NCBI GenBank assembly: GCA_000697665.1
Contig: KL197709.1
Location: 2,216,538-2,280,537, forward strand
DNA length: 64,000 bases
Source of the DNA: Jaapia argillacea MUCL 33604
Taxonomy: Eukaryota; Basidiomycota; Agaricomycetes; Jaapiales; Jaapiaceae
Direction of reading: 5' to 3'
Positions 1 through 64,000 of the stretch are shown here, in pieces. Each line of letters opens with the position of its first letter. Within the stretch, counting starts at the first letter, position 1. The notes under the pieces are model-generated. The model had not been told where the DNA came from and did not search any database. It saw only the letters and a list, made by a program, of their open reading frames with translations. The position numbers were made by a program, and so were the translations under genes.

Positions 1-3000
1 ATTCCAGAGTGTGAGAAACAGAGTCAAATGCTGTGGCCCCACCACTACCCTCGAGCTCATTCACTATCAGAGCATGCAACACGGAGTTGACTGCCAGATT
101 TCGGACAGCAATCTCGAGACAGACATTATCATAACATCCTGGCGATAGGAACTCCGTGCTGGGGAGCTCCTCTGTTTGCCTGTGGTCGTCCTGGACTCCA
201 CCAAGGTCAGGTCGTTCTCCGGGAGACCACCACAGAACCATATCTTCCTTCATCAAACGCCGGGCGAACGTCATGTCTGAGAGGAAAAGTGGCAGATCTC
301 CATCTATATGCCCCACGGGAATGTCGTAGTAATCGGCAAGAGAAATCGTACGGTCAAGCCAAACTCCAACAGAAAGGTAGCGGTGTATCAGCTTCTGGGC
401 GACGTTTGATTGCCAAGGAAACACGTCCAGGCTGTGGGGTGCCTTGGCCTTGGACATGGACAGGACAGGGAACTTGTCCAGTTTAGGTACGAGGGAGTCG
501 AAATAGTGTTGGTCCTTCACGGATGAGATAATGATGGTGTATCCTTGGCCCTCTAGGAGGCCAAGTTCACGAGATACGGCCTTGAGAGCCGTTGCATCGT
601 TCCCGTGATACGTCGACGCAAACTCTCGGGTTGGTGGATAGCTCATGGACGTGCTGACCCCATAGTTGCGCTGGTGCTTGTTGCTTAGATCGGCGTATAG
701 TTCGGAGAGGCGAGTGATGGGTTGTCGGCGAGTGGCGGGGTCGACGAGATGGAGTTTCACCGTACCGACAGGTGTGAACACAGCAAAAACATGCACCGGA
801 GCAGTGTTCGAGCAGGCGTGATAAAGGAAAATATATTTCCCGGCTTTCCCTTCATCTAGGTACTTGGTTCGGATCGAAGTGAGCACCGCACGGTCCAAGC
901 TTTCAAGATCGACACCAGTATTCTGCGCTCGATTCAAAGTCGTACTGGGATCATCAACCGTACACGTCTTGCCGAGTTTTAGAATGCCTCGAATGACCAG
1001 CGGGATCTGAAAACCGTCAGCGACAAAGCAGACAATCAAAAAGAGGTAATCTCACCTGAAGTTCGTACACTCCATCAACACACGGGTCATTCATCAAATC
1101 AATGAAGTGTTCCTGGCCTTCTTGGTAGACCTCTTCCCGCACCACCACTTTGAACAGGTTCGAACATGGTAAGCCCCGAGGTAAATTGCGAACAACCTTA
1201 TCACAAGAATACAGGTCGGTTCGGAAACGGCCGTCCTTCGGGGGAATCCTCGTATGGAGGTAGAACTCGCGAGGAATACGTAAAGGTATCCCCACCAACT
1301 TGGAATCCACGGAAAGCCACAGCGTGAATCTGCCGGCGATCTTGCTTGGTCGGATTTGTACGACATCCCAGCGATAGTTAGTTCTGACTTGTGCTCCTTT
1401 GAATATCTTGGGAACGACTGCAGCAGTGGTTCCTCCCCAGCGAATCTCTATTCCCTTCCTCCACCGAGCCCTCTTGAGTGACAGATAGCCATGATAATCA
1501 ACTGTTGCATCAGGCGGAGTCGGTTCCTCCTCGTTTTCAGACTCTTCATGAATGTCCTGGACGGGAGCGCGTTTACGATTGACCACTGCAATTCGTATAC
1601 GGCCCTCCGCTTGAGTAGGCTGGTTGCCGAAGTCCTCCATGTCAACAGACGTGGCCTGTGATTCACGTTCCTCCGGAGACACCTTCTTAAAGAAGTCGGT
1701 GACCTTGTGCTGTCGGAACTTATCGTCCAAGGCCGCAACTCGACGGTGAAGCCAATCGGGGTGATGGATGCGAGGGACAGGGTTTGCTACTTTCTGCATA
1801 GCCGCAGGGATTGTGATAAGTTTCTGGATGACCGATCCTAACCGCTCGATGTAGTAGTCCCAGTCGAGGATGGACCGCAATTCGAAACTTATGAGGCTGT
1901 TGTCCTTGAGCCATTTACGCAAGTACAAGCGCTTTACGCTCTCCTCGGCAGAAAAGATGGCAACAGGGACCGCTCTCTCCGTGACAGGTGCCCCCATAGG
2001 ACGTGCGGAGATGATAAATTTACATGCAAGGCCCTTGTCCTTGACCATTTGATCACCGAGGAATTCCGCCAGACGTTTCGCAGTACTAATGGAGGTCGAC
2101 TTTTGACCACCGTACTCTGCCAAAGTCTTGGACATACTCCGGTTCTCAGCAATGAGTTCGACGAGCTCCTCATCCGGCAGGTTTTCAGCCTTACTGAAAA
2201 GGACATCTAGCCACCGATCGGCGACCTGAGCGACTGCAGAATAGCATTCTTCAGTGGTGGTTCCAAGGAGAAATTTCTCGAAGATCTGGGATTGGAAGAT
2301 CTTGATGAGCTGTAATTCACCGCGTCGCTTGACTTCGAAGCCCTTGAGTTCAGCGAGAGAGCCATCGTCGTTGAACACGGCATATCGCTTCTTGAGCAAC
2401 TTGTCTTCCTCCTTGGATGAAGGGAGAATCATGGCTTTGTATGGTCCATCAAGCTCGAAGAAGATCGAATTCTCGCTATGTATCGAGTAATGACCGGTGT
2501 CTGGGTCGAGGTCGTGGTATTGGTGATTGGTGAATTGGTCATGGACGAGGTGGTTAAGCATGGTGCAAGGGTATGAAAACGCGATCGTCTTCCCGTTCTC
2601 GAGCTTGAACTTGAAATTCTCCGGAAACACTCCAGGGAGCATGCACCATATACCATCCGTGTCGAGCTCAAGGGGCCGACCGATCTGCTCAACCAATTGT
2701 CGAGCCATCTGGATGATGGTAGCACCTGTCAAACAGGTGATCCCAGCCATCTCCATCGAGTGCCATCTCGCTCCTTTTCGCATGACATATCCGTAGAAAG
2801 AGTTGAGGATACATTTGTGGGCGAGCTGGAGGGAGTCGTAGACCACGATCATCTTCTTTGCCTCGTCAATCTCCGCGATGGATTTGCCTTCGGTCAAGAA
2901 GGCGTCAAGGTTCTTCTTCCACGTTTTGTGTAACCCCTTGTACTCGTATCGACGATCTCGGAAGCGACGGACAGTATCAATATAGAAGGGATTCTCCTTC

Positions 3001-5665
3001 TGGCAGATGATGGATTCGCGGTTCTCGACCTTGGTATCCTTCATCTTCTTGTACACCTTGCGAGAATAATCTCCGAGTCGTTTATGGAGCAATGCGGTTT
3101 GTTCAGCTTCGGACAAGTCTGGGAACCTGCGCTGCGGCCCTCCTGGTTTCTTCGATGGGAATGACTCCTGGTTCAGAGCATGTTTGATCATGTTGAATTC
3201 ATCACGGTGGGCAGGGAAGAACTCTCCTCTCCACGCCCATGTCATTCTTCGGTCGCATTTCTTCCCTGGTCGATTGTAGTCGCATACCGCACAGACAGAC
3301 TCGTCGACTACGGAGTCTGGCTGCAGCCGATTGGACAACATGATATTCGGGTACATGGCGGCGACATCCAGATGGTAGATGAGAGGATTGTCCAGGCGGA
3401 GAGGATTGTCACGCATGAGCTCGAGAGCATCTTGGATGCGACCTTTGACCTCCTCGTAGTTCGTGACGCTCTCTAGAGACGACTTTGATTCCTCGACTAT
3501 GCAGAATGTCAATGCAGCGTCAAGTTCGTCGATCAACTAGGTAAGGGGTGGAGGTCATCAGTATCGGGAAAACTGACAGAGATAAACACAACCTTTTGCA
3601 CGGCACTCGGCTCAATCTTGAAGTGAGTTGGAATATCACTTCGGAAGACGCCAGCTTCCAATGCCTCGACATGACCACCAACGTAAGTCTCCGAAGCAAG
3701 CAAATGACCCTCGAACATATTGCCATGCTCCTCTTCATGCCTATTGGGCATAATGATATGGCCTCGATAGGCTTCAACCTAAGATGGATACCTGTGAGCC
3801 ACGAGGTGTAAAGTGTAAGGCGACAGCATACCATGAGCAGAGTCTCGCACAAGGTACCGCTTCCCTTACGCAAAACCTCGTCGGGATTGAGGGGGATGAT
3901 ATTGCACAACGAAAAGATGAAAGGGTGGACATATTTCATGTACAGGTAGTAGGTTGCGACCGCATCGGAGACGGAGTATTGCGCGAGGGTTTGAGGTTGT
4001 TCCATTGCGTATCTAAAAGCGGAGGTCAGAATGTTACAGGTGAAGGGCCGTATCTACGTACGGAGTCATGAGCTCTGGGTCGAGCTCAATGGGATCGTAG
4101 CCCAACTTCGCAGTCGTAACCGCCTTCAAGCCCTGACTTCCTTGGGGTAAATACGAGTCACGCTTCACCCATCGAAAACAGTCCATATGGACACAGGTTC
4201 TGCTCTTGAACTCGTCTTCAGAGTCCTTGGCGAAACCGGTTTCGAGGAACATGTCGATGCCGTGTATCTTGGCACGAGCACAGAGGAAGGGGAAATCAAA
4301 GAAGTCTCCGTTGAACGTTGCCATTACCGTGGGCTTAACTTCTTGGATATGCGTGAAAAACCGCATGATCGTTGCAGCCTAGAAGATGAAAATCAGTCTG
4401 CTGAAAGCTTAGCACAACGTGATGCATACCTCGTCTGCCTCGTTGAATATGATAAAGGGACCCTCATATCCTTCCTTGGGAGTATACTCGAAATCCTCAA
4501 TATCCTCGCTCACAATCTCCCGGTTGGTGATTAGGTATCCTTGGCCGTCCACCATGTATGAAATCATCATGACCTGATCAATTGCTTGATCTGGAAACTT
4601 GAGTGGTGCCTTGGTCGTCTCGATATCATAAGCCATGACGACAGGGTCTGCACGCTTCACACGTTCCGCGATGTGCTTGAAGGAGGGTTGGCCAGCGGTA
4701 AAGGTGACGGTATACCAGACACCAACGCGGAGCTCGTTGTCGATGGCGACTCGGAGATAGTAAGGCACATCGTATTCGCGAATGTCAATGATGGCGTTTC
4801 TTGGATCTTTGTCTCTTGAACCTCCCGCTCGATTGGAAGAATCTGCGTCCCACTCGGCTTCGAGCTCGATTTGCATTCCGGCACCGTCAGCAGTACTAGC
4901 GTTGACCACTTCAGCGTACGCATCAACAGCGTCCCGCTTGGCACCGTTGGCCAGTGCGAGAGGCATGATCTCTCTCCTGACAGTCAGCAGGTCCGAGACG
5001 TTCCTGAAGTGCAGTTGAAGGTAGATGCGACGGTGCCCCATCAGATGGTTCGGCATTTGGAGATCCTCCTTCCGTTCCCGCGTGATTCGAAGAATGGCCC
5101 CCTCGTAGCGCTTGATCAGCCATTCCTCGATGACCGTTTCCATCCCACTCTTCAACAGGATTGGTCAATGATAGATGTAAATAGCTGAGTTGACGCACCT
5201 TGCAGGCAATGTAGAAGTATGGCTCGTACTGGAATGTGCACTTGAACATCCCTCCGTCATCCTGAATGAAGTAGAATTCGACAGCGGCTTTTCCACCTGG
5301 CCAGTCTGGGTCTTTCACTAGTGTCTGTGGAGGAGGGGTTCGCGCTTTAGCCACAGGTCAGAAGGCGAAATACACGAACTCACGGGATGCATATTGACCA
5401 GCCAGCCCTCTCTCGCACCTCCTTCTTGCACTGTAACAAATCCAAGCTTCTCGTCAACCTCGTTCGCGAGCTTAACCTGCTCAAACCTCTCCGCAAGCTG
5501 CGTGCCGTCGTCGTCCCTCTGAGGTGCTGGCGCGTCACCAGAACCGCTTGCGCCCCCTCTGCCACGCCCTCGTCCTCGACCACGAAAGCCACCCCGATAG
5601 GATCTGAAATTGCCACGGCCTCCGCCTCTACCTCGAGATGCGAGACCAAATTTTCCTCTGCTCAT
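1..5665 (-). CDS. POL2: DNA polymerase epsilon catalytic subunit (5' part; runs off the left edge)
   Basis: Leading-strand replicative B-family polymerase with 3'-5' proofreading, acting in the nucleus. Eight exons fit in frame: 5665-5384, 5324-5199, 5149-4430, 4378-4062, 4012-3832, 3778-3593, 3536-1056 and 1006-1, giving about 1766 residues of a protein usually near 2200. The start ATG at 5665 opens a Gly/Arg-rich tail. Exonuclease motifs are visible: Exo I AYDIETT (about residue 310), Exo [13 protein letters not shown] and Exo [14 protein letters not shown]. Polymerase motif A is [10 protein letters not shown] (about residue 660), motif B is [10 protein letters not shown] and motif C is ELDTDGIW. 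The last exon enters the inactivated C-terminal polymerase half; the zinc-binding C-terminus lies outside the window. Introns are 49-59 bp. Identification is firm. Confidence 0.97.
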
Positions 5666-6002
5666 CTTGATGCAGAGTGGGCGTCAGGATAATCGCGTCT
5701 GGACGCGGCTTAATGTCGTGCAGGAGGTGAGGAAGTCGTGGGAGATTGGAATTTGATCAACGCCACAGGCGCGTCAAATAATCGACGTCACGCGGTGACC
5801 TTAGCCCAAGCGTGACTCACGTCGGTGGGTTTCAAGTTGGAGGTCGTCCAATGTTCGAGGTTCAGATCGCACATCGGCGACTACTAGTGGGATCGTACAG
5901 CACGACATAGACACGAGAGCCCTTATGCCGGAAATCTCGCAAAACAGCGATTTTCTAGTCGAGACGAGAATCTCTTCCCACCAGTACCAGTGACTCCAAG
6001 TA
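5666..6002. promoter_or_regulatory. POL2 upstream region with several CGCG cores
   Basis: This 337-bp gap separates the GH125 stop from the POL2 start. It holds at least four CGCG cores within about 120 bp (in the sequences around 5687, 5700, 5768 and 5790), resembling degenerate MluI cell-cycle boxes. Fungal S-phase genes such as POL2 are classically controlled by MBF through such boxes, but there is no perfect ACGCGT here, so the assignment is an inference. No gene was seen in the gap. Confidence 0.3.
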
Positions 6003-8408
6003 CTAACCAGGTATATATCGCTGGTTGTCCTTAAAGATGAGATGGGGTTTCCTATCCGCCAAGTCCAGCAACATCTCAGCAAAGTAGCTGTTCGCCCAGG
6101 CGAACCACGGTCGAGTGTAGTCAGATGAGTTGTATATCGATTGAGACTCGTGGATCAGTCCCAAGCCATTCGTATTCTTTCGGACGATCAGCAAGCGAGG
6201 CGGCAAGATGGGGGCAAAGAGCACATACATTAGCGATGAGGTGCAGAGACTCCATAATCTCAGAATCGTCATCCGTACCAAATATCGCAGACACTTGCGA
6301 CATTGGCCATGGATGCCACGCATCGATATGTGGACCCCTTGCGATCGCGAGTCAGTCAAAGATGAAGCTCCTCCTGTTCCCAATACCACTCACCCGATCC
6401 CGCTGAAGTTCTTGCCTGCAGCGTAGTATGGATTTTGCCGAGAAAGAAGCAGTCTACGAGTTGCAAGATATTCCGGATTCTGCTTGTCGAGGAAGCCGAG
6501 ATATGGGAGAGAGAGCAGTGACTGAACAGTTCGAATAAGTCAACAACATACCCAAAGCACTGGAAGAGTAAAGACACCCACGGGAACATTGGCATCATCC
6601 ATCACATACCGAGCACCCAAACCTGGGCCACATACGTTGAGTAGACTGGTAGGAGTGGAGGTAAATGGCAATACCATTTGTTTCGTAGGCGAAGATACCA
6701 TTCAATAGCTAGTTGTGGAATAGATGAGAGAAACGTGTTGGATGAGGGGCGCAAAACTTACTGTGGTATTCCAGACAGCTTCCCCGATCCTTGTACTCCA
6801 CTCTCGTGCTAGCTCGCTGAAATTAGCAGCTTGCCCACTAGCATCCAAGATACGAGCAAGATAAGCCAGCTCAACGCTCAACATCGCATTCGCAGGGGTC
6901 AGAAAAGCTGAGACAATGAGTCTGGGGTATATTTCTCAGATATCCTTGGACAGACCACGTACCGAAAGTGCTCAAATCATCCGAAGGCCTATGATGCGTC
7001 CCCACCATGCCGGTGTATGCCTTCGGCTCCCCGTTGCCACCATTCGGGACAGGTGGTGACAAGGAGCCGCTGCCCCCATTCCAATTGTAGTACGAAATGA
7101 AGTTGAAATCGGCGTCGAAGGAACTTTGTGATTGTTCGGTGATCACGCGAAATATCTGTGTAAGTGCCGTATGCCCTGTCCGTGTAGTTGAGTGGGGAGT
7201 AACAAGAAAGTGTGAGCGAGGGGGACGAACAATTATCATTCATCATTGAGCTATCGTTCGTGGCGAGGTAATACGATCTGGACAGTTTGAGGAAACCACA
7301 TAACGAATCGAGTTCGTACTAAGTTACAACATGGGTTCAGAATCATCCCGGATCGAGGATGCCGAACGCCTACCTTGCACTCGAAGACCGTTCTGTTATC
7401 AACGGGCCTACAGAAATATTTAGCACCTCAAGAGCAGAAAACCGACGAGAAGGTAAATACGGATTAACAATGACGCCATCCGCCCAATCGTTGTGACTGG
7501 GGCTTAGACCACTCTCCGGAGGTGGCTGGAATGCTCCACAATAAGGGTACTGAGAAACATAGCGAGCTTCGTTGTTGATTATGGCCTTCACTAAGGACGC
7601 CAGCTCCCTGTCGATGGACAAGAGACTGTAGTAATGCGCAAACTACGGGGAATGTCAAGGCAAGGTAGTCACAACTCGAGAAGGTGGCTCACCTGATTCG
7701 CAGTGTCGCGAAGCCACTGAGCTCTGAAAAGTGGGTGGTATCAGGATGCATAGGTCAGATTCTGCGAGAGGATTCGCATACGTGATGTCCTAAGTGCACA
7801 AAGGATCAAAATTGGAAGAGTCCGAGAAGGGAACCACTCACGCCAGTGATTATGAAAGCCAAGTTTTCGGTCTAATGTGGTTGTATGGAATGAATATCAC
7901 TAGTTTACAAGCCGAGAACCCACACGGAATAACGAACCGCATTGAAGTACTTGACAGTTGTATCTGAAAGGACCAGTGAGCACCAAACCTAGTCCCAGTA
8001 CGCATCAGCCTGACCAAGAGTATTGGGAAATGTGTTTTCGAACAGCCTTGCAAGGTCAGGATCCTTCAGGCGAGCATTCATATCGTCTATCACTCGCTAC
8101 ATATGAAAAAACAGATGTCCAGCAGCCAGAATCCAAGGCAATGGGATGGATTACCTCAACAGCCGTACTGTTGAAGGTACGACAAGTAGGTTCGGGCCTC
8201 ATATACGGCAGCCCCAGAGGCCCTGTGGACGGAGATCCATGCGGGGTCTAGTAACAGATATTCTCCTCAGCAAGGGCGCATCCTCAGGACAAGAGTGATC
8301 AGAAATTCACACCTGAGCATAGGTCGTATAGTCAGGACATTGTGCGGACGACACAACTCCGACCGTGACAGATATCAAACCTAAAGACTTTAATATCCCA
8401 AACTTCAT
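6003..8408 (-). CDS. GH125 exo-alpha-1,6-mannosidase, Mug157-like, secreted
   Basis: Glycoside hydrolase family 125 removes non-reducing alpha-1,6-linked mannose; fungal members are secretory or vacuolar. The start at 8408 gives a signal-peptide-like N-terminus (MKFGILKSLGLISVTVGV then SSAQ). At least ten small exons are needed. Family motifs appear in order: ARLFENTFPNTLDTTV (about 8090-7970), the WLRDTANQ block (about 7720), YPYCGAFQPPPESGL (7560-7510), the KYELDSLCGFLKLS block (about 7300), HPWPMSQVSAIFGT (6310-6270), GLIHES (about 6150) and WFAWANSYFAEM followed by RKPHLIF (6110-6030). The stop is at 6003. An in-frame upstream ATG at about 8426 would lengthen the leader by six residues. 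It lies head-to-tail upstream of POL2 with no functional link. Confidence 0.9.
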
Positions 8409-8966
8409 AGACAAGACAGACATGATGGTGGTTATCCAAGAAATGAGTGGTAACTTCAACAGCCTTATAGCGTTGGAGCCAAGGTCGGCTACGACCCTCG
8501 GCCCGTCTGCAAGGGTGGAGAAAACATGTTGTAACATCCACAAGACCTCGGCAGATAAGAAGACAGGTGTTCTTGGGAAGGGCGCGTGATGATGGAGGTA
8601 AGAAAGAATGGATGCTGTCGTGGGAGGCGAAACACGGCGGATGTCACAGTCATGCGGCTCTGTCACAGGTATATGGAAGTCCGTTTGTTTGACCAGCTGC
8701 AGCGAAAGAGGCGAAACAAGAAACTTCAGGAGACACACCCAACTAAAACCAAAAGGCATAATTCAGTATAAATGTTGTATGATACATACAATGAAAGAAT
8801 AAGCCGATTGCACTAAATGCCAATACAATATAGGTGCAAGTCCAAGATCCATATGATGTTCCGATAAAGAAACTTGAAGACGAGAGCCTGCCACAAGTCA
8901 AGTCAAAATCGCGCACACAACGGATCACGATAGGCGCTCACATGAAACGAAAAGGGAGGGGAAAGC
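8409..8966. other. Intergenic region, no gene seen
   Basis: This gap of 558 bp lies between the GH125 start and the stop of the Ser/Pro-rich gene. Only short, motif-free reading frames occur. It probably holds the GH125 promoter next to 8409 and the 3' untranslated region of the downstream minus-strand gene near 8966. Confidence 0.4.
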
Positions 8967-11039
8967 TCAGAAAGTCATGGGAGTAGATGGAGCAGAATGC
9001 CAAATCTCAGGACCATCTACACTCAGGGACGACGTAGCACGGAATTCTGGGACTTGCCCATTACCCTCGCCATACGGATGGAGTCCACCATTCGGTGCTT
9101 TCCCATCTTTCGCCAGTGCGTCATCCGAAGAGCGCTCTTCGCCGACCTTCTTCTCCACCTGTTTATCACCGGGAGTAAAATAGTCCTTCTCGTCCACGTC
9201 AGTCGGGGTAAGGTTTTTGGGGGTAGTTTCAGGCTCGAGAGTGGTCGCAGGCGACAACGTATGTGTGACAGGTGTCTCCGACGTGCGCTCAACAGAACCA
9301 CCGCTCGTCTGAGGCTGAGACTCCGTTGAAGGTTCTCCTTCAGTAACAGAGCGTGATTTCGAAGATGCTTCAATGTCCTGCTCTCCCTCTTCCCTCGTCT
9401 CCTCCCCATCTTCCGATTCATCGCTACTACACCGATCACCGTCCCCATCATTATCCCCATTCTCACTCATCCTTCCCCCAGTCCTCCCACTATACGAAGT
9501 CCACAGACTCCTCTCCCTCTCTTTCACAGCCCCAGCTAAACCTCCACCACTAACACTCCCCCCCCCACTCCCAACCCTAGCACTCCATCCACTAGCCTCA
9601 CTCTCCCAACTTCCCCTCCTCGAGCTCCTCGGTCTCAACGCTCTCACACTAGCATCCACATCCCTATTATCCCCATCACCTCCAAACCCAAATTCATCAC
9701 CTCCGAGCCCAAAGTGACTCGCACTATCGACCGTACGAATGTCAACATCAAAGTGAGAAATGGAATCTGCGCCGCCTCTGTTTGACCATGTGCCGCCACC
9801 TCCTGTGGTGGTGCTCGGTGCTCCTCCACCACCGGAGGTTAAGGCGGTGGCGCCGATACGCGACCCCGGGACACCAAAGGCGGATGAAGCGAGCGTGAGC
9901 ATGGAGGCGTCGTCCATAGGCGGAGAAGATGGTCGTGGATTATTTCGAGGGTGATGATATGTATGTTGTGGCGCATGAACGGTACCCGGGATAATATGAG
10001 CACGCGAGGTACTCGGCACGTTCGTATTAGTGTTTGGGCTGAGAGACGCAGGCCTGGAAACACCTTGGGCACCCCCGGAAGGTGGTAACGCAGAAAAAGT
10101 TATTCCAGTCCCAGAGTTCGACCGAACATGCGACGGGAACCGAGTCATTTGGGAGGCGGGGGTAGGCGGGGCTTGTGCGATATGCGCCACACCACCTGTC
10201 AAATCGACACTGAGAAGAGTGGTGGGCTTGGTACTGGCCGCCATGCTCTTGAATGTGCGCGGATCCGACAGATACGATGATGACGACCGCGAAGGCGACG
10301 GTGAAGGAGGTGCACTTGGTGGAAGTGGTCGAACCGAAGCGTCTTCATCCGCTTCATTTGCTAAACTCGAAGGCGACCAAGATGAAGACGATCTCCCATC
10401 ATCATCAACCGTACCACCCCCGCCTCCACCACTAGACATCCCTCTCATCCCATACGCATAACCCCCATCAAACTCATCATCCCCATTCAAAGAGATCGTG
10501 TTCGGTCTCCATAACCCTCCTCCCCCAGTCCTGCTTCCCTGTCTACCAACACCACTCCCAGCTTGACTAGTCCTTGTGGTGGGCAAACTAGGCGTGCTCG
10601 GAATCCTCTTCAAACTTCCATTCCTCCTAGCAGTCTGATTCTTTCCTGCCAACCGAGCACTCTCAGAAGCACGTCTTGGTCGGACGGTCCCCGCTAGTTT
10701 GCGCTGAAACCAATTGATTATGGGTTTGCTCGATCGTCGAGAAACCTTTTTGGTTTGAGGTTGTTGCTGTTGCTGTTGTTGGGATGCCTGTGGTTGTGAA
10801 GCAGACGCTTGCGGTGCTCCCTGTGTTTGTTTCTGCCTCGAAGGGGGCGAAGGTGTAGGTTGTTTTGAGAATTCCGGAGGGTATTTTGAATGCTGCTGTT
10901 GGACAGGCGCGACACCCTCCTTCTCCTTCTTGCTCGGCTTCGGTTCTGGCAAAGGCTTTTCTTTGTGGACAGGGGGTTTCTTCACGTCGTTATGAGCAGT
11001 ATTAGCCTTGTTGTTCGCAGGAGCCAGTGGACCAGCCAT
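8967..11039 (-). CDS. Low-complexity Ser/Pro/Gly-rich protein, function unknown
   Basis: A single uninterrupted exon encodes 690 residues from the ATG at 11039 (MAGPLAPANNKAN). A longer frame without stops reaches 11150, but its first 37 residues look like 5' leader. After a Pro/Gln-rich start with a Gln run, there is one island that looks conserved and basic, KPIINWFQRKLAGTVRPRRA (about residues 107-126). The rest is dominated by Ser, Gly, Pro, Asp and Glu runs, with an acidic DGDGDRCSSDESEDGEE patch in the C-terminal third and no transmembrane segment. I do not recognise the family. The INWFQRKLAG island suggests a short docking motif in an otherwise disordered regulatory protein; that is inference. 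Confidence 0.75.
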   Translation of the reverse strand: MAGPLAPANNKANTAHNDVKKPPVHKEKPLPEPKPSKKEKEGVAPVQQQHSKYPPEFSKQPTPSPPSRQKQTQGAPQASASQPQASQQQQQQQPQTKKVSRRSSKPIINWFQRKLAGTVRPRRASESARLAGKNQTARRNGSLKRIPSTPSLPTTRTSQAGSGVGRQGSRTGGGGLWRPNTISLNGDDEFDGGYAYGMRGMSSGGGGGGTVDDDGRSSSSWSPSSLANEADEDASVRPLPPSAPPSPSPSRSSSSYLSDPRTFKSMAASTKPTTLLSVDLTGGVAHIAQAPPTPASQMTRFPSHVRSNSGTGITFSALPPSGGAQGVSRPASLSPNTNTNVPSTSRAHIIPGTVHAPQHTYHHPRNNPRPSSPPMDDASMLTLASSAFGVPGSRIGATALTSGGGGAPSTTTGGGGTWSNRGGADSISHFDVDIRTVDSASHFGLGGDEFGFGGDGDNRDVDASVRALRPRSSRRGSWESEASGWSARVGSGGGSVSGGGLAGAVKERERSLWTSYSGRTGGRMSENGDNDGDGDRCSSDESEDGEETREEGEQDIEASSKSRSVTEGEPSTESQPQTSGGSVERTSETPVTHTLSPATTLEPETTPKNLTPTDVDEKDYFTPGDKQVEKKVGEERSSDDALAKDGKAPNGGLHPYGEGNGQVPEFRATSSLSVDGPEIWHSAPSTPMTF

Positions 11040-11399
11040 GATTGTTAGAAAGTGCGCGAAAGACTTTAGATGGAGCTCGTTGAATGGAGAAAGGCAACGG
11101 TAAGAACCAATATGGGCGGCAACGGAGTTTCGAAACCGTAAGTGAGACACCCTACGCCACGTGCGGGTGACGGCTATATCACCCGACTGTACTTTTCAGG
11201 TGCCGACGTGAGAGTTCAGTGCAGAGTTCGCAGCACCAAGGAAACGTTCTAAACATGTGTCGAAGTCGCTACCAAGCTTGGCATCGACATGGTCATCGAT
11301 AAATCAGTAGATGATGCGTCTTCGTGCACGTCGGATGGTATAATCAACCCCATAGATACACCCAGTTATTCCACACCTGTCAGAACTCCCGCAATAGCC
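11040..11399. other. Intergenic region, no gene seen
   Basis: The gap of 360 bp separates the start of the Ser/Pro-rich gene (11039) from the LYS12 stop (11400). It must contain the promoter of the former and the 3' end of the latter. No further gene or repeat was seen. Confidence 0.4.
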
Positions 11400-13355
<1,956 letters not shown>

Positions 13356-13572
13356 TTGAAGGTATCAACAAACAAGAAAAGGATGAAGACGAGGAGAACG
13401 AGCCAGGGAAATTATGGAGGCTTTAGAAACCGATAACACCGAATCACGAAAATTATGATTTTGTCGCGGCCTCGTGACTGACGCGTCTGCTTCAATTGCC
13501 GGTTTACTGCACATGCGACAGTATAAGTACGCCTCAAATAATTTTTACTCCCTTCACTTTCCTTCCTCTACA
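13356..13572. promoter_or_regulatory. Shared divergent promoter of LYS12 and the Cdt2-like gene, with an ACGCGT box
   Basis: Only 217 bp separate the two start codons. A perfect ACGCGT (MluI cell-cycle box) lies at 13481-13486, about 90 bp upstream of the Cdt2-like ATG, and a second CGCG core sits at about 13466. MBF-type factors bind ACGCGT upstream of many fungal G1/S genes, which suits a replication-coupled ubiquitin-ligase receptor. No TGACTCA general-control site was found for LYS12. Confidence 0.4.
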
Positions 13573-15613
13573 ATGTTACCCAGCCCCTCATCATCTCCGC
13601 GTCGACCATTAGCCAACCACACAAATACTCACCGTAATAAACGGACCCCCACATCTGCATCGGTCAAGCTTTCATCCTTTTTCTTGCCAACCCCCAAGAC
13701 AGAAAATGTCTTGAAGCGAAAACGAGCCTCAGATGTAGATGATGTATCCAAGACAAGTGGAAAGGCTAGGGAGGTTGAAGATGAGGAGGAAGAGAGCTCA
13801 AGTGGCAGTGATGACGAGATGGAGGACTTGGTCGATTTTCAGGCAAGGACGAGGCGACGAACCGTGTTTCGTATGAGGGAAGGCGCAGCCATGGCTCGTC
13901 CGAGGTTCTTCTCTGGCCAAGCACCTGGTAGGTTGTGGGTTTTGTTGTTATGTGCCCGACAAGACGCTAACGACTTCGTCGGTCAGTTTCGACGAGACCA
14001 ATCCTCCAATCATTCGTCTCGTCACACAAGTCAGACCTCTACAGATGTCACTCTATCCGACCAGATGGCTGTCTAACACCACCATACGCATGCGCCTACA
14101 CAAACGGTACGTTTCGCTCTATCCTTCCCAACCTCGAAATAGTAATCTGATTCCCCTCCCATATAACACAGGTGCAAAACGAGGAGAATCTCCTCTGTTG
14201 GCAGTCGCGACTGAGCAAGGGACTGTCCACATCCTCGACACTTCGAAACGACCCCACTGGGAATGCGGTACGTCTTACCCTTTCTCTAAAATCCCGCCAC
14301 TAAACAGATGAAATCAAACAGAACCACAACGAACATCCTTCCAAACCCACGCCAACGGAATCTTCGACATCAAATGGTCCCCTTCCGACAACCTTCTCGC
14401 AACAGCCTCGGGCGACTACTCCACCCGCATCTCCTCCCCATCCAACTCTCACAGCTCCGATGACCGAACCCTCTACACCCTCCTTGGTCACGGTAATACC
14501 GTCAAATGTATAGCATGGACAGGAGAACGTGCCTTCGGTAGCGGAGGAGATAGAGATGATATCCTAGCGACCGGTGCTCGCGACGGGAGTATATGTATTT
14601 GGGACCTCCGAGCCTCATCATCCAATTCCACCGCTTCAGAAGAAAGTCGGGCGGTAGATGGGGATGTGCTTGCGCCGATGACAAGGGTGGGGAAATCCCA
14701 TGGTCCAGTTGCGAAACCGAAGGGCAAAGGAGGGAAATCTGGGGGCCCGAGTGTGAGGAGTGTTACGAGTTTGGTTTGGAGCGAAGGTGATGAATGGGGG
14801 TTGATCAGTAGTGGGTCTTTTGATGGGTAGGTCCCCACTCTTTCGAAAACCATCAACTTCTTACTCACAGATCATCATCCATCCAGGATCCTACAATATT
14901 GGGACATCCGGTACCCCACTTTACCTACCAAATCCACCACTATGAGCCACGTCAACTCATCTCCTCGGGACCCCACAACGTCTCCCACTTCACAAACAAC
15001 ATCCTCCCCATTTCTCCCACCCGCCCCCCGTCGTTCCCGAGGCATAATCTCCCTTACATCTGGAACTGGGCCCACATCAAACATCCTCTTCGCATTGAGC
15101 ATGGGTGGAGACGCACGAATCCACACATACTCTACACCCTCCCTCGAACCCATCCAAATTCACAACCCAAGAACAGGCGGACAATCGGGAGGTTGGTACG
15201 CCTACGCAAATATGCACGCCACCAATTTCTATGTCCGGACCGCCGTTTCGCCTTGTGGGAGATGGTTGGCGAGTGGTAGCTCCTCTCGTCTTGGTAAAGT
15301 CTTCCTATTCGACGTTTCATCCGCTTCATCCGCTCTCTCCCCTTCTTCTCGATCCCATTCTTCGCGAGCAGGATACGGATCCGGTGTAGGGGTCGAACTC
15401 TCCTTCACACATTCGCATCCTTCTTCCAACCCACTCCCAACCCAAATGCGAGGGGAAGTAGGAGCACTAGACTGGGCCGCCGATGGTATGCTGGCGACGT
15501 GTGTCGACGATGGGACTGTTAGGGTTTGGAGGCCTGATTTGGAGGTGCATAAAAGGTGTGTGGAGTATGAGGGAGAAGAGAGGTGGAATTGGTGTTGGGC
15601 TGTTCCTACTTGA
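13573..15613 (+). CDS. Cdt2/DTL-like WD40 protein, probable CRL4 substrate receptor
   Basis: Five exons join in frame (13573-13927, 13987-14106, 14172-14267, 14322-14826, 14887-15613) to give 600 residues. The N-terminus is basic and Ser/Pro-rich, followed by an acidic stretch, then WD repeats: HANGIFDIKWSPSDNLLATA, HGNTVKCIAW, ILATGARDGSICIWDLRA, SLVWSEGDEWGLISSGSFDG, LQYWDIR, AVSPCGRWLASGSS and VGALDWAADGMLATCVDDGT. Two repeats end in the W-D-x-R form typical of DDB1-binding receptors such as Cdt2, which directs destruction of PCNA-bound substrates. A PIP-box-like SVKLSSFF lies at residues 30-37. Start choice is uncertain because the frame is open to 13474. Orthology to Cdt2 is likely but not certain. 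Confidence 0.72.
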
Positions 15614-16026
15614 CAATGGAGATGGGGGGCCATATTCGTTAAATTCTGTAGCTTTAGTGTGATCATTTTGTTATCCATAGTTTATAGGCGATACCTTGTA
15701 GAACCCCACCCGCTAGGAGGAATCGAATGATTTCTCATCTGCTCTCTATCAAGATGTTTATCGGATGACAATGAAACATGCCACAGAGAGTGAAGGGTGA
15801 CGATTATTTCACATTCGCGTTCCTGGTTTGCAGAAGGCGGGTATAGGGTATGCAGGAAGTGACCATTGACCATTATAAATTACACGCGGGATATACCATA
15901 ACAGATGGGAGTCCGAGGGGAGGGGAATGAAGATCCGTGTGACAGCGAGATAGGAAAGCGAGGAACGTATACGTAGCAATGGATGTGACTGTAGAGGCAA
16001 GCGGGAGTGATGGCCATGGTTTTGGT
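15614..16026. other. Convergent intergenic region, no gene seen
   Basis: The 413-bp gap lies between two convergent stops (Cdt2-like on plus, ARL1 on minus) and probably holds both 3' untranslated regions. Nothing else was recognised. Confidence 0.4.
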
Positions 16027-17008
16027 TCATTTCTTTTGAATCGCACTGACCAGCCTATATGACCGACGAAAGGGTCAATAAAGTGCTGATTACAGCGGAG
16101 AATCGACCGTCAAGGAAACGGAAGAAACCAAGGTCCAAACGAAGAAGTAGGAACTCACCAATCCAAACCTTCCTCCAATCCCTCCCCCTTCAACGCACAG
16201 CAACCTCTAACACTCCACTCCCTCCCCTTCTCCCCTCCCGCTAGCCCAAGTAGATCGCTGATCTCCTCCGGCTTGGTGGCTCCCTCCACATCCTGCTTGT
16301 TGCAAAAGACTAGCAAAGGGACGCCAGCGAGCTCGTCTTCGGATAACATGGTCAAAAGTTCGGAACGTGACGTTGGGATGCGCGCGTGGTCGGAGGAATC
16401 GATAACATAGATTATAGCGGAGGTGTTGGGGAAGTAACATCGCCAATATGGTCTGGGAAATGAGAATGGTGTCAATCATGGCAGCAAAGATGGGGGTGAG
16501 GAGTGGAAGCTGGGAAACACACCGAATACTTGATTGTCCACCGAGATCCCACACTTGGAACTTGATATTCTTGTACTGGGAGTAAGGTGGATTGAGATCG
16601 AGTTGCGCCGTAAGAATATTTTATATCAACAAACCTCGACCGTCTCTACATTGAATCCGATTGCTAGGGACAACATCAGTAAGCACTCAGACGTAGACGT
16701 AGCTGGATTGAACGCACTTGGTATCGTGGACACAACCTCTCCAATCTACGCAAGTGATTCAATTCCTCAGCGCGACGTAGTTCAAAAGGTTTTCGCACCT
16801 GCAACCGGTATAAGATCGTCGTCTAAATCCAACCACCACAATGTCAATGTCAGTGTCCGTTGTATATTAGGTGCCTCCACGTAGACGGTTCCCCACGTAC
16901 CTTTCCAGCCGAGTCCAATCCAAGCATCAGAATCCGGACATCTTGACCTTTACTCCAGCCGATGAGATTTGATATAGAAGAGAAAAGTGTTGATATTGAG
17001 AGACCCAT
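16027..17008 (-). CDS. ARL1: ADP-ribosylation factor-like GTPase Arl1
   Basis: Small myristoylated GTPase that recruits golgins and tethering factors to the trans-Golgi. About seven exons, several very small. The ATG at 17008 gives MGLSISTLFSSISNLIGW, with Gly2 available for N-myristoylation. G1 spans a splice junction (LGLDSAGK then TTILYRL), the effector region is TIPTIGFNVETVEYKN, G3 is WDLGGQSSIRPYW, G4 is FCNKQD and the C-terminus is WLVSAIQKK. The tail is split: the codon for Trp is completed after the last intron and the stop is at 16027. The YKNIKFQVWDLGGQ and SIRPYWRCYFPNT signatures favour Arl1 over Arf1 (which has F-VWDVGGQDKIRPLW). Confidence 0.93.
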
Positions 17009-17165
17009 GCCAGCACAGATTGAAGATCAAGCAAGGGGTAGGACAGACACTGAGAAAGGACAAGGGTGTTGAAATGTTGGCTTGACAGAACTTGTCTGAC
17101 GTTTTCTGTCCTCGGACTTTGCCGATCTGCTTCACCTGTTTCCTCCTGTTTTGCGAAAATAGTGT

Positions 17166-18351
17166 ATGGGCTCCATGGCTGTTGTGTCTACCGGTACTTC
17201 TAAAACGTCTACGGAACTGTCGCGAAAGCGGTCCACCAAGTCAAAGAAGAAGGGAGAAGCGGACGCTGATGAGTCGGTGACCCCCAAAACAACTCCAAGT
17301 CCGAAGAAGAAACGGCAACAAGAGGAGGTTGAGGACGTGATGCAAGAGGGAGATGACAGGAAAATTAATAAGAAGGGGAAGCATGCATCTGTGGAAGAGG
17401 TGGTGGAGGGAGGGGAAGCGGTGAAGGAGAGGAAAAGAAAGAAAAAGCGGGCGGAAGTGGAGGGACCTGTCGAGTCAAGTGAGGCAAGAACGGATAAGGT
17501 CGACGGCAAGAAGAAAAAGAAGAGAGACAAACGGGATGAGGGGGAGGAGGAAAAGGCTGAAGAGACTGTCGAGAGTCATTCAGGGGGAGAGCAAGCTGAC
17601 GGAGAGAAGTCAAAACGGAGGGAAAAATCCTCTGACAAGGAGGATACCGCTGTCGAAGCAGAGGATCGCACGGTAGAGAAGAAGAAGCGAAAAGCGAAGG
17701 ATGGTGATGAAGCAAAAGACAACAAATCTAAGAGACGCAAAACCTCGAAATCAGGCCGACCAAACCCAAGAGAGGATGATGATCTCTCAGATCAAGCCTC
17801 AAAAGGTCTGGCCGTCCCCCTTTGGTTCTTCCCTTGAGTGGACTGACGATGTAACGTCCGAATAGCTTTGAGCTACGCATTCACTCACCTCGAAGTTCCT
17901 GATAAATGGAAGTTCAACAAGGCGAGGCAGAATTGGCTCATCCGGAACGTTTGGTCCCAGCAGGCCGTGAGTCCATATTCCATCGTTGCGCTCACATTCC
18001 GACATTTGGGCTTGAAAAGATTCCCGATAAATACCTCCCGTTGGTCACCGACTATCTCTCCAGAGTCAAAGGTGGAGTTCGTGATGTACGTTCCTCTCCC
18101 AGTACTTCTTATAGCCGTCCAACTCTCCCTCTTCCGTTTAGAACCTAATCAAGACCTGTCAATCCATCCTAACACAAAAACCCACCACGGACTCCACTAT
18201 CACCGAACATGCCCTCAAAAGTATCCTCAAGAAGCCTCTTACCGCGGAAGACCCTCCCGCCCCTACCACAGCTCCTCCTGAGTCGGCTATCGATATCAAG
18301 AACCGTAGAGCAAAAGCTCTCCTCGATGTCCTCTCTCCCCCAGATTCTTAG
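17166..18351 (+). CDS. C7orf50-like protein with WKF domain (DUF2373), probably nucleolar
   Basis: Four exons (17166-17805, 17866-17966, 18020-18085, 18142-18351) give 338 residues. The first two thirds are Lys/Glu-rich and low-complexity, with many KKKRK clusters that would act as nuclear or nucleolar signals. The C-terminal part holds the family core: AFTHLEVPDKWKFNKARQNW then LIRNVW, then IPDKYLPLVTDYLSRVKGG, matching the WKF domain of human C7orf50 and its fungal relatives. Function is poorly known; proteomics in other organisms places the family with rRNA-processing factors. It starts 157 bp from the divergent ARL1 start. Confidence 0.8.
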
Positions 18352-19250
18352 TTTTGTTGTTCCCGTGCCTCCTTGCCGTTCTCTGGGAGAACTCTCCGTG
18401 ATTTCCATGTGCTCGGGATGGACCGATATTTTGGGATATTTGCTCGCCTCGGGTCGTATTAAAGCTCTTCTGATGCCATCCTCCATTATCCTCGCTTGTC
18501 GTTTATTCGCCATGTTTCCCAGCAACTGCTTCCATCATCCTCCGATCGTGTCCAATTGTCTCCATCAGGACCGACGGAAGACAATCGTCCACGACCGCCG
18601 TGTTGGCGAGCCATGCACATCCATCGTTTCGATAGAACCCGAGTTCCAATCTGTCTTGCTCCCAGATTTGTCCGAGCTGTCTCCTTCCAGCCGCGAGCAC
18701 CATCCACGTACTTCGTTCTTGGAGATTGCTCTTCCCGCCCTCTTAGAGCTAGTGGATGTGTTCATCCCTCGGTTCTACTGTGGCGACCGAAGGTGTCGAT
18801 CCAACCTATGAAATTTTACCCGATGGCATTCCTCATCCCTCAGACTCTCCATATCAATACGGATGTGGTCAGAGCTCGTGCACCTTCCCTCGATTTCGCT
18901 TTCACCACCTTGTCGGTGACGTTTACCCATCGTGGCTTTCCTTTCGCAAATGGTAGCTTACACGAGCTTCGCAGTGGGTTACATTACTTGCTTTCGCCAT
19001 CCCCTGCCAAAGGTTGCTACGCGAAGGGATAGGAAAGCCGCCTTGAAGGAGACTCTACAAAAACCAGACTTGGCATTTGAAAAGATGTGTTTTCCGTCTC
19101 TCTACCTCCGATGCTATCTTAAATTCGAGATTTCGGTGTACATAATACTGAAAGTCATTCGAGCAGGGCCCACTACGAATCAATATCCTCTCTCCAGGGA
19201 TCGTGGTAGCCTTCTTCCTTCACTTCCCAAATAGTAAACTCCAGGCGCCA
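18352..19250. other. Unassigned 0.9-kb stretch between convergent genes
   Basis: The stretch lies between the WKF gene stop and the F-box gene stop. On the plus strand it contains overlapping open frames with no clear family: a frame from about 18505 to 18811 with LLPDLSELSPSSREHHPRTS, one from 18756 to 18956 with YEILPDGIPHPSDSPYQYG, and one from 18932 to 19234 with KVATRRDRKAALKETLQKPD. Joining them would need at least two introns that I could not place convincingly. It may hold an unrecognised or decayed plus-strand gene, or just long 3' untranslated regions. Confidence 0.3.
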
Positions 19251-21416
19251 TCAGTCGCGACACCAACACGTCTTCCGCCGAAGCAACTCCTGTGGGGTAG
19301 AGCTGATAACGGAGCCGAAGCTGATATCGCTTTGATAGCCATCGCCTGTAAATCTGACCCACGTTTCACAAACGCTGTCCATAACGTCTTCAAAGGCTTC
19401 GACAAGAGGATGACCGACGAATCTACCAGTGCCACCCTCGATACGCAAGAAGGCGAGTCCAAAGCCACGCTCACGCCTTGCTCTGAGGACCTGTAGGAGC
19501 ATCACCCCGACGCTCGAGCCACATTCGAGGACCCGATCTAAATCGGCGGTATACGGCAGCTGCAGGGTGATTGACTTGAGCTGAGGGAAAAGCTTCACCA
19601 GGCCGTGAGGGGAGTCTCCGTCCCCACTTCGATCCGGCTGGCAATCCTGTAACATCGCCTTGAACAAACTATCCCACCAGTGTTCGCCCAACGTAAGGGA
19701 CTTGAGATGCACCAAGCATCGTGAGGCATTCATCCAGCCCTCGTACGGAACCTTCATAATCAGAGCCGCGGCATCGCATGTTTCATATACATCACCCTCC
19801 AAATCTATCTCCTCAACAGAGTGGCACGGAAGTATGTCAATGGCCGATGCCAGCATTTGCCATACGGAGACGGCGATCCAGTCCTTGGTCACCCCCGGGC
19901 AAAGAGTGTGAGACACCGCAAACCCGAATTCCAATTGAGGGGAATTGCTAGTAGCTTGTAAGTCTGTGAAAGCGGACAAGGTGTACTGTCCCGGGCCGTG
20001 GGGGTCGTAATCCGGTGGGGCCAAAACCAGTCGCCGGAGTGGTGGTGCAGTACGAGGTTCCGTATGTATGTGTACGATGTCGTCTTCAAGTTCCCGTCGG
20101 CGCAGTTGGACAACGACAACAGCGGTGAAAAGCGAACGAGGGCTATTTGGAAACTCCAAACATGAACACCCCACCTTGAGCAATGTGGAAGCTGGATAAG
20201 AAATAAATTCCAGCAAGGAGCAACAACCTGAAGAGTCACAACTCGAGTAAAGAACTATCTTCTTCAAGTGTGGCATATTCCTGACCCATCGCTCTTGATG
20301 ATATGTGACCCCGTAAGGTTTTGAGGGGAGAAGATCACCAAGGGTGAGGGTCTCCAATCTAGGTGTACGGTCAAGAATATCGAGGAGTTGAGTGAGAGTG
20401 GGAGGATATCCGAAAGTTGAACGGTGTAGAGCCAAGTTTACTAGGGTAGAGCTCCGAAGAAGAGAGGAGTCCCAGGCAATGTTGAAACCAGACACACTGA
20501 GGGTGCGCAACTTGGGCGTTGCAAGTCGGAAAATCCCCAAAGGTTTTGACGGTGGGGGATCTTCAATTGTATGGAAGCGGGGACGATGATCCATCAAGGT
20601 CAGGGACTCCAGCTCAGTCGCTTGCCTTGACTGCAATGTTTCGAACATTCTAGTCAACGTTGAGCCAGAACCACGCAGTGTGACTGATTGCACCCTCGAG
20701 ACTTCCTGAAGGACAAGGGGAAGATGGCACGAACCAGGAAAATCTTCCGTCCAATCGATGATGAGAGCATGATTCAGGTCCCTGGACCTCGTCAGTATCT
20801 TCTTGATCCAAGGCGGATCCCATGTCACTATGCGGTTCCAGAGAAGTGGGTGACCATACGCCACCTGCCGCCAGCGATGACAAACTCGCGTCAGCCAATA
20901 CAATGAACGGTGCTCCCACGACAGCCGTTCACCCCTGTCCTCGAAAGGTATGTTACTGCAGAGTGTGAATATCTTGCAGAGGAGGCTTGGGGGTAGACGA
21001 GATATTGGGGCTTCTCTATATCGAGCCGCTCGGAGGCGACGTATGTGCTGGACTTGTTTCTTTATCTGTTTGTTGACTTCTGGAAAGTTCAACACCAGAG
21101 GAAGTGAAGGTGGATTTGCGGGTGACAAGGTCCGTGATTTTGCGAAGCGCTGGAAGACCAACTCGCGCGTATCAGCTGGCCACAGGGATCTATAGCTCAG
21201 GGCGATTTCGCGCCAACGACGACACACCGCGGCCGGAGTGCGCCAGAGGGTCGCAGAGCGGGCTTTACTTGCGCTGGCGTCAACCCCACAAAACGAGAAA
21301 ATCACCAAGAAAATGTCAAGTGGAAGGCGGGAAATGGGAACCAACTCGTTTCGGTTCTCCCGCAAGGCCCTGAGGCGCTCGAGTGACGAGCGGATTTCTT
21401 CGTCGATATCACTCAT
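19251..21416 (-). CDS. F-box protein with two F-box-like motifs and leucine-rich tail
   Basis: A single exon of 721 residues from the ATG at 21416. Residues about 27-77 read ISRLPLDIFLVIFSF, then WRTPAAVCRRWREIALSYRSLW, a standard basidiomycete F-box. A second copy of the same pattern occurs near residues 136-198: ISRLPPSLLCKIFTLCSNIP, then LTRVCHRWRQVAYGHPLLW. The rest is rich in degenerate leucine repeats, as in the expanded F-box/LRR families of Agaricomycetes. An SCF ubiquitin-ligase adaptor role is expected for the first motif. The duplicated motif is unusual, and substrate and pathway are unknown. Confidence 0.85.
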   Translation of the reverse strand: MSDIDEEIRSSLERLRALRENRNELVPISRLPLDIFLVIFSFCGVDASASKARSATLWRTPAAVCRRWREIALSYRSLWPADTRELVFQRFAKSRTLSPANPPSLPLVLNFPEVNKQIKKQVQHIRRLRAARYREAPISRLPPSLLCKIFTLCSNIPFEDRGERLSWEHRSLYWLTRVCHRWRQVAYGHPLLWNRIVTWDPPWIKKILTRSRDLNHALIIDWTEDFPGSCHLPLVLQEVSRVQSVTLRGSGSTLTRMFETLQSRQATELESLTLMDHRPRFHTIEDPPPSKPLGIFRLATPKLRTLSVSGFNIAWDSSLLRSSTLVNLALHRSTFGYPPTLTQLLDILDRTPRLETLTLGDLLPSKPYGVTYHQERWVRNMPHLKKIVLYSSCDSSGCCSLLEFISYPASTLLKVGCSCLEFPNSPRSLFTAVVVVQLRRRELEDDIVHIHTEPRTAPPLRRLVLAPPDYDPHGPGQYTLSAFTDLQATSNSPQLEFGFAVSHTLCPGVTKDWIAVSVWQMLASAIDILPCHSVEEIDLEGDVYETCDAAALIMKVPYEGWMNASRCLVHLKSLTLGEHWWDSLFKAMLQDCQPDRSGDGDSPHGLVKLFPQLKSITLQLPYTADLDRVLECGSSVGVMLLQVLRARRERGFGLAFLRIEGGTGRFVGHPLVEAFEDVMDSVCETWVRFTGDGYQSDISFGSVISSTPQELLRRKTCWCRD

Positions 21417-22257
21417 GGTGATACGGAGTTATGGACGCTGTCGTTCATCATGAGCACGACGTGCGGGGCGTAAATGTCGAGAACACCAACTTACCAACAC
21501 GGTAACGGTTGAAGTTGTTTGTGATGACAGAAAATCAGTTAGAGTGCCGAGGGGATCGGAGACGGGGCTGGAGGAAAGGGGGGAATCGACTTGCTCTTTA
21601 TACATTGTCCAGGAGGGGCTGTGAAAGGCTATGTCAAGTTGTAGGTGGTCAGAACGCCACAAGAATCTGTCGGCCACGAGTCTGGAAAACGGTTGTAGCA
21701 CAGCATCTGCGAGACAATGCAGCGGAATAAGAAGACGGTTAGAAGACGCCACACCGAAATGTGGATATCACAGCAACATTGAAAGCTCGCCAGCCACTGT
21801 TGCCGACCGGTGCAATCCGGCAACAACCCCGCAGCGACTTCAAGTTCCCATCAAGTTCAAGTTCTGGAGGAACAGGTGATGCTGGGAGCCATAATGACGA
21901 GACCCGTGTACTCGCTGTTCAAGTTGATGGCGGTGCTGGGGCGCAGACACGTGGGTTTTCCTGGGGTTTCGATTCAAAACTGAATGTAGCTCTTCTATAG
22001 ACTATACCACCAACATACTGGGATCATCTGGTGATTTGGGGGCTAATTGTGAGAGCAAACTGAAGCGGGATAGAACCGAGAAGTGTCGGTGCGAGCGTGG
22101 GAGAGCATAAACCTCCGGAGGAACAATGATGTGCTCTCAGGTGAGTTGATGGCGGCGTTGCCAACATCCACTGCGCCTGGAGATGCAAATGAAGGACATC
22201 GTGGACTCACAGAAACAACAATAATAATCGTACATGGTTTCAAACAGTCGGGTCTCT
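21417..22257. other. Intergenic region, no gene seen
   Basis: The gap of 841 bp lies upstream of the F-box gene and downstream of the epoxide hydrolase gene, both on the minus strand. Reading frames of 60-107 codons occur on both strands but show no family signature or plausible splice structure. It presumably contains the F-box gene promoter. Confidence 0.35.
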
Positions 22258-23929
22258 TCAAGATGAATAGCCGCTCTTGCTAGGCACAACACCAAATGCA
22301 GCCCCATCCTTCCCAAACATCTTCCTCAAGTCATGGACGAGTTCTTCAGGTTTTTCATGAGCCGCGAAGTGGCCGCCAGAAGGATGGTCACCCTCGAAAA
22401 CGATGTTACCAACTGTTCGCATCCACCTAGGGATTAGATGAAGGAGGAAATCAATCAGAATAAGGGCAGCACGAAGAAAGGACAGATGGCCTTACGATTT
22501 CGGTACGACCATTATTTCTTTTGGGAAGTATGACACACCCATCGGAACAGGTCCAGCGAACGGAACCCCAACATGGTCGTCAGTGTTATGCATCTCGTAG
22601 TAGATACGGACAGAAGCCGCAGGACCGGCTCGCGAAAACCAATAGATGGAGATCCAGGTCAAAACTAAAAGAACAAGGTCAGCAAGGGTGGAAAGTCGAT
22701 AGAAAATGGGGAAGATGATCACCTTCGTCGTCATCCCAGGGATATTCATCAGTCCAATTCACCAATTTCTCGTAAATCCATGCTAAAAGCCCAACTGGCG
22801 AGTCGGCGAGGGAGTACCCAAGCGTCTGTGGTTGGGTCCTTTGTTCTAGGTTATAACCATAACCTTTCTCCTGAAACCATTTGGTACGTTCAAACCCGGC
22901 TAGCTCGGCCTCGGTGTAGGCTGTATACAAGGATGTAGCATGAAGGAGATGGGAGAGTGCGAGGAGAGGGGTGCGTGTGAGGGTTGGGGGTTCGCAGCTG
23001 ATGGCGAGGTGGTTGAAGGTAAGGATAGGGGAGATATGGGTTGAAAACTCACAAGGTGAAATTGGTGTGCCAAGCTTTGACATGTTTTGTTCCGTATTCT
23101 GTAGCCAACTTGCGAGTGATCTATGGACAATGCACGTGAACTAAGTGTGTCGTGAGGGGGAACAGCGGACTCACCCAATATCCCCAGTCTCCACCTTGAG
23201 TTACTGACACTGAAGGTAAGAAACGCAAATAAAAGAAACTCTAAAGCCAAGGATACGAACCATATTCTGTGTACCCCAGACCCAGCATCAACTTGTTGCC
23301 CACCTTGAAGTAGAATTCCTCATCAATCACTGGCTTCACTTGTATCGTGAGGCAAACCAACCTCTGCATATTGCGCAATGCGGAATCCTTTCTTTTTTGG
23401 TGCCTCGGAAAACCCGAACCCAGGCAAACCCACTGCAACGACGTGGAAGCTTGCGTGGTCCGGAGACGACGACGTGAGCAAGGGGAGAATCTTGCGAACT
23501 TCGAGGGAGCTTCCTGGCCCTGCACGTCCGCCCAACCAGTCCGATTCAGTTTTCCGCCGGGGCAACAAGGCGGATGCAAGTCTACGATTGGGACTTACAA
23601 CCGTGAACGAACAGGAGAGGGATAGCACCCTCCACTTCACTCCTCTTGTGCACGTAGTGGATGTTGAGACTGCCAAACCCATTCACTTGGATATCGGTCG
23701 TGAATTGGGGTAGCTCCTCATTCAATTTCGCTTCGTGTTTCCTCCAATCATAACCTTCTTTCCAATGGTTCACCAGACGCTGGACATCGGCTAAGGGGAC
23801 CCCGTAATCACGACGTGCGTCGTCCAGCTCGTCAGGGAAACGAGTCAGGTCGAGCTTCTTTTGGAGAGCGTCAATTTGGTCGTCAGAGACGGCGATCTTG
23901 AAAGGCTTTTCGACGAGAGTTTCAGACAT
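22258..23929 (-). CDS. Epoxide hydrolase, alpha/beta-hydrolase fold (EPHX1 type)
   Basis: Hydrolyses epoxides to diols through an Asp-ester intermediate. The ATG at 23929 begins an epoxide-hydrolase N-terminal domain (DDQIDALQKKLDLTRFPDEL, then WKEGYDWRKHEAKLNEELPQ). The oxyanion motif HGWPGS is split by an intron (FVHG then WPGSSLEVRKILPLL). GLPGFGFSEAPKKKGF follows, and the nucleophile Asp is in VTQGGDWGYW (about 23190). The lid region carries WIYEKLVNWTDEYPWDDDE. The catalytic His is in GGHFAAHEKPEELV and the stop is at 22258. The N-terminal domain and GGDWG place it with microsomal/juvenile-hormone-type fungal epoxide hydrolases. No N-terminal membrane anchor is seen, so it is probably cytosolic. 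Confidence 0.9.
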
Positions 23930-24396
23930 GGTTGGGCAGATCAGGGCGGGGAACGACAGAACTTGAGCCAGAAGCTGCGGTAGTCATCACAAGAAGCAGA
24001 GTCCGTCATGCTGTAAGATGAAGTCAGATTGGAGCCATTTTATACACAAGCGAGCGTCACCAACTCACAGCAGAGGTCAGTACAATTTCATACATTTCAA
24101 TTGCAAATTGTGCATGCACCCCGAGTCATTGTATCCATCGACCACTTCCCTCGCACACTCGGCAGCTCCAACGAGTTGCTTAACACAACGTTGCCTGCTA
24201 TATGATGCAAATCTCGTCGGGCGATGGATGTTCTCCATTCATTGCTACCACAAGGGCGACAGAACAAAAGCACAACAAAGGATCGCATTTGATCTGCAAC
24301 GGAAGGCGACATCGTCGACGTACACGTACAACAACGACAACGAATCAAAGAGTGAACAACGATCAAATAACGATGAGACAATAACTATTTCTCTCT
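23930..24396. other. Intergenic region, no gene seen
   Basis: This 467-bp gap holds the epoxide hydrolase promoter side and the 3' end of HEM1. Short frames on both strands lack support. Confidence 0.4.
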
Positions 24397-26563
24397 TCAG
24401 GCAGAAGCAGCAACGGGCGTCGGGACATGAACAGCATTGACGCTCGCATCAACTCCACTCATCCCCATACCAGCCCTCAAATCCACCACAACCTTCTTCT
24501 CGGTGGCGGCGGCATTGTCCACCTTACCCAAAAGCTTCTCAAACTTGCCCCGAGTAACGTTCACAGCCTTGCTATCAACGAAAGCCCTCTCCCCATTCCT
24601 CAACTGTTTCGGTGCACTACCATCCTTCAACCCAAGATGTTCGTCGGTCCAGACATCCTCGACAGGAATAACCTGATCATCAGGTAAACCAACACCGGCA
24701 CGTCCACCAGCAGCCTTCCATTCCCTGATACGGTTGATACCCAAGACGGTAAAGGTTTCGTCGACGGCGTTGACCAACTTGTCCATCTGTTCGACAGTGT
24801 GACGAGGGGTGATGGTAACTCGTAACCTCTCCTCTCCACGAGCGACGGTAGGGTAGTTGATAGACTGAACGTAAATGTTGTGCTCATTGAGCAAACGATC
24901 CGAAGCTGCCTTTGCCAATCCAGCATCTCCAACCAAGACAGGGATAATGTGGCTCGGTCCAGGTACGACGGGCACATCAATATCCGCAAATCTCTTCTTC
25001 AATGCCCGAACGTTAAGACCCAACAACTGCCTATCGCCCATCCATTCCTTTTGATACGCGATGCTGGCTTGCGCACCCGCAACGCTAACAGGGGGTAGGG
25101 AGGTGGTGAAGATGAATCCGGGGGCGTAGGAGCGAATCATGTCAACGAAATCGGTGGAACCAGCAATGTAGCCGCCGATGGCACCATAGGCTTTTCCGAG
25201 AGTACCGGTGATGATGTCGATGCGGTCCATCACAGAGCCTGGAATTGGAGCGGGGGATTGACCAGCGGCGAGGTGGGCTTCGAAGTCGAGGTGCTCGGCA
25301 ACCCCTGCACCGCGAGGTCCATACAAGCCGACTGCGTGAACCTGAGAGAGGGGGGTTAGAAAAGGCGAGTCGGCGAAGCAAATAAAAGGTACCAACCTCA
25401 TCCAAGAAGGTCAACGCGCCGTATTTCTCTGCCAAGTCGCAAATCTCCTTGATAGGCCCAACACTACCGCACATGGAATAAACACTCTCAAACGCAATAA
25501 TTTTAGGGGTTTCCTTGGGATACGAAGCCAACTTGGCCTCCAAGTCCTCCAAGTCGTTGTGCTTGAAGAGAACCCTCTTCGCCGGGGAATGTCTCATGCC
25601 TTGAATCATCGAAGCGTGATTCATCGTGTCAGAGAAGAATACGCATCCTGGGAGTTTGGTGCCAAGAGTGGATAGGGTGGCATCGTTTGCGACGTAGCAG
25701 GAGGAAAAGACGAGGGCAGCTGGCTTGCGATGGAGGGAGGCGAGTTCAGCTTCGAGGCCGAGATGCCAAGCTCCATTTCCTGCAATGTTACGAGTACCAC
25801 CTGCACCGTGACCGTACTTGTTCAAGGTGCGGCTGAAGACAGTTGGGTCAGTGTCGAGGCAGGATGCAGGGTGCGACAAGCACACTCACTGCATGGTCTC
25901 GAGAACGACGGGGTTGTTCCCCATCCCAAGGTAATCATTTGCGCACCAAACCTCCACTTCCTCCTTGACGTCGCCGGTATGAGCAACGGGGAATTTCTCG
26001 GCGAGGCGATTAATGTTGTTGAAGTAACGATAAGACTTGTCCTCGTGCTTCTTATCGAGCTCGGTGTTGTAGAACTGCTCGTAATCAAAGAGTCCGCTGG
26101 GGACGGGCTTCTTCGAAGTCTTGCTCATATCAGCTGCGGCGTGGAAGGGGCAAGTGCTGGTGGAAGACTCGGCTTTAGCGGGGGAAGCCTTTTTGGCTGC
26201 GGCCTTTTCTTTAGCACCAGCCAAGTCCTCTGCCATCCTGGCGGCCGCTCGAGCGGCGTTAGCGTGAGGGCACTTGGAGATATCTGCGCGAGCAGGATCG
26301 GGCAAATGAACGCCCTTTTGCTCGTGAATCTTCTGCACGTCCGCATTTCCTGCGACGGAAGCGTAGCCTTTAACCATCTGCTCTGAGCGAATGGAGAGAG
26401 CAGGACCCATGACGGGGCATTTGGTGGCCTTTTCCGTGAGGCGGGAGAGAGTTGGGAAGCGAGGAGAAGTGGAAGTGCAGAGGGTGCGGAGGGTAGACTG
26501 CTTTGTACGCCCGAGGAAAGGGCAGGAGGCTTTGTACCTTGCGAGAGAGGAGAGTTTGTCCAT
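24397..26563 (-). CDS. HEM1: 5-aminolevulinate synthase, mitochondrial
   Basis: Condenses glycine and succinyl-CoA to 5-aminolevulinate, the first step of heme synthesis, with pyridoxal phosphate in the mitochondrial matrix. Three exons (26563-25890, 25832-25397, 25341-24397) give 684 residues, all in frame. The leader has Cys-Pro heme-regulatory motifs at residues 14, 49, 98 and 138. The core shows [81 protein letters not shown] and the PLP-lysine motif [15 protein letters not shown]. The C-terminal extension of about 100 residues after the NRIREWK block is typical of fungal enzymes. Confidence 0.97.
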
Positions 26564-27016
26564 GGTGGTCGGGGAAAAGAGATAATTTCAGGAGAATTGG
26601 TCGAGCCTCTTTATAGCTCAAGTCCGATACCGAACGACCATCCAAAATCAAATCTCTCGGATTGGCCGACAGCCATCTCAGCATCTCTACATTACCGCAA
26701 CAGTCACGGTTTTGCCGACAAGCGAACATCTCGTCAGTCGGTTATGGCATGAACCGGCAACGTCCCCTACTTTCCCCCAGAAGCTCTCGGAGAACTCATG
26801 CGAGTCTGTCGGACGACCCATGAGCATCGTTATGCAACCAAAGGACACACACAATCATTCTATTTCACACAAACTCGGACTCGCTGGCACAACTCAATGG
26901 TATTGGCAGGTCAAGGCACCCACCCACGAATAAATCCAATAAATTCCACCCGTTCCACACCGGCCTAGCTTGTTCCATCGCCTCGTCTTCTTCTCGTCCC
27001 CCTGCCCCATTCATCC
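26564..27016 (-). promoter_or_regulatory. HEM1 promoter: two CCAAT boxes around a TATA box
   Basis: Read on the HEM1 strand, TATAAA lies at 26615-26610 (about 50 bp upstream of the ATG) and CCAAT boxes at 26600-26596 and 26665-26661. CCAAT is the HAP2/3/5 target, which controls HEM1 in budding yeast in response to heme and carbon source. The rest of the 453-bp gap, toward the ARG8 stop at 27017, shows nothing else. Confidence 0.45.
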
Positions 27017-28989
27017 TCACTCCGTCTCTTGCTCCATCTTGATCAAACAACTCTCCATCACATCAACAGCCAGATCAACCTCCTCCTGTCCCACATTCAA
27101 ACTAGGCACCAACCTCACAGCATCCTTACCCGCAGTCAAAAGTAACACACCCCTCTCCCTCGCCATACCCACCAACTTTCCAGGTCCGTCCTGTCTCCAC
27201 TTTTCGTTGAATCCCAACCCGAGGATTAGCCCGCGTCCTCGGATGGTGGGTTCGAGGATTGAAGGGAAGTACTTCGGGAGAAGGGACAGACGAGAGATGA
27301 GATGTGCCGACGTTGAAGAGACGGAGGAGATGAATGGCCGAGAGGATATTCGCGATAGCACGTGGTGTCCTACGGCGCAGGCAAGTGGTGATCCGCCGAA
27401 CGTAGTTCCATGTGTACCTACCCGTGCGAGAAACAAGCCAATCAATTTTCAGTCTTTAATTAGCCTCGGGTGGTGGCAGTGGAGAGAAAATCGGTTTCAA
27501 GTGGGTGGGGATCTCCTCGAAGGATAAGAACATAACAAGAAGGAATGCTCACCTGCTGTCATCGTCTCCGCGACGTTATCCCTCATAAGAACCGCTCCAA
27601 TAGGGTATCCCCCGGCAAGTGGCTTCGCCATCGTGACTATATCAGGATGACAATCAACGGGCCACGTCGAATGAGCCCATAATGATCCAGTCCTGTACAA
27701 CCCACACTAATAAAACCATCAACATCTTCAGTTCCGCAGTTCGGAATATGAAGTGGATAACACTTACCTGAACCTCATCAAAGATCAACACAGCCCCAAC
27801 CTCGTCACACTTCTTCCTCAATTCCCTAACCCACTCAACCTGGAGAGGATTAACACCACCCTCGCCCTGAATAGGCTCAACGATAACGGCACACGTATTC
27901 TCCCCAACTAACTCTCCAAAAGAATCTTTACCCTCGTAAACATTGACCTTGCCAACTTTGACACCAGGTAACAAAGGCGCAAAGGGAGCTTGGTATTTGG
28001 GGTTGGGAGTGACCGAGAGCGCACCGAGTGAACGTCCATGGAAAGCATTTTGGAAGCATACGATCTCGGTTTTCGTGCATTCCGACATGGACGGGGATCC
28101 AGAAGAGGAAGAGGCACTAACTTTCGCCAACCACCGATCTTTCCCAACTTTCCTAGCAATCTTGAGTGCTCCTTCATTCGCCTCCGTCCCAGAGTTCGAA
28201 AAGAAGACTTTCGCTCCTCCCGTTCCGATCTTCACATTTGTAGAGGTAGCTTCGAGTTCCTCCGGTCCACAAGCAGGGTCGGAAGTACCAGCAGGAGGGG
28301 GTAAGGCACTGTTAGGGAAACCCAAACCACCTTCGGCTTTGGTTAGTTCTACCAGTAGCTGGGCTAGTTTGGCTGCCCAGAGGTTGTGGTACACATTTGA
28401 TGCGTGGAGGAGGGTAGCACTTTGCTTGGCTAGGACCTGGAGCGGAATATCCCATCAGACTTTATTCGATAACAAATGAAGGGTAGAAGTGCCGCAGACC
28501 TCAGCAATCCCATCATCTGCGTGTCCCAAACAATTAACAGCAATCCCAGCACTAAAATCCAAGTACTTCCTCCCTTCCGTATCCCAAACCCAAGAACCCT
28601 TGCCGTGGCTCAACACGATAGGAGGACGAGCATAAACAGGTAACAAATAACTCTCGGCTAGAGATAGTACTTCCGTCGTTGCATTTTGTGGTGAAGAGGA
28701 GGAAGAATGGGGTGGGAATGGTGTTGGGGTGTGAGTTGGCAGAAGATATGATCTATTGGGAGACGAGGGGAGAGACGGTGGTGGTTGTGGGGAAGACTCT
28801 GACTGATGAATCGGTCAGTTGGAGTTGGAGTGGTTACATCAACATAAGTGAGTGTACCTGAGAGCTCGACCATCTCGAACTTGTCGTCGATGGTGGCAGT
28901 AGTCTACCAAACACAGCACGAGCAGGATGGGTAGTTGGTACGCATCGACCTCGAGCGAGTCGTGCAGTAGCCAGATTTTGTCTCATCAT
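27017..28989 (-). CDS. ARG8: Acetylornithine aminotransferase, mitochondrial
   Basis: PLP-dependent transfer between glutamate and N-acetylglutamate semialdehyde in arginine synthesis. The first exon (28989 down) gives [20 protein letters not shown], an Arg-rich presequence, ending CAG before a GTACAC donor; the next exon continues in phase through a Ser/Pro stretch to [12 protein letters not shown]. Family blocks are [96 protein letters not shown] (PLP lysine in MAKPLAGG) and [17 protein letters not shown]. Five or six exons are needed. The start exon is my reconstruction; the rest is secure. Confidence 0.94.
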
Positions 28990-29426
28990 CTTTCACTAGA
29001 ATCGAGGAAATTGAGGGGTTCAAGACAGGACAAACGATCCAGACGTATCAAGCAGAAGCACGGGGGAAAGTTGGTCAAGTTGGGAGCTAAAGTCGAGTCA
29101 TATATAAGCGACTGGGAGAGCTCTGTTGCTCAGCGTGCAGTGATTCAATATCACAAAATTAATGAAGCACAGGTTCCGAGGATGGAAAAAAACTGTCCAG
29201 CATTCGGCTCAAGCCCTCGTCCGACCATTGGTGAAGCAAGAAAAACTCATTTGCGACATTCCTGCCATCGGTGCATATAGTCAGAGTACGGGATATTGAA
29301 GTCCGACCAATACAGAACTAGCACCCAAGTTATCGATTCCCCTGATCAACGATCGCAGGTACATTATACACAAGTTATGAGACATGTCACAACACGAGAA
29401 ACAAACCAACGAGAGTTCAAAGCATG
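28990..29426 (-). promoter_or_regulatory. ARG8 promoter with TATA box and TGACTC element
   Basis: On the ARG8 strand a TATATA run at about 29106-29101 is followed directly by TGACTC at 29100-29095, about 106-111 bp upstream of the ATG. TGACTC is the core of the general amino-acid control site bound by Gcn4/Cpc1 factors, which regulate ARG8 in yeast. The remainder of the 437-bp gap, up to the Cwc21-like stop, contains no recognised gene. Confidence 0.4.
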
Positions 29427-30869
29427 TCAATCCCTGCTCCTGCTCCTACTCCCGCTCGCCGACCTCGAACTAACAGACATTGACGATCCAGATGAAACGG
29501 ACCTGCCACGCCTTCCACCTCCACGGGGAGAAGGTGGCGGAGACCGCGAATCCTTCTCACCCACATCCCTGCGAGGAGGCAACCTATCCCTCTCCCTGGC
29601 TCTGTCACCTCCACGACGAGGAGGTGACATCGGTGACCTCGACCGCGAGATTGACCGACCCCTCCCAGATCCTCCGCGCGGAAGTGGAGATCGAGTTCGT
29701 GAACGGCGAGGAGATCTTGACCTGTCCCTCCCACCGCCTCCACGACGATAACGCGGAGAAAATGATCCGGACGTAGAACGTGGGCGAGATGGTGGCGGGG
29801 GAGTCACCGAACGACGATACCGCGCTGCCGGTGGTGCACCAGTGTCGCGCGATGGTGAACGTGAATCGTATTGACGACGGGGTGGTGGACGTGGAGGGGG
29901 GGAACGTGAAACTGAACGAGAGAGTGAGCGAGGGGAGGGAGAACGCCCTCTACCGGGTCGACGGTAGTCACGGTCCCGATCTCTGGGTGGAGGTGAGTCG
30001 CGTCGCATGGGACTCCTACTCCGTCTATCACGATCACGATCCCTAAAGTCTCTCGGTCTCCCTCCATCCCGATCCCGGGATGGAGGCATAGGGGGAGGAG
30101 GCATACTAGCCACCTCCTTTCTCTTCCTCTCTCCATCCGACTCTCTTTCCCTTCTGATCCTATCCTCTTCCCTCCTTCTCAGCCTATCCTTCTCCCTCTT
30201 CTCCGCCTCCCACTTTTCCCTTTGAGCTTGATACTTGGCCCTATCCTCCTCCCTCTTCCTCTCCCGTTCTTCCCTCTCCACCAACCTCTTGGCTTTCAAC
30301 TCGTCTTGCTTTTCACGATCAAATGCTTCTCCTTCAGTGTAATCCGCTCGAGTACCAAGAGCGACAGCCATTTTGGTCAACTCGGTTTTTTTGGCTACTG
30401 CTATGCCATGTGTGTCGGAAGCTTTCAGCTGCTTTGCCGATGTGGCAGTCGTGAGCGTTGCAAGAAGTTTCGCCCGAAGAGCGTTCACTTCTTCTTCGAT
30501 TTTCTCTTCGTCGATTCTGCGCAGCGCAATAGTGTGAGGTTCGAGCAGGATGAGGAGGTGTATAATGCGCTTACTCACCCATTCTCCTCCAACTCGAGTT
30601 GCAGTTCCAAGCAAGCACACTCAACCTTCCTCTTCCGTTCGTGTTCTAATATCTCTGCATCTGGTTCTCGGTGTTTTGGAGGTGCAACGTCCCAAGCACT
30701 CGCTCGGTCCGCTGCAGATTCGCGTGAACGAAGAACGGACAGGTTGCGTTGGACGTAACCATTGGTACCACTATTAGCTTCTGGTCAGTGTACAAAACAT
30801 AAATGTGCATAGAAATGAAACTATTGCGCGCCTTCCTCTGGGAGTTGTGAGGCCAATACCGTTGTACAT
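29427..30869 (-). CDS. CWC21: Cwc21/SRRM2-type spliceosomal protein with RS tail
   Basis: Binds Prp8 and Snu114 in the catalytic spliceosome. The start at 30869 gives MYNGIGLTTPRGS then GTNGYVQRNLS, the near-invariant N-terminus of the family. The cwf21 domain follows (IDEEKIEEEVNALRAKLLA, then MAVALGTRADYTEGEAFD). Next comes a long Glu/Arg/Lys helix and an RS/RD-rich C-terminus of about 250 residues, as in SRRM2 but much shorter. The first intron can only be spliced with a GC donor (AAG, then GCGCGC) and an AATAG acceptor, because Gly-Ser-Gly is otherwise not encoded. The second intron is GT-AG (GTGAGT to GCGCAG). Confidence 0.93.
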
Positions 30870-31196
30870 GACGGTTGAATCTGAGGTTGTTGGCGCAGTT
30901 TGTCGGTGACAAGTCCAACCTCAATGGGCCGGAGCTTCAAAGCCACGTGGGAATGTGGCGTTTGCTCCTCCACTATGAACTGGACACTTTCAAACCCACA
31001 ACATAATTGTAAATTCGACGACAACGACACGATGCATTAGTCTATGATATATGAGATTGAACCAACGACGGTGGTGGTGATGGCGGTATACATTTCTTCG
31101 GATGGGTCACTACTCTAATCGTGCGCTCTTCTCTACATTGAAGTCCAAACCGACAGGTGATTGGTGGAACGAACCTGTTCAGCCCCATACATATCA
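30870..31196. other. Intergenic region, no gene seen
   Basis: The gap of 327 bp lies upstream of the Cwc21-like gene and downstream of the riboflavin kinase gene. Nothing beyond short motif-free frames was seen. Confidence 0.4.
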
Positions 31197-32012
31197 CTAT
31201 GGTGAACGGATGAACAGCGGGTCCGACTTGAACTTTTCATAAGCGGGACGAGCCAGGGAGTTGAGTGCGACCTTGATGTCAGTCTGGATATCTTGAATGA
31301 GGGCCTCTGAAACAAGACAACGATAGTGATCAGCGCTATACGTGTACGGCAAGGTGATATTACCAACCTCGAGAGACGTAGTCCAATTCGGGGCGGATAT
31401 ATCCAAGCACGATGACCTTCAAATCATGTCCGTAGAAATCTGATTTGAAATCGTGCATGATGTGAACCTCCTGCGATATTTTCATAAGATCAAATTGGGG
31501 AACAGACACGCCAGAATGCTAAGGCTTACAGCCGTCAGGCGTTCATTCTTGTAGAAGGGGTTCCAGCCCAGGCTCATGACCATCGGCATGACCTTGGCAT
31601 CCTCGTCAGGCAAAAGTTTTGACCCGTCTTTCCTGGCTGAAACCTGCGCGAATCCATAGTAGACACCAGTACGTGCAACACTGCTTATCGGTGGTAAGGA
31701 TTCGTCTGGTAAGTTAGCTATCCAGCGCCGTTAGAACGGAAGCGACATTGAATCACTAAGAGTGAACACACCAGTGGGACAGCCCAAGTCCTTTCCTCCT
31801 CTACCAAATCCTCTCTGAACAGCACCAGAGAGCTCTATCGGAAATGGCGCCTCAGGTCCTGAGTCAGGACCAACGATCTGCGGTCTCGCCTTCCTCAGCA
31901 CCTCGTTTTGAACGGGAGCAGTGTGGTCATCGTGCAGCGCAGCCTGTGCAGCTGTTTCCGGCGAGCTGGAGAACAAGCGCCAGATAGTAGAATACAAGTC
32001 CTGAAGGATCAT
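31197..32012 (-). CDS. FMN1: Riboflavin kinase
   Basis: Phosphorylates riboflavin to FMN. The ATG at 32012 opens a leader ([18 protein letters not shown]) that might be a targeting sequence; in yeast the enzyme is found at mitochondrial and ER membranes. The kinase domain shows [18 protein letters not shown] joined across an intron to ANLPDE, then [52 protein letters not shown] and [20 protein letters not shown]. The PTAN motif binding Mg-ATP is restored only by splicing. Four exons, stop at 31197. It is divergent from TAF8 with about 100-150 bp between starts. Confidence 0.93.
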
Positions 32013-32109
32013 GGGAGTTTGAGATAGGAAAGCTTTGAGTCAGAGGAATCTGAAGGCTGCGAGTGGAGAAGCCATAAATGCCGAAGGAGAACCGGGATTC
32101 GGGTGACAG

Positions 32110-33164
32110 ATGTATCAGCCTTGTGCGGACTTGAATTCTCAGCGCTTCAGCCCTCCTTCTCTCATGTCCAATTATACTCAGCAATCGTACGCCTCGTATT
32201 CGCCGTCGCAATACGGTACAGCATACCCAGACTCAGCGTATTATGCGTCCCAATACTCTCCAGCAGCCATGGCTGCATCCTACAGCTCAGTGCCCCCTCA
32301 TATAAAGTCTTCACCGCCCCCACAAGAGCCCCCTCCTCCACCGGACTTGTCTTCCGTGTCGACCGAAGTTGCATCTCACGCGCTTCAACGACAAATATCT
32401 GCTCAGCTGAGGGCAGCTGGTTTTGATTCTGCCGAACCGATCGCACTGCAGAGGTTGGAGCTGGAAGTAACTGCGTGTAAGCTTGTCTGTTCACTCCGAT
32501 TTCATCGCATCTAAACGTGACCGCAGTCTTCGAACAACTGTATCACCGAGCCCACGAATACGCGAATCTCGCAAATAGGGCTAAACCAATAGCCAAAGAT
32601 CTGTTACTCGCAAACCAGGATGTTAGTTTCGAGACTAAAGAGCTACACCTCGCTGCGAAGAAGTCAAATAAGCGGCGGAGAGGTTTGTCCTCACATTTCT
32701 AGGTGTAACTACTTCTGATAAACCGGGATGATTGTAGAAGGCGATGTGATCGAGCCGCTTAGCCTTCTTCCTCCCCCGCCACGCCCATCTACGCCAGATC
32801 TGTTGCCCTCGGACGACGAAGGCGCACCGATCATCATCCCTGCCACACTGCGTGGTTTACCTTACTCTGTGCCGGAGCTGCCCCCCAAACATACTTACCT
32901 TCGGACACCGGTAAATAAATCTGTCAACTCTCAAGGAGAATGATATCTGACGCAGTATGTTCCCAGCCATCTCCGCCCAAAAGAGCTGCCCCATCATCAC
33001 TAGAGAAGAAGCTCAAGACCGCTGGTTTGGTACAGGAATCGCTGAAAAATTTATTGATTGCGACGGAAGACACAACTGGGCAAGAGGATGGGGAACTTTT
33101 GGGTCATATTGTCAACTGGGAAGCACATGTCTACCCGAGGAAGCGATGGAAGGTAGGAAGCTAA
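32110..33164 (+). CDS. TAF8: TFIID subunit TAF8
   Basis: Component of the general transcription factor TFIID that pairs with TAF10 through a histone fold. Exon joins keep frame: ...LELEVTA with FFEQLYHRAHEYANLANRA, then KSNKRRR with EGDVIEPLSLLPPPPRP. The histone fold (bromodomain-associated type) covers HALQRQISAQLRAAGFDSAE to DVSFETKELHLAA. The diagnostic TAF8 C-terminal domain motif is VPELPPKHTYLRTP, followed by SPPKRAAPSSLEKKLKTAGL. The last residues are YPRKRWKVGS. A second ATG at 32164 (MSNYTQQSYAS) may be the true start, since the first leaves only 97 bp to the divergent riboflavin kinase start. Confidence 0.88.
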
Positions 33165-33263
33165 GTTCGAGCCTTGCATCTATCAACATTGTACCTTCTC
33201 ATAGTCCACGTATTGATATTCTCACTGAAAGCACCTCATTGGCAACTGAGACGGGCCAATTCG

Positions 33264-35785
33264 CTACGCGTTTGATTTGCGCGACGCAAGTCGCGAAGGT
33301 TGCCTCCTCGAGGGCTCTGGGGGAACTCTTCCTCTCTTCCCCTTTGCTGTGTTTTCGCGCTGTGGTTCTGCTTCCCCTCCTGGTTCTGCTGCTGCAGTAA
33401 TAGAGGTTTCACGGTCACCCAGCACCGGATCACTGGATTGACTGTGACCGTGCGAGGGCTGTTCCGTCAGAGACGTTCGTTGTTCGGAGAGAGGTGGCTG
33501 GTGTGCCAGAGGATCCTGTAGGCCGACGGTGCTCCCGGCCAAGTTTTCGGGGGATACTGGAGGAGCTACGGTGGTAGTCTCTCCCGATCCACCCACCAAA
33601 CTTGCTTCACCTTCGTCCGCTAAAGCTAGAGATTCAAGGTGTTTCGTGATCAATCGATCGTGCTACAGACCGAGAGAGACCTGACGTACCAGTCGAAGGC
33701 CCCGGTCCAGAGTCATCAGCAACGGACATCGACCCAGCAGCTCCGTCATCATTCTCCGCCTCATCGATGATACCCTTCGTCGAAGCTTTCCTGGTTCGTC
33801 GTTTCTTAGCTGGTGGCGGCGCTTCGGTCTCCTCGGGGGCTGCTCGTTTCGTTCGTTTGGTGGGTCGTTTTGGTTGGCTAGGTACTGGGGTGGGAGTCTC
33901 GGTCACTTCGCCAGGATGAAGAGGAGCTTCAACAACATCCGCGGTCACTGCAGCCACAGGCTGCTTTCGCGCTCGCGGCTTTGGCCTAGCTGGTTGAGGT
34001 ATCGGGGATTTACTTCGGGCCTCCACGCTGTCCCCATCAACGGAAGGTACACCGAGTTGAGCTTTCCGTGCGCGCGGTCGAGGCCGTGGCCGAGGTGGCG
34101 GAGCTTCTTGGTTTGGAGTCTCGTCCAGAGAAGTAGATGCCTCAGGCGTCGAAGCAACCGTTACAGACCGCTCTTTTTGTTTGCCCTTCTTTAACGTGTC
34201 GTACCTTCCTCGGCACTGGGCCATAACTCAGATTAGACATATGAGGGAGACATGAGAGTCACATACCATTTTATCATTCCTTCCATTCCCCACCGCACCA
34301 CTCACATCTTTCCATCTTCCCTCCCCCAATCGACCAACAGCGTCTAAAAGCGTTTGATCTTCTTCCTCAGTCCACCTCGCTTTACTCAAAGAGGGATTGG
34401 CTCTGGCGTTCCATCGCTCCCGACATTGCTCGTTATTCCGTCCTGCTATACATGAAGCCACTTCCACCCAAGAGTTTCCGTATGCCTCGACCGCCAGGCG
34501 AAGTAGCCGGTCCTCCTCTTCAGTCCAAGACACTCCGAGTTTGATGGAGGGATCGAGCGTACGATTGTACCGATTCTGGCATTGTTGGGCGGTAGCGTCT
34601 TCTGAGACGAATCTCGCAACTGCAGAAAGGATGAGTAAAAATGATAAACAAGGTAACCCGAAAATTGCGAACCTTGAGGCCAATTCTCGATCCCGTAGAT
34701 TTTGACAGCCTCAAGGAGTCGCTTGTCGGAATCGGGATCCCATAGGTGTGCCTTCCGATTTGTAGCATGTCGCATACAATCGATGGGAGTTCGATTTGTC
34801 TGTTCACCGTCTTAGCCAAAAGTGAAATAAGCTTGAGATACTACTCACACCAAGATCTTTTGCGACCTTCACCCAATCCACTTGCCCTGGCGCATAGCTT
34901 GCGGCGAGCGAGCGAACTTGGGATATCTCCGCCTGGGCCCATGTACCGTGGTTAATCTCTGGGTGACGATCCCCAAGCCAGCGTATCTCACATTCTTTGG
35001 GCGTTCTTTGAACGGATGAGGTGTTCGAGGAAGATACCTGTCAGGATTTCTGAGCATGTTTTACGAGTCATCCAGCGATTCCATCAAACCTTGGTGGCGA
35101 CACGGTCCCAGTCAATACCTTCTTTGTTCTGCTCAAAATAAGATTGGGGCTGATCGTTTAAACTTGATAATGCTTGCTGACCTCTGGAAATAATTACTGC
35201 CGGGAGGATGGTAGGTATATCGAGATGAGACGAACCGTCTATGGGCTTCATATGCGTGGATTCGGTAGTTTTCCGTCCGAACAGCTTCTGCCAACGCATC
35301 GAGTTCCTTTGCTTTCACTGCGCAATGCGTTAGTCCTTCGATAGGTACGAAGAAGTAGAGAGGGTATTTACTTGGATGGGTGGCGGATAACTCAAGGTAA
35401 CGTTGACGCCGCGAAGCATCTTCGTAGAAAGGCGAGTCCTGCAGTTTGAGGGGTTATTCGCATCGTAAACGATGTGGATTCAATGGTACGCACTCGAGAT
35501 ATGAGACTCCCATATGGAACGGGGCCAACGGGCTTAACAGAGCCCGGAATTAGCACGAATCCCCCGACTTCAATCTCAGGCTCATCTTCCTGCTCATCCA
35601 CGTCTGCAGCTAACTACATGACCTATGAGACAGTATCAAGCTTCTGGTGAGGGAGAACATACTAGCAGTTTGTCGACTGTCGCAAGTTCTGCCTCGAGTC
35701 GCTCAGTATAGACTTTGAGGGCATACTGGTGGTCTTTATTGGCCTGGAGTGCTTTATGTACCAGATCCTTTGCTCGAGTGGCCAT
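33264..35785 (-). CDS. SNAPC4-like multi-Myb DNA-binding protein
   Basis: Probable large subunit of the snRNA-activating complex, or a Bas1-like Myb factor. About eight exons. An N-terminal helical part (ALKVYTERLEAELATVDKLL) resembles the SNAPC4 start. Then come at least four Myb-type repeats, partly split by introns: HPEINHGTWAQAEISQVRSL, AHLWDPDSDKRLLEAVKIYG, GVSWTEEEDRLLRLAVEAYG and ARWTEEEDQTLLDAVGRLGE, each with a following helix such as QCQNRYNR or QCRERWNA. The tail from about 34150 down is Pro/Arg/Lys-rich with AT-hook-like PRPRPRARK and PKPRARK patches and ends at 33264. The start codon at 35785 is 161 bp from the divergent TMEM208-like start. Confidence 0.78.
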
Positions 35786-35946
35786 CTACGATTACTCTGC
35801 CATACGCGAGCCGTCGACCTGGCCCGGGAGTCTTGGAGTTGGTGAACAGAACAGAACCGACACCGGGCCGCTTGCCAGCCCGCCAAATCGCCACGCGAAG
35901 CTTCTCTTCCGCTGACACGACGGCGCAAGTTCCAGCTCCAGGATTC

Positions 35947-36674
35947 ATGGCCAACGCATCCGCCAAACGTATCGGTGAGCATTGCCACATAATTACTGCG
36001 TAGCTTCGTGCTAAATGTCCATGTAGCTTCGCAAAATGAGACCGCCATAAGAAACATGAGATTGGGAATGCTCGTCTCAGGACTTCTTTCCATCCTTCTT
36101 CGCGTCTTGTTTCGGCGAAGTTCTCTGCGGTTTTCTTTCGGCTTCCTCACCCTCTGCTCTACATATGCCATCACATTTTTCATGTATCGCTTCCTGGAGA
36201 ACAATGGCACACCGAAACGGGACTCTTCTGGAGAATTGAAGTCTTCGGGAGAAGATCTTAGCCAGGGTGGGTTGACCGAGCTATGTTTTGACGTCCTCTA
36301 CATTACTTGTGAGTTACATGGCTGCGTACGCTTTCTGGGTCTGATTTCAAATTTTAGGGGCCTGTCAGATCGGCAGCGCGGCCTTTGGAGAGTGGGTGTG
36401 GTGGCTATACTTGGTGGTAAGTCCAACCATTGTGCCAGTCCCTCGAACAAGCTGACGCGTTACAATTTGTTGACGATAGATCCCTTTGTATGCCTTCTAT
36501 AAACTCTGGACATTGGTGATATCTCCCTTCGTCCTGGGAAGGTCGGCCGCTCCTGGCGCTGCAGAAGCCGAAGCTCCTGTTGAAGCGTCCAGCAAGCGGC
36601 AAGAAAAATTGCGTAAACGGCAGGAGCGAGGGGATCCACGTGTACAGCGAGTACAGGCAGGAAAACGATCATAA
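35947..36674 (+). CDS. TMEM208/SND2-like ER membrane protein
   Basis: Member of the SRP-independent ER targeting route (yeast Snd2, human TMEM208). Four exons join in frame with GT-AG borders. The ATG at 35947 gives MANASAKRIASQNETAIRNM, then hydrophobic segments: LGMLVSGLLSILLRVLF, SFGFLTLCSTYAITFFMYRF, ELCFDVLYITWACQIGSAAF and WWLYLVIPLYAFYKLWTLVI. The C-terminus is cytosolic and basic, KRQEKLRKRQERGDPRVQRV, as in TMEM208. About 175 residues, the usual size. Confidence 0.88.
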
Positions 36675-37300
36675 GGGGGTCTGGTTAGGGTTCCATCCCC
36701 ATTCCCTTTTATCTTGGTATGTAGTCCCAAACCGCATTGCGAAAGTCTACAAACCTCCATAATTTCTCGACCTTCTTAGTGACCCGCCCGTCTTCGGGGA
36801 ATTTCGTGGGCATATATCTTCCACCATTGATTGGAATCTCTATCGCGTTAGGGATGGGCATTTGTCCATGCTAGTCATGATAATCGTCGCCTACCCTTCC
36901 TCGTCCTTTCGCGCATGTATTCCCCAATGACAGACATTGCTACGTCACCATCGATTCGCATCTTACTCATATCCCGACCCCTGGCGCAGAATCATTGTCA
37001 ACAGTCATCTCCAACCAGTCGACCCACATTCTTCTCCGAAGCTCCTAAAGCATTGGTCTTTCGTACACCCAGATCTTTGATATCTCCCTCACCTAAACTT
37101 AAAGCTTATCAATCTCGTCTTGCCGCATCAGCCGTGCGGGAGCGAGAGTTTCATTGAAGATGACTCTGTTGAGGGGTCTCCTTGCATGTACCCTGAACTC
37201 CACACAACGATGGCCAGGGTATAAAATGGCTGCTCTTCTTGGCAGCCACCACTCGCTTCACCTCTTTCACCAATTCTCTGGGTCTTGACCAACTTTGACG
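36675..37300 (+). promoter_or_regulatory. Intergenic region with the TATA box of the aldo-keto reductase
   Basis: TATAAAA at 37220-37226 lies 75-81 bp upstream of the aldo-keto reductase ATG. An open frame of 80 codons at 36915-37157 (plus) has a Ser/Pro/Arg composition but no family signature and is not called a gene. Nothing else was seen in these 626 bp. Confidence 0.45.
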
Positions 37301-38949
37301 ATGTCTACCCCCGCCACCGAAAGCAAGAACATGCAGTACGGTGAGTCTCGTCCCCCATGGTGCTAACATCTCCTTTCTAAGTGTCTAACTCCTCGGGTGC
37401 GCTAGTTCGCCTGGGTAGCTCAGGTCTGAAAATATCCAAGATAATCCTTGGGACAATGCAATACGGAACTCCCACTTGGCAAGACTGGGTTCTTGAAGAA
37501 GAAGAGGCTCTGCAGCACATCAAGGCGGCGTACGATCTGGGTATTCAGACCTTCGACACTTCCAACGTTGGTGGTGAATTACCTTGCTTCTTTCGCGGAC
37601 ATAACTTCCCTTCGGCAGGTCTACTCTAATGGTCTCTCGGAGAAGATCCTAGGGAAGGCTATCAAACAATACAACCTGCCAAGAGAAGAAATAGTCGTCA
37701 TGACCAAGGTGATTCGGCGCACCATGGTTGTCTTCAACCACGAATTGACTCGTTCCAAGGTGTACTTCCCTGTCTCGACGACGGACCCTTCGAGCCAAGC
37801 TTATAAACACCCCAATCCTACCGAACTAGGATTCGTGAATCAGCATGGCTTAAGTCGGAAACATATATTCGACTCCATCAAGAAGAGCCTGGAGAGGTTG
37901 GGCTTGGAGTACCTCGATTTGTTGCAATGTTTGTGCCAAATGGTTGATGTTTTCATCTTCACTTACTAACTGTGTAACGTTGCCGCACCAGGCCATAGGT
38001 TTGACTACAACACGCCCATCGAAGAGACGGTCTGTGCAAATTCTCCTTGTCCCATTCTCTGCTCGATTAGAAACTAATTCATATACCTCTATAGATGCAA
38101 GCTCTTCACGATGTCGTGAAAGCTGGCTATGTGCGATACATAGGCATGAGCTCTTGCTGGGCGTATCAATGTATGTACTTCCACCCGTTCCTCCCTCCAT
38201 TATCTTACCATCACCACTGATCACAAAAATTATTATAGTTCATGCAATGCAAAACTATGCCACCACGAACAAGCTCACTCCGTTCATTTCTATGCAAAAC
38301 CAATATTCGTTAATTTACCGAGAGGAGGAGAGGGAGATGATGCCCACGCTCAAGGTAGTGTTCGCTTCTCTCGCTATTGATTCACTGACAGATGTTTCTC
38401 GGTTTGTTGTAGCTGTTCGGTGTTGGCGCTATCCCGTGGTCCTCGCTCGCTCGAGGTTTACTCTCGAGGCCTGTTCAAGGAGAGAAGACGAGGAGGGGTG
38501 AGACAGATCAGTAGGTTCTCCAGTTCTCAAAACCCTCGTAGTGACTCTCATGCTATCTTCAGGTACTTGAACAATAATTACTCCATCGAGGGTGCTACCG
38601 GGGAGATCATTAGTCGGTTTGTGGTTCGCTATTCAGATATCAAAGAAGTCGCTGAGTCCCATTCTACAGTGTGGAGGAGATCTCCAAGAAGAAAGGTGTC
38701 AGCATGGCTCAAGTCGCGATCGCTTGGCTTCTCTCAAAAGATGGTGCGCATCCTTGGTCGGCTCTCAATTTTCTACTGACCTCGCACGTCTTTTCCCAAC
38801 ACCTAGGTGTCTCCGCGCCAATTGTGGGTACGACTCGTCTCGACAACCTTCGAGACATCGTTGGTGCGATCCATGTCAGCCTCACCAACGAAGAGGTGCT
38901 GTACTTAGAGGATGCCTACGTGCCTCAGGCTATTAATGGGCATTCTTGA
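37301..38949 (+). CDS. Aldo-keto reductase, fungal aryl-alcohol dehydrogenase type
   Basis: NADPH-dependent reductase of the AKR superfamily. The ATG at 37301 starts a tiny exon (MSTPATESKNMQY) joined to VRLGSSGLKISKIILGTMQY. Further blocks are HIKAAYDLGIQTFDTSN, then VYSNGLSEKILGKAIKQYN (catalytic Tyr), GLSRKHIFDSIKKSLERLGL, HRFDYNTPIEET, VRYIGMSSCWAYQ, FISMQNQYSLIYREEEREMM and PWSSLARGLLSRP. The last exons are VEEISKKKGVSMAQVAIAWL and APIVGTTRLDNLRDIVGAIH. About nine exons, stop at 38949. Its 3' exons have been copied as fragments to 39.9 kb and 50.3-50.6 kb, so it is the source of, or a sibling to, island debris. Confidence 0.9.
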
Positions 38950-39074
38950 GTGACAAGATTTAGAGTGGGCCACTATTGTCGAATGGTATATTGTATATTG
39001 TACATTCATTAGTCGGAATGGATCTATGCTTAGCAAATAGTACAGGGAAGATTAGACGACAATCGTTCCGTGCG

Positions 39075-39652
39075 CTATTCAGTCGGTGGTGCAGAAGGTG
39101 GCGTATCGACCAACTCATCAGAATAAAGACCGTAATCCATGTCCATGTACCACCTCGGTGGTTTCTTGTATCCCAACATCTCCCCAATTACTTTCCATAT
39201 TTCGGCTGGAATTGGCTTCTTGGTTGGGTCGACCATGTCATAATTGGACTGGAAAACCCACAATACGCCCCCACCCACCTCCCACACTTGTTCGATGGGG
39301 GCTTTCACCTCAAACACTCCATCCAACTTCCTCCAGACATTGGACCAAGTTGGCAGCCACAGTATTTCACCGTTGGCGTCGCGCGCGACGAGGTTGTGTT
39401 CGGTCGCCAAGGGAAGGATAATCGTTTTGTTGAGGGGATAACCCTGATACATGATCGGAGGCCGGTTTGACTCCGATGGAATGAGCTCGGGAGGTAATTC
39501 TTTCAATGGTCTGAGGCGAAGCAAACGAGCCGAGTCCTGAGAATCATAACTGTATGAGTTCGATAGTGGTGGAGAGGCGTACGCGTACGGCGACCAACCT
39601 GTGGCGCCAACGGTTTATTCCTGCGTCTGCATCTAGTTCGGTCGAATGTTTC
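39075..39652 (-). CDS. Orphan family copy A (subfamily 1)
   Basis: First copy of the KNPPKWYLDM family. The main exon (39536-39075) begins DSARLLRLRPLKELPPELIP and ends with GYKKPPRWYMDMDYGLYS plus a short Ser/Pro tail. An upstream exon ending at 39599 (intron 39598-39537) reads RCRRRNKPLAPQ, which aligns with the first exon of other copies (RAxCxxRxGPxxPx), but I find no in-frame ATG there, so the 5' end is either altered or lies further upstream. Convergent with the aldo-keto reductase (stops 126 bp apart). It is the most diverged full-length copy. Function unknown. Confidence 0.6.
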
Positions 39653-39817
39653 ATGGACCCCATAATTTACAGGTTATTTTCAAGACCCGTACTGCGTAGC
39701 GGTCGTGTTTATGGCGTTCTTGTCACGCCGTCACGTGTGCGACACATCGCGACCGTGACAAATTTGGAACATCCACTGCACTGGATCACCGCGAACTGGC
39801 TCCTAACTGGATCAGCA

Positions 39818-39880
39818 AGGCTACCAAGCAACCAATTGACCGTGCTGTATGCAAGCCCACGGATAGAATCCTGTATCCCT
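39818..39880 (+). pseudogene. Orphan family first-exon remnant (subfamily 1)
   Basis: The reading KATKQPIDRAVCKP on the plus strand aligns with the first exon of copy F (MVAKQPIERAACKP). There is no start codon and no second exon. It runs directly into an aldo-keto reductase fragment at 39905, so this is a chimeric scrap left by duplication and deletion. Confidence 0.6.
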
Positions 39881-39904
39881 CGGTTCGCTGCTGTATCAAC
39901 CGAG

Positions 39905-40018
39905 GCCAACTCTGGGTATGACTTGCCTCAACAACCTTCGAGACATCGTTGGCGCGATCCATGTCAGTCTTCCAGACGAAGAAGTGCACTATTAGAGGAA
40001 GTCTACGTACCTTAGGTC
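39905..40018 (+). pseudogene. Aldo-keto reductase last-exon fragment 1
   Basis: About 115 bp matching 38818-38933 of the aldo-keto reductase gene closely at the DNA level (shared CAACCTTCGAGACATCGTTG and neighbouring bases). Small indels break the frame. It lies convergent to copy B exactly as the intact reductase lies convergent to copy A. Confidence 0.75.
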
Positions 40019-40200
40019 ATCGAACGGCAAAGCTAGGAGACTGTTCCTTCAGTGATGAGAGGTGGGTAAGCCTACATATGGGAGAATGGCGTTGAGTTCA
40101 AGTGAAGCTACGAAAAGTACATCCATTGGCCATGATGCGATCCACAAACACTACATGTACAGTTGATCATGAAGGAACATAAGGATACACATTCAGTAAA

Positions 40201-41067
40201 TTAACAGCCCCACACGGCGGTACCGTAGGGATCATCGTCAGGATAAATAGGACCCGGGTCACTACCACATATGTATGTCCGTCGAAAAACCTCTTTTTGC
40301 CTCTGAAATATGCAAACTTTTGACAGTAAATGACACTTTGTGGGCGAACCGGAGCATTTTTTGGCCTCTTGTTTTGACCAAAAACCTTCTATTTCACCAT
40401 TCTATGGCATCTAGCATCGGTACGAGGTGTTACCCTGGTGAATCGCGAAATAGCCCTCTGAAATATGCCTCTGAAATATGCTATCGGACGGATGGACATA
40501 TTCGGTAGTGACCCGGGTCCTGGATAAATGCCATAACCCATGTCGAGATACCACTTTGGCGGATTCTTATACCCTAGCCTCTTCCCAACCACTTGCCACA
40601 TTTCCGGAGGGACGGGTGTTTTGGTCGGGTCCACCATGTCGTAGTTGCTCTATACAACCCACAAGACACCCCCACGGACTTCCCACACCTGCGCGAGCTC
40701 AGCTCTCCGCGTGAACTCTCCATCCAACTTCCCCCAAGATTTCTCCCAGGTTGTCAGCCACAATATTTCACCCTGCTGGTCGCGATCCACTAGGTTATGC
40801 TCCGTGGCGAAAGGTAGGATTATAGTCTGGTTGGCGGGATACCCCTGCCACATGATGGGGGGTCGGTTTGAACCCGAAGGAATCAGCTCGGGAGGCAATT
40901 CTTTCAAAGGTCTGAGCTTCATTAATCGAGCAACGATCTGCAGAGCAACGCCATCAGTGAGAATGCGGTCCAGTGAACCGAAGGGGCAGAAGACAACGAA
41001 CTTGCGGGTCCAGTGGTCCGACCCTAGGCTTGCATGCGGTACGTTCAATCGGTTGTTTGGCACCCAT
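40201..41067 (-). pseudogene. Orphan family copy B (subfamily 1), with a stop and a transposon insertion
   Basis: The first exon starts at 41067 (MGAKQPIERTACKPRVGPLD then PQ), followed by an intron with GTTCGT donor and GCAG acceptor, then IVARLMKLRPLKELPPELIP. The frame has one TAG at about 40650 where copy F has CAG (WVVQSNYD), and the C-terminal codons are split by a 273-bp TIR element (40249-40521). Beyond the element the original end, DDDPYGTAVWGC and TAA at 40201, is still present. It is the inverted counterpart of copy F and is very similar to it, so inactivation looks recent. Confidence 0.75.
40249..40521. mobile_element. 273-bp MITE-like element with perfect 18-bp TIRs and 8-bp target duplication
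   Basis: The ends are AGGACCCGGGTCACTACC and its exact reverse complement; the similarity continues imperfectly for about 15 more bases. It is flanked by GGATAAAT at 40241-40248 and again at 40522-40529, and copy F has this octamer once at the matching place. No coding capacity. The interior holds three copies of CTCTGAAATATGC. The 8-bp target duplication suggests the hAT superfamily, although the tip is not the usual CAGGG/TAGGG. No second copy was noticed in this window. Confidence 0.8.
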
Positions 41068-41506
41068 TCAGAAAGTTGGAAGCTGTGTAACCAGAGCTTC
41101 ACAGTGAAGCCGTCTTCAAGGGGCACATCCTAAAAGACGCACCGAAATCCAACCGAAATCAAATATCATCATGCTTTCGCTTCCGCCGGCGCATCGACCC
41201 TTGAGGCATGTCACGGCTGCACGTGGACGACGCGACGCGACGGTCACAATGCAGTTGCAACGAGGCTTTCCCCATCACGCTTACGCCGTCACCCCTTCAT
41301 CGTTTCTCGTTTGCTGTCGTACCATGTATCATTGATACGTGGTAGCTTAAGTTGAGTCGGAGAAGGATTTCAAGGAAGGTGGTTGAGCAAGTGGTAGACT
41401 TGCACGATACAAAGGCTGCTGGGACTTAACTTTGCTGGCTTGGCAGTCTCCGGATTGCAACGGAGGATAATATTGAATCGAGAGTTGCAGAGACATGGAG
41501 AATACA
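41068..41506. repeat. Cassette spacer between copies B and C, inverted copy at 49.25-49.61 kb
   Basis: Parts of this stretch reappear reverse-complemented between copies E and F, for example the block containing GGTTGAGCAAGTGGTAGAC (about 41380-41400) against 49355-49375, and the CGTGGACGACGCGACGCGAC block (about 41222-41242) against 49523-49545. It is the promoter side of copy B and the 3' side of copy C. No separate gene was seen. Confidence 0.6.
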
Positions 41507-42128
41507 TCAACTGGAAGATGTCGAATTAGGCTCCCCGGTTGGACGGGTGGCTGAAATCGTCGAAGGTGCAGTGCGGCGGCGATGCAGAGGATAAATTCCC
41601 CTGCGCATGTCAAGATACCACTTGGGCGGATTTTTATAGCCAAGCGCCTTGCCAAATGCCTGCCGCACTTCCTGCGGCACAGGCTTCTTCGTGGGGTCAA
41701 CCATATCGTAGTTGTTCTGCACAACCCATAACGCGCCGCCAGAGACCTCCCACACCTGAATGAGTTCAGCCCCTACATCGAACTCGGTATCCAACTTGTT
41801 CCATATTTTCCCATGTCTGCAACCACTCTATTTTGCCATTGTCGTAACGATCGACAAGGTTGTGTTCTATGGCATAATCACGAACGATGGTTTCGTGCAT
41901 GGGATAGCCCTGGTGCATGAGGGGTGGATGATTGGTTTCAGAAGGGATTAACTCTGGGGGCAGGGTCGCCAGGGGTCGGAGCTTGCGTAACAGTTCATAG
42001 GCCTGAAATTGTGAGTAAACCAATGAGCAAAGAAGGGAATTGACTTGGGAACCCACCTCGGGACGCATAGGTCCTTCCCTGCGTACACATTTAGCTCGGT
42101 TCCATCGTTTGGGGAATGTACTGGTCAT
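41507..42128 (-). pseudogene. Orphan family copy C (subfamily 2), frameshifted
   Basis: The start at 42128 gives MTSTFPKRWNRAKCVRREGP, then a 54-bp intron, then AYELLRKLRPLATLPPELIP. After WLQTWEN, the equivalent of ATATTTGG reads ATATGG, a 2-bp loss that shifts the frame. The downstream frame (DTEFDVGAELIQVWEVSGGA to GYKNPPKWYLDMRRGIYP) is otherwise well kept. Together with B it forms a cassette that is the inverted copy of E-F. A single break in a well-kept sequence suggests recent loss, or an assembly error. Confidence 0.7.
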
Positions 42129-42693
42129 CACCGATAGTGTGAAGGAGAGAAAGAGAATTAACGCGTAGGAATCGAGTGTGGCTGCTAATAAATAGGACCA
42201 CAGTGTGGCAAGGAAGGTGGTTCAGCTGGTGGCGTCCAGCACGAGGAGACGGGAAGACGAGGATTTCGTTCAGGTAATGGGATCAAATGATCCGAGACTT
42301 CGACGACGGTGCCCTACTGGTACTTGCCGTGTCTGAGCATGCTTGCTCAGACTCGAAGCCAGACCCTACGATGCACCCAAGTCAATCACAAGGATGAATC
42401 GAGAGAAGAATTTGTGTGGGAGTGAAATGCGTACGCGTCTTTGGTCTCCACCAAGTCTCCACTGCACATCATAATGGTCAACCAGTATGGTTTGGATTCA
42501 GAGTCTAGTGAAGAAGTTGACCCCGACATATTCATGCCCTAATTCATCTGCAGACGGGCGGTGGATTCCCCGGAAGCCAATGGAAGTGTCGGATGAAGAT
42601 GCTGATGAATGCTACTGGTGTGTTTATAATAGCTATTGATTGGGACGCCCGCAGTCTCAAACCTCGAAGTAACTTCGAGCCCGAGCGACGATG
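42129..42693. other. Intergenic region with a short perfect hairpin
   Basis: Lies between copy C and the methyltransferase start. A perfect inverted repeat, GTCTGAGCA and TGCTCAGAC with a 4-base loop, is at 42331-42352. It could be a protein-binding palindrome or chance. No gene was recognised in these 565 bp. Confidence 0.35.
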
Positions 42694-43971
42694 AATAGCT
42701 TTGCACAATCAACATTTTCTGCAGAGAACTACAAGGCATATCGTCCAAGGGTGAGTCAATCATGCACACTATCGTCTCTGTAATCCCGCTCATGCCAATC
42801 GGCAGTATCCCGAACGATTATTTACTGATATCTTGGAATACCACGATTCCCATGGGGGCGGACGAGAATCTGCCCTTGATCTGGGATGTGGACCCGTTCG
42901 TGATCCACATTCTACGAGCACTATTGAACTCATTTCACCTTCTCCTCATCACAACAGGGGACGGTCACGGAACCACTCACTGCTTTCTTCGACAAAGTCG
43001 CGGGCGTGGACCCCAGCCAAGGCATGCTAGATGTGGCTTCAAAATCAGCCAAAACTTTGACATTGGAAGGAAAGTCATTGGAATATCTCGTGGGATCTGC
43101 CGAAGACATTCCAGCCTGTGATAGTTCCGTTGACTTGATCACATCGGGAACCTCTGGTGAGGAGGATTCGGTATACTAAACTCGCCAGGCACACTGATGT
43201 CGCGATATTCTGAATCGTGTAGCCCATTGGTTTCCGGCGAACTGGTGGACAAACGCGGCGCGAGTCCTTCGTCCTGGCGGAACCGTAGCTGTATTCGCGT
43301 ATGGAACGCCATTCGTGCGGTCCCACATGCACCCTGAAGCAGCGAAGATTACCAAAAAAGCCTGGAGCTGGAGGACTGCTCCGGAACTGGCCCCATACAT
43401 ACAGTGCGCTGATCTTTTTTGAGTTCTGACCCAAGCTTGACCTTGTGTAGGGAGAGCGGCAACATCGCAGAGCGCTTGTTCGATGATCTACCCCTGGCCG
43501 ATCCGACTAGTGGGGAGTGGGGACTTGTAGAACGGCGCGTTTGGAACAAGGACGGGGACGATGAGAACCAGGAGCCATACATGACGGCTCAGCCAACTCT
43601 ATCGAGCTGGGTGAGACTTTTATCATTATGATAGCCTCGAAGCTCACCAGTATTCAATGATGGATAAACAGAGAACTAGATTTGCTACGTGAGTATTCGT
43701 AGACGGGTCACCTATTTTGTTGCTAAGCAGGAACTTAAGCGTAAGCCCCGTATTCCGTTGGCGAGAAGCCAATCCGTGAGTATTGGGTTTCGCATTGGGG
43801 AGTAGCGCGGTTCTGTACTGACCCTCGTTCACTGTCAGTGACAAAGTGGGAACCGATGAGGACCCTCTGGAGAGATGTATTAAAGAGTTGAAGGAGATGA
43901 CTGAGTGGTCCGATGACCAGGTTATAGAGATTGGCATGTCGTTTACGCTGATAACGGTGAAGCGTCTGTAA
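42694..43971 (+). CDS. Crg1-like SAM-dependent methyltransferase (trans-aconitate methyltransferase type)
   Basis: Class I methyltransferase. Exon 1 starts with the ATG at about 42691-42694 (MNSFAQSTFSAENYKAYRPR) and joins in phase to YPERLFTDILEYHD. Motif I (ALDLGCGP then GTVTEPLTAFFDKVAGVDPS) is rebuilt across an intron. Later blocks are SLEYLVGSAEDIPACDSSVD, LITSGTSAHWF, AARVLRPGGTVAVFAYGTPF and FDDLPLADPTSGEWGLVERR. The last exon is DKVGTDEDPLERCIKELKEM and ends TLITVKRL at 43971. Two short exons near 43670-43740 are unresolved. The family methylates small carboxylic acids or drugs such as cantharidin in yeast. It sits inside the duplication island but is single-copy here. Confidence 0.82.
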
Positions 43972-44202
43972 CGTGTATAGTCCAATTGATTTGATGACTC
44001 GATGGGGATATACTGGGAGGAATGTGCATGAATGCATCGTAACGTAATCGAAAACAAGCATCCCGACTTCGTTCTCATGATCCATACATGAAGTGGCATT
44101 GAGCCGACCCATGGGCCGCCAAGTGTGTCTACAATACTAACAATGACAGTAAGAGTTGCTGCTCCCAACGGACAAAAACAGAATCTAACAAACGCACTAT
44201 CA

Positions 44203-46308
44203 TCACGATTCGAACTTCCCTCTCTCAACCCCATGGTTCTCAACGACCTTATCCATAGCATCCAACCAAATCTCAACTTCCGTCCCAGGCAACGCACCAC
44301 CCTTTCCCTTCTTCCTACCACCACCACCATTGCCGCTGGTCACTCCATTCACACCATGATGGTGATGCGTCGAAGGATTCGGACTAGTAAATCCGATTCC
44401 GATGCCAATGTACCGAGCATGTGCTAGGACTGGGAGACGGCGCAGAGATCGACCCGACATTCCTTGATCCTATATCATAGATCACAAGCAAAACAAATTG
44501 AACAAGAAACCGCGAAGAGTGGTGAACATGACATACCCGACATCTCTCAGCCAATCTCAATAGTCTCTGCCCAACCTCTGCACACCGGGCTTTCCGCTGA
44601 AGTTCCAACTTCACCTGCGCACTCACTTGATCTACTTCTATGGAAGCACTTGAGACATCAAACTTGGTTTCACCCAAGAGGGTGGTACTCTCCAGTCGGT
44701 CCAGTTTGGCCTCCAGGGGCGGCAAAGAAGCCGAGTGCTGTCGATTTACCTCTGCTTCTCTCAAAGATGGTACATCCTGTGCAGAGAATGAATTGAACCG
44801 AACCATCGAGCCAGAAGCGTACGAAGAGGAAACATACTATGGGCCTGACAATCCCCTTGTTGACCAACTCCACTAAGCAACTGCGTAGTATTTGATAAAC
44901 AGCTTCGGGGGGCGGGAGGTCGATGTATTGAATGATATCTGCTCTGTCGACGAATGCGGAGTCTAGTCAAGGCAGAAAAGGAGACGAAGTGAACAGTTAA
45001 TCACGAGGGTCAATATATGCGTATAATATCGACGAAGCTGTACATACCGATGGCTTTTGCTAAATTACTTGTGGACATTACGAGTACATTCTTGCGATGC
45101 TTCAGTTTGTCAAGCTGGGTCAGGAGCGCGTTTACCACCTAAATTTAAGGGGTCAAAAGTTAGCACCACCGCCCGTGTGTATAAAATGATAAACAAAGGG
45201 AACCCACCCGTAACGCGTCAGAAGGTTCTGTGCCAGCCATCGCACCAGCCCGAGCAGCCGTCAGCGACTCCACCTCATCGATGAGCACGACGACGAAAGT
45301 CTCTTCATCATCGACCATCTCCATCACGCTCGCAAATAATTTTTGCACGAGTTTTCCCGATTCTGAGAACCAGCGGGAGAAGAGAGAATGGGAGTTGATT
45401 TCTAGGAGGCGTGTATGGGGATAGCTGAGATTCGAGTCAAGAGAAAGAGGCGCATATAGTCCAGTTCCGATGGTGCAATGGAGCATATAGTCAGGTTTAA
45501 TGCATAAATAATGAGTAGGATCATATTTCGTGTAAGTATGAAAAGAAATTGAGTAGCGGCAGCTACTTACCGGTGTGAAAGGCGAATAGAAAGTTTCTGA
45601 GCAAGGGCGCGGCATAGCGAGGTTTTACCTGTGCCAGGAGGTCCATGCAGGAGGACCACTCTGTTCCATGAGACGACATTGACTGAAAGGAAACTATGAC
45701 GTTAGTAACCAGCACGTTTCATCGAGCATAAACTCACAGTCGACATCGGCATCACTAAAAACCACAGTCGCATAGATATAATCCAGAAGCTTCAGCTTGA
45801 TATCATCCGGGAAAACCAGGCTGTCCCAAAGGCCCTCCCAATCCCTGCTAGGCAGCTCACAAACGCTCGCTGCCATAACTTCCTCACCTTCGCTTCCCCT
45901 CCCGCTACTATACTCCTCAAACGCATCTGAGCCACTCGGCTGGTACACGTGTATCTGCAGAGCGCATTGCTCGATGGGGAGCGAAGGTGAGAGCGCCAGG
46001 GAAGGAGAGTTCGATTCTGATGCGATGATTTGCTCGATGGAGGACGCTAGTACCGAATTTGTTTCCCAGCCTGAGAGGGTGGAGGGGAGGAAGATACGAC
46101 TGAGAGAGGACGTCAGGTAGGAGTGGACCAGGTTTCGGATTGTGTCGAAACGTGCGGTTGCAGATTGGGAGACTCGGACTTCAACTGAACGACAAATTAG
46201 CAGTATTTTCGAGTGAGGTAGCGGTGAGAACGTACTGTGCACCGGCCACATGGTAGCGGGCTGCTCAGCTTTTACAGCGGCCATAGTTATGTCGGACACA
46301 GAGGACAT
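44203..46308 (-). CDS. PCH2: Pachytene checkpoint AAA+ ATPase Pch2/TRIP13
   Basis: Remodels HORMA-domain proteins in meiosis and the spindle checkpoint. The ATG at 46308 gives [20 protein letters not shown]. The N-terminal adaptor region ends with [20 protein letters not shown] and [20 protein letters not shown]. Walker A is [15 protein letters not shown] (about 45630), followed by [20 protein letters not shown] (substrate loop). Walker B is [11 protein letters not shown] and sensor 1 is near [31 protein letters not shown] and [13 protein letters not shown] then [12 protein letters not shown] complete the lid. Six or so exons, stop at 44203. A Gly/His-rich insert in the C-terminal part ([18 protein letters not shown]) is unusual. 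Confidence 0.93.
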
Positions 46309-46507
46309 TTGAAGGATCACCAGCTAGCAGAGGGTGGATGGCTGGTGGCACGCGACTGCAACGCGTCCTGCAATCGATCGAAAATTGGTCAAACAACGCG
46401 TAAACAAGCCAGCCACGTGTCCTCATTTACAAAGCAGCCTTCAACTTGTCAAGTTGCACGGTTACCATCCAGTTCGACAAAGTCAACACATCTATTATCT
46501 ATTTGCC

Positions 46508-47163
46508 ATGGCCGACCCAGGAAAATCTGTGGAATGTGCAGATTGTCAAACAAATCCACCCGATTCGACATCTGGACTCACCGACAAACCTGTCGAGCGT
46601 CCCGCCGACACAGCCGCATCAATCGTTCCGAAACCTCATGATCCTCTCGATGCTTCGACATTTGTACCCCCTTCCCCCATTCCTGGCCCTAGCATAACGA
46701 TTGAATTCTGTGACAGAGTGAGTTTCCTCCTTTCCTGCTACTTCATTGAAACAATATTTCATCCCCGCAGTGTCGATGGTACGTCTGTCGCCACACAGGT
46801 TTGCTACGAAAGGCCTAAGTTTCTGTACTTCCAGGTTGCACCGCGCAACGTGGGTATCAACAGAACTCTTCCTAACCTTCCCACCTCCCACCATCCAATC
46901 CATCTCACTCGTCCCTCGAAACGCCGAAGAGACAGCGGGAAGGTTCAGGGTATGGCTCTTCACGCCTCAAGAAGACCCCGTCTTGATGTGGGACAGAAAG
47001 ATCGAAAGTGGTTTCCCAGAGCTGAAAGTACTCGTGAGTGTCTTGGGTGAACCTGACCTTAGTTAAACCCTCTCTAAAAAACGGATGGTTGTCGATCCAG
47101 AAACAACGCATACGGGATCGTCTCCAACCTGGAAAGTCGCTGGGTCACTCCGATAAGAAGTGA
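46508..47163 (+). CDS. Selenoprotein-W-like (Rdx/SelWTH) protein with CxxC
   Basis: Thioredoxin-like Rdx family, non-selenocysteine form. Exons join in frame: ...SITIEFCDR, then CRW, then LHRATWVSTELFLTFPPPTI, then after an intron ending TCCAG the tail KQRIRDRLQPGKSLGHSDKK. The redox motif is CDRC at the end of exon 1 and start of exon 2. GRFRVWLFTPQEDPVLMWDR and GFPELKVLKQ are classic family blocks. The first 50 or so residues are a Pro-rich, probably disordered extension. The start at 46508 is 199 bp from the divergent PCH2 start. Confidence 0.87.
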
Positions 47164-47659
47164 CAATTGGAGAGTTTGCCGATCTCTTGAGATATCGCTA
47201 CACGACTGGCGGTGTACAGAATTCGAAAGAAGTTGATCCCCTTGTACTTGTATCCGCCCATTGTCGACACAGCTGAATGGATCCCTCATGCAGCCTAGAT
47301 CGATCCATATCTGTTTCCGCTTCCAAACTCGCGCCAACAAGAACGGGAATCCATGCAGATCTCCATCAGATGAGAGACGTTGAACCGCTCGTTCTGTAAC
47401 TTGACTAGCACTGTCGCTGGCTATAAGTGGCACAGACGATAGTTGACATGATGCTAAGTATGTGTACTGTGGTTATGAGACCTCGAGATAAGTGCATACG
47501 CTTTCCACCCGTCTGCTGGGCTTCACTTCTCGTTGACCGGTGCGTTTCGAATTTGAAGGACAAGGTCGGGGTGGCTCCCCCAAGGCCGAAGCTTCAGCAA
47601 TCGAGCAATGACCTGTACAACAGCATGGAACATGGCTGTCATTCGATGAGGCCTGTCGA
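47164..47659 (-). pseudogene. Mostly empty stretch with a subfamily 1 second-exon scrap
   Basis: At 47581-47615 on the minus strand an acceptor-like CAG is followed by VIARLLKLRPW, the start of the second exon of subfamily 1 genes (IVARLLNLRPL in copy F). The reading then diverges. Its place just downstream of copy D mirrors B downstream of C, so it is the leftover of the second gene of a third cassette. The rest of this stretch, next to the Rdx gene, shows nothing. Confidence 0.55.
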
Positions 47660-48241
47660 TTAGAATCCTCCGCTGGACGAGTAGATTTTTTTGAAGTTGC
47701 AGTGGCGGCGACGCTGAGGATAGATCCCGAAGCGCATGTCGAGATACCACTTGGGGCGGATTTTTATAACCGGGGGTCTTCCCGGGTGCCTGCCGCGCTT
47801 CTTGCGGCACAGGCTTCGTAGGGTCCAGCAAGTCATAATTGGACTGCACGACCTATAACGCACCGCCATAAACCTCCCATACCTGAATGAGTTCAGCCCC
47901 GACGTTGAAATCGCTATCCAGCTTCTTCCAAACGTTTCCCCAGGTCTCCAACCACTCTATTTCCCTGTTGTCGTCACGGTCAACGAGGTCGTTTTCGGTG
48001 GCGTATTCGAGGATCATATCTTCGTGGATGGGATAACCCCGATGCATAAGGGGTGGATGGTTGGTTTCGGAAGGGATTAGCTTGGGGGGGAGGTTTGACA
48101 GAGTGCGGAGGTCTAGTAACATCTCGATATCCTGAGATTCTGAGTAAGTCAACTGTCAAAGAGAACACTTAATTGACCTGGGTACCCACCTCGGGATGCA
48201 TAGGTCCATTTGGCTCGGTCGAGCCGTCGTTTGGTGGCCAT
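47660..48241 (-). pseudogene. Orphan family copy D (subfamily 2), degenerate
   Basis: The start is at 48241 (MATKRRLDRAKW). Compared with copy I, exon 1 lacks about 13 bp. In exon 2 the codon after GGAL is TAG instead of TGG, one Lys codon is missing in DPTK-PVPQ, and one extra C in the KNPPK codons shifts the frame before the last motif. The middle part, ELIPSETNHPPLMHRGYPIH to VGAELIQVWEV, is still readable. At least three disabling changes make this the most decayed long copy. Confidence 0.75.
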
Positions 48242-48620
48242 GTTGGTCAGTGACGGTGTATAAGAAATACTCGGAGAATAATGTGGTACGGTTGGCGGCG
48301 CCGTCAAGAATTGCGGCGACGATAGTGAATTGGAGGAGGAGAAAGGAGGAGGGGATTGGGAGAAGCGTGACGACGGCCACGATCTGTCACACTATCATGT
48401 GTAAGCCACCATTGCAATTTAACAATGTTTTTATGGAGAACGAACGAAAAATCAACCGCTCGTCGGCAACCTTTGAGGCTGTCATTCTGCTGAGTGACAT
48501 CTCCAGCATACATAGGTTTGGAAGGCTTTCAGAGAAATTGGACTTCATGGTGCTTCGTCAACGCTCCAGAGCTTCGACGTTCAAGTTGACCATCTTGCTC
48601 TCCCCTTCACCCTGTCAGCG
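48242..48620. repeat. Divergent promoter block between copies D and E, repeated upstream of copy G
   Basis: About 380 bp shared with 50640-51025 as a direct repeat. Matching stretches include GGTTGGCGGC, GTCAAGAATTGCGGCGA, the ATCTGTCACAC and TGCAATTTAACAATGTTTT blocks, CTTTCAGAGAAATTGGACTTCAT and the start-proximal TTCACCC-GTCAGCGATG. In copy G a CACGTG lies in this block where copy E has CATGTG. It probably carries the promoter of subfamily 2 genes. Confidence 0.7.
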
Positions 48621-49247
48621 ATGACCAGCACGTTCCCCAAACGATTGAACCGAGCTAAATGTGTACGCAGGGAAGGGCCTATGCTTCCCGAGGTGGGTTC
48701 CTAGGTCAATTCCCTTCTTTGCTCGTTGGTTTACTCGCAATTTCAGGCCTACGAACTGTTACGCAAGCTCCGACCCCTGGCGACCCTGCCCCCAGAGCTG
48801 ATCCCTTCCGAAACCAACCATCCGCCCCTCATGCACCAAGGTTATCCCATGTACAAAACCATCGTTCGCGATTATGCCATCTCACACAACCTTATCCACC
48901 GTTATGCCAATGGCAAAATAGAGTGGTTGCAGACCTAAGAAAATATTTGGAACAAGTTGGATACCGAGTTTGACGTGGGGGCTGAACTCATTCAGGTGTG
49001 GGGGGTGTCTGGTGGCGTGTTATGGGTTGTGCAGAGCAACTACGATATGGTCGACCCTATGAAGAAGCCCGTGCCGCAGGAAGTGTGGCAGGCATTTGGG
49101 AAGACTCTTGGCTATAAAAATCCACCCAAGTGGTATCTCGACATGCGCTGGGGTATCTATCCTCGACGTCGCCGTCGCACTGCAACATCGAAGAAATCAG
49201 CCACCCGTCCAACTGGAGAGCCTAATTCGACGCCTTCTTCCAGTTGA
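48621..49247 (+). pseudogene. Orphan family copy E (subfamily 2), one nonsense codon
   Basis: Exon 1 is MTSTFPKRLNRAKCVRREGP then MLPE. The 54-bp intron is followed by AYELLRKLRPLATLPPELIP. The codon after WLQT is TAA where copies C, G and I have TGG. The rest (NIWNKLDTEFDVGAELIQVW to GYKNPPKWYLDMRWGIYPRR) is open to the stop at 49247. It is nearly identical to copies C and I over long stretches, so the loss is recent. It heads the plus-strand cassette E-F. Confidence 0.75.
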
Positions 49248-49611
49248 TGTATTCACTATATCTCTGCGACTCTTGATTCACAATTATCCTTTGTTGCTAT
49301 CCAGAGACCATCACTCCAACAAAGTTAAGTCCCAACAGCATTTGCATTGTGTAAGTCTACGACTTGCTCAAGCACCTTACTTGAAATGCTTCTCCAGTCG
49401 AACTCAAAGTGCCAGATATCAGTGATACATTACGATGGTGAAAAAGAAATCGAGAAGGGGTGACTGGTGGAAACGTGATGGGTTGCAGGAAGTCGCTGCG
49501 ATCTTTGTTTGCATTGTGACCGTCGCGTCGCGTCGTCCACGTGAAATCGTGACATGTCAAGGGATGATTGGTTTTAGTAGCGTCCCTCTGTAACCGCTCG
49601 TAACCTGCTGT
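49248..49611. repeat. Cassette spacer between copies E and F
   Basis: Inverted counterpart of 41068-41506. It contains the 3' side of copy E and the promoter side of copy F, including the GACCGTCGCGTCGCGTCGTC block. No gene was seen within it. Confidence 0.6.
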
Positions 49612-50197
49612 ATGGTCGCCAAACAACCGATTGAACGTGCTGCATGCAAGCCTAGGATCGGACCACTGGATCCGCAAGTTCGTCGTCTTCTGCGCCTTCG
49701 GTTCACTGGACCACATTCTCACTGACGGCGTTGTTTTGCAGATCGTTGCTCGATTATTGAACCTCAGACCTTTGAAAGCACTGCCTCCCGAGCTGATTCC
49801 TTCGGGTTCAAACCGACCCCCCATCATGTGGCAGGGGTATCCCGTCAACCAGACTATAATCCTACCTTTCGCAACAGAGCATAACCTAGTGGATCGCGAC
49901 GAGCAGGGTGAAATATTGTGGCTGTCGACCTGGGAGAAGTCTTGGGAAATGTTGGATGGGGAGTTCGAGCGGAGAGCTGAGCTCGCGCAGGTGTGGGAAG
50001 TCGATGGGGGCGTCTTGTGGGTTGTACAGAGCAACTACAACATGGTGGACCCGACCAAAACACCCGTTCCTCCGGAAATGTGGCAAGTGGTTGGGAAGAG
50101 GCTAGGGTATAAGAATCCGCCAAAGTGGTATCTCGACATGGGTTACGGCATTTATCCTGACGATGACCCCTACGGTACCGCCGTGTGGGGCTGTTAG
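49612..50197 (+). CDS. Orphan family copy F (subfamily 1), apparently intact
   Basis: Two exons, 49612-49677 and 49742-50197 (64-bp intron, GTTCGT donor, TTGCAG acceptor), give 173 residues. Exon 1 reads MVAKQPIERAACKPRIGPLD then PQ. Exon 2 opens IVARLLNLRPLKALPPELIP. Hallmarks: GSNRPPIMWQGYP, FATEHNLVDRDEQGEILWL, AQVWEV, GGVLWVVQSNYNMVDPTKTP, MWQVVGKRLGYKNPPKWYLD and a short end, DDDPYGTAVWGC. No signal peptide or membrane segment; Trp-rich and mildly charged. No known domain recognised. It is the best reference for subfamily 1 and shows the intact sequence at the transposon site of copy B. Confidence 0.75.
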
Positions 50198-50334
50198 TTC
50201 TCTCATCCTGTATCCTTACGTTCCTGTGCGATCAGCTGTATATATCGTGTTTGTGGACCGCATGTTGGCCAACGGGTATTCTCCCCTACCGCATTTCCAG
50301 GAACGGGTTTTCCACTCAAAAATGCCCATTAATA

Positions 50335-50610
50335 GCCTGAGGCATATAGGCATACTCTAAGTTGTGCACTTCTTCGTCTGTCAGGCTGACATCGATTGGT
50401 GCGGAGACACCTGGATGTTGGAAACAATGAGCGAGGTCAGTAAATGATCGATGATGGCTGGAGAGCCGATCAAGGATGCGCACCACCTTTCAAAAGAAGC
50501 CAAGCGATTCCGACTTGAGCCATGGTGACTCCTTTCTTCTTGGAGATCTATTATACACTGTAGAATGGGATATGCAAGGACTCAGCAACTCCTTTGATAT
50601 CTGAATCATG
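50335..50610 (-). pseudogene. Aldo-keto reductase 3' fragment 2
   Basis: On the minus strand this follows the last exons of the reductase gene: TTCAGATATCAAAG (intron sequence), GATCTCCAAGAAGAAAGG, ATGGCTCAAGTCG, then the C-terminal codons up to CTCAGGCTATTAATGGGCAT. Because intron sequence is present this is a DNA duplication and not a retrocopy. It is rearranged by internal deletions and is convergent with copy F, as the intact reductase is with copy A. Confidence 0.75.
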
Positions 50611-51025
50611 CCTCGAGCCTCAGTGCAAACCTCAAGCGAGGGAGGATCACTGATTTGGGGACCATGTTGGTCAGCGTGGGCGTATGAGAAAGACTCGGCG
50701 GACGATGCCGTTTGGTTGGCGGCGTCGTCAAGAATTGCGGCGAGGATGGGGAATCGGAGGAGCAGGTTCGAGAAGCGTGATGACAGCCACGATCTGTCAC
50801 ACAATCACGTGCGAGCCACGGCTGCAATTTAACAATGTTTTGTGGAAATAACAAATAGAAATTCAACCCCTCGTCCGTGACTGCTTAGTGGCATCTCCAG
50901 CATACTAGTCGGACAGGACCAAGGCCACAGCTTTCAGAGAAATTGGACTTCATCGTGCTTTGGCGACACTCCAGTGCTTAGACATTTGAGTTGTCTATCG
51001 TGCTCTCCTCTTCACCCCGTCAGCG
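50611..51025. repeat. Upstream block of copy G, direct copy of the D-E promoter block
   Basis: From about 50640 on it matches 48226-48620 (see that entry). Left of 50640 the sequence joins the aldo-keto reductase fragment, so the junction near 50610-50640 marks a duplication breakpoint. No gene inside. Confidence 0.65.
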
Positions 51026-51751
51026 ATGACTAGCACGGCCCCCAAACAATTGAATCGAGCGAAATGCGTACGCAGGGAAGGACCTATGTGTTCCGAGGTG
51101 GGTTCCCAAGATAATTCTCGCCTCTGGTCGTTAGTTTACTCGGAATGTCAGGCCTATGAACTATTGCGCAACCTCCGACCTCTCGTGAACCTTCCCCCGA
51201 GCCTAATCCCTTCTGAAACCAACCATCCGCCTCTCATGCACCGCGGTTATCCCGTCCACGAAACCATCGTTCGCCCCTATGCCACCGAACACAACCTCCT
51301 CGAACACGATGACACGGGAGAAATCAATTGGTTCCGGACGTGGGGAAAGATATGGAACAAGTTAGATACCGAGTTCGATGTAGGGGTGGAACTCATTCAG
51401 GTGTGGGAGGTCCCTGGCGGCGCGTTGTGGGCTGTGCAGAACAACTACGATATGATTGACCCTACTAAGAAGCCCGTGCCGCAGGAAGTATGGCAGGCGT
51501 TTGGGAAGGCACTTGGCTATAAAAATCCGCCCAAGTGGTACCTCGACATGCGTTACGGTATCTATCGACACAGCCGCCCTCAGGCTGCTGCTGCTGCTGC
51601 TTCAAAGGAATACGCCCGCCCGACCGAGGAGTCGAACTTGGGACGGTTGGGACACCCGGGTCCGGCACAATGCTCCGCCACAGCTCGTGGTGTTGTGGGG
51701 ACACTCCGGCTTTTAGAAGTTCAAGTTGACCATCTTGTCCCCCCGTCAGCG
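51026..51751 (+). CDS. Orphan family copy G (subfamily 2), frame open into copy H
   Basis: Exon 1 is MTSTAPKQLNRAKCVRREGP then MCSE. The 54-bp intron (GTGGGT to TGTCAG) is divisible by three and stop-free. Exon 2 reads AYELLRNLRPLVNLPPSLIP to GYKNPPKWYLDMRYGIYRHS. After an Ala run (Gln-Ala7) and PTEES the sequence changes to what is the 5' flank of other copies, and no stop occurs before the ATG of copy H at 51752, which is in the same frame. The family stop and the intergenic spacer have thus been lost, and G may be translated as one protein with H. Confidence 0.65.
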
Positions 51752-52388
51752 ATGATCAGCACGGCCCCCAAACGATCTAATCGAGCTAGATGCGTACGCA
51801 GGGAAGGACCTATGTGTCCCGAGGTGAGCTCCCGGGACCATTATTCTCCTTGTCGTTGTTCACTCGAAATTTTAGGCCTATGCACTATTGCGTAGCCTTC
51901 GACCTCTACCGGACCTTCCCCCAGACCTAATCCCTTCCGAAACTAACCAACCGCCTCTCATGCACCAAGGGTATCCCATGCACGAAACCGTCGTTCGCCC
52001 GTATGCCGTCGAACATAATCTCCTCGAACATGATGACAAGGGCAAAATAGATTGGTTCCCGACCTGGGGAAATATATGGAAGAAGTTGGATACCAATTTC
52101 GACGTCGGGGCTGAACTCATTCAGGTTTGGGAGGTCCCTGGCGGCGCGTTATGGGTTGTGCAGAACAACTATGACATGGTTAACCCTACGAAAAAACCCG
52201 TGCCGCAGGAAGTGTGGCAGGCGATTGGGAAGGCACTTGGCTACAAAAACCCGCCCAAGTGGTATCTCGACATGCGCTGGGGCTTCTATCCCCAGCGTCG
52301 CATTCGCACTGCAGCTTTGAAGCAAGCACTGGCCATCTGTCCAGCCGAGAGGCGGTCGACTGATAATCGGCGACTTTCAGTGGATTAA
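51752..52388 (+). CDS. Orphan family copy H (subfamily 2), intact or second half of a G-H fusion
   Basis: Exon 1 starts at 51752 (MISTAPKRSNRARCVRREGP then MCPE). The 52-bp intron (GTGAGC to TTTTAG) is followed by AYALLRSLRPLPDLPPDLIP, NQPPLMHQGYPMHETVVRPY, TWGNIWKKLDTNFDVGAELI, GGALWVVQNNYDMVNPTKKP and GYKNPPKWYLDMRWGFYPQR, with the stop at 52386-52388. Only about 45 bp of the usual promoter-proximal sequence remains upstream (TTCAAGTTGACCATCTTG to GTCAGCG). If used alone it encodes about 195 residues; with G about 410 after splicing. Confidence 0.7.
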
Positions 52389-53026
52389 TCGCAGGTCGTC
52401 GTGTATTGTGATTCATTACTATATTTTGTTGCTATCCAGAGACCGTCATGACTCCTGCAAAGTTGTATCGATCTAAAAGGCGCCACAATACTATATTGAA
52501 GCCCTACTCACTTCTGTTCCGACCCGGGAGGGCCAGGAGCTTTCAAGTTCGTCAGGTTCACCGTTCTGCACTACCCACAAGGCACCTCCAGGAACCTCCC
52601 ACACCTGTGTGATCCCTGTTCTTCGCTCGAATCCCCCATCCAATGAGTTCACCCAGACAGCTTAGGCGATTCCTTCAGAGGTCTAATCGGATGGAAAGGA
52701 ATCGGGTTCTGGAGGCGAGAGAAAAGGCACGGTATGTCACGGAATCATGTGCGAGGCTTGTATGACCACGCTTGACAACGCAACGACGAGTCCCGTAGTC
52801 TCTCGTAGTCTGCAGAAAAGGACATGATCACAGAACGCCCAGAAACAGTACTAGTTGCAAGTTCAGACCGGCCACTTCCCATCTTTTCCAGTTGATAAAT
52901 ACACTTCTCTTGTTGAGCTGTCGATGCGTCGACCTAAGTACATTATTACATGGTCGATGCACACAGAAGATTGGGAGTACATTGGGTGTGAGGTGAAAAA
53001 TCGTGACCATACAGAAAAGCCGTGTC
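52389..53026 (-). pseudogene. Spacer with orphan family remnant J (subfamily 1 type)
   Basis: On the minus strand at about 52695-52556 the readings IRPLKESP and then LDGGFERRTGITQVWEVPGG, ALWVVQN can be recognised, with the segment between them deleted. Orientation is opposite to G-H. The other sequence up to the acidic-protein stop at 53027 shows no gene. Confidence 0.6.
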
Positions 53027-54220
53027 TTACCACCAAGGGTCCATCATGCCATTCAAGTGACTAACCTTGCACAGCGCATAGTCCACCAACCTGATGAATT
53101 CCGGATGAAAATCGTCGGGGAGAGCAACTTGAGGGAAAGGGAAGGGGGCAGGATTGGGGGACGGATTCTCATGGTCTTGAGAACCATTTTTGTCGCTACC
53201 CTCAACATCACTCGAACCTCCCTCCTTTTCACTGTCATCTGAGCAACTCTCTGAATCCCCGGCTTGTGTCTCACCCTCCACCTCCCCTTCCTCACCGCGA
53301 TCCCTGACGCTGCCGTCGGCCGAACCATCTTCACCGTCACCGTCGTCTTCCTCCTGCTCAGCATACTCGAACCCTCCATTTTCGTCATTGGCCCCCCAAA
53401 CTCCCCCCCGGCCATCGTACTCAAATCGTTCATCCTCATCCTCATCCTCCGCCTCATCCTCCTCATCAGACTCCTCATCAGACTCCCAACGATTCTGCTC
53501 GAGGATGATGTTTCCGTCTTCGTCAAGCCTCGGAGAATCAGAATTTGCCACATCCGACTCGGATAATTCATCGTCCTCAGGCAATTCATCGCCCTCAGCA
53601 TTCATTAATGGGAGGACACCTTCAACATGGACAATGGGCTTCGAGGTGAGGCCGGAGGGTGTCTTCCGGTCAACACGGTGGTTGGGCAGAGCCGAGGTCG
53701 AGGCAGATTTGTACTCTCGCATTGTCCAGTATGCCCCGGCGACCATGATGACGCAGGCAACACCATCTCGATGCCCATCCCAGAATTGTTCGAAGATAAA
53801 TTTGGCTTGGACAGTAACCTGACGGTCTATTTCGCTGCGCTTTCGACCAAGAACGATTGCGGCGGCTCTCCTGGCGACAAAGTTGAACGGGGTAGAAATT
53901 TCTACCTCCAAACGTTTGATCTCCATCCAGAGGGGCAGTCGACGGTGAACGGGATCACCCGGTTGGCCGAACAAATGGCCGACTAAACCGAAGTCGGGGT
54001 ATTTGTATTGGGGCTTTTTTTCCAGGAGGCGCTTGATAGGAAGTTGAGGAGCCGGCATCAACGAACATTGGAATGGAGAACGTAGAGCGAAGGGGACAAG
54101 AGCCCAACCCCATGGTTGATAGAGGTAGCCCTCGATCGTGCAGTCGCAGCAAGCGTATCGCAACGACTCGTAGAGGTCACGAAAGTATCGTTCTTTCCCG
54201 AGAGTCAGTACCCCAGCCAT
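53027..54220 (-). CDS. Acidic protein of unknown function, 397 aa
   Basis: A single open frame from the ATG at 54220. The N-terminal half looks globular: GKERYFRDLYESLRYACCDC, then YQPWGWALVPFALRSPFQCS, KYPDFGLVGHLFGQPGDPVH and RRLPLWMEIKRLEVEISTPF, then AKFIFEQFWDGHRDGVACVI. The C-terminal half is an acidic run of Glu/Asp/Ser (about residues 220-350). It ends HLNGMMDPWW; the TGGTGGTAAG at the end could also be a splice donor, so the C-terminus is uncertain. The DFGLVGHL and RRLPLWMEIK pieces look conserved, but I do not recognise the family. It lies between copies J and I. Confidence 0.65.
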   Translation of the reverse strand: MAGVLTLGKERYFRDLYESLRYACCDCTIEGYLYQPWGWALVPFALRSPFQCSLMPAPQLPIKRLLEKKPQYKYPDFGLVGHLFGQPGDPVHRRLPLWMEIKRLEVEISTPFNFVARRAAAIVLGRKRSEIDRQVTVQAKFIFEQFWDGHRDGVACVIMVAGAYWTMREYKSASTSALPNHRVDRKTPSGLTSKPIVHVEGVLPLMNAEGDELPEDDELSESDVANSDSPRLDEDGNIILEQNRWESDEESDEEDEAEDEDEDERFEYDGRGGVWGANDENGGFEYAEQEEDDGDGEDGSADGSVRDRGEEGEVEGETQAGDSESCSDDSEKEGGSSDVEGSDKNGSQDHENPSPNPAPFPFPQVALPDDFHPEFIRLVDYALCKVSHLNGMMDPWW

Positions 54221-54784
54221 CGTCTACCAAGGGCATGGCGGTAAGCGCGAGAAAGTAGGTATATCAAGGAATCACTCACTGGGTCGGTGATGGCACAAGA
54301 CAGCAGAGCAAGGCCCAGGGTTCAAACCGACAAGTTATAAACAGAATCTTTGTGGAACTGGTCGGGAAAGCCACAGCGTCCACAGGTAATTACATATCCA
54401 GAGACACGGACAAAGGCACTATGGTAGGGTCGAAGATTCCAGCGACGCTTGGGCCAAGCGCAGGGCTGAACAATGGTGGCCAAAGTTCCGATCGAGCCAC
54501 AACAAAGCCTGGAGATGTGAAAGCGAGTAATTGCAAATAAATTGAGCTACAGGTTAGTTGTGAAAGATAGATGGATAGATAGGTAGATACGCGGAGAATC
54601 ACAATGGTGGTTGCCTTACTTCGCCACAGGGCAAAAGCCCGGTGTGGAGGCGGAGTTGAAAGCTCGGGACGGTAGGCCACAACTTGCGGACAAATTGAGT
54701 TTTGTGGTTGTGTGACGCTCGAGTACTTAACAAACGCTCAAGGCTTCAAGTTCACCATCTTGTTCTCCTCTTCATCTGTCAGCA
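54221..54784. other. Intergenic region with a GATA-type simple repeat
   Basis: A GATAGATGGATAGATAGGTAGATA-like imperfect tetranucleotide tract lies at about 54566-54590. The last 60 bp before copy I resemble the conserved promoter-proximal block of subfamily 2 (CTTCAAGTTCACCATCTTG to GTCAGCAATG). No gene was seen. Confidence 0.5.
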
Positions 54785-55417
54785 ATGACCAGCACATTCC
54801 CCAAACGATTGAACCGAGCTAAATGTGTACGCAGGGAAGGACCTATGCGTCCCGAGGTAGGTTCCCAGGTCAATTCCCTTCTTTGCTCTTTGGCTTACTC
54901 GCAATTTCAGGCCTATGAACTGTTACGCAAGCTCCGACCCTTGGCGACCCTGCCCCCAGAGTTGATCCCTTCCGAAACCAATCATCCACCCCTCATGCAC
55001 CAGGGTTATCCCATGCACGAAACCATCGTTCGCGATTATGCCATCGCGCACAACCTTATCCACCGTTATGCCAATGGCAAAATAGAGTGGTTGCAGACCT
55101 GGGAAAATATTTGGAACAAGTTGGATACCGAGTTCGACGTGGGGGCTGAACTCATTCAGGTGTGGGAGGTGTCTGGCGGCGCGTTATGGGTTGTACAGAA
55201 CAACTACGATATGGTTGACCCCACGAAGAAGCCCGTGGCACAGGAAGTGTGGCAGGCGTTTGGGAAGGCGCTTGGCTATAAAAAGCCGCCCAAGTGGTAT
55301 CTCGACATGCGCTGGGGTATCTATCCTCGGCGTCGCCGTCCTCAGGCTGCTGCTTCGAGGGAACCCGCCCGCCCAGCCGAGGAGTTGACTGATAACCGGC
55401 CACCTTCAGCGGATTAA
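54785..55417 (+). CDS. Orphan family copy I (subfamily 2), apparently intact
   Basis: Two exons around a 54-bp intron (GTAGGT to TTTCAG) that is itself stop-free and in frame; spliced length is 192 residues. Exon 1 is MTSTFPKRLNRAKCVRREGP then MRPE. Exon 2 reads AYELLRKLRPLATLPPELIP, NHPPLMHQGYPMHETIVRDY, WENIWNKLDTEFDVGAELIQ, GGALWVVQNNYDMVDPTKKP, EVWQAFGKALGYKKPPKWYL, then MRWGIYPRR and a low-complexity tail ending PPSAD. No signal peptide or membrane segment. It stands alone, not in a cassette, and is the best reference for subfamily 2. Function unknown. Confidence 0.78.
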   Translation: MTSTFPKRLNRAKCVRREGPMRPEVGSQVNSLLCSLAYSQFQAYELLRKLRPLATLPPELIPSETNHPPLMHQGYPMHETIVRDYAIAHNLIHRYANGKIEWLQTWENIWNKLDTEFDVGAELIQVWEVSGGALWVVQNNYDMVDPTKKPVAQEVWQAFGKALGYKKPPKWYLDMRWGIYPRRRRPQAAASREPARPAEELTDNRPPSAD

Positions 55418-55768
55418 TCGCGGGTCGTCGTGTGTCATGTTTTATTGCTATCTTTTGTTGCTATCCAGAGACCTCGTCATTCATGAAAGGTTGTATAATT
55501 ATGAAAAGCGCTATAATATGTATATCGGACCACATTGCTGCCCCACTTCCAACTTGAACCGCCTGCCACATTTTTGGCGGACGGTGCTTCAACGGTCGTG
55601 ACAGCGTGACGGCAGTGATACCAAGGTAGGTCCAGGTGGTACTGTACCTCCAAGCCTTTAGCGGTCTTCTTCCAACATCAACACCGCCAGTGGAACTCTC
55701 CATTTCGCATATCTTGAACAGTACTGGCATCACATCAAATATACTATCAACAAGCCTAGAATATTGAC
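55418..55768. other. Spacer with a possible family scrap
   Basis: On the minus strand near 55600-55560 the reading RPPKMWQAVQVG resembles VPPEMWQVVGKRLG of subfamily 1. This is a weak match over 12 residues. Otherwise it is the MYND gene promoter region. The island seems to end here. Confidence 0.3.
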
Positions 55769-57761
55769 ATGTCGCTGCGCGACCGTGACCAACAGGCTCT
55801 GGATCTTTATAGAAAAGCACTCTCAGCGAATCCTCGGAAAGTACGCATGCGATCTCCTAATGTCCTCTCGGTAACGTCCAACAACATTTTCAGCACATCT
55901 CTGCCGCTCGGAGGGGCTCTGTTACAGAGTGCGACGGTTTATCGGTTTTCTGGAGATTGCTCCCCGAACAATTCACCGCCGATGCCCTGAACGTGTTCTT
56001 CCACCATCTCTCTTCGAGGAAAGTACCGACAGACGACATCGGGAATGACACAGATGAAGATCTCGCTCTCTGCTCTGTGATTGGTCTTGCGCAGCTCGGT
56101 CATGATCTTGAGATTCAGCCCCGTCTCGTCGAAGGCCCAGGGCTCAAAGCGTGGCCCGCCATACTCAGATGGTGTCAATTCTTAGTCCGATCCCGCCTTC
56201 GATCAGAGTTTGTAAACAGAGAGCAGCGTTTGGATGAAGTCTTTGCCCCCATAGCCGTCTGCTGGGACGGATTGTGCCAGTATCCGAGTCTCTGCCAGGC
56301 GATCACATCTACCCCAGAAGCCATAGAAATGGTTGCGAAGATGTGGATCTACGAGAGCACGCATCCCGCTTCAAGGACGGCCCGCGATTGTCTAGCATCT
56401 TCCGTTTTCCTTACGTGTCTCGTCGAAAACAAGGGACCCACCCTTGACAAGGTCGTCGAGACGTTTGAATCACGCGTGGCCGATCTCGTGAAGGCCATGA
56501 TCTCGAATCTTCGCTTGCAGGCCGCGGAACCAATCGGAGCAAGGCGTCTCCTCGCAACTATCCTAGTAACACGCGGTCTCCTTTGTGCAGATACTCCCAA
56601 GCATCAGCTCCGCGGTGCCCTCTTAAAGGCTGGTGTTGTCGGTATCGTCACACAACTCCTAGTTCTCATCGCTCCGCATATCGTCAACGGTTCTAAATCC
56701 ATCGCCTCCGACGCTATGGCATCTTTATACGAATGCCTCTACGATTTCCTGCACCTGGCCAAGAAAATGTCCTATATTGTGCAGTCTATTCGTGGCGGTC
56801 TCCTACGTGCACTCGTGGTCTGCGGCGAACACTTGGCTGGACTATCATCAGACGACCGTGACTTGGTTCTTGGGCTTCTCGTCGATATCCTTTGTGCGCA
56901 TCTTGTTTATCTTCCCGTACTTAGCGCTGTTCGGACCTCTCTGGAAGCCCTATTGAACGAAGACCCGATGGCGTTTGATGGAATCCTCAACAGTCCTGGC
57001 AAGGACGCCTGGAATGACTTTTACTGTACGGCGACAAGCAGAGCGAGGATGGCTGAAGATTTTGCTCTCGTCGGAAAACCAAAAATGGCGTGTGGCAACC
57101 CAAAGGTACTTGCTCCGTTCAATCGAAGTTCTCGACTAATCCAGTCAACAGTGCCTGAAATTTGACCTCAAAGACATGTTTATGAAGTGCTCGGGATGCC
57201 GAAAGGTCGTCTATTGTTCGAAACGATGCCAAGGCGTGAATTGGAAGGGCGATCACCGGTCGATGTGCAAATTAAATCAAGCGCACTCGCACGGTAAACA
57301 TCTCTGCCTCTCCAAGTCCTCGCAGTATCTGACTATGACGAACAGAAGCGCCGAAAATTGCAATATCGAGGCAAAATCGGCGATTTATACACCAGCTGGC
57401 CTCAAGCGACATACGGAGTCGGCTCAGTACACTCCAAAATGAAGCCAAACTCCAACTACCTGGTGATCCAATTGGCTCTATGTTAATCCAAGCGGATTAT
57501 ACTGTCGTTCCTCCCGTTTTCTCTTTCTGCTTTCCTTCTCACTTCAACGACGCGCCTGAGGAAGCCAGTATCTCTGAATCGGAGGAAGATGAGGACGAGT
57601 TCCAGCTTTCTGTCATCAAAGGCGTACTCGAGCAACCCGCGTGTCATACCGTGATCGCCGTCCTTGTGCGCTCTGGAGATGCAGCTACTTTGTTCAGCCT
57701 TGTCTCGACAAACTTTTGGACATCGGACGCCTCTGTTGAAATTGCCACGTTGGGAGGTTGA
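55769..57761 (+). CDS. MYND zinc-finger protein
   Basis: Exon 1 (MSLRDRDQQALDLYRKALSA then NPRK) joins in phase to HISAARRGSVTECDGLSVFW and a long helical repeat region of about 400 residues, then after an intron to the MYND finger: MACGNPKCLKFDLKDMFMKC, SGCRKVVYCSKRCQ, NWKGDHRSMCK, with all Cys and His ligands present. A 35-bp intron (57294-57328) leads to VSDYDEQKRRKLQYRGKIGD and LYTSWPQATYGVGSVHSKMK. That frame stops near 57482, while a second frame, QADYTVVPPVFSFCFPSHFN to 57761, looks like the true C-terminus. No clean intron links them. A protein-binding role (MYND to proline-rich partners) is expected. Confidence 0.78.
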
Positions 57762-58020
57762 CGAGTCATCCCTTGGGCTGGCCGAACTTGCTATCTCCTA
57801 TTTTTTTTGCCTCAGTCCCCCGAGATCGCCGGTCTACTGGTGCACCGGCACATCAATCGAAGGACAACAACCACACAAATGAATCTATCCATACTATCTC
57901 TACTATGACCACCACGATCTATTCACGCGCAATGCACGCGGCCGCCTACGAGTCGAAGACAAAACATCTAACCAACAAAAATTTAGTCTCACCAAGAAAG
58001 GCATTCTTACGAACGCGAAC

Positions 58021-59412
58021 TCACTCTCGTCGACCCGACCTCAACTCGCTCCTAGCGATCGTCACGCCAGCCAATCTCCTCCTCGTCAAGGCCATATTTA
58101 ACAATCTATCCGCGATTTCTCTGAGCTCTGCCGCTTGCCTCTCTTCTTCGGCTGCTTGCGCTAGGAGTAACGCGGCAAATTCCTCTTGCAATGTAACAGA
58201 ACGATCGCCAAGGATTGGGAGCGGGTATGTCGACGAGTTCAGACTACTGTCGAAATACGAAGTCTCGTTGTTGGGCGGAAGGGAGAAACCAGTTTCTGGG
58301 GACAGTTGAGACGACCCTATTCTTGAGGAGAATGGTGGAGATGCGCAAGGCCTTTTCTCTCCTGTATTACAGCGGTCATCAGAGGCCCCCATCCGATCTT
58401 TCCTTCTCTCCTCCCAATTGTCCTGCAATCCCTTCAACTCTCTGATGACGCGCAATGAATATCGTAAGGCCGATGGTTCGAGTAAAGTGAGTCTTAAAGA
58501 CGGGTTCTTCTGGAGTATACCCTCTAGTTCGTTTACGGTCTCACTGGTCACCAGAGCTGTGAGCTCTGTGGAGAGGTCGACCGGTGCATCGGGCTCCTTC
58601 CGTTCGCCGTGACACGGGGGACTGGCAAAGGAAGAGCAATCCAGGGCGTGTCGTGAGGGTAGATCGAGGGAGCGTTGTTGGACTGGAGACGACAGCTTTG
58701 GAGAAGTGGATCCAGTCTTGGCCAGTTCTTGAGGAAATGCGGGTGTAGAACGGGAATCCGGGATGCGCACACTTGGCGGAGGAGTTAATGGCATTTCTAT
58801 ATCTTCCTGAGCCATATTGGGGGAAGCCTGGGTAACTGTCTGACGACTTGGTATTGTCTTCGAGAAGAGCGGTGTGGATGCCCTGGGTTGGGCGACCCTG
58901 GTGAACGAATCCTCGACAGCTCCAGATTCAAAAGAAGTATCTCCAAAGGAATGGTCTGGGGATGGGAAGTGGATCGAGGGCGAGCGCAGGAGAATCTTGA
59001 GAATACTGGGACTGAGGTTCGGAAAATACGCCTTTCGGAGAGGCGTCGAGAGATACGACCCCTTCTGGACTTTGTAAGGCGTCTCTCGGGCAGTGGAAGG
59101 ATTTCGACTAAGTTCTGCATGATGGCCACTCCCAGGCATTTCTGAGATGCAGGTTGGAATAGATGGAGGAGCTTGGCTCTTTCCTTCGACTGGGTCGCAT
59201 ATCGAGAGGTCAAAGGCTCTGAAGAGTGTCTCTGCACTTTCCTCTCCGCGTCTGATATCCAAAGCCAGACCATGCAACAATTCAGGGCGAGAGGCAGATC
59301 TTGGGTAATGCAGGTCGTCGGGGATGACACCGAGAGGTCCCGCGACCAACCTTCTGGCATCTCGAGTTTTCTTGAGAGGGGGAGTATAGCACTCGAGACC
59401 TAGAGGAGACAT
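58021..59412 (-). CDS. Ser/Pro-rich protein with C-terminal coiled coil, function unknown
   Basis: A single exon of 463 residues from the ATG at 59412 (MSPLGLECYTPPLKKTRDAR). It has many SP and TP dipeptides that could be kinase sites, a SILKILLRSPSIHFPSPDHS patch, and a short helical part ELTALVTSETVNELEGILQK. The C-terminus is an Ala/Glu/Leu/Arg helix (LQEEFAALLLAQAAEEERQA) that should form a coiled coil. A family is not recognised; cell-cycle or cytoskeletal regulators often look like this, but that is speculation. The gap of 259 bp to the MYND gene end holds both 3' regions. Confidence 0.75.
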   Translation of the reverse strand: MSPLGLECYTPPLKKTRDARRLVAGPLGVIPDDLHYPRSASRPELLHGLALDIRRGEESAETLFRAFDLSICDPVEGKSQAPPSIPTCISEMPGSGHHAELSRNPSTARETPYKVQKGSYLSTPLRKAYFPNLSPSILKILLRSPSIHFPSPDHSFGDTSFESGAVEDSFTRVAQPRASTPLFSKTIPSRQTVTQASPNMAQEDIEMPLTPPPSVRIPDSRSTPAFPQELAKTGSTSPKLSSPVQQRSLDLPSRHALDCSSFASPPCHGERKEPDAPVDLSTELTALVTSETVNELEGILQKNPSLRLTLLEPSALRYSLRVIRELKGLQDNWEERRKDRMGASDDRCNTGEKRPCASPPFSSRIGSSQLSPETGFSLPPNNETSYFDSSLNSSTYPLPILGDRSVTLQEEFAALLLAQAAEEERQAAELREIADRLLNMALTRRRLAGVTIARSELRSGRRE

Positions 59413-59839
59413 GATGGTGGTCCTGGAAGAAACTGGGAAATCGAGAACCGTAATGAGACGTTCCCAAATGTTTCACCAAACGCGACCATACCACGTGAAC
59501 GGACCAAAATGGTGACCTGTTTTCCAAACTTGGGGTCGGCAGGAGGTCAAGATTCAACGGAATATATTGCAAGTGTATCTACGGATATAGCGATGAGATG
59601 GTATGCTAGGTGTTGAGGGTCAGGTTCATGGCTGGGGATGAGTTAGCGCTAGCATGCACACGCAGGTGAGAATGCTTACTGGGATGGTAAGCAACGTCTC
59701 GTCCAACTTCTCGTCGGCGACTTCTGCCATTGCCACACTGTTCCGGTCCATGTCAGATGTTGAACGGAATAAATGGAAGCAAGTACGCACATAAATATGC
59801 AAATAAATAATTGACATTTCTTCGTGATCACTCGCCCTC
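59413..59839. other. Intergenic region, no gene called
   Basis: The stretch of 427 bp separates two minus-strand genes. On the minus strand around 59750-59690 there is a short reading MAEVADEKLDETLLTIP next to a GTAAGC, which might be a small exon, but no partner exon gives a convincing gene. Confidence 0.35.
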
Positions 59840-61813
59840 TTAGTTAATTGGTGGACGTCGACTTTCGTGGCGCGATGATGAATCCCGCCCTGACCCCTCC
59901 CTCCTAGAATACTCTCGATCCCGCAACTCCTTCGAACGGAAGTTGACGATCTTTCGCCAACGATCCCGCGGGACCTGCATACGACGATTTTCCGAGTGAA
60001 GGTAGATATCCTTGGCCATCCAAACTCTTCTCCCCAACCTCTCCTTGATACGCTCGGCATTGCGTCCAATGGAGAAGGCGATGTGTCGAGCGAGGTGCTG
60101 GATTTCGGTGATGTCGCGTCGGAGGATAGAGAGATGACGTCTTAGGTCTAAAACTCTGGGAGGTGGGGAGGAAGGGATTGGGGGTGCGTCCAAGTCGACA
60201 TCGAGTGCGGATTGGTCAATTGTTGTTTGCATAGGTTGATTATTGGGTCGCGAACTGGTTGAAGCAGCATTGTCGGTGGATGCAGCCCGTGGTGTCTTTG
60301 ACACGGTTGCTGACGAGGCGGCTCCCGCAGAGGAGTCTGAGGGTATGGTCGACGACTCCGATAATTGCGATGACGCATCCTGATCCTCTAATGTCCGCAA
60401 TATACCGGTGTAGTGTCGGGTATGAACCTTCTTCCGTCTCAACACCCGTTCACATATCTTCAGCGTCCACTTCATCAACTGCGTGTCCTTTTGTGTATTC
60501 GCCAAACCATAAACTGGCAATATCGTGCCTCGGTTCACAGCGACTTTAGGAGGCTCAATCTCGTGAATGGCCTTTGTCGTGAGATCACCACGAAGGCGTC
60601 GATCTTCGAGTCGGTCGGATTCCACCGCCTGGTAAAGATAGTGGCGAGCAAATACTCGGTGACCTGCTTTTGAGAGGTGACGAACGAGGTAAACATAAGA
60701 TGTGGTGTTCGGTTCCGCGAATGGTAGTCGAATTGTGGGTGCGGGTGTTGGAGGAGGGGGCACACCGAAATCGTCGTCATCTTCATAAGCAGAAGCTAGC
60801 TCATTTTGCTGCGAGGGTAGGGATGCAGTGAGGACTTCAAAAGCCTGAACGAGCTTCGAGACACGTCCCATACGTCCCAAAGTGTCGATTGTGTTGTTCA
60901 GGGCAGCAGTGGAGAACGGGAGAGGTTCTGCGATCGGCGCCGTGACTGAACGCTTGACGAACCCTGGACTTTTCTCTTGGAACTCCAAAGGAAGGCAATC
61001 TGGGTTCTTCAAGTCAACTCCGTACCCCACTCTCAGCAATGTCTCAAACGTCTCGTAATCCGCTGTCTCTCTTAAGACACGAAGCGCCAAATCGTAGTTC
61101 ACCGAAGTGAACGAGATCCCGTACCTCTTCATCTCCGTGAGATACTCCTCGCACATCCGGGTAATCTCATGGACCAGCCTGGGGCGGTCATTCCGATTGC
61201 ATGGGAGAGCAAGGCGATAGGCAAGGGCCTGTAAGCATAGGCCATAGGTTTTCGACGTCGGGGTAACACCTCCTTCCTTCAATTCCTGCAGGACTTGATG
61301 CGAGCCAAGGTAATGTCCCACAGCAGAAAACTGCTCCAAGATGAAGTGATAATCGTCCAGAGCGGGTGTTAAAGCCGTGGCACGCATGTTCCGAATGACG
61401 GCTTGTAACCGAAACTCGTAGATGTACGGCGTCTTCGGGTTTCGTCCTTCTGCGTACTTGCGGATCATAGCAGCGCGGACAGCGTGCTTGGGTGGAACAC
61501 ACTTCCGAAGCACCTGCTGGTGCAACTCTAGAGGGAGCTCGTCCGCGGGCATTAGGTGCAACAGCTCGTTGTAATAACCCCAAGCGCGTGATGGGCTAAC
61601 GTGGTCGAGAGAGATGGCATCGGTGAGGGCTTCATACTTCGATCGACGTATTGACTCTACAGGATCGCGTCCCCGGAAAGTTTCGGTCGGCCATTGCAGC
61701 GGAAGGGTGATGGCAGACGAGCTGGGGGTCGAACTGTGGAACAGCCGAGGAGCATGGAGTGGTGGTTTAAGAGGGAGAGCGACACGAAGATGGCGCACGT
61801 TCCATCTTCGCAT
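59840..61813 (-). CDS. Mitochondrial PPR-type protein
   Basis: A single exon of 657 residues. The start (MRRWNVRHLRVALPLKPPLH) is a typical Arg-rich matrix-targeting sequence. Helical repeats of about 35 residues follow: LDDYHFILEQFSAVGHYLGS, TPTSKTYGLCLQALAYRLAL, FTSVNYDLALRVLRETADYE, STAALNNTIDTLGRMGRVSK and NTTSYVYLVRHLSKAGHRVF. Fungal PPR proteins of this layout handle expression of single mitochondrial transcripts. The C-terminal third has a Ser-rich linker and then a basic helical end (IQHLARHIAFSIGRNAERIK to RDREYSRREGSGRDSS). The exact target is unknown. Confidence 0.83.
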   Translation of the reverse strand: MRRWNVRHLRVALPLKPPLHAPRLFHSSTPSSSAITLPLQWPTETFRGRDPVESIRRSKYEALTDAISLDHVSPSRAWGYYNELLHLMPADELPLELHQQVLRKCVPPKHAVRAAMIRKYAEGRNPKTPYIYEFRLQAVIRNMRATALTPALDDYHFILEQFSAVGHYLGSHQVLQELKEGGVTPTSKTYGLCLQALAYRLALPCNRNDRPRLVHEITRMCEEYLTEMKRYGISFTSVNYDLALRVLRETADYETFETLLRVGYGVDLKNPDCLPLEFQEKSPGFVKRSVTAPIAEPLPFSTAALNNTIDTLGRMGRVSKLVQAFEVLTASLPSQQNELASAYEDDDDFGVPPPPTPAPTIRLPFAEPNTTSYVYLVRHLSKAGHRVFARHYLYQAVESDRLEDRRLRGDLTTKAIHEIEPPKVAVNRGTILPVYGLANTQKDTQLMKWTLKICERVLRRKKVHTRHYTGILRTLEDQDASSQLSESSTIPSDSSAGAASSATVSKTPRAASTDNAASTSSRPNNQPMQTTIDQSALDVDLDAPPIPSSPPPRVLDLRRHLSILRRDITEIQHLARHIAFSIGRNAERIKERLGRRVWMAKDIYLHSENRRMQVPRDRWRKIVNFRSKELRDREYSRREGSGRDSSSRHESRRPPIN

Positions 61814-62197
61814 TATGTCGATAACCAGAACTTCAGCAAGCCTGAGCGTCCAGCGACACCAAAGATCGACGTTTGGCGAAAGGGAAAAAAAAGTTGGCTC
61901 GCGTCACATGATGTTCAGATGTTGACATGTCACTATACGTATGTTCCGCAAGCACACCTTGTCCGAGGAACTAGTTATCTTACATACATATGGGACCACG
62001 GCCCCATCGTACACAAGGTAAACCACACGAAGTCACCATAATATTTCGACACGAACGGTGAAGTAACAGGGGTCAAAAGGAGGGATAGTAAAGAGCTTAT
62101 AAGATAAGAAATTGATCTGAATGAACAACTTATTTACAAATATCAATAGCTGGGAAAGTTTCTGAATGTCGGGCGTGAACAAACTCGGTGGCGGCAA
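61814..62197. other. Intergenic region, no gene seen
   Basis: This gap of 384 bp holds the promoter of the PPR gene and the 3' side of the trypsin-like gene. AT-rich compared with the surrounding genes near 62040-62150. No other feature. Confidence 0.4.
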
Positions 62198-63784
62198 CTA
62201 GGAGCTGAGGACGGGGTTGAGGTGGGCATTGGGAAACTTATCTTTGATGCCCTTCATTATGGAGCGGATACTCGTGGCATAGGTGATGTCCTTGTCATCC
62301 ATCCGGCCAGCACCGCTGGTGATAATGCCGCCGATACGTCCCCTGCCATCAGCAACGACGGCGCGGGAGTCGCCTGGGGCGGAGAAGGGACCGGACTCGT
62401 CGTCAAAAGGGAGGATGGCCCACTCCCTAGAGAGATTGCTAGCGCCGTCTTCGTAGTAGTTATGGACACAGGAGCGAATGTTGTTGGCACGGCCGACGGT
62501 CAGGCTGGTTGTATTACCTTGCTTGACCACCATGAGGCAGGGTTCGCAGTTCTGGTCCAATGTGGGAGGGCGACACATGTCCTCGTCCGGGATGGTATCC
62601 CTGAGCCTCAGGAAGCGGTCCTCTGGATACTCGAAGGTGTGAGCGTTCTGAAGGTTGGAATACATCATTCGGGTGAACACGACGGGGTGGAACTTGGTTC
62701 CGAGATCGATGACATTGCCTTCGAAGTTGCTGGCGTCGATTTTGGAGAGGTCGATATCGATGACGGCGAAGTCCATGGTGTCCTGCGCCGTGCCGACACC
62801 CATCTCGACGGGAGGGGAGTAGATGACGTGGCCCAACACCCGCTCATCCGGGATAGCCCAGCGTGTCGAAACATCCTCGTAGAACTTGTTAAGAGTCTTG
62901 ATTGCCCGATTCACCTTGGCCAACTCATCCTGAGCCTCTTTGCGCTCTGTTTCAGCCGCCTCGTCAGCCCGGCCAGCGACCTTCGTGATACGCCTCTCCA
63001 GGTACTCCTTCACGATGGCCTTCCCTCCTATCTCGACCTGAATGGACTCGAGTAAGTTCTTAAACGCGGCGTCGCCGAGGAGGGTGACCTCACGACGAGG
63101 CATACGGGGTGATTTGTGTTCAAAGCTCTTGTTCTCGTCTTTGTTCAGTTTAAGGATGACATGACGAGCAGTCACGAGAAAGAGCCTCTTGCTGTCCCCG
63201 CCTTCGGCGACAAAAAAGCCGCCCGTACCGTCAGCGATGGGTATACCGAGGGCGTGAGTGAGAGGGCTTCGAATGTCTACGGTAGCGTCGGAGGAGAAGG
63301 TGGGCGCTAGGAGCTTGGGACCTTCCAAGGGGGTCACGAGGGACTCGCGTATCTCGACGTCGACATCGATGATGCCGGACTGTACGAGAATCTCCTGGCA
63401 ACTGCGGGCTACTTTATTGCCGTCCTCGACGGAGAGAGATTCGGGCTGCACGCCAATCCAGACGATGACGGGGTGTGGGGACTCTCCCACGTAGCCGATG
63501 CGAACTACATCGATGCTAGTCCAAGCCACCTGTTTCGAATCCAGGTGTGCAACAACCTTGCGACCCAAGTGATCTTCCCAGACCTTGGTGATCGCATGCC
63601 TGCCGACGGTCCCAAGTTCCTTGAGCTTGAGGTACGCCTTTGGGGCACCGGGCGCTTCCCATGGGGTGGTGCCCGAGCGGCCAACCAAGATCGGGACGGA
63701 GGTCAGGCCAGCGTAGTAGAAACGGGACTCCTCGGACAGAGAGGCACGCTGCGAAGAAGCGATCCCCGGAGGAGAGGAATCCAT
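62198..63784 (-). CDS. Trypsin-like serine-protease-fold protein with GDSR in place of GDSG
   Basis: A single exon of 528 residues from the ATG at 63784. Three spaced motifs fit a chymotrypsin-fold triad: FLVTARHVIL (His208; usual TAAH), MDFAVIDID (Asp338) and SAPGDSRAVVAD (Ser473) followed by GRIGGIITSG. The Gly after the catalytic Ser is Arg here. A charged helical insert (EAAETERKEAQDELAKVNRA, about residues 275-294) lies between His and Asp. There is no signal peptide, so the protein is intracellular. Similar uncharacterised proteins are frequent in basidiomycetes. Whether it is an active protease is open. Confidence 0.72.
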   Translation of the reverse strand: MDSSPPGIASSQRASLSEESRFYYAGLTSVPILVGRSGTTPWEAPGAPKAYLKLKELGTVGRHAITKVWEDHLGRKVVAHLDSKQVAWTSIDVVRIGYVGESPHPVIVWIGVQPESLSVEDGNKVARSCQEILVQSGIIDVDVEIRESLVTPLEGPKLLAPTFSSDATVDIRSPLTHALGIPIADGTGGFFVAEGGDSKRLFLVTARHVILKLNKDENKSFEHKSPRMPRREVTLLGDAAFKNLLESIQVEIGGKAIVKEYLERRITKVAGRADEAAETERKEAQDELAKVNRAIKTLNKFYEDVSTRWAIPDERVLGHVIYSPPVEMGVGTAQDTMDFAVIDIDLSKIDASNFEGNVIDLGTKFHPVVFTRMMYSNLQNAHTFEYPEDRFLRLRDTIPDEDMCRPPTLDQNCEPCLMVVKQGNTTSLTVGRANNIRSCVHNYYEDGASNLSREWAILPFDDESGPFSAPGDSRAVVADGRGRIGGIITSGAGRMDDKDITYATSIRSIMKGIKDKFPNAHLNPVLSS

Positions 63785-64000
63785 AGTGGAGGCGGTACGG
63801 AGGCTGAGGTTCGAGAATTCGCTCGTAGGAGGGGAGGCGAAAGGATCGCCCTTCTTGGCAAAAGCGGCTTCGACGCAGATAGCAAGATTCGGTGATCACT
63901 GGAAGACAAAGCGACGGGAGTCAGTACGGGAAGACAAGCGAACAGTGAAAGGAGTTACTTATGATAATGCGGATAAATCGGCGAAAGTTAATCCCGACTC
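63785..64000. other. Upstream region of the trypsin-like gene at the right edge
   Basis: These 216 bp lie upstream of the start at 63784. A GGTGATCACTGG and GTACGG-containing stretch could hold a 5' untranslated intron, but no exon can be supported before the window ends. Confidence 0.3.

What the first reader, a model, noticed from the sequence alone, without database searches (positions are those of the whole stretch)
39075..55600. Amplified orphan gene family: at least nine copies plus remnants in 16.5 kb
Ten positions (A-I plus scraps at 39.8, 47.6, 52.6 and possibly 55.6 kb) encode versions of a 170-190 aa Trp-rich protein with fixed landmarks: LRPL--LPPELIPS, PP-M-QGYP, ATEHNLVD, QVWEV-GG-LWVVQ-NYDMVDPTK and GYKNPPKWYLDM. 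Two subfamilies share the same two-exon layout and an exon 1 pattern RAxCxxRxGPxxPx. Only F, G, H and I look functional. I know of no described family with these motifs. A birth-and-death array of a small soluble cytosolic-type protein in an otherwise conserved region suggests selection for copy number or variability, as seen for self-recognition or stress genes, but the role is unknown.
Basis: partly seen in the sequence, partly recalled or inferred. Interest (0 to 1): 0.8.

Follow-up and report, generated by a model that had tools for sequence, protein, structure and literature searches.

The report
Amplified unnamed fungal gene array
A fungal chromosome carries nine copies, about half of them broken, of a small protein of unknown role that matched no described family in the searches made; a distant relative sits elsewhere in the same genome, so it is a real but ordinary-looking local gene-family expansion.

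Summary
Nine copies (A-I) of a two-exon gene lie at 39.0-55.4 kb of the window, in two subfamilies (A,B,F and C,D,E,G,H,I). Scraps at 39.8 and 52.6 kb are firm, 47.6 kb likely, 55.6 kb weak. F and I are open as separate genes. G has no stop of its own and reads in frame into H, so G+H may be one two-domain gene (418 aa). B, C, D and E carry stops, frame changes or a hAT-like MITE; A has an open exon 2 but no in-frame start was found. Selection between copies is purifying (dN/dS 0.15-0.32 in the nine of 21 pairs with dS below 1.4), against the suggested selection for variability. It is not a pure orphan: a 23-25% identical paralogue with the same predicted phase-0 intron lies on contig C18. No family, PDB chain, prokaryotic or viral contig matched in the searches run; a weak Pfam ULD_2 (ubiquitin-like) hit missed its cut-off and failed a profile test. 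Two AlphaFold runs were unusable (pLDDT 46, 41). Most likely a small intracellular fungal protein amplified by inverted and tandem duplication with birth-and-death turnover; biochemical role undetermined.

The parts
39078..39536 (-). Copy A, exon 2, open; exon-1 homologue about 39599-39646 without in-frame ATG
40203..41067 (-). Copy B: exon 1 41002-41067, exon 2 from 40937; one premature stop, and a MITE splits the 3' end
40249..40521 (.). hAT-like MITE of 273 bp in copy B: 18-bp perfect terminal inverted repeats, 8-bp target duplication; further copies on C55 and C15
41510..42128 (-). Copy C: exon 1 42057-42128; exon 2 with a frameshift
47693..48242 (-). Copy D: exon 1 with a deletion, exon 2 with a premature stop and further decay
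48621..49247 (+). Copy E: exon 1 48621-48692, exon 2 from 48747; one premature stop
49612..50197 (+). Copy F: open, exons 49612-49677 and 49742-50197, 173 aa, calculated pI 4.9
51026..51751 (+). Copy G: exons 51026-51097 and 51152 onward; no stop before copy H
51752..52388 (+). Copy H: exons 51752-51823 and 51876-52388; own ATG, but also in frame with G (spliced G+H open reading frame 418 aa)
54785..55417 (+). Copy I: open, exons 54785-54856 and 54911-55417, 192 aa, calculated pI 9.3
39824..39878 (+). Scrap: F-type exon 1
   Evidence: 0 of 200 shuffles
47582..47622 (-). Scrap: F-type intron end and start of exon 2
   Evidence: 2 of 200 shuffles
52563..52658 (-). Scrap: F-type middle of exon 2
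   Evidence: 0 of 200 shuffles
55557..55584 (-). Possible scrap, weak
   Evidence: 6 of 200 shuffles
37381..38949 (+). Aldo/keto reductase gene beside copy A; remnants of its 3' end lie beside B (39905-40016 +) and F (50313-50606 -)
40116..42150 (.). Left arm (B, C) of an inverted duplication of about 2 kb; right arm 48599-50282 (E, F)

Best explanation
Shown: the array is a local expansion of one two-exon gene for a small protein without a hit in known families. It was copied both in tandem and as inverted blocks, together with pieces of a neighbouring aldo/keto reductase gene. Some copies are decaying, while the open copies bear the mark of purifying selection. A distant paralogue with the same predicted intron exists elsewhere in the genome, so the gene is older than the array. 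Inferred: unequal recombination between repeats drives gain, loss and the G+H join; the proteins are intracellular, not enzymes of a known class, and act as small binding or adaptor modules. The acidic F type and basic I type would be two functional versions kept in parallel, with the remaining copies giving dosage or simply being in transit to loss.
For: Copies and scraps. Inverted and tandem blocks with co-copied reductase ends. Decay. Purifying selection: dN/dS G-H 0.20, G-I 0.21, H-I 0.19, E-I 0.15, A-F 0.15, B-F 0.32; one-sided Fisher p from 3e-17 to 0.015 for these six pairs. Distant paralogue: genome search E 0.14 with copy A and 0.012 in the reverse search, pairwise BLASTP E 3e-6, hhalign E 1.5e-6 with probability 90%, same predicted phase-0 intron. 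No known family in the searches run.
Against: No transcript, protein or population data were available. The adaptor role rests only on the absence of enzyme-family hits; no usable structure was obtained. The genome-wide E-values of the C18 link are borderline by themselves; the pairwise tests and the intron carry it. The G+H join may be chance: 661 of 3170 overlapping local noncoding windows of the linker's length are open (21%), before a further factor of about 3 for frame, and H keeps its own start codon. Low dN/dS partly reflects selection before copies began to decay: B-F and E-I each include a broken copy.
Confidence: 0.6

Rival explanations
1. A diverged member of the fungal ULD_2 ubiquitin-like domain family, acting as a ubiquitin-fold interaction module.
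For: In 4 of 4 copies scanned (unspliced open frames of F, G, H, I), Pfam reports only ULD_2 (E 0.011-0.09, 13.4-16.3 bits). The insignificant hhalign alignment places NYD on YE and W on W. True ULD_2 genes exist in this genome on C39, C8 and C11.
Against: All four scores are below the curated cut-off of 24.5 bits, as is the one match in this cluster in the genome search (copy I, 17.5 bits). hhalign against five ULD_2 sequences of this genome gives probability 0.1-0.2% and E 0.25-0.59. The C18 paralogue has no Pfam hit up to E 10. The low-confidence models do not show a beta-grasp order, but are too weak to count.
Confidence: 0.2
2. A recognition or conflict locus (allorecognition, or a poison/antidote-like driver) kept multi-copy because diversity is favoured.
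For: Multi-copy array with several pseudogenes, inverted repeats and a possible gene join.
Against: dN/dS 0.15-0.32 in the nine pairs with dS below 1.4; significant constraint in the six pairs tested; 7 of 7 windows over G, H and I have pN below pS; Pfam listed no NLR, HET or toxin domain in the four copies scanned. No strain comparison was possible.
Confidence: 0.1
3. Neutral by-product: an unstable repeat-rich segment duplicates whatever lies there, and copy number has no function beyond one ancestral F-type and one I-type gene.
For: A reductase gene end was copied too and survives there only as short remnants. Of nine copies, B, C, D and E are broken and A lacks an in-frame start. The C18-type gene also left a relic on C48.
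Against: G, H and I all stay open, at dS about 0.5-0.6 from one another, with strong constraint.
Confidence: 0.3

Closest known systems
C18 paralogue of the same genome (G000:C18:478664-479131, minus strand, exon 2; unnamed)
   Same: PL-x-L, PP, G(Y/W)P, NYD and KWYLD landmarks in the same order; same predicted phase-0 intron position
   Different: 23-25% identity to the five open exon-2 copies A, F, G, H, I; a 14-residue insertion in the middle; longer predicted exon 1 (35 codons) without the RAxCxxRxGP pattern; one full-length match in the genome
Pfam PF22893 ULD_2 (ubiquitin-like domain)
   Same: Weak similarity over about 50 residues that include NYD...W
   Different: Below the curated cut-off; not supported by profile comparison with ULD_2 sequences of the same genome
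Lineage-specific tandem families under birth-and-death evolution (general kind, recalled)
   Same: Tandem and inverted copies, relics, shared flanks, constraint on open copies
   Different: This protein family has no name in the libraries searched

Membership tests
Pfam PF22893 ULD_2 | Score over the curated cut-off of 24.5 bits | tested here: not met
   13.4-16.3 bits in 4 of 4 copies scanned; 17.5 bits for copy I in the genome search; C18 paralogue without any hit up to E 10
Pfam PF22893 ULD_2 | Profile similarity to accepted members | tested here: not met
   hhalign probability 0.1 and 0.2% against five ULD_2 sequences of this genome
Pfam PF22893 ULD_2 | Beta-grasp (ubiquitin) fold | tested here: inconclusive
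Fungal NLR / HET recognition genes | NACHT/NB-ARC or HET domain | tested here: not met
   Only ULD_2 listed up to E 10 in the 4 copies scanned; the program drops most matches above about 0.1
Fungal NLR / HET recognition genes | Diversifying selection between copies | tested here: not met
   dN/dS 0.15-0.32 in nine pairs with dS below 1.4; six pairs tested by Fisher
Fungal NLR / HET recognition genes | Polymorphism between strains of one species | not testable with these tools
   one genome held, no relatives
Birth-and-death tandem gene family | Clustered paralogues with both open and broken copies | tested here: met
Birth-and-death tandem gene family | Copy number varies between related genomes | not testable with these tools
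   no related fungal genomes held

The most novel reading that the evidence does not exclude
An undescribed basidiomycete protein family with its own fold. An ancestral gene related to the C18 type gave rise to a cluster that keeps an acidic F-type and a basic I-type protein, plus a newly joined two-domain G+H protein, as a cytosolic interaction set tuned by copy number.
Probability: 0.15. Interest if true: 0.55.

Novelty: new member of a known kind. Interest (0 to 1): 0.33.

Why it matters
It documents an unnamed fungal protein family with a local expansion, a distant paralogue that supports its two-exon ancestry, and a possible gene join in progress. It would gain weight if the fold were new or if copy number tracked ecology. 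As it stands, lineage-specific expansions of unnamed families are, from general knowledge, common in fungi.

Tried and rejected
Tried without result: NCBIfam with four copies (a prokaryote library), PHROGs with two proteins (best E 0.054), Pfam with the C18 protein, PDB by sequence with two proteins and two profiles (best E 0.25), GTDB and IMG/VR scans with copy I exon 2 (18 and 3 pattern matches, none confirmed; close relatives only), AlphaFold with A2 and with A3, Foldseek with the weak first model (37 matches at E up to 10, none at E up to 0.001, not interpretable). Literature: four motif strings gave 0 papers; 'lineage-specific gene family' with Agaricomycetes, tandem duplication and orphan genes gave 0; 'ubiquitin-like domain' with ULD and basidiomycete gave 1 paper, unrelated by its listing. 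Searches were seen as listings and abstract starts only; no paper was opened.

Rejected: ubiquitin-like membership; diversifying selection; a scrap at 50.63 kb (36 of 200 shuffles). In one search the F and H queries were cut one base off, giving wrong-frame translations; their rows were not used, nor were copy I rows with E above 0.1; hold the corrected exons. In one search the B exon-1 translation was likewise one base off and B was read. Copies C and D were left out of the dN/dS table because of frame changes, but are in the DNA tree. Of the 21 pairs, 4 have saturated dS (printed inf), 8 have dS 1.49-3.23 (dN/dS 0.09-0.18) and 9 have dS below 1.4 (dN/dS 0.15-0.32); I rely on the last nine.
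Full report
Setting. The window is G000:C1:2216538-2280537 of a 43,724,918-base genome in 95 contigs. I take it as fungal from its short predicted introns and gene content (inference), and as basidiomycete because DUF6534, which I recall as a family of that group, has eight matches in the genome, seven of them counted over its cut-off. No call names the species.

Observation. Nine copies of one gene lie between 39,078 and 55,417. Searches of the whole genome with copy F give 12 matches and with copy I 13 matches, each of them inside this cluster. By predicted splice sites, seven copies have a short exon 1 (22 codons in B and F, 24 in C, E, G, H and I), a phase-0 intron of 52-64 bases and a long exon 2 (B by eye). 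F (173 aa) and I (192 aa) are open. G runs in frame into the first exon of H, and a spliced G+H reading frame of 418 aa is open. This could be chance: 21% of overlapping local noncoding windows of the linker's length are open (661 of 3170), and a third of joins would be in frame. B and E have a premature stop, C a frameshift, D a deletion in exon 1, a stop and further decay. A has an open exon 2, and an exon-1 homologue in which I found no in-frame ATG.

Scraps. Against 200 dinucleotide shuffles each, the pieces at 39.8 and 52.6 kb stand out (0 of 200), 47.6 kb is likely (2 of 200), and 55.56 kb is weak (6 of 200); a candidate at 50.63 kb fails (36 of 200) and two control stretches give 131 and 172 of 200.

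Architecture. The unrooted DNA tree of exon 2 splits the copies into A,(B,F) and D, (G,H), (C,E,I). B and C on the minus strand mirror E and F on the plus strand as blocks of about 2 kb (40,116-42,150 and 48,599-50,282; 93% and 85% identity in the two longest pieces). Between the arms Pfam finds a methyltransferase, a TRIP13/PCH2-type and an Rdx-family gene. The 3' end of an aldo/keto reductase gene (37.4-38.95 kb) lies beside A; remnants of it lie beside B (39.9 kb) and F (50.3-50.6 kb). The stretch upstream of E recurs upstream of G (48,230-49,161 against 50,654-51,566, 78%). Copy B was also hit by a 273-bp element with 18-bp perfect inverted ends and an 8-bp target duplication, a hAT-like MITE by those marks (recalled criteria); a query of 272 of its bases matches over its whole length on C55 (96%) and C15 (91%).

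Selection. dN/dS over exon 2 is 0.20 (G-H), 0.21 (G-I), 0.19 (H-I), 0.26 (G-E and H-E), 0.15 (A-B, A-F and E-I) and 0.32 (B-F): nine of 21 pairs, those with dS below 1.4. Four further pairs are saturated and eight have dS of 1.49-3.23 with dN/dS 0.09-0.18. Pairs with B or E include a broken copy. One-sided Fisher p for fewer replacement than silent changes runs from 3e-17 (A-F) to 0.015 (B-F) in the six pairs tested (G-H, G-I, H-I, E-I, B-F, A-F). In 7 of 7 windows of up to 20 codons over G, H and I, pN is below pS (0.03-0.22 against 0.29-0.52). This is constraint, not diversification.

Relatives. Copy A as query gives 12 matches, one of them outside the cluster: C18, E 0.14. The C18 open frame (156 aa) keeps the landmarks in order, aligns with copy A at BLASTP E 3e-6 (a single comparison) and with the family profile at hhalign E 1.5e-6, probability 90%, and has a predicted 60-base intron at the same place and phase. 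As query it gives 9 matches: itself, seven in this cluster (best E 0.012) and a short relic on C48. So the family is older than the array. No relative was found in NCBIfam, the PDB, GTDB contigs or IMG/VR by the searches run; the contig scans reach close relatives only. Other fungal genomes could not be searched.

Fold. Pfam lists only ULD_2, in 4 of 4 copies scanned, below its cut-off. The genome has true ULD_2 genes on C39, C8 and C11, but the profile comparison with five ULD_2 sequences from these contigs fails and the C18 paralogue has no hit. AlphaFold gave pLDDT 46 and 41, too low to use.

Mechanism. Shown: amplification in inverted and tandem blocks, decay, constraint, an older paralogue. 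Inferred: unequal recombination as the engine, cytosolic location (from reading the sequence only; no localisation program was run), a binding or adaptor role, and specialisation between the acidic F type (pI 4.9) and the basic I type (pI 9.3; both calculated from predicted splice forms).

Verdict. Real, unnamed in the libraries searched, and of a known evolutionary kind.

Noticed in passing
40249-40521: A 273-bp hAT-like MITE with 18-bp perfect inverted ends and 8-bp target duplication sits in copy B; two further copies matching over the whole 272-base query are on C55 and C15.
   Followed up: yes
42700-47100: Methyltransferase, TRIP13/PCH2-type and Rdx-family genes lie between the inverted arms of the array.
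   Followed up: partly
37381-38949; 39905-40016; 50313-50606: An aldo/keto reductase gene beside copy A and two remnants of its 3' end beside B and F. Whether the gene itself is intact was not tested.
   Followed up: partly
L030, L031 (C39); L032, L033 (C8); L034, L035 (C11): ULD_2 domains over the cut-off lie in pairs about 2.5 to 14.5 kb apart on three contigs; L033 has an internal stop in the domain.
   Followed up: partly
L055 1572-1625 (C48): Short relic of the C18-type gene.
   Followed up: partly
53030-54223: A 398-codon open frame with long acidic stretches, minus strand, between H and I; no Pfam hit up to E 0.01.
   Followed up: no
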